From the NCBI RefSeq assembly GCF_964204645.1, contig NC_134031.1, positions 4,819,001 through 4,883,000 of the forward strand: a stretch of 64,000 nt of DNA, in the 5' to 3' direction. The stretch is from Tubulanus polymorphus. Taxonomy: Eukaryota > Nemertea > Palaeonemertea > Tubulaniformes > Tubulanidae. Positions 1 through 64,000 of the stretch are shown here, piece by piece (position 1 is the stretch's first letter; every line of letters begins with the position of its first letter). The notes under the pieces were generated by a model. It was not told the origin of the DNA. It was given only the letters and a program-made list of their open reading frames with translations, and did no database searches. A program made the position numbers and the translations under genes.

Positions 1-1711
1 TATTACGTACCAGTTTATTTTCTAGGTTCACGGTAGTTTGATTTATTTTTAGATGAAATTGTATTTTAACGATATGTAACTACTAGTCTGTTACATTATA
101 TTCTATACGGAGATTCGGTAGGGCATGAATCACTCTCTTATGACAGGTCTTTCGTTGTATTTACAGGATTTCTTAATGCATTTAAATATTTAATCTAAGT
201 ATAGTGCTCTTTCTGTGTTGATGGTGCATTATCTAATTGTTTATCAGTAGTTAGTACACTCTGGTATAGTTTAGCTTCCTCATTCAACTAGCGCCTTGTT
301 TAAATCAGATCTTTCTTTTCTCTTTTACCTGGTACAGACTTAACAAACTGATCTTAAAGATAATACAATAACAACCTGTATTGTAAGGATAACGTTTTTT
401 GCCGATCGGTCTGTGTTTAAACAAGGTTATTACTTTCGCGTAGAACACCTTTAGAACAGGTTTCAAATTACCGGTAGATCAAATCCCACACATCGCCGAA
501 CATCGTCGTCATTAAACCTATTCTTCATTCTCATTTCAGGAGGAGGAGTTCGAAGTATCTATTGGAGGACGATCCGGAGACTTGATTACAGTAGAATTTA
601 TTCAATGAAACGATGATGATACTCTCTTTATAGCGATTTACCCGAGATCTGTCTATTCCTGGAGAAACTTTATTCAATCTCTTTATTCCGTAGATAGCAC
701 ATACAAAATCCGTACGGTGACGCATTGAACCGGGACAAATCGTTATCGAAGTTTTCCACTTTCTAATGAAAATGATTAAGGTTTGAATCGTGGACTATAA
801 ATGGTTTAATCATTGATTTCTGGTAAAAGCTGCGAAGTTTTTTTTTTTATGGAGAAACTGTCTTTTTTGCATACAAGTCAATTTCTATGTTTGTATACGT
901 GTTCTAAGGTTGTATAGTTATAGCAGTGATCAAATTTCTGATTCTTTACCAGAGTACTGATTCTTCTTGACCTCTATGTTAATGTGTTAAATACGGTGTC
1001 AAGAATGTTCATGTTAAACTAGCCAGTGGTTTTTTAAGCAATTTGCTGAAGAAATGAGTGTTGTCTCCATTTGTAAATTTGATTTGACTCGTTAAGTATG
1101 GATAATTGTGTATGAACATATTTCGGGGTATTCAACTTTGGAAATGGGTCCCGGAGATTTAGACGTGACGAGTCAGTATAATTGGACTGTAGTTTAATAG
1201 TTTCACGATTATCGGATATTTACACAATGAACCATGTTGGTTTAACCCTATCCGATAATGATTAGGTCACTAGCTAGAGTCACATGTCCCTGGTGAAGTT
1301 GTACATACGGTATGATAATGTAAATAAATTCTAATTAAGTTTTGTTTGATAATTTCCTTTGTTTATTGAGTTTATGGCTTCAAGGAACGGTGTCCGCTAG
1401 GCTTTTGAGGAGACCCTATCTCGTAGGGATATTTCGGCATCCTCCTTCAAACCCGAAATAACCAGTGACGAAAAGCAATAAACACTTGAGTTCATCGAGT
1501 TTATTCACTACTGTGAAATACATGTTTACATACGCAATTATTACTAAAATGTTTTAATTAAGACATAATAATTTTACCGAAATAGGAAGATTGATAATGA
1601 TTGCAAATCTATTTAGCACAATGCGACAAGACATTGAGGATTTCATCCAACAGCTTGTCTTCCATTTCGAAATCACAGATTTGTCAAGAATGTATGATCC
1701 CGATCATTCCA
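1..1711. other. Non-coding flank and 3' region downstream of the deoxyhypusine synthase gene
   Basis: No credible coding exon is seen. The part next to 1712 should hold the 3' UTR of the minus-strand gene that ends there; TTTATT at 1500-1505 reads AATAAA on the minus strand, about 210 nt past the stop codon, and is a plausible polyadenylation signal. Two palindromic stretches lie here: ATTATCGGATA at about 1209-1219 facing TATCCGATAAT at about 1250-1260, and a multi-hairpin segment at about 1360-1490. Confidence 0.5.
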
Positions 1712-4700
1712 TCATTGAATGACGGAGGAGTTTTTCTTTTCGATGTCTTTATCACAGCTAGTGTCTATTCGAGGAGCGTTCAGTACAAAGGTCTCGGCTA
1801 CTAACAGCGGAAATAACAACGAAGCTTCTCCATAAATCTGAAACGATTAAAAAGCACATTAATCATAAAATGAATTTCATTTGATATTCATACAAAGTGG
1901 CCACTTTCCCATATTTCCCCATGTTATAACACAAAATACCCTGAGCGAATTCGAGACATTTTGTGATTTAAGATGTTATAATGAATCGAGTATTGATAAA
2001 AAATGTGCGGACTATAGGATAACGGAATTCCCGAGTTTTCCAGATGATTTTGCAAAATTTGTCAAATTCCCTGAGATTTCCCAGATTTTCTTCTAGATTT
2101 TTCTGCTTCCCTGAGTTTTCCAGGTCAGCAGCTTCCTTGCTCATTCAGCAATATAAGGATGCTTCCCACTGTGGATTTGATTTTTACCTTAACAGGCGTC
2201 GCGCTAAGTCGTATTTTCCCCCAAGATATCGCCTCATCGGGTCTCGCTCCGGAGTCACTGCCATCGTATTCGGTTGATGTGTTCATAAATATCGAGAAAT
2301 CTGCACCATTTCTCTGAAGAGATACAAAAACAAAGTTATTAGGATATAGGAATGACAAACAATTCTTTTTTCCAGGATGGCCACTTTCCAGCAACAATTT
2401 ACAAATTGCCTGAGCTTCCCTGTTCTTTTTCTTGTTCAAAATGTTACGATTTATCAGTTTTTGAATCATGAATCACGCGTTGATAAAGAAACGCATTATC
2501 AATTATAGCGTATCCAAATTCCTGAGTTTTCCAGGTCTTTTGTAAAATCTGTCAAATTCCCTGATCGTTCTAGATTTTCTGAGTTTTCTATCACAGAGGC
2601 TGCCCTGATTTTTAATTGCAAGGTGAAGATGTGATGTACCATTAAGTTTGCATTGCATATGTGATGTTTCATTAAACCTCCTCCAATGATGATCATTCCG
2701 GTGTTCTGAGCGTAAACTGCCTGACTGTTTAACAATCGAATGTCTGAAAAAAAACAGTGAAAATTACATAAACATTCCCTCAACATTTTCATTCATCAAC
2801 AACAACGACGACGAGTTAAACGAACATTGAAACGTACCTTCAACGATATCCAAACGAAGACCCGGGTTTCTGTACGAATGGAAATAAAGCATATCTCCTA
2901 ATGATCCATCCGTTAACGCTGGACTGAACACTGGAATATTATTCTGAAACAATTCGATAATTTTAAATAACAAGAGGTAAGTAAATACAGTAGAACTCGC
3001 GCTTACCGGGTAATCCAGAATTGATGTTAAGAGAATCGAGTGAGAGGATCTGAAGGATTCTGACAAAATAATGGTTTTTACAGTATTTACAGGGTCTCAC
3101 TCCTCAACTCTAAGATATTCTTCTTATAGTATATAGTAAAATGCTTTTAAAGGTACTCGAAACTCCATCAATTTGAGCAAAATACCAAAAACTCCTTCAA
3201 ACAGGCAATCAGAAATTGTTGTCTAGTTTGAAGTTGTACAGTTCAGTGAACTATGCCTAAATTGATACAGCTGGGATTTTTTTTTACCGCGGTTACTGAA
3301 TAAGAAACCAAGTTTAGGTAGTCTTAAGAATAAATGCCACCAATCATTGGTTTTACATGTACCAAGATAAACAGTACCGATTAAGGAGGAGTCTACAGTA
3401 ATTGGAATATGAAAGTGATTCCTTAAAATGTTCTCCTTAAAAACTACTTATCCAGGAATGATTGATCAGTGGGGACCTTGTATTAGCAAGATTTTGTTTT
3501 GTTAACATACCTTATAGGCCCAGTAATACACAGAATCTGGGTGGTTTATTTCTTTCCCTAATCTGTGAATCAACTTCGAAGGAGTCCAGTTAATATTCTG
3601 TGGGAATAAATCATTGTATTATCAAGAAGCTTCGATATAACTGGAATTTTAGAACGATGTTGGATCGATGACCAGCTTTTTCATGATTAAACAAATATGA
3701 GATGAATTCGATCTCAATCATTCTGATTGTATACCTGTTCATTTTGTTCTTTGAGAACCTGGTTTAAAATCGGCATCAGCCAGTCTTCGAATTTGCAATA
3801 GTTATCGTTAGGAACGAGCAGATTGCCGATTCTGTTGATGCCTTTTTTGCGTAACTCGGCACCGGGATATTTATTGAAATCTCCGATATACGTCGGCGCT
3901 AAACATTTGATAAAGTCCTCCTCGACGCCCCCGGCAGTTGTTACAACTACGTCCACCTGAAATGTTATAGTGAATGAAATTACGAGTTGGACTGAACTGT
4001 TAAAAACATTCTCGTTGCAAGTAAATTTTTCATTGGTGCTATTACAGAAGACTCCAAGCAAATTCGATTGCCTCCAATTAATGTAATGAACAAAATAAAT
4101 TTTCTCGTTAAAACGTTTTCCTTCTCCAATTCATGTGATGACGACCCAGACTGCCCCCAGGAGATACAAGGAAAGCAAATTCTACTCCGCAATTTATTGG
4201 AAATGCTTGTTCAGGATTCACAAATGAGTGATGCAGTGAGCAAGGTGTGCGAGGTATGTTTACACTTGCAGCTATTAACGAAATTCTGAGCGCCACCTGA
4301 GTAAGAAAATCAGACAATGAACAAGAAAGATCGGCTACAAGATAACTACCATAGAAACATCATATACAATAGACCCTGTATTAGTCTGAATACCAGTCGT
4401 TGTTACGGTTCCCTCTAACGTTTGTGGAACGACGGCTAGGTACAAGACTAACCCTTTATAATTCAGATTATCTAAGCAAAACAATTCATCTGATAAGCAA
4501 GAAATCCGGACTAAACATCATATTTGCCTACATCTATATAGGTGGACCAAAAATAGCAGTTTACATCAAAATCAAATTAAACTGATTCAGATTAAGCAGG
4601 GTCTTATGCATAACCGGACGAAAACGCTTCTTTACCATTTTATGTTGAACCAAAAACCTAATTGTCTCGCGAACTCCGGAACTGATCATGTTCGACGTAA

Positions 4701-5573
4701 AACCGAGAAATATCGTACAATTCGTCTTCTCGCGACCGTCGTGTGCTATTTTACCATGTTCGGCGATAACTTCGGCCGGCACTGGCTTCTTTTTACATTC
4801 GATCTGACAAAGAAAGTTTAAATTTCAAACAAAGTCCTGCAGGGCCCAGTTTCAAGAAAGAAGTTATAATTGTTGTAGATACCAGGGCTGCCAACCTCTG
4901 AAATGTACTTTCAGTAACAAATTGAACTTTTTCAGTAACATTTCATTGAATCATGAAAAAAAATGTTCAAATTAATTATTAATCAACATTAAGACTCACA
5001 GTAATATCCTTCATTTTGTACGCATCAAACAAATTAAATCAGTATTTCTTAACAAGTAAAAACCCACAGTAGATATCGAAAAGTTTATTATGAAACCGTC
5101 AGATAATAAACTTTCAATATCTTTTGCTGGGTTTTTACTTGTCAACTCTGAACTGGGATTAATATCAGTCTACCAGTCAGTATTTCTTGTTATAGAATAG
5201 TAACAAATACTGAAAACCAGGAACAGTTGGCAGCGCACTGAAAATATGAAATAAATATAACCAATACGCTAACCAACAGAACCAAAATCTTCGTTTATGA
5301 GTGGGCCCTCTGTGTCGATGATCTTAAAACAAATAAGGTAGATTTCTGGATAAGGCGTCTAATTACCATTTTATTGATTTCATCAACGGCTAGTCCAAAA
5401 TTCGTAGCCTGGAATCCAGAGTATTTGTAAGTCTGCAGCAACTTATGGTAGTCCAAACCTTTATTGAAGTCGTATCCGTAAACGGTCTCAGAACCTTCCG
5501 GCATCTGTTCGCTTTGCACCATTACCGCTTCCGTGGCCAAGTTTGGCGGACATTCATTTTTTGCAGACTCCAT
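1712..5573 (-). CDS. DHPS: Deoxyhypusine synthase, complete, eight coding exons
   Basis: This enzyme catalyses the NAD-dependent transfer of the butylamine group of spermidine to one lysine of eIF5A, the first step of hypusine synthesis, in the cytosol. Coding exons (minus strand): 5573-5367, 4803-4636, 3956-3735, 3597-3511, 2943-2838, 2743-2640, 2313-2188 and 1837-1712. All introns are GT-AG and phases agree throughout, giving 381 aa (human enzyme 369). Visible landmarks are GYDFNKG near residue 33, TSNMISSG from 105 (NAD site), TTAGGVEED at 131-139, [11 protein letters not shown] around 240, KHHI near 290, and SWGKIR with the catalytic lysine at about 331. The start ATG at 5573 has A at -3 and the alignment to the family begins just after it. 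Sequence similarity ends after VAETF; the last 24 or so residues are divergent. Reading exon 7 past its GTAAAA donor gives a false tail that does not match the family, so the donor at 2187 is preferred. Confidence 0.97.
1895..2126. repeat. Dispersed repeat, copy A (TGGCCACTTTCC...CCCTGAGTTTTCCAG)
   Basis: This segment in the last DHPS intron resembles 2372-2595 in the preceding intron. Shared pieces, in the same order, are GGCCACTTTCC, an AAAATGTTA-like stretch, and GAGTTTTCCAG followed by TTTTG.AAAAT.TGTCAAATTCCCTGA. The two copies are direct and flank coding exon 7. Confidence 0.65.
2372..2595. repeat. Dispersed repeat, copy B (pair of 1895-2126)
   Basis: Direct, diverged copy of the repeat at 1895-2126, here in the intron upstream of DHPS coding exon 7. 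It lies immediately beyond the exon acceptor and reads through to CAAATTCCCTGATCG. Confidence 0.65.
4382..4446 (+). repeat. Short dispersed element, copy 1 (TCTGAATACCAGTC family)
   Basis: The segment opens with AGTCTGAATACCAGTCGTTG and closes with GACGGCTAGGTAC. Matching copies are at 5649-5702 (inverted) and 5785-5846 (direct). It lies in the second DHPS intron. Confidence 0.75.
4883..5236. mobile_element. MITE-like element with GCTGCCAAC ends, copy 1, interrupted by a nested insertion
   Basis: The left end reads GGGCTGCCAACCTCTGAAA and the right end, on the opposite strand, reads GCGCTGCCAACTGTTCC, so GCTGCCAAC forms short terminal inverted repeats. The body (CAGTAACA, TTTCATTGAA, AATCAACA.TAAGAC, AAATCAGTATTTCT) recurs at 13772-13983 and, truncated, at 19974-20090. 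This copy is about 140 bp longer because another element sits inside it. Confidence 0.7.
5051..5177. mobile_element. Nested palindromic insertion with an 11-bp target duplication
   Basis: ACAAGTAAAAACCCA (5052-5066) faces its exact reverse complement TGGGTTTTTACTTGT (5128-5142), with further pairing inside, so the left part folds as one long hairpin. CAGTATTTCTT occurs at 5040-5050 and again at 5178-5188, flanking the insertion; the uninterrupted sister copy at 13772-13983 has this sequence once. That is direct evidence of insertion with target site duplication. Confidence 0.75.
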
Positions 5574-5648
5574 ATTTGTAAATTCAATTTTTCACTCGGT
5601 CAAAGCTGAAGTTAAACAACATAAGGAATTGTAGTCTAAAGAAGTTCA

Positions 5649-5702
5649 GTACCTAGCCGTCGTTGTTGTAGGGAACCCGTAACAACGACTGGTATTCAGA
5701 CT
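5649..5702 (-). repeat. Short dispersed element, copy 2 (inverted)
   Basis: Inverted copy of 4382-4446. It lies 76 bp upstream of the DHPS start codon, so in the presumed promoter or 5' UTR. Together with copy 3 (5785-5846) it can form a stem. Confidence 0.75.
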
Positions 5703-5784
5703 TTAAAAGGAATTGAAGAGGTTGGATACAAATCAAATTCCAAAAATATATCCTCGCTATCCAGGGTTTGATTGCCTCCCGCCG

Positions 5785-5846
5785 TAGTCTGAATACCAGT
5801 CATCGGGTTCCGTAGTTGTTTGGGGAACGACAACACCTAAGGTACT
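5785..5846 (+). repeat. Short dispersed element, copy 3
   Basis: Opens with TAGTCTGAATACCAGTC as in copy 1, keeps GGGTTCC and GGAACGAC, and ends near GGTACTTGAG. It is more diverged than copies 1 and 2. Confidence 0.65.
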
Positions 5847-5906
5847 TGAGACTGCTGACTGCTTAGACGGCAACCTGTCCGCCCAATAAATCGGTGTCGG
5901 GTCTGA

Positions 5907-6325
5907 ACGTCCTCACTTTCGTCAGTCAAAACGTCCTCACTCACGCCAGAATCACTACTGTTAAATCCGAGTTATAAGCTAAATATATGACCTTTTTAAT
6001 GTATAGGCTAGATGGCGTATGAGGCAGTCGATCTATATTTACAAAAACAGAAAATAAAAGTACTTTAAACATAAGACAAACGTTATTTACAACATACTAA
6101 TTACATACTATCGGAGGAGGGGTCTAAATACATCTAAAAAAAAGTTGATTTTTTAAAACATCAAGGTTCCTAAAGGTGACTATCGTGAGGTGCCGCCCTC
6201 TCCCCACTACTGTTGATTGAGCTGTTGAGTGTGGAGAGGACATAGGCCCCTAATACAGACAAGGACGTTTTGACTGGAGGACGTTTTGGCGCGAGGACGT
6301 TTTGACATGAGGACATTTTGACCAT
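5907..6325. repeat. Element bounded by inverted AGGACGTTTTGAC arrays
   Basis: The left edge (5907-5947) carries GTCAAAACGTCCTCACT-type sequence. The right edge (6262-6325) carries four 16-bp tandem units starting AGGACGTTTTGAC, AGGACGTTTTGGC, AGGACGTTTTGAC and AGGACATTTTGAC. The two edges are reverse complements of each other, which suggests one mobile element with short subterminal repeats. No coding sequence is seen between them. Confidence 0.6.
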
Positions 6326-6910
6326 ATTTCAAGAAATCTTTGGCAATGTAATAGACAAATGAAGCCAAAGGGCAAGCGAGGATGTATATTTATTTGTTGT
6401 TATTGCAGGTCAAGTGGATATTTCAATTCCATGCCGGCTGGTGGTTAAAATTAAAAAAATCAATAATAGGCCTAGTACACAGGCTGATGAGTCAATGAGT
6501 GAGGAGACATATTAAGAGGCTTGGCCAGGGAATCACAGAATTTTGTCGAATTCTTACTTTACTAATCTTAATTGCAAGTTAAGTTAACAAGAAAGGTTCA
6601 GCAATAATGTAATGTGACAATTGTTGAATACATGGAGTTCAATACATGTGGACATACAAATCGACCAGGGCACCACCTAACGTTAGCCTACAGACTACAG
6701 TTTGATTAGTGATTGGCACTAATCAATTAACTGTTCTAATATCTAAGCTACATCAATACGACAAAACACATTTAGGTAACGATAAAACACAATGAAAAAT
6801 ATATTGTCATTTTTTATGGAGGAAAAATAATCATGCTTTACGGCGATGATGTTCGCGTCGATAATATGATAAGAGATATCATCTATATTGTGCTCCTATT
6901 GCACATGCGA

Positions 6911-6982
6911 TCCTCGGTAGTATAGTGGTGAGTATCCGCGCCTGTCACGTGCGAGACCCGGGTTCGATTCCCGGCCGGGGAG
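6911..6982 (+). tRNA. tRNA-Asp (anticodon GTC)
   Basis: A 72-nt cloverleaf. The acceptor arms TCCTCGG and CCGGGGA pair with one G-U and G73 is the discriminator. The anticodon stem CGCGC/GTGCG holds the loop CTGTCAC with anticodon GTC at 6944-6946. The T arm contains the B box GGTTCGATTCC and the D arm the A box TAGTATAGTGG. No intron and no encoded CCA, as expected for a nuclear gene. TCTTTTT just downstream can end RNA polymerase III transcription. The sequence is very close to the common animal tRNA-Asp. Confidence 0.97.
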
Positions 6983-7191
6983 AATCTTTTTGATATTTTT
7001 TCGAGATTATGAATTGTCATTTCTCTTCTCTCTTTTGAGGGACCTGTTTAAAACTATTTCTTAGTTTCTACAGACCCCTCCAAGTCTAATTTACTGTATT
7101 TTGTATCAAACTTTTGTACATTGCTGTAAATTATATTATTTGAAAATAAAGCGTAATTCATTCTTTCAGTCATTCAATGAAATAATTGCAC

Positions 7192-7300
7192 AGGGGCGGA
7201 TCCAAGGGGACTTGGCGGCCCGGTCCCCATCTTTTTTTAAAGATAATATTTTCCACAACCTGGCATAAGAAAATTCACACATAGCGGCAATTTTTTTTTT
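7192..7300 (+). repeat. CAGGGGCGGATCC-type dispersed repeat, copy 1
   Basis: Starts with CAGGGGCGGATCCAAGGGGA; a second start CAGGGGCGGATCCAGAGGGG is at about 12565, and an inverted end GGATCCACCCCTG-like sequence is at about 23170-23183. The right border is not defined by what I can see. Confidence 0.6.
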
Positions 7301-7683
7301 ACTTCAAATTCTGTTCGTTTTGTTTTTGATATTTTTGTGCGTTCATTCGTTAAACATTATGGTTTAAAATCGAAATGATTTTTTCTCTGAGGTTAGAATT
7401 AATTACAATTAGATTTTAATTAATGGAAATCCCAACTATCTGTTGTCATGGGGACATTTCCAACCTTTTACCGAATTCACCGTACTTTCTCGCGCGCGAT
7501 ATTAAATATTTACTGAGTCCAGGAAAAATCCAATAGATGGAGATTATGGTTTTTACATTGTTGAGTGAAGCTTTTATAGCGCCGAATAGAAATTTTGTTA
7601 GTTCACGTAAATTCTGATAGATGGCGATCTATGATTCTGGCGGTAGGTTTGAACCCTTTTGATAATTAATTAGTAGTCTCTAT

Positions 7684-7800
7684 GCCAAATAGTTAGTTAC
7701 CTAATCGTTGGTGGTAAGCTTTTTATAATCGGATGGGCTTATATATGTGGTTTGTGAAAATACCCGATCGTGAAACTAAACCACAGACAGGTTACTGACT
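7684..7800 (+). repeat. Dispersed repeat, forward copy (pair of 26091-26196)
   Basis: GTTACCTAATCGTTGG, TTTATAATCGGATGGGCTT and CCACAGACAGGTT.CTGACTA recur in reverse complement at 26091-26196, inside the intron of a plus-strand gene 18 kb away. Confidence 0.75.
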
Positions 7801-9530
7801 ATATGCCAAATAGATATTAAACGGGTGCGTCTTGCATTTTATTCCCCGATAGGGCCTCGCTCCTTCTTGATGTTCTTATTCAAAATCAAAATAAATCAGA
7901 CAAATCCAAAAATCCTTCTTAAATACTCGAAATGAATCTTTATTTTATCAACAGTCTAACCATATACATGTTTACAAAATATACAGAATAATAATAATAA
8001 TACATAAACAAACTACACACTCATGAAATTCTTATATTACGCACGATTTATCGTAATCTGCACAAACGTAATGCTTTTACATAGATTTTCCCTGTAAGAT
8101 AGTTACATGCAATGCACTCATTGACACGGCTATAACTATTATGACCAACCACCGAACAGATATTTTATGACGACTAAGTGCAACATAAAATGCGCTTTAT
8201 CACATTGATGCGATTTGATTTAAGTTGCTGTTGATGTAATGCTAGACTTGTGACTTATTTTCTTGGATGTCTTAAGGCAGTCAGGAACCAGTTCCAGTGA
8301 GCGATAACTATACATTTTCAGAGTAAAATCCACAAATGCCATACAGGGGTAAAACGTCCGAAACGTCAAGTTCTATATCATTGATGCAACGAATGTCAAT
8401 AAAAAAGATATATTTCAAACAATCATAAAAGAAGTTGAAAATGAACTAAAAACTAAGATCCTAAAACCTTACCATAAAAGCAGATCTTGGTTAAGCAATC
8501 TTTTGAAATGCAGTAAAAATGCTCGATAAGAAATTAATCCGTAAGATCTGTCTGTGAACTCGGGGTGTGATTGAGAAACAGGCTATACTCTTAATTGCTG
8601 TTTTGATCCAGCAGCAGTTTAACCAGCAGTGCAGCACTATTAGGAAGTACGCGCAAAAAACAAACGCTTCCAAAAAATTAACTCAACAGTAGCTATTGAA
8701 ACGGAAAAAATAACAATATCGCAGAAAGATAGGCAAAATATGAGAAAAAAGATTCGCTTGATTGGTGAGGTAATTACAAGATGTAATCAGTAAGTATTTG
8801 TTTAACAGCAGTCCCTGATTGACTTGAGACACTTAAAAGATGATTGCATTTAGAGCACTGATTTTTCGATATATCTGACTTTCAAAACAATCATGTCATG
8901 TACCCGCATTCGAAACCAAAAATTCTCATAACCTAAAATATGTAAAAGTATTTGATCAAAACACCTTAATGCCCAAATAAAATGATACCTTGATACCTCC
9001 AAATCAGCCAGGTCATTTTGTAAACTGCAAAAAAAATGTGTTATCGGTTCATTTCTATATAACTGTTATGGTTAGCTCGGTCATGATTTTAAAGACAGCA
9101 ATTTACAGGGTAGATAGGTGGCCGGCCGGGTCAACTTTTAAACTCAGCGGAAATGAGAAACAAGGTATCAATTCTTTTAGCCTTGAATGGAATTTTAGAC
9201 TGAAGCAAGTTCTTTAAAGTAACGAAGTAATAAAACATAAATAAATTTAAATGACTATTCAAGTATGGCAAGTTAGGTCAATTTTGATTATTAAAAGATC
9301 TCCGATTCACATGTTTGTCACTTTGAATCTATTCACACTCTGTCATTATTGTACTACCAATTGTCATGTATGATACACTTGAACGACTACAGCCCAAGAC
9401 TTGGACCTAAGAGCGCTTTAAGCCTATGCCCATTCTAAAATCTATCCAAATGCCTATCTTAAGAAGATTTAGATAATTTCTAGACTCAAACTAGGCTTAG
9501 ATTTGCAGCATCATAGATACAATCTATATA

Positions 9531-9706
9531 CAGTCAACTCCGAATATACCACCCTCCCATATACCGCCACCCTCGTCTATTGCCAGGTTTTCTCAATGTA
9601 CATCTCTATACAAATACATAGTAAAACACCCCCGATATACCGCCATACTCTCTATACCACCAAAATCGTTCTGAACCGATGTGGGCGGTATATCAGGGGT
9701 TGACTG
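9531..9706. mobile_element. 176-bp MITE with CAGTCAAC terminal inverted repeats and TA target duplication
   Basis: The left end CAGTCAACTCCGAATATACC faces GGTATATCAGGGGTTGACTG at the right end; the arms pair over about 26 bp with about six mismatches. TA flanks both ends (9529-9530, 9707-9708). The interior is built of ATACCGCCA-like pieces with no reading frame. Ends starting CAGT with TA duplication are typical of the Tc1/mariner superfamily (pogo branch); the assignment is by ends only. Confidence 0.85.
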
Positions 9707-10174
9707 TATTTCCGTACATAAGAAACATAGTTATATAATACTGCTCATTTACAAGAGTTTCATCACACTTTTGTCATATAAATATAACATCAAGCACAGT
9801 ATGTCCAACACAAAAATATATGTAACTTTGTAACCATGGCATTTCCTATATTTAACGGGGCTATTAAGTCGCCGCCATTTACCCTCAATCATATCTATTT
9901 CTTGTCGGAGTTAAAAAGAATAATTATACATAGAAATTCTACGGAAATCGTTACAAAACGTTTTTTCCAATGGCGTCCGCGCGTCTCCTATACATTTTAA
10001 AAGCTAGTCCACTGGCAAAAGTATCCGGCCCAGTATAGATTCTAAATAGAAAGATATCATAAATTATAGTCAATTGTCAGACTCGTGGAGTAATATAGCG
10101 TGTCTATATCTTCATTCAGATTGCATTGTTAATTGTTTTTAGTAATGACGGTTGTTTTCGCGTGTATGTGTGAA

Positions 10175-13027
10175 TCAACTACGAGGAATGTCCATAGTGA
10201 GAGCCTGCACGATCCACGGATCACACTTGGAACCCTCGCGAAATTCTTCCTTGGAAAGTTTATCATCTCGATTCTACAAAACAAACACATTCAAATATGA
10301 TTAATGAATGATAAATTTGTAGATTGTTTATGGTTTGTTTGTTGTTTACCAAAATCAAAAGCTTAGCCTAGTCTAGCTAAAACTAGCTTAGCCTAAACTA
10401 GCTTAGCCTGGTCGACCTTGGAACCGCACCCTAAGTTGCACAAATCAAAACTGGTCCATTTTGATTTATACCAGCTAATCTTTGATAAGCTTCAGGTCAT
10501 AATAATGATGAGTGCAACAAGCGAAATTTATAAAGGAAAACAGAAAAAAATGATGATTACACAATATTTTGATCAGTGGCAGTATATAATAAGTAGTATT
10601 TATAAGTTTAGTTTCTGAATTGTCTGAAAAGCTGAGCGAGGAACGCTCATACTTTTTCCAAAAAATAAGTATTGTTTGCCTGTAGTATACTGTTAAATTA
10701 AAAACCGGGTCCTGTACTAAACTAAAGGTTTAGTAGTAGCTACTGCGCAACTGAGACCAGATCTTGAAATAAGGTATAATATATACTCAAGATGCCATAT
10801 ATTTTGAGATAAATCACTGTGTGATGTAGACTTACCGTATCCATCTGAGCAAAAATCTTATTGACACGTTTTTCGGGAGTGTCCTCATCTTTTGGCAAGT
10901 CGAGCATATTTCCAACCATACTATAGATGGCGTCTACAATGTCGATCATTTCCGATTTAGTTATATATCCGTCATTGTCGATATCATACAAGTTGAAAGC
11001 CCCTGAAACGCATAAAGAAGTTGACACACAATAGACTTTCTCACTAAAGATAACTTATTAAAGGTACTGCAGAAGATCCAACTCAATGTGGATCATTTGG
11101 GACCAATGAAATCATCGCGGTTTATGTGAAATCCAGATAAGGCTAATAAAATTAATACCTTGTTTCTCATCTCTGTGAGCTTAAAAACGAACTGATTACA
11201 AATTCTATTGCAGTTTACGCAAAATGACCCAGCCGACTAGGAGAAACAAGGTATCATTTTCTTTAGCCTTAAACATCATATTTTACATATCCATATTACA
11301 TCAAAATCCGGTCATAACCACTGTTATCTAATAAAGAAGCATGACCATTCCATGCAAAATTAATGATTTTTATAAAAATCCTTGTTTGTACCAAGGCTAT
11401 TCATCAAGTATCACAAAAATTGGTAAATTTTGCCAACTTCACATGTATATGGCATATGTACGAGGGCGGTACTTACAATCTAATTTCTCATCTAACGTGC
11501 CTCGTGAAGTAACTGATAACGCCACTATGAACTCTTTAAACGATATATAACCATCCTGAAAAATAAACACGTTCAATAACCATTCAAGCGCAATGACGAC
11601 GATGATGATCACGTTCTAAACCGAATTCAGATGAAAATCGATGAAATCCTTTATTTTTTTTTTCAATAAACAGCAAGCTACGACGTATCGACCTACCCGG
11701 TTAGCGTCGAAAACATTGAACACAAAGTTAGCGAACGTAGTCGGATCACCGTGAGGGAAGAACTGTTGATAGATAGACTGAAACTCCTGAAAACAAACAA
11801 AAAAGAATTAGCAAAACAGTGAAGAGCATTTTTGGCCTGTGCCAAATTAGGACCGGAACAACTGTTCACTCGGGTGCCAAATGGGCCCGACCAAAAACAT
11901 CGGACCAGGCCTGAGCCAAATTTTACCACGGGTCAATTCATTGCCCTCGCTGGGCAATCTGGACAATTCCAGTCTGGGCCAAATCATCTCCACGTGATTG
12001 TGGCTCATGTGAGCACGGCTATAACGTTATGGCCATCTGGAACCAGTACTACAGTTGTGAGAGTCATGAATTTAATTTATTTTCAAGTATATAAACCCAT
12101 TCTTTCCGAGATACTTTCCGGGAATCTGACAGCTGCTCGAAATTGAAATGTAAATGGCTGGAAATTGATCTAGAGTTCACCGTGGTCATTTATAGCTCTC
12201 TCTCTCTCTCTAACCTTCATCAACACTCTACATTGTATTGATATAAAATCTCCCTGTTATACATATATATATATCCCTAACTGTCAAATGAAACGTGATA
12301 GATACAATTATATAATAGTTTGTAGCATTTCGAATCTTGTCTCCGTATTAGTGTTGTTGTGAGTGCCGTTAAACTCAGATATATATACTTTCAGATGTCA
12401 GAAAGATGTACTTCACTGATTGATGAATATTTTTATAGGTGTTTCGGCGCTGAAAATCCGGATTTCATCAGCCGTCCGTGGTAGGCATGATAATACTTAA
12501 CTATGAAATTAGGTCTAAGAATTGGAAATGTAATGAACAGGTTCAATATTTGGGTCTATTTGAACAGGGGCGGATCCAGAGGGGGTGCAGGGGGTGCACC
12601 CCCCTAAAATTTTAGGTGCTTTTGTGTCCTTTTTCAGGCCCCAACTTTTCATAATAGGTTTTTATGAATACACTATAGTGCCAATAAGCTGCCATATCGT
12701 AGGTCTTTAAGTCTATATTTTTTCGAAATTTTCTTGGGGAGTACCCCAAACCCCTGCAGGCTTCGCACCTTCGGTGCTCGTGTGGCGCCAGCTATGAAGT
12801 AGTCGCCCTTCTTTTTGCTGCACTGCCTCTTTGAAGAAATCCTAGATCATCCTTATTGATAGGGTCTCCACATAGTGGTGTGGCAAGTCTTCTGCGATAT
12901 GGGTAGAATCACAGTACAGCGTAAATACCAGATGAACATCCAAGCCAGCATTCTATGTTCTCACATGGTAATTTTTAGTCATACACTATTTCAAGAGACC
13001 TTCACACCATCATTGCATACATTATGA

Positions 13028-13065
<38 letters not shown>

Positions 13066-16000
13066 CTTACGTAAATAGAGTGCGGATTGGATTTCTTCAA
13101 GTCATGTTTAAAGCACATTTTAAAGCATATAATAGCGTATTGTTTACGTTTCGATGTTAATGGCTCGTCCGCCGTCTGCACATATAGAAAACCTGTCACC
13201 TAAAATTAGATCGAAATAACTCGACTCCCAGAAGTCACACGTAATTAGATTATCGACGAAAATTAAATTTCCGCTTATTCGAGGTGAGTAGAGACATGTT
13301 GTTCGTTCGGAATATTTCATACGAACGGTTCACGTCGAGTAGCGTTCAGACGCTTTACTCGTATTCGGAATAAGTTTCAGTTTATCTGCGTATTCTGACG
13401 GCTGCCGGCGCGGCGGTTGTGGAAACGATAACTCCTCGTCTGTATTCCCCGTGAAATTTATCGCTGATAACGCGTAAAATGCCATCGGCGTCGAATAAAA
13501 GGCCGGCAAATAATTCATTCACTTAATTTCCAGTTCTGGCAACTTATATAATTTTCAGCTTTCTTAATGAAGCCTCTTAATATCTGTTTTCGATTGTTAA
13601 ATGGGTTTATAAACTTTTTGTAAAAGTTTGTCTGCATAGATATATACCATGTACATCATATATCTATGTGGAAAAGCTCCTGAAGTACCTATCAAATATT
13701 AATTAGATGTTTGATGTTATATACTTGAATCATCTTCAGGTATACGCCATACGGTATTTGTATCTGTATTGCAGGGCTACCAACCTCTGAAAAGTGTAAA
13801 AAAGTGTACTTTTTTCAGTCACATTACTTCATTGAAATACGAAAGAACATGTTCAATTATTCAGTAATCAACAGTAAGACCCTCGGTAACATCTTTCATA
13901 TCTATTTATGCATCAAAAAAACCAAATCAGTATTTCTCATGATTGAATAGTTACAAAAACTGAAAATCAGAGATTGCGGCCACCTTTTCAGAGAATACGA
14001 ATCAAAAAGACTTTCTTTCTAAATTTCCATTGCAGTCGCACGCGACGAGACCCAGCACAAGACCCAGCGGGGACAAATATACAAACATATGATTTTCCAG
14101 TCAACGGATTACGAGATTATTTGCAAATTACAGGTTTAAATGGTAGACGGATTATCAATTAATCCCCTGCAAGTTGTCGGCCATAGAAAGCGAACTGCCG
14201 TTCTAATGGAATAATAAGCCATAATCACACGGGAGAACTGATTAATTATTTCCATTCTCGCAGCGTGTTTTCCCTTGAATAGCGGACGCACTCCGCGAGT
14301 GACCGCAGTACCTACCACACCCTGATTTAATTAAAGACCACTGAAACCTCGCCGGACCACTCGCCGTTTCATTCACAGCGCGGTCACTGCAGAGGTAGTT
14401 ACCAGTTTTTTCAAAACGCGATATCGGTTAAACGAAGGGACCGAAATCTAATTAGCGAATAAAACCCCGCCGAACGAAGCCCCATTAACCCTCGGCTCAC
14501 ATTTGGGAGCGACGAGGATACGAAATAATTTCGGGCGGCATTCGAGGCCTGAACGTCGAACCAAACCGAAGCCCTCGGAAACTTCGAAAATGCCTTTTCT
14601 ACCGATGAGACCGCGACAAGTGAATTCTATAACGGAACGATTGGCCAGTACGCCTACAGTGGCTAGCGTCGCCGCCCGGCACGACTTCGACGCGCAAAGC
14701 TGTCATATTCAGTTTTTGAAGCTACGCGACGGTCGAGTTCAACCGTTCAAAAACCAACTGCGAAATCCGACCGTTCAGTTCGTGTTCGCGCGAACGAAAT
14801 CAGCTCAATCGGCGCGCGGCGGCAGCATGGATACTACGCAGGCAGAAAACAGCGCGAAATCATCGACGGAAAGCTGGACGCCGGGACTCGCGCGGTATTA
14901 TCTCGGCTATCAAGCGGTCAACTCGGACGAACTGCGGTCGATCGTCGAGCGTTTAACGAAGCCGACCCTGGCAAGTCGCGGCGGTATCGACCTGCGCGAT
15001 AAACGTTACGAATACATTCCGAAACTGCGTCTGAAAACGTTGCCCGTCATCGATGGATTAGAATCGCGGTATCGCGGCGACCGAGCGCCCGCGACGCCGG
15101 AAGCGCTGGACGAGATCGTCAGACGTCTGACGCGACCGACGGCGGCGACGACCGCGCGCGATCGGTCCACGCCGAACCCAAACGATAAACCGACGAAACG
15201 CGTCATCTGATCGGATCGGACGCGACACACGAGACCGCAATGAATAGTAATCACGAAAATACGACTTTTCTCGCGGCGGAATTTCTCTGATTAATATTCA
15301 TCGAGATTTCGTCGCAGCGTTCGAATTTGAATTCGTTTGAATTTCAAATATATCGAAGTTGACGCAGCCGTCGTCAATATTGAGTTGATAAACAGCGACG
15401 AACACTCGATGGATGTGATCTGAGTAGGCGGAGGATTTCATCATCGCTCGCTCGACTTTGTGAACACTCGGACATAAATATCAATTTTTATTCTCGCGCG
15501 TAATCAATTCATATATTGCGCCGCAGTAAATCGATCTCAAGTCAATTTCATCCAGAAACAGCAGACGCCTCGTTAAAAAGATAAGTAAACCGCGTCGACT
15601 GACGACCGACCGGGTGCGAATAATGAATAAATGCAAAGTTTGGGAAGAGAAAAAAGCAAGACGGAACATGTCGGGTAAATACACGAGTGTCGCAGATGTC
15701 ATCAGCGAATTTATGTAAATCGGAATTTTTCCCCTTTCGACGAGGCACAGACTTTTCGACTGTCCTACGAACAAAACATCTACGACGAATCATTGACACT
15801 CGTCGTCAAAGGTTAATACCATAATCGTTATTAAACTGTTATTAAGTATTTATATTTCAACCGAAGTATGTTTATTCTGACGAAAAAAGTTGTGATTATA
15901 AGTAGATTTATGCATATAAATATGTCATATAAACCGTACACAATAACGGTATTTAGAGTCGTTAATGGTTATTCATTGAACGGGAATAAAGATCCGACCA

Positions 16001-19000
16001 GTAGACACCGACTGGTCAATAGCGTAAAGATTATAACCCGCGGCCAGTCGCGTAGCCACGACGTAAACGTTTTCGACCCGGGCCAAATTTTGCCCGTCCC
16101 GCACTAGGCCCGGGGCCAACCGTTCACAGAAGTGCCAAACGGGCCCTTGCCTATTCGACACGGGCAAAATATGGTCCGATGAAAAATACCGGACAAGGCC
16201 TGGGTCAAGTTTGCGTGAATACTAACTGGTTCTGGAAGTGATTCACCATTTCAGTATCAAGCGAGTGAGTCACGTGTGAAAGCGCTCTTCAATTAGGCAC
16301 AGGCCTCCGGTCTGGTCCAGACCGGTTTGACGCGGGCCAAATCATCTCGTTCTCTGGTTGCGATTGTGGCTTTACCATATTACCTTTTAGAGCCAATCTA
16401 ACTATTTTAAGACCGGTCTCACTTATACTTCAATTAGTCATGACTAATGCACGAAAGTGGCCATAACTACTGTTATATAATATCAATGTTATAATAAATT
16501 TTTTGTTTGTTGAATGACACCTAAATTGTTAGTCTTGAATGTTATCTATTATCGAGTCTATTATTTTCGCAGCCAAGATTTCAGCCAAGAAACTGCACTT
16601 CGAATACAACGAAAACTATTTAGGTATGAAGACACGAGACGTGCGCGATTACAATAATGAAGCTCATTTGAAAGAAAGCGGTTTCTATTTGCGCTGTCAG
16701 TCATACGTAGTACAAAAACTGATTTCTATTTGACGGCTGCGAAGACGTTTTCGTTCAATACAACCGAAAAATAGTTCATTCGAGAAAACTAGCTTGATTT
16801 ATGACGACACCGTTCGTACAAAGCCCTCCGTAAAAATCGGGGATAAAACAAATTCTCACATCGTCGCTTACGAACGCAACGCGTCGATTGAACACGAGCC
16901 CTGCAGATTTTAAAAAGCGATCTTTAACTGTGTGTCGATCATAAATTAATGGTTTCTCGGGGACGAGGGAGAGACCCCGACCGAAATTAGTCGCGTGACC
17001 TACACGGATAGGTGTGATAAAGACGTTATTGGTAACTCGGAAGGTGTCAGAGTCGTGACAAATAACATTCACTGAATATATATATTCTATATATACGACT
17101 TATTTTTCTAGAATATATAAACATTATACGACTTTCGGTTGCTAGTCATTCGAGTTGAATGCTGTAGATTTCGATCGTCGTACGGAAAGCTATAAACTTA
17201 CTGTAAGTAATCAATGATTTTCTGTAATGATTGTATAAATCAATTTTTACGTCATTTGCCGACGTTTTTCATTAATCTTTATCGGCAGCGTCATTTCTTC
17301 GGCGGTTGATCGCTTGAAATAGGGTTCGCACGGGTTTCCCAATTTCATTTTCTATATCTTTGCCATACCCAGATTATAGATTTTCAATACCCCTGAGTTA
17401 CGCATCGCCAACCTAGAACAGGCAATGTGTAGGCCCATTCAAAGTAAATAAGTGCCAATTATCAATACCATTGAGACAAGTGTTTTTATTAAGTTTGTTA
17501 TCAAATGTGTAGTGAGACATTTAGGCATGTAGCCTGAAATTCAAAATGCAAAGAAAATTTCAATTTGAGACCATATTCCGATTTTTCAATAACTTCTCCA
17601 TAGCCATAGAGAAAAAAAACAAAATTTCCATAGGTCTTCGACGACCTGGAAAAAAAATCCCATTTTCCAAAACGCCGTCAAAGAACGCCGTCAAAGAAAC
17701 GTTCATTCACAATGAGCGCTCGTTATTGGCAATGCTATTTTAATCGAATTTCATTTCAGCCGATTTCTATCGCTAGCCGCACGTCTAAATGCTTCAAAAT
17801 TGGCTTGTGGCCATTTCTTAATCTTGCGAAATAACGAACGCGCGGCTTGTCGTCGTTGTAAGAAAGCAGCTCAGAGATAAATTTCTCAAATATTTCTCGC
17901 AAGTAACGATGACTTACAGCAAGCCGCGCGGCGCGGCATAAATCATATAGTATTACAATAGAAAATGTAAGCTTTTCATTTGAAGACATCGAGTTTTGTA
18001 GCCAGGCTACGAGACATCGGGTGCCGTCTGCCGTCTTAGTCGTATTAGATACGGATCAATTTCAGCATGTCGAATAATACGCGAACATGTCCATCGCAAG
18101 CCGCCCATATAGTCACAGCGCGCACTATACAGCAGGCTATCTACAGAGCAGTCATTCCTGAATATAGGGAATTTCAGGGGAGAAATTTTCAAATTTCGAG
18201 GAAGCGTCTACATCACTGTCATATCCCAATTACTGTAGACTCTTTCTAAATCGGTACTGTTTTTCTCAGTAAACCATTAATTCAGTGGTTTATTTAGCAA
18301 ATATTTATCCGTTACACTACCTACTATTGGTAATTGCCAAATTGGGTAAAAACAAATCCTCGTCCTGATTTAGGTGGTCTACTGTACAACTACAAACTAG
18401 ACAAAAATTTCTAATAGCCTAATAGTCAAAAAGGCGTTTTGGGTACCTAGTTGGTTCAAATTAAAGGAGTTTCAAATGCCTTTAATTAAGCATTTTCCGT
18501 TTTTAAGGAATTTTTAAGGACGTAGGGATTCTGTATGGTATCAATTCGTACGACGACAGGTTTTTTTCGCACAAATATGATGACAAATTATGATGACAAA
18601 TGCATTATCGTTGAACAAACATCATTCCCAGCCGAAGGTTGAATTACTTCCTGATATTTACAACAAACTGTGTTTCGTCCTCTCTGAATACTGAACGATA
18701 TACCTGGTAATACTACTACGGGTAGTGCCTGTGATGATGCCAATAGATTCTAAATCGGAGAAAATGTTGTAAAGGTCAACGTTCTCCTCCGTTGAGAACG
18801 TCAGCCGGTTAGCGATAAAATCTTCCTTACCTCTTTCCTAAGGAAGCCACTGGGACAATCTTTCATGAAGTCTTTATGCCTACAGGAAAAATGAAAAGAA
18901 TTAAAATCTAACTTGAAACTATAACGTTAGGACCTGGGGGAAAAGAGCCACACTTTCCAGTAATGTTCCAAAAAAGTGAGCCAAAACCTAACGGGTATTG

Positions 19001-22000
19001 ATATTTAAGAAGCATAGCCTTAGAGAGCTGTTTATGGACCCAGGATCACGGAGGGGTGCACCACCAAAATAGGTAGAATACCATATAATTACAAGGGTAC
19101 TCCGAAAGAAAGTTTATTGGGACACATAAATTCATTTTTGAAAATACAGAGAACAAGATTATGAATTTAAACTTTCTTAGGGAATAGTAATTAGTATATT
19201 TCATTGCCCAATGAAATATCCGGGCAACTTGACATTTAAGGGGAGGACACCCTCCCTGGATGCGCCCCCCCCCCCCGGTACCCCATCCAATATTCCGAAT
19301 AAATTGTGTGTTGACTGTGAAATTATCAACGCACGCAAACAGAGAACATAACAATATAAACTGAAAACTAGTTATGAAATAATCGTGACAGACGTGAGCC
19401 TGAATTGAAGGCAGTTGTTAGCAGTGCTACAGTGTTTAATTCATAATCTAATCAAGATGCCAGACATGAGGCGTATAAATTCAATCATCGATGAGTACAG
19501 GTTAGCCGATATGAGAGACGACCGTTTAAACGCTGTTATACTACTCACCATCGCTGTAACTCTTTCTTGTCAACTGCAAATAGAGAAATGTTGAGGAGGT
19601 GATTTCGGATGTTTGGATTAATATAACGACGATGAGCGGGACAATCAAGAGAGGCCACCCGAGAGTACGCCGAGTTTCAACTCGATGTCCTGAGGTCTTC
19701 AAATACTGATCAAAGCCGAATAATATTTCTCAATATAAAATCCATTAGCTGACAGAGAAAATAGGGAAATTCAAGTTTCAACCGTAGGAGCTCTTCACTG
19801 CACTATGGCTTCATTGGTATTGCCATCTTTGACATTGATTGGGCTCTTATGCTACTCCTCAGCCTCGAATTGAAGTGTTTCAGTTTCTATATGATATTTC
19901 ATGTCTTAATTAAAGGCTAACGTGGAACCTCAAAAGCCAAGTGACAGTTGACGCTAATATGACCATTTTGAAACCCAGGGCTGCCGACCTCTGAAAAGTG
20001 CTATCAGTAACAAATTGAATTTTTTTCAGTGACATTTCATTGAAATATGAAAGAAAATGTTGAAATCGGTCATTAATCAACAGTAAGATATATATATATA
20101 TATATATATATATATCTATATAAGTCCGCAGAAGCGCGCGAAGTGCTCCGAGAGATTTGCGCCGCTCAGTGCGACGTACTGAATCATCGGGCGTTTAATG
20201 CGACGACGGTATACGCGGGAAAACGCGTGACAGATATGGGTGATGAAATGATGGCACTATTTCAGCCTATAAAAGCAAACAGACACCGATTAATCAGCGT
20301 TAAAGTTGACAAGGAAAGATTGCATTCGGATACAATCAGCGAAGTCTGCGCCGCATTCCGCATAATCTACTTTGTCGATTTATGCTTGACTGATGACGTC
20401 CTCAGTTCGTTCTTTTACTTGCGATGTTCGAAACTTTCGTACGACGCCAACTTCTGCGTCTTCCTACGTGGATTTCATACCGGGTCCCTACTACAGATCG
20501 GCCCTTCCTGAATATAAGGAGTTTTAAAGGAGAAAACTTCAAGGAAGCGTCTGCATCACTTTCATATTCACTCCTCCTAAACCAGTACTGTTTATCTCGG
20601 TAAACCGTAAATTTGGTGGCTTTGTAAGCAAGTTTTTATCCTTTACGCTAAGTAACCTTGATTTCTAATTTGGTAAATTGGGTAAAAAAAATCCTGGTCT
20701 TAACTGTTCCAATTAAGGTGTTCGTTTTCTGTACAACTACAAACATGTCTAGTCACCATTTCTCAAAATTGAAGGAGTTTTGGGCGTTTTGCTCAAATAA
20801 AAGGAGTTTCAAGCAACTTTGAAACCAATTTCTGTATAGAGGGAGTTTTTAAGGAATCAAGGAGTCATAGGGACCCTGAAATAACTACATAGCAGCAGCA
20901 GCAGCAGTGAGTAAGAGTGAGTAGGAGTAGACCCCTGTTGTGAAATGTTAAAAATAAATATCTCAGATGGCCACGGATCAAATGGATCGCTCTGCTGCTA
21001 CTACCACCGCGCGAGTGAAATCTACAAAAGTTTTTGTAACTCACATTTCGCTCGGAGATAACTAATGTGCTATATAAAAACAAGCCCAGGTTTTTATCGC
21101 AAAACGCATCGAAGAAAAAAAAACTAAACGCGATAGAAAACAAATTCCCAACCCATCTGTCGACCATTTTTTAAAGAAAGTTTCTAAAGATTACGGCACA
21201 CTATCTTCAGCCAATAGCAACTCAGTTTGAAGAGCACAAGTGGAAAGTGGTGTTATAAGTGGACTGGTTTCATCATAGTTGTTTGATTGGTTATCAGTAG
21301 TAAATCAAAGATATATTCCCTACCGATCAGCCATTCCTGGATATAAGTTTTCAAGAAGTTTGAAAAGAGAACATTTCAAATTTCGAGGAAGTGTCTGCAT
21401 CACTTTCATATCTCAATTACGGTAGACTTCTCCTAAATCGGTACTGTTTATTTCGGTAAACCATTAATTTAGCGGTTTTTTAAGCAAATTATTATCCTAT
21501 GCACTAATCTAACTGAGTTTTTAATTTGGAAACTGCCTAATTAGGTAAGAACAAATCCTGGTCCCAAATGTATCAATTTAGAAGTAGGCCTAGCCTACTG
21601 TACAACTATGTACTAGACAAAAATTTCTAATTGCCCATTTCTCAAAATTGAAGGAATTAAACAGGTTTTAAAGGAATTCTGGGCATTTTCTTCAAATGAA
21701 AGGAGTTTCAAGCACCTTTTCAAAAGCATATTCCGTTAAGGAGTTTTTAAGGAATCAAGGAGTCATAGGGACCTGGATACTAGTAATTTCATAGTTTCAT
21801 GCGTATGTTCATACTTTAGAATGAACGGATGTCAAATAGCCCGAGCTCCGTATCAATATTCCGCGCAGCTCTACGCACTAATCAAATAGCCATTTAGACC
21901 GAATTAACATTTGAGTGTTGCCATCGACGCGAATATCATATAGTCATAGAGAGACGTTCGGTACGTCGGATTAATGGTCGAAAAATACCCCGTAAAAACT

Positions 22001-25000
22001 CGGCTCTTATCAATCGTTCGGTCGTTTGAGCGCTCCACCGGATAGCCATCAAACGTAAGCTCCAGTACGTACCGATCATTCAGCAACGTCCGCAACGCTA
22101 TTATTTATTATTAAGCAAATACCGAAGCTTTGTTAATGATGCAGAAACGCCGGCGTTTATTTATCCGAATAATCGCTTGTAAAAAATAACTCGAGCCAAT
22201 TTGTAACGATTTTTCTCTTTTTGCCGTCGCGAATAATAAATCGCCGATTTATCGGACGGCTGACGACGACGAACGTTCCGTCCCGGATTAGAAAATTCAT
22301 TGAATTATATAATATCCACGATCACGCGGAGACGATTTTGCCCGGAGTAAGCCCGAGTCTAATTTGGCCCGTGTCTAGGGAGCACGTTCGCACATTAACT
22401 ACTCACTCGATGTTTAAAATGTGAGTCACTTCCGGAACCAGTTGCAATTCGGCTCGGGCCTGGTCCAACGTTTTTTGGTCGGGCCAAATGTAGCCCGGGT
22501 CTAACAGGCACGAACCCATTGATTTAGCACCCATATGAACAGCTTTTCCAGGCCTAAACGCTCGTGTGATTGTGGCTAATATCTACCGTACAACATTTTG
22601 GGTACATTTACTCGATTGAATCTAGAGTCCATGATTGAAGAAGGCTAGTAACGTACGAGGTATTACGAGGTATTATATTGTGGAAATGTACTACAGATGT
22701 GTATATAGTACTAATCGTTATAGACTAGTCTAGTACGTATACTCATAGATATCAAATCTACAGGTATTTTGATCAAACCAGATAATCAACCGCACAAAGC
22801 CTTTCAAATTCAACGAGCTAAGCTGTAATACGTACATCTCTGATTTCTAATGTCCTAAACTTCGGCATAAAAGCATAAAGATCTACAAGCGTAACTTATT
22901 TAGGCAAACTCGATTAAGAGTGGCCAAGTGGTTAAATGCAACCTTTTTTCAGCTGACCAAACATTTCAAAAACATCTAGTTAATTACTCATGTCAATGTT
23001 AAGATACATTGCTCAACATTTTGACACAAAATTTGTCATTTGATTTTTAGCAAAAAGGTGCCTAGAAAGTATCTAATTTTTCTAAATTTTCCGAGGGAGG
23101 GCCCCTTGAGGTGCACCATGCCTTCAGTGGTCCAGCACAGCCTAGCGCGCCCCCTTCCTCAAATTCTTAGATCCACCCCTGTAATACTGATCTCATCCGG
23201 CAAAATCCGGGTGGGCAGCGTTTGTAAGTTGGAGGTTAAAGTTTATTTTCTGGCCTACCCTGATGCATAATCAGGAAAAGGAAAACCTTGCTAATAATTT
23301 CTGTGAGTGGCGCTCAGCACTTTGAAAATAATCAAAGGCTATTACCAGCCCTGTTTATCATAGAAAACCTGTGGATTCTACCAGCAGTTTACAAGTTAGG
23401 CCATCCCAAAATAATGGTCTGTTTTCTGTAACGCCACCGACCCGACTTCAAAGGTACCGAGTGAAAACTTTTTTTGAGGATTCATTGAAATAAATTTTAT
23501 TTTTGATTTTGTTTCCATATGAAAAAGGTGATAAATTTGTTGTTTTTTTTTGCCCTAAATAATTGCAAAAAAATATTTCTACCTACCAACCGACTCATCC
23601 TGAAAACTTGTGTCGCTGTTACGGCAAACAGACATTTATTTTGGGATGGCCTTAGTACTGTACTAAATAGACCTCAGATTGGTTCAATAGCCGAATGCCG
23701 TTTTACAGCGATTGTAACCCTACATCCCGATAAGTCGATGCTGACCCTTAACAGAAAATGTACTCATTAGTCACCGTATGAATAACAAGTTTCATCGGAT
23801 CAAAGAGATATGAAGATACACGACGAGACTTTTAAGATGAATGTCGAAGCTCGCGCGATGAGACGATCAAATCAAATCATAATTATCGATCGTCGCGTTT
23901 AAACTGATCCATCCTGTAACAGGTGTCTACGTTCACAGCTCTCTCATTACAACGATCATTAAAAACGTACCCAGCACCAATTAGATGATTACCGCGGCTG
24001 CTAACCCGATTACGCAGGACTATCTATTCTATATAAAATCATGGGTGTGTGTAGTCTATCTGACAGTCTGATTATAAATTTTCGATAAAAGTTTCCAGTC
24101 GTACTATCCTAGACGTGAAACCGATCGAATCTATTTGATGGCTGTACATTACGTCGAGCGAATATGAATCAAATTTCTGGCCCGTTGCTAGTCGCTGAAA
24201 TGAATCGCGAATAGATATTATTATTCCTGTCGACGACGGTCTCAGCGTTTCAGCGAGAAATCGCTTCGCGCTTGAATTGAAGTTTTCAGTTTCTATATGA
24301 TAAATCTAATATTCATTAGTCTGTGGTCTGTGGGACCCTGGACACCCCTTGGAAGGCGCTCGCCTTCGCGGAAACCCAACAATACCCCTTTTTTTGCTAT
24401 CCGATCAACAGAAAAATGAAAAGATACATCACTGGTATATCAGTTATTAATTGAAGTAAATCTATAAGAACCAGTGTTATTTCCATCAGTTAACACAGGT
24501 CAGGAAGGATAAAAACTGATATCTACAGCTTATCTTAACCCGAGGCTTAAAACTGCAGTTTAAAATGCTTAGCTCTTCTATCAAATTATTGTGAGGAATT
24601 TAAGTGGTTTAGGTCTGATATCATATAATTTTAAGTTCCAAAGCAAAATATAGTGCCCATCAAATTAGCATGTAAACAATCACGCCCGAGACATCATCGT
24701 CATATCATCAATGATGTCGATGTGATGTCCATGGATGTCAATTGTTACAGTGAAAATCTTGGCACAGCCCTAACCATGGTTGCTAATATTAATATAATAT
24801 ATAATATTTTTTTTATTAGTCTTTGGTTGACTGCACACAGCCTTGCTATAAATAAGTAACGAACTGCCGTGCCTGAGGAGAATGTGAATGATGAACAGCT
24901 GCCATGGCCCATGAATGAATGCATTTTGCCAACAATCTATATGTCAACAATGAATTTCTAATGATGTCTACTTACAATATGTAATTTCGGTTAATTCCTT

Positions 25001-25039
25001 AATTTCATGAACTGTCAACTTGCTAGAATTCTTCCCCAT
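10175..25039 (-). CDS. Neuronal calcium sensor (NCS-1/frequenin-like), complete, seven coding exons
   Basis: A myristoylated EF-hand calcium sensor; relatives control neurotransmission, channels and PI4-kinase. Coding exons: 25039-24976, 19573-19549 (25-nt microexon), 18879-18831, 11786-11697, 11555-11477, 11002-10836 and 10273-10175. All are GT-AG with matching phases and give 190 aa, the usual NCS-1 length. The start MGKNSSKL carries the N-myristoylation pattern (Gly2, Ser5/6). EF1 is the cryptic family form with CPSG. EF2 has the loop [14 protein letters not shown]3 [12 protein letters not shown] and EF4 [26 protein letters not shown] and DTPEKRV are strongly NCS-1-like. EF4 position 6 is Asp instead of the usual Gly, and the tail [10 protein letters not shown] differs from the vertebrate tail. 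Intron 3 (7.0 kb) hosts an antisense gene at 14590-15210. NCS-2-type naming is equally possible. Confidence 0.95.
11832..12030 (+). repeat. GGGCCAAAT-family repeat, copy 1
   Basis: Relatively GC-rich for its surroundings, with GTGCCAAATGGGCCCGACCA, CGGACCAGGCCTGAGCCAAAT and TGGGCCAAATCATCTC. Related copies are at 16070-16370 (direct) and 22335-22585 (inverted). The ORF across it is an accident of the repeat. Confidence 0.7.
12555..12830 (+). repeat. CAGGGGCGGATCC-type dispersed repeat, copy 2
   Basis: Begins with AGGGGCGGATCCAGAGGGGG at about 12565, then a self-complementary GGGGGTGCACCCCCC, then TTGGGGAGTACCCCAAACCC and a palindromic CTTCGCACCTTCGGTGCTCG. No reading frame of note. Confidence 0.6.
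13030..13063. repeat. (AT)n microsatellite
   Basis: About 17 uninterrupted AT units directly beside the candidate splice donor at 13070. Confidence 0.9.
13071..13518 (-). CDS. Candidate two-exon coding segment (alternative 5' end of the calcium sensor, or a nested gene)
   Basis: Two coding-like pieces lie in intron 3 of the calcium-sensor gene on the same strand. Piece one runs from an ATG at 13518 ([12 protein letters not shown]...) to the donor A|GTAAAG at 13359, phase 1. Piece two starts after GGTGACAG at 13192, runs [18 protein letters not shown]... to SIY, and ends at TAC|GTAAGA at 13071, phase 0. The phases match across a 166-bp intron. The last phase also matches the next sensor exon (11786), which begins in phase 0 with EFQSIYQQ. 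Splicing that way would give a sensor with a new N-terminus, without the myristoylation site and cryptic EF1. Alternatively piece two from 13199 (129 nt, phase 0/0) could be a cassette exon. I do not recognise the sequence; no transcript evidence is available. Confidence 0.3.
13772..13983. mobile_element. MITE-like element with GCTGCCAAC-type ends, copy 2
   Basis: Starts CAGGGCTACCAACCTCTGAA and shares CATTGAAATACGAAAGAACATG, AATCAACAGTAAGAC and AAATCAGTATTTCTCATGAT with the copy at 4883-5236. It lacks the nested insertion and so shows the empty site. Confidence 0.75.
14590..15210 (+). CDS. Intronless gene for a 206-aa protein with three 'IVxRLxxPTxA' motifs, nested antisense in the calcium-sensor intron
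   Basis: Unrecognised protein. The first ATG (14590, A at -3) opens a frame to TGA at 15208-15210; codon use is rich in CpG and distinct from the flanks. A short motif occurs three times: [16 protein letters not shown] (residues 11-26), [16 protein letters not shown] (about 113-128) and [16 protein letters not shown] (about 172-187). The N-terminus, [10 protein letters not shown], resembles PFFMLYRPTREEV of the gene at 25647, so the two are paralogues. The protein is basic, rich in Arg, Thr, Pro and Ala, with no signal peptide or membrane segment. AATAAA at 15626-15631 could serve as poly(A) signal. Small basic proteins with short repeated motifs are common among ciliary and sperm microtubule inner proteins, but that role is only a guess here. 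The lack of introns, unlike its paralogue, would fit a retrocopy or early intron loss. Confidence 0.8.
   Translation: MPFLPMRPRQVNSITERLASTPTVASVAARHDFDAQSCHIQFLKLRDGRVQPFKNQLRNPTVQFVFARTKSAQSARGGSMDTTQAENSAKSSTESWTPGLARYYLGYQAVNSDELRSIVERLTKPTLASRGGIDLRDKRYEYIPKLRLKTLPVIDGLESRYRGDRAPATPEALDEIVRRLTRPTAATTARDRSTPNPNDKPTKRVI
16070..16370 (+). repeat. GGGCCAAAT-family repeat, copy 2
   Basis: CGACCCGGGCCAAATTTTGC, AGTGCCAAACGGGCCC, ATACCGGACAAGGCCTGGGT and CGGGCCAAATCATCTCGTTC parallel copy 1 at 11832-12030 in the same order. Somewhat longer, with an extra CAGACCGG palindrome. Confidence 0.7.
16776..17072 (-). CDS. Coding-like 98-codon frame, unrecognised
   Basis: An open frame starting [15 protein letters not shown] and ending NQASFLE. 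It has balanced amino-acid use and CpG-containing codons like the true genes here, and it lies in the large third intron of the calcium-sensor gene on the same strand. I recognise no family, and no clear splice sites tie it to a neighbour. It could be a small gene, a decayed exon or chance in a CpG-rich region. Confidence 0.2.
   Translation of the reverse strand: MNVICHDSDTFRVTNNVFITPIRVGHATNFGRGLSLVPEKPLIYDRHTVKDRFLKSAGLVFNRRVAFVSDDVRICFIPDFYGGLCTNGVVINQASFLE
17330..17470 (+). repeat. Dispersed repeat, forward copy (pair of 37745-37862)
   Basis: ATCGCCAACCTAGAA, GGCCCATTCAAAGTAAATAA and ATCAATACCAT recur as reverse complement at 37745-37862, 20 kb away. Confidence 0.75.
18140..18540 (+). 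repeat. About 400-bp dispersed repeat, copy 1
   Basis: Shared landmarks with 20488-20875 and 21320-21773, in order: ATTCCTGAATATA.GG, GAGGAAGCGTCTACATCACT, CGGTACTGTTT..CTC.GTAAACC, CAAATTGGGTAA, TACTGTACAACTAC, AAAGGAGTTTCAA, and TTTTTAAGGA near the end. All three copies point the same way within 3.6 kb. Confidence 0.8.
19031..19280. repeat. Degenerate repeat ending in a poly-C tract
   Basis: GGACCCAGGATCACGGAGGGGTGCACC at the left and CACCCTCCCTGGATGCGCC followed by about 13 C at 19265-19277 on the right look like worn, inverted ends of a GGATCC-type element. Weak. Confidence 0.3.
19974..20090. mobile_element. MITE-like element with GCTGCCAAC-type ends, copy 3, truncated by a TA microsatellite
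   Basis: Starts CCAGGGCTGCCGACCTCTGA and follows copies 1 and 2 through TTTCATTGAAATATGAAAGA and AATCAACAGTAAGA. It then changes abruptly into (TA)n at 20088-20117; the right half of the element is missing. Confidence 0.75.
20119..20511 (+). CDS. Coding-like open frame of about 130 codons, unrecognised, ending in a repeat
   Basis: An open frame reads from about 20123 ([20 protein letters not shown]...) to the stop at 20509-20511. The first two thirds have convincing codon use (GATATGGGTGATGAAATGATG region: [13 protein letters not shown]). The last few codons run into the 400-bp repeat copy that starts near 20488. It sits in intron 1 of the calcium-sensor gene, antisense to it, directly after a TA microsatellite and a truncated MITE. 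That placement suggests a fragment of a mobile element or a retrocopied exon rather than an intact gene. No start ATG precedes the conserved-looking part and no family is recognised. Confidence 0.3.
   Translation, partial: YKSAEAREVLREICAAQCDVLNHRAFNATTVYAGKRVTDMGDEMMALFQPIKANRHRLISVKVDKERLHSDTISEVCAAFRIIYFVDLCLTDDVLSSFFYLRCSKLSYDANFCVFLRGFHTGSLLQIGPS
20488..20875 (+). repeat. About 400-bp dispersed repeat, copy 2
   Basis: Same order of landmarks as the copy at 18140-18540; ends AAGGAATCAAGGAGTCATAG followed by GGACC, as copy 3 does. Confidence 0.8.
20891..20907. repeat. (CAG)n microsatellite
   Basis: Six CAG/AGC units just after the end of repeat copy 2; not in a supported reading frame. 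Confidence 0.85.
21320..21773 (+). repeat. About 400-bp dispersed repeat, copy 3
   Basis: Follows copies 1 and 2 from ATTCCTGGATATAAG to AAGGAGTCATAGGGACC, with a few extra bases near GGAATTAAACAGG. Direct orientation, 445 bp after copy 2. Confidence 0.8.
22335..22585 (-). repeat. GGGCCAAAT-family repeat, copy 3 (inverted)
   Basis: CGGCTCGGGCCTGGTCCAAC followed by TTTTTGGTCGGGCC is the reverse complement of the matching stretch in copy 1 (11832-12030). The left part also carries GCCCGAGTCTAATTTGGCCC. Confidence 0.7.
23095..23183 (-). repeat. GGATCC-type dispersed repeat end, inverted
   Basis: GGAGGGCCCCTTGAGGTGCA at the left and AGATCCACCCCTG at the right correspond to the CAGGGGCGGATCC-type repeat in the opposite orientation. 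Short and worn. Confidence 0.45.
23399..23651. mobile_element. 253-bp MITE with GGCCATCCCAAAATAA inverted repeats and TTA target duplication
   Basis: The left arm starts GGCCATCCCAAAATAATGGT and the right arm, on the opposite strand, starts GGCCATCCCAAAATAAATGT; they pair for about 35 bp up to GTAAC with few mismatches. TTA flanks both ends (23396-23398, 23652-23654). A 3-bp TTA duplication is what PIF/Harbinger elements make. The interior is AT-rich and has no transposase. Confidence 0.85.
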
Positions 25040-25630
25040 AATATTCACCGCTATTCAAACCAATTTACAACATGTTACATCGATGTAATACTGTACAGCT
25101 GATCACAGTATCAGCATCCAGTTCAGCATCACGCCATCCGGGTTTACCTCTCTGACGTCATTATCGGGATACCCACTGTACTCGCTTACCTGAGGCAATT
25201 TGTTACTGAGCGTCTATCACATTCCGTTAGATGGCGCATTGGTAAACGTGACCAGATCGTTTAGTTATGCCCAGTTGACGCGGTATTCTTCAGATTCATT
25301 TACCCAGGGGCCCGACACAATTTTTGGACACATTATCATCGGTACCTATACATGAAAAAAACGTAGATATTGAGTTTTTAACGTTTTTTGCGCCAGACCT
25401 CTGCTCTGGACATCTACCCGGGTAGGTGGGACGGCCCTTTATTGCGCGCTAAAGTTTGGGTTAACGTATTTTGAATTGATAGGTCTTATGTTTCGGCGCA
25501 ATTGTTCATAATACTGCCATTTTCAAGCTTTCGTCCATTTTTCGTTTGAATTTTATTCTGGATCCACGCCTTGTAATGAAGTAACTTACTAACGAAGAAA
25601 TGTGAATGAGATATCTTTTTTTACTTCCAG
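25040..25630. promoter_or_regulatory. Shared upstream region between two divergent genes
   Basis: Between the calcium-sensor start codon (minus, 25039) and the first recognised exon of the plus-strand PT-motif gene (acceptor at 25630). It must hold the sensor 5' UTR/promoter and a non-coding first exon of the plus gene, unless that exon lies farther upstream. No TATA box or specific site can be assigned with confidence. Confidence 0.4.
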
Positions 25631-25646
25631 GCCAGAAAACACAAAA

Positions 25647-26592
25647 ATGTCTTATCGCCAGCTGGATTCCTTCACACCATTTTTCATGCTATACAGACCG
25701 ACCCGTGAAGAAGTAAACAACATCGTCGATCGAGTTTCCCGCCCCACAACAGCCCACTGCAGGAGGTCACGTTCATATTCTGAGGTAAGCACTGTAAAGG
25801 GTCGACGTCCCAAAATGCATGGGTTTTGGAACAATTTGGAAAATTGAAAGATGCGACCAAAAACCATAAAATTCCTCTATCCTTTATGGACGTGTAACCT
25901 CACGTCCTAATCAGGAATTTCGTTGGATCTGGACCCAGTTTGTCGGGTGTGTATATGTATATACATCACCTAAAAACATCTCGAAAACTTGGCTAATTCA
26001 AGAGCGGCGCCACCTGTTTTGGATTTGGGGGACCCAAAATTTGAAAATTTCAATCGGGAATTTCGGTTTGAATAGATGTCATGGTAAAATCTAGTCAGCA
26101 ACCTGTCTGTGGATAAGTTTTAAGTGCGGATATTTTTACAAAGCCCATCCGATTATAAAAGTTTACCGCCAACGATTAGGTAACTATATAGGTAATATTG
26201 TAACTGAATATTGGCATCGTTATTTGCAGGCTAGAATAAGATACGAATCTGAAGAAAATCAAAAGGTGAAACAAATGACTTTTCGAGATTACGCACGAAC
26301 TTCTCGCGTACCGGTACCGAAACATTACGGAGGGACGCGTAAAACAATTACGCCTGACCGAATAGACGCGCTAGTTACTCGCATCAACAAACCAACGAAG
26401 ACGTATTGCATGAGAGTGTTTTCTACGGAGGAACTGATGAAATCTCGAGAGCTACCGCCCGGCACCGCTGAAAGAGGACGATCAGCGCAGTCGCGTGACC
26501 GATCGTCTGCCGTTTCCGATCGCCGCCGTCCGATGACATCTCCAACGCGATCCGGATCCGATATGCGCGGAGATCAGCAGACAAGCGCTTAA
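25647..26592 (+). CDS. Two-coding-exon gene for a 166-aa protein with two 'IVxRxxxPT' motifs, paralogue of 14590-15210
   Basis: Unrecognised protein. Coding exon 1 is 25647-25784 (46 codons, ATG with A at -3, just after the acceptor TTACTTCCAG at 25621-25630, so a non-coding first exon should exist upstream). Coding exon 2 is 26230-26592 (120 codons plus stop) after TATTTGCAG. The donor GAG|GTAAGC and acceptor join in phase 0. Motifs are EVNNIVDRVSRPTTAH (about residues 22-37) and RIDALVTRINKPTKTY in the second exon. The tail is Ser/Arg-rich and probably disordered. No signal peptide or membrane span. It starts 607 bp from, and divergent to, the calcium sensor, and ends 75 bp from the stop of a convergent gene. 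The intron contains a copy of the dispersed repeat also seen at 7684-7800. A cytoskeletal or axonemal role is only a guess. Confidence 0.8.
26091..26196 (-). repeat. Dispersed repeat, inverted copy (pair of 7684-7800)
   Basis: AAGCCCATCCGATTATAAAA and CCAACGATTAGGTAAC are reverse complements of the copy at 7684-7800. It sits in the intron of the two-exon PT-motif gene, ending about 30 bp before the acceptor. Confidence 0.75.
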
Positions 26593-26633
26593 AAACAGAA
26601 CAACCGACAACTCTTTCAATGATTCTAAACATT

Positions 26634-26639
26634 TTTATT
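26634..26639 (-). terminator. Probable polyadenylation signal of the minus-strand gene ending at 26668
   Basis: TTTATT here reads AATAAA on the minus strand, about 30 nt past the stop. Cleavage 15-25 nt on would fall at about 26610-26620, almost touching the stop codon of the convergent gene at 26592. Confidence 0.6.
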
Positions 26640-26667
26640 TCAAAAAGAATAACAACAGCTTTCGGAG

Positions 26668-28544
26668 TTAGGGATACTGTGGATAGACTGTCTGACTTGG
26701 CCAAGCTGTCGGATCATTTTTCGAGGTTATTGCCAAATACAAAGCGAAATTCTGATTACCTTGGGCGTTTGGTAGTTTTTCGAATTTGACGGCTAAAATT
26801 CTACCCGTCGAACTGTCTCCACTATTTGGATTTACCGGATAGTTACCGTTGCAATAGCGCGTCGTATCAGCTGGTATATCGTAGATTCCCTGTTTGGAAT
26901 ATTGCATGAATCCAACTTGACAGTTGGGCTGTAGATCGCTCGCATAGTGAACCGTCTGAAACCGACAGATTTTGTTCTATGATGCTTTTTTTGTTAATTT
27001 CATTGAATAAAATCATAATCCCTGATATTCGTCAGGGACGGTGCTTTTTTAATCACGGCAAAAACTGGTCTCTCACCTCGCCTTCCGGGGCTATGGCGAA
27101 AATATTCAAGGTTTCGAAATTTCCATTTGCTGGATCAACTTGAAGCATCGTTCTCAGTTGTGGATCTTTCAGATGGACGACGTAATTTGTACCAGCTGGT
27201 ATGATTTCACGAGGGCCTGGAACGCAATAGAAATTTTAGGCTTACACAGAAAAAGAGTTTGCGGATTATCTATTTCAGATTCGGTTTAACTATGGAATCT
27301 AAAACGAAGAAAAATACGAGAATGCGGTAGCAATTTCTTTGACAACAAACACCGGCCTGAGATTTAACGTAGAAACTCAGTTTCAACTTACGATTTTCCC
27401 CACCCCCAGTCCGATACATTTGCCACAGTCAATGTTCTCGTTTATGAAAACACTGATCACCGTTTGTCGGATATCTGGGAATCCAGGGATAGAAATATAA
27501 AATATACCATAAGTAGAAAATTTCCACAAGGAAGTTAGAAGTATTAATGAGAATTTATCAACATTGAACGTGATATTCTCAATAACACATTATAAAATTT
27601 CTACATATTTATATCTGTAATCAAAGCACGGTTTAGATATAACGTATATTTCTAAATAAATGAAAATCCAAAAGTGAATGTACAGTCGCTTATCATTTCA
27701 ATCCAGTTGAATCAATTCGCAATTCATATTTCCTTTTGGCATTTTGACCTCTGGAATATTAACCGTATGGTATGTTTTATCTCTGGCATCATTACCGCGT
27801 ACCACTATTTGGATGCGCTTTAGTGTACAGAAACCGTATACGGTCTCATTGCAATGAAAACAAATTGATGAACGCTAAATTCCCCGAAACTGTATTCCAT
27901 GATATACTGATCCCCGAACCCTCAAACTAGAAACAGTATAACATACATGGTGCAGGTTGAGGCGGCGGGGCCGGTTCCGGAGCTCTGTTCATAGCCGGAT
28001 ATCTCGGTGGCAGAAACCGCCGTGGTCCAAACGGCGGAAAGAACGGGTTTAGTTGAAACAATGGCGGATACCACGGTTCTGAAATGGAAAAAAATTGCTT
28101 ACGAAATAAATGTGAATCAAAGTAAATTAGAAGTGATTCAGTAAAACAAGACTAGCTTTCTCAATAATCGTGGATACATACAGAATATAGAATATAGGTA
28201 ATGACTCCCCCGGTAAACTAGAGTTAAATAACTTAGACAAAATCTAGATAACATTTTTCACAGCAATGTCTAGGGCTACATAGATATTCTATTATTAGTT
28301 TTAAACTATATTTCTTCATACAAATTTTAGAAACTATGATAATGTAATTTTTGGTGCATGTAGCAAGTCATAGATTATCCAATGTAAATATTGTGACCAA
28401 TACCACGGATAATTTGAAATTTTGAAAAGATTTTTCAACGTAAGAATATTGAAATATTTTGTCGAATTGTTGGGGTTGGTTGTTTACCTACGGGGATATT
28501 TACCGGGATTTTTACCTGAGGGTTTTTTACCGGGGGTTTGTTAC
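26668..28544 (-). CDS. Unrecognised gene with a proline/aromatic-rich region, 5' end not found
   Basis: Exons read on the minus strand: 28544-28488 (tentative), 28078-27947, 27216-27077 and 26955-26668. Donors are GTAAAC, GTATGT and GTGAGA; phases join at every step. About 204 residues are recovered. In order: a PV-repeat piece (NKPPVKNPQVKIPVNIPV), a Pro/Trp/Tyr/Phe-rich piece (PWYPPLFQLNPFFPPFG, later APEPAPPPQPAPC), then a more ordinary, probably folded part with NYVVHLKDPQL, LNIFAIAPEG, GFMQYSKQGIYDIPAD and a C-terminus of SQTVYPQYP. There are few cysteines. The missing 5' exon may encode a signal peptide; an extracellular matrix or secreted role is an inference from composition only. The first exon is uncertain because it coincides with a GGTAAA tandem array and has a poor pyrimidine tract. 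The other three are well supported. Confidence 0.7.
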
Positions 28545-28551
28545 CTGTTTA

Positions 28552-28553
<2 letters not shown>

Positions 28554-28582
<29 letters not shown>
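28554..28582. repeat. (TA)n microsatellite
   Basis: About 14 TA units immediately upstream, in minus-strand terms, of the tentative 28544-28488 exon, in the place of its pyrimidine tract. Confidence 0.9.
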
Positions 28583-28585
<3 letters not shown>

Positions 28586-28599
28586 GTGATATCGAATTT

Positions 28600-31500
28600 T
28601 CATAAAGCTAAAATGTTTCCTAATATATTTCCTGATCATTACCATATTGTGCCGCCGGAAGGAGAGCATAGGTTAATTTGCACAGAACCGAATAAACACC
28701 GAAGTAAAATAAAGTCCAACACTTCATTCTGAAAAGATAGAAAACAGTAGAAACTAAAAGCGCGATCTGACCTACCGAAAATAGAGCAAAAATCTTATTA
28801 TTCTTACGTTGAAATTTATATCCGATGCAATTTTGTGTATGACATTAAAATTGCTGTGTCTGGGGTTTTACGACATAATCAAACAGCTGTAGCGAGCTGT
28901 ATTTCGATTCATAAATCTTTGTCAAGTTTGGCGCCCAAATTCTTACAGTACCTCAAAAATCTATATACATCCACCTACACCGTTTATTTCATAAATACGA
29001 GCTTGGAATAGGGATATACAGCGTATACATATTCGAAACAATCTAAAATAATTTTCATATATAGATTTCTCTGCTTTACATTAAAAAAACCTTACGCCTG
29101 GTCCTCCTACCGTTGCCTTATCCCAAAAGACAATTGACACATCCGTTCATTTTCGTCTCCTCCCTCCCTGTCCCACCGAAACAGTAATTGATAATGCGGA
29201 AATCATTGTGATAAGAAAATAATAGATGGTTTAATTACTACTGATTAAAGCTTCGCGCACTGGAAGTCGGGTCAGGTGTTGTCAATATGAATACGACCTG
29301 CAGCATTATTACAATGGACCTCGACGAATGAATCAAAAGCCACCGCGCGTCGGAGGACAATCTCAAGTGGCCCTGATTTGCGCGGGTAGCTTTTGATTCG
29401 TGTTGTCGTCGAGGGATGTTTCTGTTGTGACCGCGAGGATGAGTTTTTATCGCGAGAAAATCACAGATCACCATTTCAGAGCATCATTTCGTTCTGAGTT
29501 CCTGAGTAGCTCAGTACAGACCGAGCAGACGCGCTTTGCTGTAGCAGACGACTGTTGAGACGAATTTAGAAAGGCAAACTCCTCATTTAGTCGTTGGTAT
29601 GTATATATGTGTTTCATTAATATTCAATAATATTTACGAGACTTTTCTTTTTCTGAACTACGCTACTTTTAGGTTTTATTTCAAAATAAGGGTTTTAGGA
29701 TTCAACGTAGCCTGTAATTACTTAAATGATTTCCTTAAAAAGATTCAACCGATATAGGGCTCATAGCCACCTGTTGTTCATTCAGTCATTATGAAAACAT
29801 AAAAGGCTATTTTCGTGATATATATATTTCCCAAATTATAATCGATAAAATCTTAAGGGAGATGTTCTCAGATTAAAATCTTATTGAAGAACGGTGAACG
29901 CTTTAAATTGAAAGTGTACATGAACTCACGGAATCCACCGCTCCACCCGGTGAATATTTCATTTATCATGGTTATTTTGAGAACGAGACGACAAGTGCAC
30001 GCGGCTGCATTCAATGACAAAGTTCATTGTTTTGTTCAACTTAGACGTGTTTATTTCTGCGAGACGTTCTCTCAAGGCCAGGACTAGTTACTTATAAAGT
30101 CGTGGATTCTTTATCATTGGAACTTTTCATAGGTTGAGGAATGAGCTATTTGATAACAGAAAAAAAAAGATTCTTACAATTTTTGGTAATCCCCCAAATT
30201 TGTTTTTTTTTCTAAATCAAAATAGAATATAGGAACTGCTTAAAACTTGTCTATTTTTAAGTGACCATTTGACTGGCAATGAGTTTAATTCTGCAGACCG
30301 AATTTAAATGATCGAATTCAATCAACCAACTCGACACCTAGAATTAAGATATTGTCCCAGGTTTCAGTGATCAATATTGCCCGTGAAATTGAAAGAATTA
30401 CTGTCATAAAGTGGTGCAATCAAAATTGTGTAATCTCTCTCAGTTTCTCTCAAATTCAGCATGAGAATGCGGAAAAATATGTTGTGAAATTCAACTTAGG
30501 GGATATATTTATCTACAGTGCTTTTTACCGGGGGCAGGTGGATTTCTACATGTACGATTCTCGTCTGGAGACAGTCCGGATGGGTTTGAATCCCGAGAAC
30601 TTTAAATACGATCGCATTTGATATAACATATTTACTAACTACCTGTTTACGACCTACCAAAAATTCTACTAGTAATTCTACTAAAGACTAGTCTTTATGA
30701 ATTTTTGGACCTACGTATGAGAGTTGACGAATCGTGCAAAAAAGGCGCGGCATTAGATAAACCGAATTTACATAGAATATCTTCTCAAACAATATTTGTT
30801 TTTTGGTCATATTTGCACTTTTTATGGGTTTATAAATAGATCATTGAAATATGTACTTTTTGACTTTTTGTAAAATGAATAGCGATGAAAAATGCTTTTT
30901 ATAGTTTGAATTATAGCCGGTGATTTGTCTCCTCGATGAACCTGTTGGGTGTGGGGTTCACCTGTTTAATCTCGGGTCGGTGTTTGTTGTCATAGAAATA
31001 GCTATTATTCTCGGTTTTTTCGCCCAACAGCCAAACGGTTTTTTTTTCGGCTGCCCGGGTCAGGTTGAATTCAATGTCTTAATCATGGCATAGATACTCA
31101 AAACCTTTCACCTGTGGTCAGCTATGGTTTTCTGAAGGCGGTGGTATTGTGCCCTTACAATAGCAAAAAACGAATTCAAAAAGGAGTTGTTGGACTATCA
31201 AATATCCTGAGGTATAGGGGCAGGTCTTAAAGGTTTGCCATCGGTCATTCATATTCGAAAAAGCTAATTCGAGAAGAGTGACGAACAACTGAATATTAGC
31301 TTTGACTCGGCTCTGACCCTAAAACAAGTTATCCATTGATTCGGCCACCTGTTACAGTTTCTACTACTGTTTTGGCTCTTACTCACGGTCGACTCACTAG
31401 ATTTCTATGAGATCAGAGATTTTTGAACGAGTTATCGGTTGTGTCGTTTTCTTTTCTTTTCGGGTTGAGCCGGAGCTACTATGTCTGGTCCACTCTATAG

Positions 31501-31680
31501 GTGCGAAGAAAGGATTGAGACTACAAAAAAAAATCTCAGTTATCAAAGAGCCGAACCTGACCACTACAACAAATCACAGCTCGGTGTTATTCATTTTTGG
31601 GGTGGCTATTTATGATGTCCATTGAGGGATACTTAAATGCCTATAAAAAATGTATTTTTTTCAATGATGAATTCAACTTT
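28600..31680. other. No firm gene; weak exon-like pieces
   Basis: About 3 kb without a recognised gene. A somewhat GC-richer stretch at about 29470-29600 ends in TCGTTG|GTATGT and could be a plus-strand 5' exon. Frames at 29866-30087 and 30361-30621 follow acceptor-like CAG sites, but I recognise nothing in them. Confidence 0.35.
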
Positions 31681-31688
31681 GACTCACC

Positions 31689-31800
31689 GGGACCCAATTC
31701 CGCAGTTCTGTGTTAAGATTTGATTCAGAGTTAACTCGTTGAAATTGAACTCATGTTTTTAACTCAGATGCTTACTCGATTAGGAACATGTACTCGGATT
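31689..31800 (+). repeat. GGACCCAGTTCC-type MITE, degraded copy
   Basis: GGACCCAATTCCGCAGTTCT followed by GTTAAGATTTGA and GAGTTAACTC matches the better copy at 43953-44063. The right terminal repeat is not preserved. Confidence 0.7.
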
Positions 31801-34800
31801 CGCTGAAACTAGGTGTTATCATATGTCAACGGATGGCATTGAAAATCTCATTTTTTTAAAAATACTCAAATTGTTAACATTCTCTGGAATCGATAAAACC
31901 AGGGCATAAAAAGGTGAAGAACTTGTTATGCTTCCAGAAAAGTCTAGTATTGTTGGATTGATGGACATGCATTTAGATTTGATTTTCTATATAACCTGTT
32001 GTTAGTTAATCGCATTATTTTACGTGCATGCGTTTCTATAGGTTTTCTCGAAAAAAAGAAACGGTTGGCCGGTCAGTATACTAGGAAATAAAAATTCACG
32101 ATCATACATCCTTGTTTGTAGTTTGAACCTAACGGAAAACTTCAAACTCATTCAAATGACTCAATGACATCTCTATAGATAATTACATAGTAAAGTTTGT
32201 TGGGCGTTCACTATAGCACCTGGACTATACTTGATGAGACAAACAGGCTATAGAATTTTATCTCCATCACATCTCAGTTTGAGAGGCGAATTTAAGTATT
32301 CGAATATGTTTTGAATATTGTATAACAAACTTCAGTTGAACACTTGAAGTTAAAAACCTATTGCCAGGTAGATAGGTTGTCTTTCAAAATAACATATTGA
32401 GTACGATCGAAAAAGTCTTTCCTTGAATCTCGAAATCCGGACTGTAAAACCTTTTTAGACTTTATTCGATGATTTACGCCTATCAAAAGATCCCAGATCT
32501 GAGATGTTAAGCCTAGCTCTGTCTCCTGGAGCATTTTCTTACTGCCTCGTAACACAATTGAATCAAAAGAATCTTATACATTTCGATGTCATGAAGACTT
32601 CGTCGTTGCGAATAAAGACTTCTTTTAACGAGATTTCAAAAAAAGAATCGTTTAAGGATTTATGATAGTTAAAAATGATTCATACATCGAAGATGTGATT
32701 TCTCCTTGATTTGTCTCGAACACTGGCGCCTTTTCGAGTAATTAGCTCCTTCACGTGTGCGTTTAGAAATATAGCATCATTCAAATATAATGTCGCGTTG
32801 CAGAGACAAACGGCCTGCGCTCGGATCAACGAGCACGTATTGTGCGCTCGAAAATCCGTGGGGAAAACCTTCGTTCGAATCTTTGAAAATCCAACCCGGA
32901 ACTATACGAGATGAAAATCGTGCTATTGTATGGAAATATGTAACGACGCGAAGAGAGTCAATAGCGACGCACGCTCTGTAAGATTTTAGGTAACGCTCTA
33001 GATTAGCCGGGCAGCTGCCCTTTTATTTTGAACCCATAGTCGCGCTTATTATATAGTTGAAGAGTATGTCACTGTGTCATTTATGAGGCTGAACAACAAT
33101 ACCTCCTCGACTGCGGCTTATTGCTGATATTTTCAAAATTCAAATGCATCTCGAAAAGTTACCTTGTCAGCGAGGGGGTAAATAGTTCTTGTCACTTGAG
33201 ATGTATAAGTATGTATACACGTGCTTTATGAAGGCTAGAAGATATTCGCGTCGTAGGGCGTTTTTCGGAGTCTCGGAAAAATCTCCGAAACCAAAATGAA
33301 TCCAATACAAAATTTGTATCTTTGTTTGCCACTTGCATCATAGTGATATATATCTCCGGGATTTTTTTTCAATCCAGCTCGTTTTTTCATCAATGATGCA
33401 AAATATATACGTGTGCATATCTCATTTTCTATATTATTGCACTGGTCTAGATTTGAAGGACTTTTGATTTGAACCGATGCACTGATATATGTAGGAACGG
33501 GGTTCTGAGGAATTTGACGGTTAGAATTTTCCTTTTAATGTTTCCGTTTAGATAAACATGTAATTTCATTAATCTGTTGATCCTCCATTTCCGTTTATGC
33601 GTGATCAACTGTCTGAAACAAGCTTGAGGGGGCCGAAATGCAACAGATGACCTGATGGCAGGGGTTGGTTTGGGATACCCGTTGAAATTTAATTGCCCGC
33701 GAGCAGCATGGCGAATCCTGCGTTCTTTGAAAAGTCGGATATTTTCGAATTTTTTACTATCGCGCTATTTCGAGCGAAGTGAAATACTAAGCTCCAACTA
33801 TCGACGTTTTTAGTAATAGGTTAAGTCATCGGTTTGTTTTTGAAACGAAGCACTTAGAGAAATAACGAAATAAAATGCGCCGCGAAAATTGCACGCGGAT
33901 CGTAAGTTATGCATGGGCTTGAATAGAGCCCCGCGCTCTTGAAGAATCCAGTCATATCACCTGGTATTCACCACGGAGTGAGCAAGCATCTCCCACATCG
34001 CCAATCATAATCCCATTGGACGTCAGCCAAGTTTGGGACGACAATATTTTCATTCGTACAACTTGACAATATTTACCAACGGACTGGGACTTAACAAGCA
34101 TAAAAATTAGTCGCGGAAAATGTTTGCGATTTTTGTGCCTCGTCGGGGAAGTGAAAACGGTTGAATAATTCGCCGGATAATGTCATCATCGACATCATCA
34201 ACGATGTGGAACTAAGCAGGCGGATTGAGGAAGTAAGTGATTAAGGTTGTAAGATGATGTCATTCATAAATCGATGTTGATGACGTGATGTGTGAAATTA
34301 GAAGTGATATTTATTTACAATGAACCGTTATGATATGTTTGCAAAGGTTTCGATTGTTCGTCGTTATTCGGAATTGTTTAGTTGATTTCTTCACGTGTAT
34401 TTCGTGTGTTTTCATATGATTGTGACTGACTTAATAATCTTGCTAGGTCAATTTGTTGAATTCGGTTAATAAAATTGCTTAAACGTTGATCTTGATTTTT
34501 ACTGAAAATATGAAAACATGTTTTCATAAGTTCATGAAATCCTAAAGAAACGTCTTTAGTAGGAATTCAAGTTATCGAGGTTTCATTTCTGCTAAAAGTT
34601 CAGTCTTTCATTTTGATACGCATGAATCCTAAGTATTTTCCTATTACTTATCACCGAACTATCTATAATTAGGTGTAGGGGTATTAGATTTACCTGTAGG
34701 TATTAAATTTGTTTATGTTCATGATAGTTTGTATACTAGTATTGAAATGAAAATTGCATAACCAATACCTATGCATCAATCAAGCTTGGTCTGGAGTGCA

Positions 34801-37744
34801 ATGTATTCTGAAATTTCCAGAGTGAATGCTCATTCAGGATGTTAGAGCCGATATTATGAACATATATACATCAAGATTATCATGTTAGGTAGTTTAGTAA
34901 ATAGCTTTTATAATATCTTACTGCATATCCAGGTTTTGATCTTTGATGGTTTTAAAGGATTAAGATTACCTGTTAACTATACGCTCCCTTAGATCATTAT
35001 TTATCAATATGGGATTATCGTTACTTGGTCTTAGGATTAGCCATTGGATATTGGATATTCGAAAAGAAATCTGTAATTCTAGCTAGAATGCTAAAATTTC
35101 TTAGAATGGATTATCCATCAGATCTTTAGCGTGAAATTTCTGACTCGATATTTTGCCGAATCGAAGAGTTCGGTTGCGATGTGTAAGCAACGGGTAATAA
35201 AAACTGCATTTAATTAAAGGGCTCAGGACCGACGACTTTGTCATTGTTTGCTGCTGGGGCTGCGTGAAATAGGGGATGTCTTGGCCTCTGTTTGTCTGTG
35301 TGTAGGCATTTGCGACGGTTAAGGTTGTTCTGATGGAAAATTCGAGCGTGACAGCTGGTTAGCGACTACAATGATGATGACTCTAATGTTTTGACTCTCT
35401 TTGCGTTAGTTGCATGATAAATGCTCGGCGTATTGTACGCACGATGTTGGAAGTAATGTCTATTTTAATCGGCAAAAAATTATCCATTGTCAACAATGCA
35501 CGTGTGCCACAGGACACCCCTGTCCCGTTCGCTAGTCTGCATACGCGTGGAATATCTATTCTCTTGTCTTATTTGAGAGAGTTTTTTTTTGCTTTTGTCA
35601 TCGATGGGTTTACTATAAGACATACTACATATTTCATGCTCAGCTGGTGCTGACCCTTTCAAACAGTTCTCTTGAACTGGTCGGTAAAAAACATCATTCT
35701 TCCGCTAAATGTTTCTCCCTCAATGTCGGCTCGATGCATCTCTTTGTACCAAATTTACATTAATTTCAAAAGTAATCTCGTGAAAAGATGTTTTTTTGAA
35801 AAGATTCATTGCATCTCTATATATAGCTGTGGTTCTGAGCATCCATTTGAATTACGCGGATACACTGGCACTATAGCCTTGTATTTGGATAGGAAAATTG
35901 AAAAATTCTAGCAAGTGGAATGTTGCTTCAGGTCTGTATAGCGAAATAGTGCATTTCTATGGGAAAAAAACGAACACTTATGGTTTCGATTACATTGTTC
36001 ACCAGCAAGGACGAAAAATGAATTGTTCACACTCACAACTGAGCCCGATTGAAGTGCTTTTATGTTTTCGTACATGATACGATGTTTTGCGGGTGATAAT
36101 TGCATTTGAAGGCTTTTTCGTTGTCATCCATGTTCAGACATCTTGCCACCTGTCTAGTTTAAAAAAAACCGCTTAATGCCTTTATCGATCGATTCCCGTT
36201 GTTTATATGTATATATCTCTTATATAGGATTACATCGAAGATTTAGTGCTTACTGTCTGGATTCTGTACTCTTGAGTTGAATTTATTTTCTCGAGTTGAA
36301 TTCGATGAAAAATAGGTGTTTTCGAATTTTGTAAATTCTTATTTGTCGTTCTTAACTTTTTTATAAATCAACTGAAGTTTTTCTTTGGGTAATTCTGACG
36401 GATTTGATTCATGTTAATGGCCTATGTGAGGTTCGGCCGGAGTGTGCCGACGTGACAAAAACATGTGCGCGATATTTACTTATATAAACTTATGATATTA
36501 CGTTTAGCATGACAAAAGTTGTGGATTCCGGCCAGGTGTGTGATATTTCTAGTCCCTAGATGCGGTTTGATTACCATCGGAAAGATGGCAGGGGTTCTTA
36601 TTAACTTCGATTAAAAATAGTAAATACAAACAGGGACGCTGTGTAGTGTCCTTTACATAGACCGACGTCTGCGAAGACGCTCTTGCTGCGTCAGAGTTCG
36701 TTCTAAAGTTCAAACATTTCTATTCAGATATCACAATATTCATATCATTACAAGTCCATTCTCATCATATTAATGGATTTAATGACGAAGAAGCTGATTC
36801 ATGCAAATATATATTATTTGACCGAGACTTATATATACTTGCTAAATTTCACAGGAATATTTAATTGAGGCATGTTTTTTCTACGTGATCCAACTTAATT
36901 TCGTTTTTAACTTGGTATCATATAAAGCTGATACGTAGCTCATAAAAATGTAATTTGAACACTTTCTGACTATTCCGAGAGTCATGCAAATAAAAGTATT
37001 GCTAGCGCTTTCTAGATGTTGAATGCTAAAAGTCTTTGGAAATATTTGGAAAACCACTGGAAATGTTTGGGAATTATTTGGTCAGTGAATTCTTTGAATT
37101 TGGGTAATGGTTGAGGCTATCCTATATCATACTGAAACATTATACCTGAAATTCCATATTGTGTATATTGCGATTGTTTAAGCCATTGTTTTTGACTTTC
37201 TGAAATCGTATCCTCGGCCAAATCTCGTAATCTTAAACTTCAGGTTAAACAACAGCTGCGTATATTGTCGATTGTGTTATAGTAACGCGAAGTTTTAATT
37301 GCAAGATAGGACACATTCGCGTTATGAATTCATATAATTTATATCGCGTTCGTGTACGTGCTTATTGTCCGGGAGAAAGTATTCAACAATTGCCAACACG
37401 TGTCCCCACAACTGGTCAGCTGTCAGCGGTATCCTCGACACAATACCCCCGACAGCCATCTCATTATCCGCATTCTGCGTTCCATTGATAAATCATAATT
37501 CATAATTCGAAAATTAAGACGCCGTTTCTTGGACCTGGAATTTCATCACAATTCTAAGGCGACGCAAAACAATCGAGGGAAAAAGAGGTTGTTTTTAGTT
37601 CATTTGAAAGAAAAGATTCAGAATTTCAAAAACAACGCGATCAGCCGCTATCGCTAAGAATTTATCAATTATTGATAGAATTTAAAGAATTAAGGAATCG
37701 ATCAGAAGAACATGATAACGCCAACCAACTTTGTGAAAATACTT
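31801..37744. other. Gene-free stretch
   Basis: AT-rich DNA with no coding exon I can support on either strand; the few ORFs of 60-80 codons have poor composition and no splice context. No tRNA or clear mobile element seen. Confidence 0.5.
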
Positions 37745-37862
37745 GGTATACGATGGTATTGATTATAGGCACTTATTTACTTTGAATGGGCCTACATTGC
37801 CTATTTTCTAGGTTGGCGATGTAACTGAGAGCTATGGAAAATAAGATTGAGAAACCCGTAAA
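37745..37862 (-). repeat. Dispersed repeat, inverted copy (pair of 17330-17470)
   Basis: TTATTTACTTTGAATGGGCC and TTCTAGGTTGGCGATG are reverse complements of the copy at 17330-17470. Confidence 0.75.
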
Positions 37863-40800
37863 AACCCCGATGTAAGTGTATGCTTAGCACTGATTTAATG
37901 GTCATGAGTAAAATGGTAAATTCGATCAAACCGAAATGCCGCATCTGTCCGGCGGCGAGCCATGATGGCTGAATATGTTATCGGAGTTTGAATGAAATTG
38001 AATTTGAATCTTAAGTATCGAGATCCGTCTGCCGGACTTACCGGACACGTGTTCCGGAACAATCCTTCGTCAATCTGTCAATGGACACTTAAGCGATATA
38101 ATTACAGATCGCGTGTCTTTGTGTCAAATCGAAGTCGAATCTGCTAAAACCTAAATCCTATAGTTTCAAATTCTAATCTGTGTACAATTCATATTTAACT
38201 GCTATATTCATTAATCATAAAATCACTGACTAAAATTGTTCATATTCGACTGCTCGCACAACTTTTGAAAGGAACACGGATTTCTGCGTCTTCGAACAAT
38301 GGTTACCATGTTAAACGGACATTTATCTCTTGTTCTGGGCGACGGTTAAGTTATTATTGAAATGTAATCCGCTGTAGAAATTGACTGTTTGACCATTTGT
38401 CGACTTGTGGAAGACACATCTGGGCACATCTCAGCATCCTCTGTCCCCTGTCCGTATCGCGTAGCCGGTATGATGGATGTCCTGTCATGTTTGTCATATA
38501 TCCACTTGAACAGTCTGGGAATTGTATTTCTGTGAAACAGATGCTGTAAAATGAAGCGTAGTGTAAATGATTCGCTATTTTTTCTCTCATTCATAGCCTT
38601 TCTGCTTGGATTAAGTGTCAATGGTCGATGTGATCTAGTATTTATCAATTTTCTGCAGGAGTGGACTATCGATATTGAATATGTCTATAAAAGCGATAAA
38701 AATCTAGTCAGTGATATACATCTAAATGAAAGTGCGTCCGTTTGAAACGCCTAATCTATTCATAAGCTGAGAAAATAAAGCAGTTCCCATGTTTTTTGGC
38801 CTTGGTGTTTAATTAGGAGCGAATGAGAATTTCTGAACTTGTAAGCGCAGCGAGGAGCGCTTTACCCCGAAGGCTTCGTTTGCAAGGGTCGTATCTCGGG
38901 GGCATTTCTGATTGGGTAGATAAGACTTCGACCGATTCCTAGAATAAGAGTCTTTTTCACACCAAATAAGAATAGAAACAATGCGTTTATTTCCGTGACA
39001 ATGTGTGTTGGATGACAAAAGTAAAACGCAAAACTGTACCAGATGTATAAGATTCACAGAATGTAGCATCACGTAGGGATAATTATACTCGATTCTTGAA
39101 TATGATTTTCTGTACGTGAATGGTTCATGTAAAAAACTTCGAGGTCATTTTATGACGTGAAGTGCTTTTAGGAAATGACGAAATTATGATATTGTATCGA
39201 ATTTTGCTGCGAATGGACTGCCTAATCGTATTTTGTAGAAATCCTAAATATGCGTCTGGATAATAGAAGTTTTATTGAAATATAACGAATATAAGATCCG
39301 AATAGGCATTCTCTTAATGGATGAATTCATTTCATCCTCATCTTCATATCGCCATACATCAATTCTTCATAATTTTTCCGCAAGATTTGCTACGAAATTT
39401 GAGGCTTGACGTCGTTTGTTGTTAACTAAGCTCCAGCAGAATTTCGTCTACAATTGCGAAATCTTAGTCGCTTTCGAGAACTGTTTAAGACCTATTTTGT
39501 CAATTCGGCGACAAATGAATGGTAGCTAATCGTTCTTTTGAATCCTCGCTTCATAAAAACATGTCAAATCATGACTGGCAGTAATATTACACAATTTCCT
39601 TTCGACTGGGATTAAGCCGTTATGTTTACCTGACTCGCGGCAATATTTGTCTTGTTTCCCACATCTTCACACTAGTTTGCATTCATCGAGCATCTTTTAC
39701 AGTTATAAGTCAAAACTTTTGTTTAAAGCTTATTGATTCTGATATCTTTGGCATCTCTTGTTGTAAGGGATCCCCCTGGAGATTTATTACATAAATCTGA
39801 TATGTTCGGAATTATTTCTTGCTAACCATACAATCTAATGCATCATTATTTGTAAGCCACAGGATTTTTGTAGATTATTATGGTTTCTATTAAGCAATAT
39901 GATGTAATTGAAATGAAATATTTCAATTCATCATCGTTTTGATTCTGTTGATATGTTTTTAGATCTCGTCGATTGATGTCCAATGAGAGGAACTTCCTGT
40001 GTATTGCCCAATGTGAAGATGATTTGAGATAAATTAAGCTCGACTCTAACTTAACTTACATAAGCATCAACACCCAGTACTTAAAACTTGCCCCACCCCT
40101 GAAGTTAAGAATATTCTAAAAACTTTTCTCAGCGTGAATGGATCAGTATTTGATAAAGGCCTATAGGAGGTTCTGGTTTTTCCGTAATGCAACTATTTTT
40201 GGGAACACTACAAAAATCTACAATGGGCGCATGATACAACTTCCTTCCTACTCTTCCACTGCAGCCCTGCCCCTTCGTTCCATCTTTCCCTATCTCTTTG
40301 AATGAACACTATTCAAGAATCTTTGTTATCCGTCTCAAGATACTTTTGCAACCAGCCACCATGCTTCACAAGTATCTCTCATCCATTCCCCATTAAAGTC
40401 TATGTAACATTATAACACAATCCTTTTAGAATGATCTCATTTCCATAAGACGCTGAAGTACGCAAAGAAGAATATTTTTGAAGTTTCATTTCTTTTTGAT
40501 ATAATAACCAGTCAGTTGAATGATCTTCAATCATTCAGATCAATTACATCTCTAAAGGTCATGAAACTATTAAGAACGAAGCGTTTGTATTACAAGTAGA
40601 TTGAAGTGAGTTTATTTTCGCAGTATTTTGGGTAGTGATGTGGTTTTGGTTGCGCGCGTGAATGGGATTTGAGAACTTGATTTAGATCGAGTTGTTGATT
40701 GACCGTGCTTCAAAACTCTCGAATCTGAATACGGGATTTGAGAACTTGATTCCGTGTATATTGTAGATTAATTGAAGAAATCCCACAATTCAAATTTTAC

Positions 40801-43800
40801 ATGGGATAATTCATTAGAATGAAACCACAACATTCCACTTGATGATGGCTCATGATAGAATTTTGAATTGTGGGATTTCTTCAATTAATCTTCAGTAGTT
40901 TAACTTGGTAGGTTCCGAGCGCTGAACGACTTGTTTTGGGCTATCATGCGTTCTTCCGGCCATTTTCCACACTAAAACCGAGTTTCTGGGTCCGTAGGAT
41001 GTAGGAAGTCGGTCTTAACACCCAGGATATAAATATACTTTGTGTTGACTTATGTACGATTGGAAACCCTGTTGCTATAATTCCTACCTAACAAAATGGG
41101 CACACAAGAGCCATGAAAAACGGTTTTCTTTCAAGGCGTTATTCGCGAAAAAAGGTTACGAAGCCCCGGCTTTGTAAGTTTGGCTTGGAAATTATAGGGT
41201 GGTGTCCGACTTTTGAAAGCCTGCCGTTGACTGAACCAACAGGAAAGTGTGGCTACTTTGCAATGTCATCCTGGGCACTATTCGCACATTCATTTCTCGC
41301 TATTGTCCGTGGACAAACAATTCTTTTGACCATCGCATTCTTTGCACCTATGTCAGAAGACAGAGATTACATCTTCCTTACAAAATTGCATCACAACAAC
41401 TGCGTTGATCTTATGGTGGTGTAAAACTTATGAAGACGGCCAGTTAAAGACAAATAAGTCACATGCGAGATTTCCTCTAGGCAGATTTTCGGCCGATGTG
41501 AGATCTCTTCGATTCGACAATAGGAACCGATGTGGTAGATTTTGATGCGATTCCTTGGGAGATACAAGCCAGAAAGTGAATCACTTCGTTAGAGTGAGGA
41601 CATCGCGTACCTCGTGTACTATCCCGTCAAGACTGTTTAGTGAATTAATTACCTCGTATTAATTACTGATTAACATCACGCTGGGCGCAATTAGGAATGA
41701 TTTCATTACGATTTTTTTGACCACAGGATCTATTCGTCTGAATAGATTAAATGTACCGACTATTTCTAACGAAAATATGGATGAAGATGAATTCGCGATT
41801 TATGGATTTTTTGTGAAACTGTGTTCGTTCAAGATTATAGAATATATAGTCTATGTTTATATAAGTAATGAGATTGTGGAAACACTTGTTGGAAAGGACT
41901 GCAATTCAAGCTGAAAATGGAAAAATTCAGGAGACAATGGCTGGTCAGTATTTGATTTGTTTCGTTGCTTGATATCATTTTTAGATTACCACCAAATATC
42001 TATCACATGTACGACCATTCAGGAACCAGTTCTAAAGTATGATTCAAATTACCTGAATCAACCAACCCAGGACCACGACGAAACTGGCGTCTATTTTTCA
42101 GAACGACTTTGAATTTTTAATCAGTCATTTTTGATTATTCCGAAATAAGATTTCAAGTCATTCCGCGAAACAGCAGGGTTTTACAAAAACGCATATAATA
42201 CCACGTGTGAATTACATTTTATTTTTGGATTTTATTGAAAACAAGCAATCAGGCCCCATACACAGTGGCCTGTTAGTCAAGTTCAAACCATCAATAAAAT
42301 GTTTTTCAAGTAATTCTTGATGGATTCGTATAAATATGATGTTTTTCTTTGCAAATGTCATAATCGAGCAAATTGGCCATCGTCTGATACAGGTCATTTA
42401 CAATGGATCACTTGATCGAATCCGTTCGAACTAATGATACACTACTTGCATAGCAACTTACTCCTCAGGGTCAAGCGTCATCCCGATACCTATACGAATG
42501 GGACGCTTAAATACAGGGTCCGGGTGCGATTAATTATGAACGAAACAGTTTCATGCAAACCCTCGTCCTAGAGTTTCTTAGAGATCTTATCAATGCATAC
42601 GGCTAATTATTAAGTAAATAGTTAATGTATGTGGGAGGCAGTGCCTTGAATAATGTATCTTGCTAATCTCGACGAAGAATTGATATTTCGATGTTTCATT
42701 TGAAATGTCCATCATGAATTGTAGTTTGGTAGTAAGACACATAGTGTAGGCTGAAGCGAGAAACTTTAGGAGTCATCACTTCACAACTATTAACCAAATG
42801 TTTCATTTTGGTTCAGCCCAAGTCTTTTCGGGATTTTGTTGGAAATATCTTTACACATTACGAAGGTGTTTCCTTTTGAATAGGTCTATAGATCATGCTG
42901 TGGATTCTGTTGATGAAAATTTGAAAATGGATGCGAATATTTCCACTCTACTAAAAGACCCTGCAGGGCTGTATTTGTTTTTATGGTCTGAAGACATTTA
43001 CTGGTTGAAAACATGATATGAAGCACATCTGTCATTTACAATCTAGTAATGATAATTGTACAATACAGTTCGAGATGAATGAACCGAATATAAATGTGAT
43101 CTGAGTTTATTGTTTTATCGCTATAGTTTTGCTATGTTAAGGTATGCTAACCGGCCACTGGGTTCTGTTTGTTCAGATGCCAACAACTAGTTGCCTCACC
43201 TAACCTCGACCTGGGTGACAATCAGCTGCCCGAGGTCAGGCTTAATACATAAATTATTTTATTTATGAAATATAATAGTTGTTTAGTATTCGGAAATACT
43301 TAATGTCATATGATGGCATCTCCAATATTGTATTAAGACATAGAATAGTTGAATTAACCCCTCATTATCTGCAGATTTAATGCTTGAATCAATCGGTTAA
43401 ATTTGCGCATTCTACATCCGGCCACATCATCATTCGATCGATAATCTGTATATTTCGATATTTTCCGAGTGGTTAAGGCTACACACACCTCAAAGCCATA
43501 TTCATAAATGTACTTATGGACTTTTTGAAAATATTTTTGATAGATTCGTTCTGTGTCGTTTTGCGTCATAGGTTGCGTGTTGGAAAGTGGAAACATGTTG
43601 CCGGGATAAAGGCACACCTCCAATCCATTAGAAATACAATAGGACGAACTGAGTTATCTAATTATCAATATCGTGCTTCGTATTGTATCGTATTGTGAAA
43701 GTAGATATTCGGCATGTGTCCCATTCTAATCTGTTTTCGACATTGCTAAGATTTCATTTGATGCATTCCAATGCAACCCAACATCAAATCCCTTTGTTCA

Positions 43801-43952
43801 TACTGGTTTTACGAGGATAGGTTAATAAGCTTCATAGCGAGTATTTTTTAACATCCAGCCTTGCATGGAATCTAACCTGACACGAATTAAACGTTGTCCT
43901 TATATACTGGGGTAGACTGAGGAAGACTGAGGTAGACTTGCAGCGTCACACT
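37863..43952. other. Gene-free stretch with one strong hairpin
   Basis: No supported coding exon. Contents of note are the long perfect inverted repeat at 40766-40890, a 19-bp direct repeat GGGATTTGAGAACTTGATT at about 40666 and 40734, and a segment at about 38855-38930 with GC-rich text like the repeat tail at 12770. Confidence 0.45.
40766..40890. repeat. Perfect 29-bp inverted repeat with a 67-bp loop
   Basis: GATTAATTGAAGAAATCCCA (start of the left arm, 40766-40794) is mirrored exactly by the right arm ending TGGGATTTCTTCAATTAATC (40862-40890). The arms have no mismatch, which implies recent origin or selection. No terminal duplication was recognised, so the class is open: short MITE, snap-back insertion or hairpin RNA precursor. 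Confidence 0.85.
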
Positions 43953-44063
43953 GGACCCAGTTCCACAGTTCTGAGTTAAGATTTGACTCACGAGTTAACT
44001 CATCGAAAATGAACTGATTTTTAAACAGAGTTTACTCTAACTCTTTACTGTGGAACCGGATCC
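43953..44063 (+). mobile_element. 111-bp MITE with GGACCCAGTTCCACAGT ends
   Basis: The left end GGACCCAGTTCCACAGT faces ACTGTGGAACCGGATCC on the right, a 17-bp inverted repeat with about two mismatches. The interior holds mirrored GAGTTAACTC/GAGTTTACTC pieces. A degraded copy is at 31689-31800. Confidence 0.8.
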
Positions 44064-44200
44064 TACCTGACGATGATCTTTAGGGTGAGATCGAAACGTC
44101 GTGTCTTATTTATATTTTAGATTGAATAAATAAATTCTTGTTTTTAATTCTTTTAATCTGTAGATAGTGGGTTTTTATCTTATTATCGGATCCTACATAT
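44064..44200 (+). repeat. Sequence resembling the 3' tail of a retroelement
   Basis: CCTGACGATGATC, then GAGATCGAAACGTCGTG, AATAAATAAATTC and a T-rich tail. Similar CCTGACGATGG/CAAAACGTC phrases recur at about 44418 and 44569. The pattern 'CTGANGATG...GAAACGTC' is familiar from dispersed animal repeats; no reverse transcriptase is present here. Confidence 0.4.
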
Positions 44201-47200
44201 TTTCGTTGAGAAAATTGTGGCAATTTCTTCAACCAGGTATTTGTTATTTTTTAAATTCAGTTCATATAAGGGCATATTCACATATTTTTGATATAGTCTA
44301 TTTCTCATTCAATTCATGATTGAATGTTAATAATCTTCACGCATTATTTGAAAGTTTGAATATCTATTACTCAATTCTGAATTAACCTGTATTTGAGGGG
44401 ATGTTGAGAGGTTCTAGATACACCTGACGATGGACCAATAAAACTTTGACAGGTGGAATTTTATTCAGGTTTCATTCAACATCCACTAGCGATACCATCA
44501 TTTCTTTACTTGGGCAGGTTTTTTAAGAGTGCTCAAAGCCCTTATATTTATGATACGCACCTGAACCAGGTCAAAACGTCCGAGTGACTCAATAATCGCG
44601 AAAAAATGCTATAGCTATACCTTAGTATATTGTATTCGTCATAATTGTGTTGTGTTGGCAAATCGAGGGAACATAAAGTTCAATAGTTGAACTTGAAGCT
44701 CTCGTTGCCAGTGAATTTTTGAAATTTAGATTTTCGAGGACTCATCGAAGAATAGTCAATGTCACCCGGTCATATCAACTATAGCATACCCTAGTTCTGG
44801 CTTGGAAGATGGGCAATAGATGATGTCCAACTGAAAGCAACATTTTTACCTTCCATTTTTTTCTTAAATTTGAAGTATTCGTGATGGTGTATAGTAATGT
44901 GTGTCAAGAATCTTCGAATGTTGAGCCAGAGAAAAAGTCCATAGTCAACGTATAAAATGACACGCCATAAGACCACTTGAATTTGTCACAAGTTTTGTTA
45001 TTGTGATATAGATATAAAAGTGAAATAACAAGGTTTCTGTGACATAAACATCACTCTCTCTGTTACCCTTCGCTTGCGTGAAGTTCTTCCGGGACGTTTA
45101 TAGTCTGGGGTAAGTTAATCATTCAATCTTACCTTCTTTCCTAATTATGAAAAAAATCTCTTCCGGTATTCGAGTCCCTGTTTCCGCTACGTCAGTATCA
45201 AGTATAGTGTTGTATTCTATTCTTTCCCTCGCATTTCTTGGAGGACACATGTGAAGCCCCTAAAGTTTTCCTTTAGATCGAGTAGCGCTTCATTTAGAAT
45301 GTTTGAACTTTAGAATGTATTCAGTTCGCTGTCGAAGCGGTTGTTGGGCATAATTTCAATTAATACCAAAATATCGTGCCACGAGTTTCAGACCAGGTAT
45401 TTTGAACTTTAAAATCATTCTGCAAAACCGGTCCCGCAAGACCTCTAGATTATTTAGTTTTAGATATTCGTTAGGTCCATGCTCGTGAAGGAGGCTATGA
45501 GTTTGTGTTAGTATGCAAAATGAGATCTATTAGGTCGACCGCTACTTGTAATTACACTAACTGATTATAAACATAAGATAATAAAATATTTCGTCGAATT
45601 TCCAAACACATTGGAAAGTGCAGGAGGAAGTCGGGTACATCCTCCGATATCACAGTGTGCACGGCTTACAATCGAGAATTGATATTTCATTCAATTTCTC
45701 CGGCTACACAAAACTCCCCTCGATTGTTCAAGATGAACGGATCCGAAGTCTAGGACTAATTTATTCGAACTCGCATACCTAATTTGAACTTCCTACGTCG
45801 TAATTAACTCAGGTCTCAAGGTTAATCGACTACACTAAAAATCCCCGGGGAATTAAATCACCATCTCAGACATCTTATTACTCGCTAATTTATAACAATT
45901 AACTCACTTTTGAATCCGTGATTCGCACCTTTAAAATACATGATGATAACCTTGAGAATTGGGCCCGAGTCAATGTCGCAAGCGAATCCAGGCTGAAGGG
46001 TATCATCAGCTACCATACGAAGGCCAATATACCATATAAATTGTATGAAAGAAATAAGACAATCTTATTGCTCTCCTCTATTTCCATAGTATGTTACGAT
46101 GGCTGATTCGGGCCACGTAAAAACAAAAAGAAATTCCAGGTGCAATACTACACTACGCTTTTGATTTTTGTGAGATTTCCCTCGCATAGGGTTGCTTGGT
46201 TTGGTCGAACTAAAGTATAGATACTAAGTGTAAAAAAAGCTCTCTTTACTACTTACTAAATGGTCTTTTAAAATTCGTCATTTCTTTGAGAACGGTGGTC
46301 GGTATTCCAATGCTTATACCTAACACTACAGGGTTTGAGTACAAAACTGGCAAAATTGTGTACTACGTATGGTATACTTATAAAGAAATCTAATTCGTAC
46401 GTATTCTACCTGATGAGATTTTCTTCCTGTCATGGAATGCAATCCAAATTTCACACCGAGCATAATTAATAAGCCATGCGAATTTGTTGCAAACATTTCG
46501 AGCTCAATTGATGTGTGTATTGTTGCAGAAGTTGTTGAACACGAGGACAAGTCGATTGAATGAAAATAACCCGGCTCCTCGCGTATCTAAATCTTATGAT
46601 TGATTTCTGACTGTAAGATTCGACCTCCGGGCTTTAATTCCTCATTAATGACTATTATGCAAACATAAAGGCCTTCTTCAACATTCTCGAGTTCCTTCTT
46701 CCTGTTTTGAAGTGGCGTGGACGAAACTCTGAACTTCTGCTAGGCTAATTCTTCTTTAAGTAATCATATTCGAGGATGATAATAATATGAAGAAACGTCA
46801 GATCGACTAAAACAATACAATTTCCAAAGTTTTGTTATTTATATATAAGTTGATGTCATTGCCTTATCCGCTTATCCGGGAGGTAGGTGACATAATATGG
46901 ACATAATGACATAATATGACTAGACGCGCTAGATAAGATAAGATGCTTTAGCAAGATCATTTGATTACTCTTCGACCACTTCCGTGGTATGTGAAGGGAA
47001 AATATTTTCTTTTTGAATATAAAAATTACCAGAGGAGACCAGAGAAAGGAGAAAAATACGCGAATTCAGATTTTCAATCATTTCGCGCCATTCTTTGACA
47101 CTGCGCCATCTTCTGGTAAATTTAAAAACTAAGTGTCATGAGCCGAGTGTGCTGCCATCTAACAATAGCAGACCGAACTAATATAATCAAAACGCGAATG

Positions 47201-50200
47201 TCGTATAATTTTATCTGGTGATTACAAGATTACAAGATTCTACCCAGATTTCTCCTTCAGTTTTTAAGTGCACCCGACCCCACTTTCATAGCGCTACATG
47301 ATTCCGTGATCAAGCGATCATTTTCAATTAAATAAAAGCAACATATAGAAAGACTGTCAGTTTTTATTCTTCAATATGTCAGAATTTTCTTTTAAGTTTT
47401 CACGATATTAATTTGGTAATCCTTAGATACAAACCTGTCTAGATACACACAATAATAAAAGTATGTTTGCTCATGAGATCGTTATAAGCTGTTCCTAAAT
47501 ATTCCATCTCATTTTAATCTTGACGAACACTCGACATTATAGTTTATGTCTATATGACCAGCATGTGATTCTGAATATTGGCAAAGATTAGGAAGATTGA
47601 CTTCGCGTTGTTGCTATCAGCATCAATATTGATGAATCCATCCCTTTCGTATATACGCTGTCCTTCCGCTATTAATTGAAGACCTCCCGCTGAAAGAAGA
47701 TATGAAAATATTTTTTATGTCAATACCGATAGAATCCCTGTGGATTTTTGATCTATTCAGGGATCTTTGTAATACGGTTATAATTGATGCATCATTATTT
47801 TGTGAAATATCATTTGTGGAATACCCTTGACCTGCATTATTTTCGGATCATCCAAGGGAACTTAGAACTAAAAGTGGCCTCAGAAGATCTCTGCCATTTT
47901 GAAAAATAGTCTAATTAGTCATTGAGAAACGAATATTTCCTTTCAATATGTTACAAATGTTCGAAATACCAGCTGCGCGCAAGTCACACTAATATGCAAG
48001 CATGAGCCCTTGTTTAGAGGTTTAGAAGAATTGATCTTGTGTTACATTGATTTGATTTCATAAAGTTAAATAATCTATTCGCCAGATCGATCGCCTGATC
48101 GAAAACTCACTCAATCGTCAATTCTAACATGTTAACATTCTCCGAAGATATTGACTAAAAATGTATGAAACATATACAACATTATTTTGAGGGCCATTTG
48201 TGGCATAGCTGACCACAAGTGGGGCAAAAAATCTGCACTGCCTGATCTGTGTTTTCCGGTTTCTTCTGGTGATAAAAAGAATGAGATTTCTCAGAATGAG
48301 TCGACGGGGCTAGACCGGGCATTGTGAGGTGTTCTAGATATCATTTAGCCGTCAAATGAATGTACCGGTACGTAATAGTTCATTTTTATGAATGATGGGT
48401 TTCCATTCAGACGCAGAAGATTGCACTTAGACTTTTTGAGAATCATTCGAAAATGTATTCGATGCGCTACAGAACAGGGGGTGTACACTATCGGTAGGAG
48501 ATCGTTACTATTACTAGGGTTACCTATTCAAGCAGTGATCATTAAGGGTTGTACCCGGGAATATGCTGATCTTACACTCTAAAGACATTTGACAAAATCC
48601 ATCGTAAAACTTCAAAATGTTTGGGCACTTATTTTAGAAACATCATTGAATATAGAAGTAAGTGTATATTGAAAATTAACCCTGAGGATGAAAGCAGCAT
48701 TCTTGCCTACCATCTTGAGATCATCACTTGGTTTGGGAATTCGGGATAAATTTAGGCACAAATTAATTATCGCCAAAGGCCGAACTCGAGTACTTGTTGT
48801 TTCCGTAAATACGAATGATTTTATTCCGACCTTTGGGAAAGTCTTCAAGATTGAAATATCGGGGGCTTCCTCCTTAAGACCCCCTTTAAGATGGGATTAC
48901 GCACAGATGACACATGGCAGGTGAATTCGAATAACCTGTTCATCATTACTTCCCTCCGTTGTCAATCACAATGTAATAAGACAGGTACTTATTACCAACG
49001 TGAATGTAAGTTTGAGGCTGGCGGATTGATTTCAATTGTCTCATTCAAGATACAATATTGCACATCAATCGTTTCTAGTCGCTCCCGTGTAATCTGCTAA
49101 ACCGCGTGATCGAATTGTTTTGTGAGGCAGAAAATTCAATTATTGCATCTCAAATCGAACAAAGTTAGAAAGTGAACATCCTCTTAATTGAACATCGTGC
49201 TACTAGGCAGATTTTAGAAATTAATCTTTCGACCGAGAATGGATGGAACCGAGAAATTCAAAAATTGAACCAATCGTTTCATAGGTGAATGTGGAGTCAA
49301 AAATACAGTGTAAATACGATACTTATATTTCATATATGTTTAGATGTGACAGATATGCCGGTTATGATAATAGTAATATATAATTTTCAAATCTCAGAGA
49401 AAATCTTTGAGACAGTTTAGAAGGATTTGTAGGAAGATCTGGGATGCTATGGAGCATATACGTATAACGGAAGAGTTTATCTTTGTCATTTTGAAGGACA
49501 TTGACCTTTTAGATACTCTTATACTCTGTCCGGGTATAGATGGTCATGGTGGTCTTGACCCTTGGCCCTTGATGATAAATTAGGGATAGTGGGACCTGTC
49601 CAACGAATCATTGGGTCACAATAAGAAATGACATACTTCTTCCGTGTCATAAAAAGTAGCGGTCAAACAGGTGAATACATGGGACAAATCTTCATGGATT
49701 AGTGACCAGTTTAAAAAATACAAATAAACGACATTAGAGTAGCATACTATAGCGGTATCTTTCTGTCTCGAAAATTTGGTTTAAGTAGTAGGATTAAAGA
49801 ATCTTATTTAAACCCATTTGCATGAGTTCCAAATATCTATCAATCCTTCAAGTAATGGATGAAATGGTGATGGCGATAACGGTTGTGTATATTTTAATGA
49901 AATTACATTGAAAAGTGTCACTAAATTTTCAAAATATTGGCTTTTTGCACCTAAAGTTCTGCTCATTGGGACCTTGCTTTCAAAATCTGAAAGATGTTGA
50001 ATAGCATTTCAGTTAATTATGCCCAGCAGCAAAGCGTAATCATTGAATGAAAATTCAGTGTCTTGGAAATTGACATAATCAGGAATTAGAGAGAGTGGTC
50101 AATTGAGCTGTTTACACTTCGTTTATAAGTGTCCGTCTTCATAATTGGTGATGCAACATTTTTGAAAAGCAAATCTTTGACGAATTCCAAGGTGAAATCC

Positions 50201-53200
50201 TGATTTCGATTTTGCGTTAGCGTTGATAGTAGAGGGATGGGTTTTATCAGTCTTATCAAGTGTCGTCCCGTCGGTGTATTCAAGAATCCACTTCAGACTG
50301 AATATAGAATTTGTCTGAGATAAGTTAATCAGGGCGAACTGATAGATTTTCGTATTAAAATGTAGAGTATCTCATTTTCGATAGTACCTTATCTCTGCAG
50401 GAAGGAAATGGGCATTTGGAGTAAAATTCATGAATGTGGATGCCGAGTCCGCAGAGAGAAATTTAAGTTTTGATTTTAGAGAAAATCCATACTCTACATA
50501 TAATTTCTGACATTTTATTGGAAGCCGGTGGTTCATTCATTCACCAGACTCGTTCATTCATAAACTGGGCGGTCTAGATTTATGAATGACTTATCTGTCT
50601 CTCTGCCCGTTGAAGAAACAGGTGAATAGAGCCGTCCTATTCTTCGGCGCATCAGAGATGGAGGCTCTCACCCGGCAACAAGAGCAGGTACTATTGTTCC
50701 CGGGCTTCTACTCCGGCGAAGTCTCCGCACCTTGTTAACTGATTTGTCCGTCACGGTGAACACTGTGGCTTCTTAACTCGATTATCCAAGTCGATGGACG
50801 ACGAAGAAAACTGATTTGTTGATTTCTAATGAGACTATATTGCATAATACGGCTATTGTGGAAGTATATTAGACGAACAGTGCAAATATTTTCGAGCAAT
50901 TACATCGCAGATATTGTCAAGTGAGCAATTGCGAATGTGGATTCCGATTGGATTCTAATTGGGGAACTTTATGTGAAATTAGTTCCAATAAACAAGACAC
51001 CTGTACATCATAGCTGAAAGCTATTTGGATATGAAATCATGTGATCTCTTATAATTAGTTATGGACACTTAGAAACAAGATGTTATTATTGCTCGAAAAT
51101 GATCTTCTGACACATTTGTATCGAGTTATTGCTTGGACATGGCTGTGGTTCTAGAATAACACTATAACCGAGGTAAGCGTCTGTCTTACAAATCAGTTTC
51201 GCAGTATTTTAGACATTTTTGAAAACCTAGTTAGCGAAATTTTTGTTCATTCTTAGATTTTTTTAAATTTTTGAAACATTTTAATTCATCACTTGAAAAT
51301 GCAAAATCTTTTTCTAAAGAATTATCGTAGTTTCCTGTAATTTTAAATAAGAATCTAGACAAATGAAACAAAAGTACAGGTAACCAAAGATTAAGCTTCC
51401 GCACCAAGGCTTACCGATGACAAGGGTATTGGTTTACATTCATATCGGTATTCTTATTTATTTGTGTGCAGTCAGCCGGAGCAGGGGAGGTGTTTGCAGT
51501 TACAGCACTATCTCAGTAACAACGCTTCTGATGTTGTCTTTGATATCTTGTCATAACAATGTCCTATACAGGCTGCGAGTAATAGCCGAAGAGCCGAAAC
51601 TTGAAATTTACACCGGGCTTTGAGAGAACGATTAAGAAATGTTGCTTACGAACCGAATTGAAGGAACTGAAACTGGCTTGATATGATATTTCTTTGATAA
51701 GAAAACAAGAAGCATGTCGCTCTTTAGTTCTAACTTAGTCCTAAAACAGTTCGAATTTGAGTGCAGTTTAGCGATTTGGAATTATTCATATATTTATCTC
51801 TATAACTCACCCCGTGTCCAGAATGATTCCTCTGAAAGTCTAGGTGATTTTAGGAAGTGTAACACACTGAAAAGCCATTCTGTCCTGATGATACATAAGT
51901 ACTTACATTGAATGAATTTCTCGAAGAAAAATCGGTAATATCTTGTACAAATTTTTTCATGGGAGTTAAGATGATGAACATCTTTAGTTTATCTTGAGAA
52001 TATTATTCCACATGGGAACAAGGGCAGCCTGGGCAGGTGGATGAAGGTGCAAGCGAGACCATGCATGTGCATGCTTCTATACTCAAAACAGATTAATCCG
52101 GTGGATTCAATGGAAAACTAATGATCGAAACCATCTTCCACTTGTTTGTAAAATCACCACAAGTACATGATCACCCATTGCCAGATTGATGTTTAAATCA
52201 GCTGGATTGCATAGTGTTCATCGAACAATACAGGCATATTAACAATATTTTTAATTTTCATCGAAAATTACACCGAAAGATCCAAAGAATTGTACGAAAA
52301 ATACAATGAAAGAGATTCTTTATATGAATCAAATAAAAAACTAGACTTTTTTATGGTAGTGTATTTATCCTATGATATGTTGATGGTGTGACCTAATATA
52401 CCTCGACATATGGGGGATTGGTCTTTACCTGTATTTTTATCATTTTTGCATGGAACCTATACATTATCATTCTACCTGATATAATAGACCTCTTTTTTTG
52501 TACGTCGGAAATGCCGCCGTTTTTTACGTGTATAAAAGGATGTCATTATTCTATAGTCGATCAACCTGTTGCATTATATGATATTGAAGTTGATTGTACT
52601 CGACTGAGATGCTGTCTTAAATTGGTTTTGTCGAGCAGTTCGGCTCGTCGTCGGAGCCTGGATGCTGTGCGTGACCTGCGTATCTTTTATAATCTTTTTA
52701 TTTACCACCTGTTTCGGTTTTATTTTCAAAGATGAATTCATCATCTTCTCGGTGATCCCGTCCGATCTCCCGTATCGAGCGAAGAGGCGGGAGTACAATA
52801 TATTTAATAGCGGGCTGTCTCGGGGGGCATTGAAATGAATTGAATCGCAGGTTGATCCGATGAAAAGAAGTAGCGGAATTCTCATCGTGTAAACCACCTG
52901 TTCTGGGAGAATATATTATGTGTATTTTTTGAAATGAAGATACGGTCTCTCGATGCATCCAGGGTCGAGCAATCATAGAGAGACACAATTTAGTCACTAA
53001 ATCAGAATCATGTCAGTGCGAAGGCGTTGCCTATGGTGACATCCTAAAAGGGTAATATCTTCGACTAATTCAGATGATTACTCCAAGATAATACGAACTG
53101 ATATTTCAATACCATCTCCCTTAGTTATCACCTGCTATCTGACTGGATGGCTTTGGTAGGGATTATCTCTGCTCTTGGGATGGGTGTATTCTGGCCAATG

Positions 53201-53300
53201 TTTGAACAGGCTTTAGAAATTCTTTTGACAAGATTCATAAATCTGTGTCTTATGTTATCTTATCTTAGAGCTAGATTATAAGCGCTGTGTATATTAAAAA
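44200..53300. other. Gene-free stretch
   Basis: No recognisable coding exon on either strand. A slightly GC-richer patch lies at about 50610-50780 (see findings), and short tandem duplications occur, for example GACATAATATG repeated at about 46890-46920. Confidence 0.45.
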
Positions 53301-56300
53301 CAAAGTTGATTGCCATTTGATCACAGTTGTACGAGCAAAATGTAGACACGAACAATGCCCGAAAACTGATTAAATCATGGAAGACGATGGATTCCATGGC
53401 AAAAACAGAGGTACGGAATTAAGTTATTTTGATAGTTGGTCGATGTGCTTGGTAACCGTCGAATTTGATATTATAATAATAAAATGATTAGTGATTAAAC
53501 AGATAGTTGATCATTTTGGTGGCCATATGGCAACTAGCAGTTATCTAGCTGTCTACCTGTTAGTAACAGACAGTTAGAAGCCCGCAAATTACCCTCAATT
53601 TTTACACCCTCCATTCATAACTAATTATACGGCTCATTACATTCATAAATATTCCCCTTTGTCTAAGGCAATTACGCCTTTATTCCCTCGTTTAAACTAG
53701 GACAGTTTACTACCGTAGACGGTGCCACTTCATTGGTATAAGTGCGAGGTTGCCTGCTGTTCCGATGATTTCGGTGATTAGAAAATAGATGCCAAATAAT
53801 TTGGGAACCGGTGAAAAGTATTATAATATAAGTAAGCATATGTCGAGGTCAAAACCACTGCTACTGTGGATACTGTAGGTCAGTTGAAGTTCGAATCAAC
53901 ACGTGGCTGATCTAGTCGTATATACGTGCGTTCCATCAGTGGATGCAGGTCACGCTTTTCTTGGATATTCTTGCGATGATTTTCAACATTGAAGTATTGA
54001 GGTGAGGCTTTTTTGTGTAATCATATCACCATGAAGGCAGGGATTTTTGTTTCTTTACAATTGTTTCTAAGTGGTTGGACACATTATGTGTACCGGACCA
54101 GGCTCGTATCAAGAGTTGTCAGGTTGTAGGTCTAGCCCTAGGTACTGTAAAAACGAGTATCTGTTTGCAAAAATGAAATGGTTTGTCCAGTACTATTTGG
54201 ATCTGACACTTGTATTCAGCACCTTAATGTAATCATTGTCTTAAGAAAAGCATTTGAAATCTTAAGAGTATGTCACTCATATTATTAGGTCAAAGTTAGA
54301 TTAGGGCAATCGAACAGTTATATCGTTGTGCATAAAATGGTGCTGGATGTTTATTTTCATCAGCAAATAACTCAGATTGACATGATCGCAAATTCAAAGT
54401 CTCTTCCAAGTACTCAATAGTTCTTGGATAGTTCTTCGTTTTTCCATTGAAACGTATATTTCAAAAATAGTCATTCATTGTTTCAAAGTCATGTTTTCTA
54501 GTCAGCTGTCACTTCATATTCCACCATAGACAGTTGGCCTATAAAAAATCGCAGACGTGCCATAAAAACTCCCAAGCTTTTTTAATGAACCTGGCGTTTT
54601 ATAATACCCCTTTTGTGATCAGATTCACGAATACAAGACTACATATATTGCAGGTTTGTGGGGATTCAAAAGGGAAGTTTCAGTTCGATTGACAGGAAAC
54701 TGGTATAATAATTATTGCATGGTTGGATTGAGCTAATTGCTATGTATTGAACAAACAATAAATGGCAAGTTGAAATCTGTGAAATGTTCTAAATCCTTGA
54801 TTCAATCAAATTTTCACGAATGTAATCCCTAAATTGCATGTTTTAAGGTATCAGTTCACAGATTTTAGATCAAATTATCGAATAATTTGTAAGTTTGAAA
54901 TAACCTGCGTAGATAGCATATATGATAATACAATGCTTCTTTCATTTGACCTCTGATTGCTTTCTGAGGCCTTTACACAAATCTACATTGCGAATGCAAC
55001 TTAGTAAATAGGTTTCATAAATGATACAATCCCTCCTTTGTTTCTGAAAAATCCCTCGAACTTCTAATTCAGTTAAATCATATTCAATTTTAAGTTCGGA
55101 TTTCAATTTCCCATCGAAAATTTAAACCATCTCAGAAGTGGAGATGTTATATCACTACACCATCTTGAGTAGCCCATTAAGATTTAGTGTTCACAGTTCG
55201 AGTGTTATTCTTCACAAATTATGGGCAGGTGAATTGTGGAAACTTCATGAACGATATGCTTACATGGGAAGGGCTTCTGTGTTTTTAGTGAAAGAATTAT
55301 TATTATGATTGTCAAGTCCATGAGTTTATACAGAGACTGATGCTTCTGCAGATAAGGCAATAATTTCAATAATATCCTAAGGCAGTTTACATATGCAACC
55401 CGCAGTTGCTAGCATCATTTTCACCTATATATGGAAAGATGATGCTCAAGTGGGGTAATCATATTTTTATGATAAGGTCGAACAGGTATAACTTGCCACT
55501 GAGGTGAATGAGTATGTCCTGTGGCATGGTTGTACTGTTGCAAAATTGGATCTTATAATATTTTCTGTTATATTTATTAATATCTCTTGAAGAAAAAAAA
55601 AGCTATACTTTTTTCAGTCGAATGGTATGATATAAGCTTTCAATTATGTACAGTAAATGAAAATGAGCTCAATTGGTAGAGTTATTAAGTTTTATTCCAT
55701 TTTCTACATATTCCAAATTAGGACGTTTATATCAACCTGGGGAATTTCATGAGTTAAATCCTGACATGACAGATCTTTCTAGAAATCTAGCAAATGATCG
55801 CTCGACATGATAACAAACCGCAAACATATTCTCACGGGATTGAGTAGGGGATTGAGTAGGGGATCCACGGAGATTATCTAGATTGTTACCTACTTCAGTT
55901 GGTTGAATAATCTGGTTTATAAATTACTCCACACTTTGAAGAGGCTCAGTGTTATCCATCTCATCTGCCAGCAGGTTCTGCCCCTCTGATCTCGAGTCTT
56001 TTGTGCGAATTAGTTCAGTTATCCAATTACGCTATTCAAAGCTATTCTACTAAGTTTTAATTTGTTAAAATAGATTTTGAATCGAGTGGTGTAAAGTTTT
56101 TTGCCCCCCTGACCAGGCTAACGATTCATCGAGCTTGTGGCCTCTTTTATTTGTTACCTAACTGTTGATAGTATCTTACAAACAGCCCCACCCATCTTTT
56201 TCCTGAATGACCAGCTAAGCTCCTTCTAGTCAGGAGCAAGTTGCTGTGGAAACTTTGAGCTATGAGTTCACGTTTTCAGTTATTTACTCAAAAGATAATT

Positions 56301-59300
56301 CATACAATTGGCAGACATAATAATGACTGTAGTGAAATTCTTCAGTTGAATGAAAATCTCCTAAAGTTGTTTAACCTTCTTTTGTTAAACAGTAGACTAT
56401 TTATTGATAGATTAACAGATTATTCAGCAATGAATTTGAGCAAATCATTCTAATGAAAAGTTCTCTGCGTTCTGATTTATCATGTAATTCATTAATAAGA
56501 AAATAAGTCGAGGAAAGCAATTCTGGAAATATAGGGTAGGAATATTTAGTTAAAGATTATTTTGTTGTTGTCCATTTTTGATTGGTATATTTCAAAACGT
56601 GTAGGCAGGCAAGGCATCTTTTCTTTAACAAAAACGAATTATGAATGCATCATTTATTAGAATGACTTATTAGTTTATATTATTAGTTTCACTCTATCAA
56701 TCATCCCTTCAGGTATAGGCCTAATGAGTAACTGATAATTAGCAGGCTTGGTATAGCTCCAGGCATTTCTTATTGAATACTGAGATATTTTCATGTTCTT
56801 GTGTACAAAATATTTTCATTTGACAATCAGAACGTATTGTTCTTAGTTCAAAAACCCATGTTCTTGTGTAATAAACATGGTCGCTCATAGTATGGATTCC
56901 TTTTTCTTTTTCAATTAGATGGGTTGTTATTGAAAATACATAGAACAACAAATCATTGACATTGATTATTCGTGTTTGTCAGTGGTGTATATCTACTAAT
57001 CACATCTTTTCATTCCTGTCAATTTGTTGGGGCAAGAAAATGTAAAATGATCATGTTTTCTGGTGTTAAACAAGTTGATTTACAATGTAAGATGATTAGA
57101 TATTGTACATCGAATAAAAGGAATCGAATGATTCGAGCTATAAAAATGACAGCAGAGGTCTTGTCTTGTTACATTTGAGGATCAGTTCCCGAGGATTTCA
57201 CATGTTAGGTACTACAAAGTCTCGAGTCTCCGTTTTAAGGTAAATTGGCTTCCTACACTCTACTGTCATTTTTAAAGTCCCTTCATTTTTGTTTTCGTAG
57301 TGCATGGGCGTCAGTTCCTTACTTAGACAATCTTGGCTATTTCCATCACGTTTCTCGCATCGACGGAAATTAGATTTGATCTTTTTCTGACAACTTCGAA
57401 CGAAGGCAATTTTCATGTCATTTCTAGTACCCTTATTCCATGCAGTGTCTTTTCTATGAAGTGTTATCTCATTCTCTTAGGCAGTAATTGATTGCCTGCG
57501 CGTGAAGGAGTCGAATTGGTAATTTCCATGTCACTCATTTTCATGTCACTTGGTTTCCTGTTATAACTTGTAGAACGTGTTTGGTATTTTAGTCTCAAGT
57601 GCATCAACTATTAAACACTTATCTCAAGAGGAGGGATTGGAATTGGAGGGGGCCTTTGACTTAAGATTTTGATTTAACTGTGTCCGGTGCGTCCAACCTT
57701 TAACTCTGAAATGACAGTCACATGGATTGAATAGGCAACTGTTTGGGGTCTTACAGTGATTGCGCTTAATTGCAGCACCAGGTATAAATTACCCTGTCTG
57801 CTATGATCGTCTGTTGTATTTTCCTGGCCTCAGACGAATAATTGATTGATTAGGTTAATTGGGTGATTAATCGTTTTGTGAGTGGACTGCAGGAATACAG
57901 CTCCGATCTGCTGAAAATATTTGAGAGTTTAAGTATAGAAATTTTTAAATCAAATGAAGTCTAATGAAGTAATTCATCAAATATTAAAACCGAACAGCCG
58001 TCGCTACGAGATAAACCAAATACTGTCCACTCAAAGTTCACTCGGGGACAGGAAGTTTGGGTTTTCTTGAGTTTTGACTTATGATTTAAGAATATTCGTC
58101 CCCAATTAATGAATTATGTGGGAGCATTATATATCAAGTTAGTTTGACTATTGTCCGACGATTAAGGATGGCACCAGCAGGTAACATATTTGATAATTAA
58201 GTTTTAATGGGCCCCTATATCGCACGTGTGTGTTAGGTTTTCAAAGTGCATAGGGGTCATTTTCCATCTGTTGACATTGCCGTCGAAATAGTCGGAATCC
58301 AAATAGCTATAGAATCCCGGGCAGAATTATCTAGATGTTGTCATAATTTTTGATGTTACATCTACGTTTTGCTAGATGGTTTGAAATGATGCCTGTAGTT
58401 TAAGCAGGTGTTCGGGTGTCATCGCGTTCTGCATTCGCGGCGTGTCACTTGTCAACAGATTTCGACGATTTCCAGATATTAATTACATCCCAATACTTCT
58501 TAGCACAAGTTGATGAAGCGGCTCTCCGCTGAGAAAATCTCTTTGGGCTTGTTGAAACAGGAAGAAATACTTCCACTGCGTGCCACATACCAAAGTTTGC
58601 CAAATTACCTGTCTTGCTATTTGTCTGGCTGGTGTTTAATGGGCTAATTTCTCAGTTGGGCTTTGTTTTGAGCCCATTAACCCACCATGTCTTACTATGT
58701 TATAGTCGCCTCATAGAGAGTTCACACTTTGCGTCTCTCAGAAATGACCATTGGCCCTGCACATCCTATTGTTTGCTTTGTATACCTGTGAAGCGCTTAC
58801 AAGGCCCCATCGAACCATATGCTTTCTTGAAGGCACATCCTATTGTCATCTCTGATACTTGCATAAATAATCAGATAACAAGTGTTGAAATTATTGAACC
58901 GACTTCAAGATGTGGCCATTTGAGCGAAGACCTCATCATGAGTAACATGCATCTCCAGCTCTTGGTCAAACTTTAAGTGTTTCTGTTGATTTGATAGTTC
59001 CTGATTTGAAAATCGCTCGCTGGACCTACGGTTTTATGACTGTTTAACAACTCGCCATATGTTAAGTTGGCGATTCTGTTGTCGTTGTCGTTGTTGTTAA
59101 AGTGATTCGAACTTTTGAAATGGAAGTAATGGAAATGGAAGGCATCGAGACTGTTTATACTGTCGATCACAGCGGTACATCTCGAATCGGAATCTATTGT
59201 GGGATTAGTGTCGTTAGGGTAAGTAGGATAAGTTAGACGGGATAAGATAGGTTTTTGCATGGGTATGCTTACATTCTGGGGACATTTTTAGATTACCATA

Positions 59301-62300
59301 CCATATTTATAAGTATTCCATTCAATATGGAGGCAATTACCTTGACCATTTTTTCCTTGGCCATTTTTTTCCTACAATCGGCTAATATCTGGTATATTAA
59401 TTTTATTCTGGCTTGATATTTCATGGATGACTTCATCGTTTGTCTAGCTTTTTCTAGCGGTTTCTAAACTCAATTTCCTTAATCTCATTTTCACTATAAT
59501 GTCTTGTTTGCTATAGGGTCTATAGAGTTAGATCAAGTGGCCAATATAAAACATCCTTTGATCAATTTCTAAATCTTACTGAAATGCTACAGAGGCAAAT
59601 ATCTCCTGGGCCTGTGGGTCATCAATATTTGTGTGGATATGTGCATTGTTTTGTTGTCATTTTCAAGCATCCATGATTTCATTATCGCAAGGTGCACCTA
59701 AATTGCACAAAGTTATCAGGTTATTGTGGACAGTGTAAGAACTACACAGGTGCCCCAGGCTGGACGATCTCTATGCATATTTGATGATCTTATATATATA
59801 TATATATATGTTCGTGAAATTATTGCCACTTTCTGACTAGTACGTCTAGACAATTTGACAGCTTTTTATTATAGAATATGTCATACATATTGATATAACA
59901 ATGACAGTTGCATCAGTTGAGAATTAAGTCAACTAGATATTGATATTCCTTCTTCAATGTTACAATTTTTAGCTTTTCAGATTTTAATTCTATTCCATTA
60001 TTAAGAAAAAGATAAATATGAATTTTGAATAGAAATGTGAACAGCAAGTTTTTTGGCGTTTCATTACCCAACTCTGGCCAGGCCCATAAGTTCTTAGTTT
60101 CGCTACAGAACTAAGAGTCATAGACTGGTCTTGAGTGCGCCCTGTTGCTTAAGATGTTTTTAGTGTGATAAATAAAAGAGTTTTGAAATGTTTGTATAAG
60201 AAAACAACTTTTCAAAAGTCTCTTTTAGAAGTTTGAAAATGTGAATTGGCCTTTTCGTGACGTAGATGCTTTAACTTAAATGCCTTAGAAACCAGGGGCG
60301 TCATCAGTTTTACAACCTCCAAAAATTGAAAATCTCAGCTCAATTCAGGAAATCGGAATTAGTAAAGCAGGAAATTGCTTCCTTGTTCTGTGAATTAAGA
60401 GTTGACACTTGTAAGTTATATTGTAAATCAAGAGCTACAGGATGGAGTAAAGGATAATTTCTGTGAAACTCATTTCGGCCTCGGGCAACACAACATAGAG
60501 GACCTCCTAACATTAGAATCCCTTGAGTAAACGGAACGAACATCAATAACTGAATCAGGTGTAAAACACCTAAAATAAGAGACACAGGTCTTGATGTTGT
60601 TACCATGCACGAGAATGTAGAACATGATTTAGCTTCCTTATCCTCTATTCTATAAATAAAAACTTCCACTCCTGGAAGATTATAGAAAATGGAATTCATC
60701 CCTTTTTGATACAAATGTATTTTAGGTTATGGAACCATATTTGATATGATGGAAAAAAATGCTATATTAAGATTCAACCTATTCTAGTGAAAATCACAGT
60801 ATCATAGTTTAGTAGTGGCTGATACCATAAATTGATTATCATATTTTTTGATCAAGCCAAAGACTAGAGGAAAGAAACTTAGCTATCGTATGTTGAGAAC
60901 TGATTGAGATTTCAGTGTCACATTAAAATGGTTATTTTGTTTTCCGTTAGATTATAATGAAAGTTTTTGTGCAAAGAAATATGTTTTATGTGAAAAAATG
61001 CCAAGGCCATGTAAAGAATCTGAAAATTTTCCCTGGCAACCATTTCACTTGCAATTTTCATTGAACTGTTGTGAAAAATCTATCAAAGATTTGAATTGGT
61101 ACAAATAGAGCGTATTGTCATCGAAAGTGATACGAAGGAAATTAGGTATTAACACTGAATGAGAGGCATTATCCTTCATGGGTTTCAATTCATAGGTCCA
61201 TAAGATAAATAGTGTTTGAAACCGTTCATGTGTAAGATTAATGAACACAGGATTAACGGGCTACTAATCCTCGGGTTAATCCTGTCGTACACTGGTTTTA
61301 CATCACATTCAGAGAATCAAATTGGTCCTAATATTTTCTTTCAATTTGCGATTGAGATTAAGAAAGTGTAAAAAATAATACCGAAGGCAATGGATTCTTT
61401 TTCGCGTTTCTTGACCTTCCAGTTGAAGCAGCTCAGTTCATATCTCATTTTCACTTTTGCTTTACGATTATAAAAGATGAACACAAAAAAATACAATTGT
61501 TTCATTAACAAAGTTAAAGCATTGATATGTACATGAATTTTCCACATAATATTCCCTTCAAAAAGCCATACTACTGCACTGTAGTATATAGACAGTATCT
61601 TTGATATTCTGGTTCTATTGATCAGCTTAATTGATAATGCTAATTAGTTAAGTGCATTTAGCAAATTAGTCAATTAGCAGGCTAGTCTATCAGACATTGG
61701 GTGTGTTGAAATGCTGACAAATTTATGCTTTGTAAGGATGATAAATGTTTGTAAACTTTTGACCAACATTTATTTAGTAAATATTGAATTTTCGTAATAC
61801 GCATATTTTGCCAATTTATCAATTTATCCTAGGAAAATAGTGCTGTATTTTACGATGAAATCATGAAGTACTATTGCAGGGTTGATTAGTTAGGTTGTTA
61901 ATTAGTCCGGGTCCATCATTAGTTAAGAGACTGGCTAATTACTTAGGGCTTGTATTACATCTAGACATATTTTACTGCCAGTCCAGTTATAGTCTACATT
62001 ACTGAACAATGCATTTCTTAATTTGATTAAATTAATCAACAATACGCTGATAAACTTGTCTATCAAGAAATGACTGAAATTCGCTAATTACGGTAATTTT
62101 AAACGAAGCAATTAGGACAGACCAGGTAACTGTTCATCTTTCTGTCTGGACAGTTAGTAGGGTGAAAAAACCGGTGGCCAGTGTCTGAAGTGGTCAGACA
62201 TAGCTCTGAAATTTCACACGAAAGTCGTTAGATTCCATTGAATTCATTGTCGGGTCGAAGAACTTGGCTAAGTTACAATGGCAGGAGGGTATATAACTGT

Positions 62301-64000
62301 AAGACCGAGGGCTGTTTCGTGTAATCTACTCCGTGTCACGGTCACGTCATCATCTACGTCTTCAAGGATTCTCTGTCATCAAAACAGATATACTCAGATA
62401 TACAAAGTCATCATCATTCTGTTATTACTTATAAGGAATTTAATAAGGACTCGTCATTCAAATCGTTCAAACGCGTTCCTCTGCGACGAGAAATGATACT
62501 TCCGCTGCTGTTGTTGTGAGTATGAATTCAGCAACTATTCTTAGTTAACGATATCTTGTCATTTTCAGATTCTCCCTAAAGCGAAGATACTTAGTTTATT
62601 TACGCTGAATATCTATGCCATTTCATGCTAAACTATTTTCCACTTGGTTGCTACTATTTTTGTCGTAATATTTCCAAAAGTCTTTCATGTGGTAGGCAAT
62701 TATTCAATACATTCTAAGCAGCTCGGATAATAATAGGGGCGATATTTTAGCAGCCCATTATGGCTATAATTGCTGTGATTTGTATTAATAATTTCTCAAT
62801 GTTTTGGCATAACTTTTCTAGCTCGAGGGTAAATCATGTCTCCATGCGATATTTTTCCCACTTCTTTTCATCAGTAGATCAATTATTGCGAAATAAAGGT
62901 TATGCCTGACTGAAATGATTTCGTTTCACCTCAGCACACTTTTTAGCAAGTTAGATGTGTAGTCATGAGAACTTTTTAGTTTATTTTGAGGACATTCAAT
63001 TACCAATACCTGCCACACTGATATAACGAGAAAGATGGAGTCCGAAAAGTTTCCTTTAAGCTAATAATTTGTTGATTTGACATTTCATCTATAACCTAAT
63101 ACAGTAATTATTGATCAATAACATATTAGCTTTAAAGAATCTTTTTGGACTTCATTTTTCTTGTTATATCAGTGTTGAATGTGCCTTATAAAAAATGTAT
63201 GCTTGAGAATTAAGGGGCTGTAAATCTTTTTTTAGTTATCGGTGTAGAATTTTCCCATTTTATTTTAAATGAAAATTTTAATCAATTCGTTGTATCGAAT
63301 TAGTGTTTATATAGGTAAACGTATTTAGTATCATAGTGGCAGACACCGAGTAAATTAGGCGTCTCACTTAGATAACTGTCACAGTCGCTTGTGATTATTA
63401 CAGTACATTCATAACTGTAATGAACTAGTAATAAAGTTATTTATTCAAAAACCAACAACTGAACTTATCCCCTATAGAACTTGAACCCGGTGCTGACAGA
63501 AATCTATTTTAAAAAAGGCTTACTGAAAATCGTTTTAATGATTGTGGATTTCGACTAACATAGATTCTAGTTCTTCTCTAAAAGAAAAGTCTTCTCTAAA
63601 AGAAATATTCTAATTTCATCTGAAAATTAACTTTCGTTTGGATGAAGTGAAATCACTTGACACATTATCAGGCCTCCTCTTTCTAAAGTCCTTTTGAAAT
63701 GATAGTTTACGGGTAGTTAGTTTGGCATAGAAACCTTTGATTAATAGACAGTTTAGCTTTGGGGTATTTTTCCTGGGCAAAGATGGAAGCTTTTTGAGGC
63801 TACCAACCTGTTGAGTGTTTAATCATTAATAAACATGATGACTTAGGCTTGTTCTCGTGTTTGTACAGCAACTTAAAACCCAATTGCATGGTTTTCATTA
63901 GCCGTATTTGTACAAGGTTAAATCCTAATGAATTACTCAGCTACCCTGATTTTCTATGACTTTTTTGTCTGGCGAGATGCTTTAAATTGTCGGTCGATGC
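53300..64000. other. Gene-free stretch to the end of the window
   Basis: AT-rich DNA without a supported gene. It contains a (TA)n microsatellite at 59791-59810, a tandem GGGATTGAGTAG duplication at about 55836-55863, an 18-bp tandem CTTCTCTAAAAGAAAAGT duplication at about 63573-63607, and a cluster of TAATTA motifs at 61.6-62.1 kb ahead of a possible first exon near 62.48 kb. Confidence 0.45.
59791..59810. repeat. (TA)n microsatellite
   Basis: About ten TA units. Confidence 0.85.

Follow-up and report, generated by a model that had tools for sequence, protein, structure and literature searches.

The closest described systems are found in trypanosomatids. In the one paper found to name ArcMAP1-4 (PMC7617938), these proteins form a lateral arc outside protofilaments B04-B08 of the doublet microtubules of L. 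tarentolae and C. fasciculata. ArcMAPs have at least four helices, one per successive protofilament, which often engage residue D431 of alpha-tubulin through a conserved Arg. Swimming speed is reduced in ArcMAP1 or ArcMAP4 knockouts but not in ArcMAP2 or ArcMAP3 knockouts (same source). ArcMAP1-4 are included in the Leishmania tarentolae doublet microtubule model, PDB 9E78. A similar niche outside the mammalian sperm doublet is taken by SPMAP2 and SPMAP2L, described there as unrelated to ArcMAPs (PMC7617938). In general, ciliary outer proteins are stated to be without repetitive, lattice-imprinted modules in a recent review (PMC13406575). Short, often repeated tubulin-binding peptides are on record for the luminal side: PMC10973386 lists the Mn, NWE, PYG, GFG and SNYG modules.

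Here we describe three proteins, A, B and C, built on copies of a short peptide, and compare them with these systems. A and B are encoded within the window, i.e. the whole stretch of DNA that was analyzed (64 kb); C is encoded elsewhere in the same genome.

Genes A and B at the calcium sensor locus

The preliminary description had proposed an intronless gene with three motifs and a two-exon gene with two motifs (Table 1), and both gene structures were borne out. Gene A consists of one uninterrupted frame coding for 206 aa, with a lone in-frame ATG and no internal stop. The two exons of gene B, once joined, code for 166 aa and have GT/AG borders; use of the second in-frame donor, nine bases further on, would give 169 aa. 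The ORF length of A is not beyond chance, as a frame of this length occurred in 114 of 2000 random 1500-base sequences having the first-order composition of A's own ORF. Since ORF length alone is no proof, we accept A as a gene on account of its homology to B and C.

Table 1. Features of the analyzed window (positions are those of the window; motif residues are numbered within the respective protein)
Feature	Position	Strand	Description
Gene A	14590..15210	+	single open frame, 206 aa, without introns, three motif copies
A motif 1	14608..14667	+	residues 7-26; longer than the other copies by one residue (RLASTPT)
A motif 2	14920..14976	+	residues 111-129; matches motif pattern
A motif 3	15094..15150	+	residues 169-187; matches motif pattern
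Gene B coding exon 1	25647..25784	+	residues 1-46; alternative donor possible 9 bases on
Gene B coding exon 2	26230..26592	+	residues 47-166 and stop
B motif 1	25701..25757	+	residues 19-37, TREEVNNIVDRVSRPTTAH; matches motif pattern
B motif 2	26350..26406	+	residues 87-105, TPDRIDALVTRINKPTKTY; matches motif pattern
NCS-1-like sensor gene	10190..25039	-	hosts A in an intron, neighbors B; not a family member
Sensor coding pieces	25039-24977, 18879-18831, 11786-11697, 11555 to ~11477, 11000-10839, 10273-10190	-	

An acceptor-like tract, TTTTTTTACTTCCAG (pyrimidine tract and AG, 25616-25630), ends 16 bases upstream of the ATG of B. A similar tract (approximately 1448-1462 of L010, the locus extracted around C) lies 8 bases upstream of the ATG of C, whereas the 50 bases preceding the ATG of A contain no acceptor-like site. 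Judging by these tracts, B and C may possess a 5' untranslated intron or undergo spliced-leader trans-splicing. B and C also have a C-terminal string in common (RGRSAQSR, 26473-26496, in B and RSRSAQAR, 2239-2262 of L010, in C), possibly a second short motif or a phosphorylation site. Just downstream of B, the minus strand contains a 102-aa open frame (26668-26976) without a Pfam match at E<=0.01.

The gene that surrounds A and adjoins B codes for an NCS-1-like calcium sensor. Its product is 72% identical to human NCS-1 over residues 104-157 (54 residues), is nearer to NCS-1 than to hippocalcin (the only two proteins compared) and is matched by EF-hand models in Pfam. A lies antisense between the second coding piece, which has splice borders at both ends and begins near NCS-1 residue 31, and the exon starting at 11786. 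An exon for residues 22-30 (NCS-1 numbering) was looked for and not located; therefore, there is probably one extra upstream exon, and A is probably in intron 3. Thus, the antisense, intronic placement of A given in the preliminary description stands, and the numbering of the intron holds if residues 22-30 fill one more exon. B is indeed head to head with the sensor gene, the two ATGs being 608 bases apart (25039 on the minus strand and 25647 on the plus strand). We considered a calcium-sensing role for A and B from position alone and did not keep it. A functional tie to the sensor is not supported, as nothing but position speaks for it and C resides on another contig; the location of A and B beside the NCS-1-like gene looks incidental. 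Elsewhere in the window, two minus-strand frames (2125-2472 and 3714-4130) match deoxyhypusine synthase (Pfam DS) and are, on the basis of this match, probably exons of a deoxyhypusine synthase gene.

A repeated motif in three proteins

When the full genome (268 Mb, 77 contigs) was searched with a consensus of the motif, A and B were recovered together with one further locus. The latter contains gene C, an uninterrupted coding frame of 266 aa (C2:28649394-28650191) on a contig other than that of A and B, with five motif copies 44-59 residues apart. All five are found by a profile of four A and B copies (A's first motif was left out) with 33.7 bits; shuffling C 20,000 times gave no score above 10.6 bits. 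Full-length C as a genome query retrieved neither A nor B. Further consensus-motif queries, in which the best candidates were scored, gave no fourth member among the matches listed; because only the best candidates were scored, further members may have been missed. An ArcMAP-like consensus used as a genome query had no match among the best candidates scored. Two other loci, a polyQ-rich frame (L002) and a TEVVEG-type repeat (L012), were inspected and dropped as unrelated.

The ten copies of the three proteins were aligned with copy boundaries set by hand and one residue of A's first motif omitted. The consensus of the motif spans about 19 residues, [ST]xEExxxIVxRLx[KR]PTxAS. The Arg is invariant across the ten copies and PT is present in eight. 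A strict motif pattern is matched twice in A, twice in B and four times in C, numbers reached by none of 20,000 shuffles of each protein. At the DNA level, a pattern for the motif has four sites in the window, all within A and B, whereas 100 shuffles averaged 0.00 sites. The order proposed earlier, hydrophobic positions before an Arg and then Lys/Arg-Pro-Thr, is therefore real and above shuffles, except that the first copy of A has an extra residue. In contrast, the common spacing claimed for the five copies of A and B did not hold up: the Arg-to-Arg gaps are 104 and 58 residues in A and 68 in B, and only C is nearly regular (59, 44, 49 and 49). The linker between motifs 3 and 4 of C (within 1471-2271 of L010) is cysteine-rich, CCYICEDSRNSDIMKECFC, and from its sequence could bind metal. 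All three proteins are small and basic (K+R exceeds D+E in each).

A and B are diverged paralogs. Residues 94-194 of A align with residues 7-112 of B at 29% identity (BLASTP, E=6e-07 in a single comparison), with two motifs in the same order. What had been described as a paralogous pair thus stands as far as A and B are concerned, but has a third gene elsewhere in the genome. The similarity of the N-termini, also reported earlier, is seen by eye, but BLAST aligns the N-terminus of B to the second motif of A. The two genes share a strand and are separated by about 10 kb, an arrangement that would fit an old local duplication. In the three-protein alignment, the last two motifs of C pair with the last two of A, including RMQKTTNASKGGKDM.

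Could A be a non-functional copy of B, its antisense site being merely the place where the copy landed? A is without introns and its ORF length by itself is within chance for its composition, as would suit such a copy. However, the coding frame of C is also uninterrupted, so that the absence of introns in A is no mark of a retrocopy. Moreover, two of the three motifs of A match the strict pattern, the likeness between A and C runs past the motif core (RMQKTTNASKGGKDM on the C side), and the single ATG of A is followed by no premature stop. We consider this explanation highly improbable.

None of the three proteins reaches the cut-off of any Pfam-A family (24,736 models), and the earlier statement that no named family could be recognized holds within Pfam-A and the PDB. 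UPF0561 (PF10573) was a weak match to A (18.8 bits, E=0.0019, against a 25-bit cut-off) and was rejected as chance: it covers residues 29-119 with no motif in full and is unlisted for B and C. DUF7342 and three other families, which matched a made-up consensus peptide below the Pfam cut-off, were likewise rejected. We found no description of the motif in animals in the literature searched, which was queried by topic rather than by motif letters and contains few subscription papers. Orthologs of A, B and C may already be annotated under uninformative names.

Profile link to outer-doublet proteins

We compared the profile of all ten copies with 177,635 distinct PDB sequences, among which mammalian cilia and sperm doublet structures are to be expected. 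Out of 14 sequences matched at E<=10, ArcMAP2 ranked first (E=1.7e-5) and ArcMAP4 second (E=0.0079). These E-values are sums over a number of weak stretches, none of which has an E-value below 3 by itself. VxR-type peptides underlie four of the five stretches reported for ArcMAP2, one of them reading VNRMSKPKKT. As a control, the letter-reversed profile listed one PDB sequence, at E=1.5. The match to ArcMAPs depended on pooling the copies. In the PDB, the five A and B copies alone gave no ArcMAP at E<=10; the five C copies alone gave ArcMAP2 at rank 4 (E=1.4) and ArcMAP4 at rank 10 (E=10), behind CCDC25. Full-length A, B and C (phmmer) and a three-sequence profile matched no ArcMAP or other microtubule protein at E<=10 in the same database.

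Once ArcMAP fragments were added to the profile, MOP23A (E=7.7e-4), MOP23B (8.4e-4), MOP23C (0.34) and ArcMAP3 (1.2) were matched in the PDB. We take MOP23A-C (PDB 9e2g) to be Trypanosoma brucei outer-doublet proteins; a literature search for MOP23 gave no relevant paper. Because ArcMAP fragments were part of the query alignment, the ArcMAP scores of this search are circular and MOP23 is no more than a semi-independent match. ArcMAP3 appeared in this partly circular search only, and ArcMAP1 was absent from the PDB match lists examined. In the opposite direction, a profile of 15 ArcMAP/MOP23 copies gave A, B and C scores that were reached by 0, 10 and 0 of 10,000 shuffles, respectively, with C exceeding the best shuffle by just 0.1 bit. 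As the 15 copies were chosen from the earlier ArcMAP/MOP23 alignments, this test is not fully independent. The stretches it reported cover two of the three A motifs (the first was missed), both B motifs and two of the five C motifs, in addition to residues 117-122 of C, which are off motif. A THEG protein from the same genome was not reported by this profile.

The PDB matches to FI20010p1 (7cfb; presumably Krimper), WipA, ribosomal L4 and L7, CCDC25, Mre11 and helical repeat proteins were rejected as chance; we know of no tubulin link for any of them.

The likeness between the two sets of proteins is visible in several features. ArcMAP and MOP23 proteins, too, are small (166-197 aa) and carry repeated [ST]xEExxxVxRL peptides with the Arg at the same place, and some of their copies run on into SKPK or SKP, as in A, B and C. 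The first four Args of ArcMAP2 and ArcMAP4 are 40-51 residues apart, close to the gaps of C. There are also clear differences. PT, which follows eight of the ten copies in A, B and C, follows none of the positively scored ArcMAP copies. The copy number varies from two to five, the proteins come from an animal rather than from trypanosomatids, and they are known from sequence alone. Of the ArcMAP features, the set of at least four helices would have a counterpart in C (five copies), whereas A (three) and B (two) fall short of it. Full-length homology to ArcMAPs was absent in the phmmer and three-sequence profile searches at E<=10. For these two reasons, A, B and C are not classified here as ArcMAPs.

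It might be argued that the resemblance is due to convergence or chance, and that the peptide docks onto some other partner, e.g. another filament or a scaffold. The matched stretch comprises only about 13 residues and PT does not occur in the positively scored ArcMAP copies, so that convergence on a helix-Arg peptide is conceivable; the A/B-only and C-only profiles are weak, and the next entries in the ten-copy profile list, F4132-2 (presumably a repeat protein made by design) and WipA, have E-values of 0.06-0.21. Nevertheless, a single protein class holds ranks 1 and 2 among all the PDB sequences, the best match of the reversed profile has only E=1.5, and the reciprocal profile agrees, within its incomplete independence. 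Overall, we regard convergence or chance as rather unlikely.

The motif might alternatively be a microtubule-binding repeat of the luminal side, making A, B and C microtubule inner proteins comparable to those with Mn, PYG or GFG repeats. Their small size, basic character and repeats would suit such a role, given that the inner-protein modules in PMC10973386 are short and repeated, and that outer ciliary proteins generally lack such repeats according to the review (PMC13406575). However, by eye, none of the PMC10973386 module signatures compared resembles the motif; for instance, the unit of the Mn repeat (MAP6/SAXO) is [TS][TS]X4[YF], and the NWE, PYG, GFG and SNYG signatures differ as well. 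In addition, the PDB matches listed include two outer ArcMAPs and no recognized inner protein. We judge the luminal reading unlikely, though a serious alternative.

THEG (SPMAP2) proteins deserve consideration because SPMAP2 and SPMAP2L occupy the ArcMAP niche in mammalian sperm (PMC7617938) and also consist of short repeated units, albeit with a different consensus, [ST]xRIxxLAxPK. The THEG repeats of the present genome are of this type, and hhalign aligns the THEG unit with the present motif in a register that makes sense (E=0.0065 in a single comparison). Yet the hhalign probability is only 5.8, and a Pfam search at E<=10 lists THEG (PF14912) for none of the three proteins. By eye, the Arg is on the opposite side of the hydrophobic core. 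Furthermore, the genome has separate THEG genes: with ten candidates scored, all eight matches over the PF14912 cut-off fall at two other loci and none at A, B or C. One of these loci (C8:10258757-10259266) has three matches in one 195-codon frame, and the other (C2:994604-995655) has five matches over several frames. With separate THEG genes present and a weak profile match, we rejected membership of A, B and C in this family; that they are diverged THEG proteins is most improbable.

A putative docking peptide of the axonemal surface

The preliminary description had suggested that the copies serve as docking peptides, with microtubules as one possible partner. Selection of ArcMAP2 and ArcMAP4 by the pooled profile gives this idea independent, if indirect, support, although without the equal spacing of copies on which it had partly been based. 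Our own reading, plausible but tentative, is that A, B and C together represent a small family of animal proteins, each made up of copies of one peptide, and that they are axonemal microtubule-binding staples of the outer surface, similar to ArcMAPs.

The AlphaFold model of A alone is very poor (pLDDT 32.5). It has five helices, and those at residues 8-19, 112-122 and 170-180 overlie the three motifs, ending at Arg-Leu or one residue beyond. With respect to the repeated Arg helices of ArcMAPs, the Arg-bearing repeat is present in A, B and C, while helicity comes from this very poor model and the sub-profiles are weak. Each copy would most likely be a short helix of amphipathic character, docking onto the surface of a tubulin subunit through its hydrophobic face (I/L-V-x-x-L) and the invariant Arg. 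K/R-P-T, which usually comes next, would terminate the helix and open the linker to the following docking site; the linkers, spanning 44-104 residues from one motif Arg to the next, would otherwise be unstructured.

Docking on the outer surface is suggested by the analogy with ArcMAPs only. By this analogy, the Arg would form a salt bridge with alpha-tubulin D431, and successive copies would settle on successive protofilaments, two in the case of B, three for A and five for C. The three proteins would then be staples of differing length on the axonemal doublet. In the genome, EKDYEEVG is present in each of the three alpha-tubulin loci that were read (L031, L032 and L033; ten loci matched). We assume this string to be the sequence context of alpha-tubulin D431.

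By comparison with the described systems, A, B and C probably are undescribed parts of cilia or sperm tails. They probably work like ArcMAPs and, in the way of working at the outer surface of the axoneme, probably also resemble THEG/SPMAP2. A broader evolutionary scenario appears doubtful at present: A, B and C might be the animal branch of an ancient outer-doublet repeat, of which ArcMAP/MOP23 would be another branch. Such a repeat would be a lattice-imprinted 'helix-Arg-KPT' module whose copy number sets the number of protofilaments spanned.

The repeats on the inner side of ciliary microtubules are well catalogued. If the interpretation of A, B and C as outer-surface staples is true, their motif would provide a sequence handle for unknown outer-doublet proteins in animals. 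Moreover, the copy numbers of two, three and five make the idea of one copy for one protofilament directly testable.
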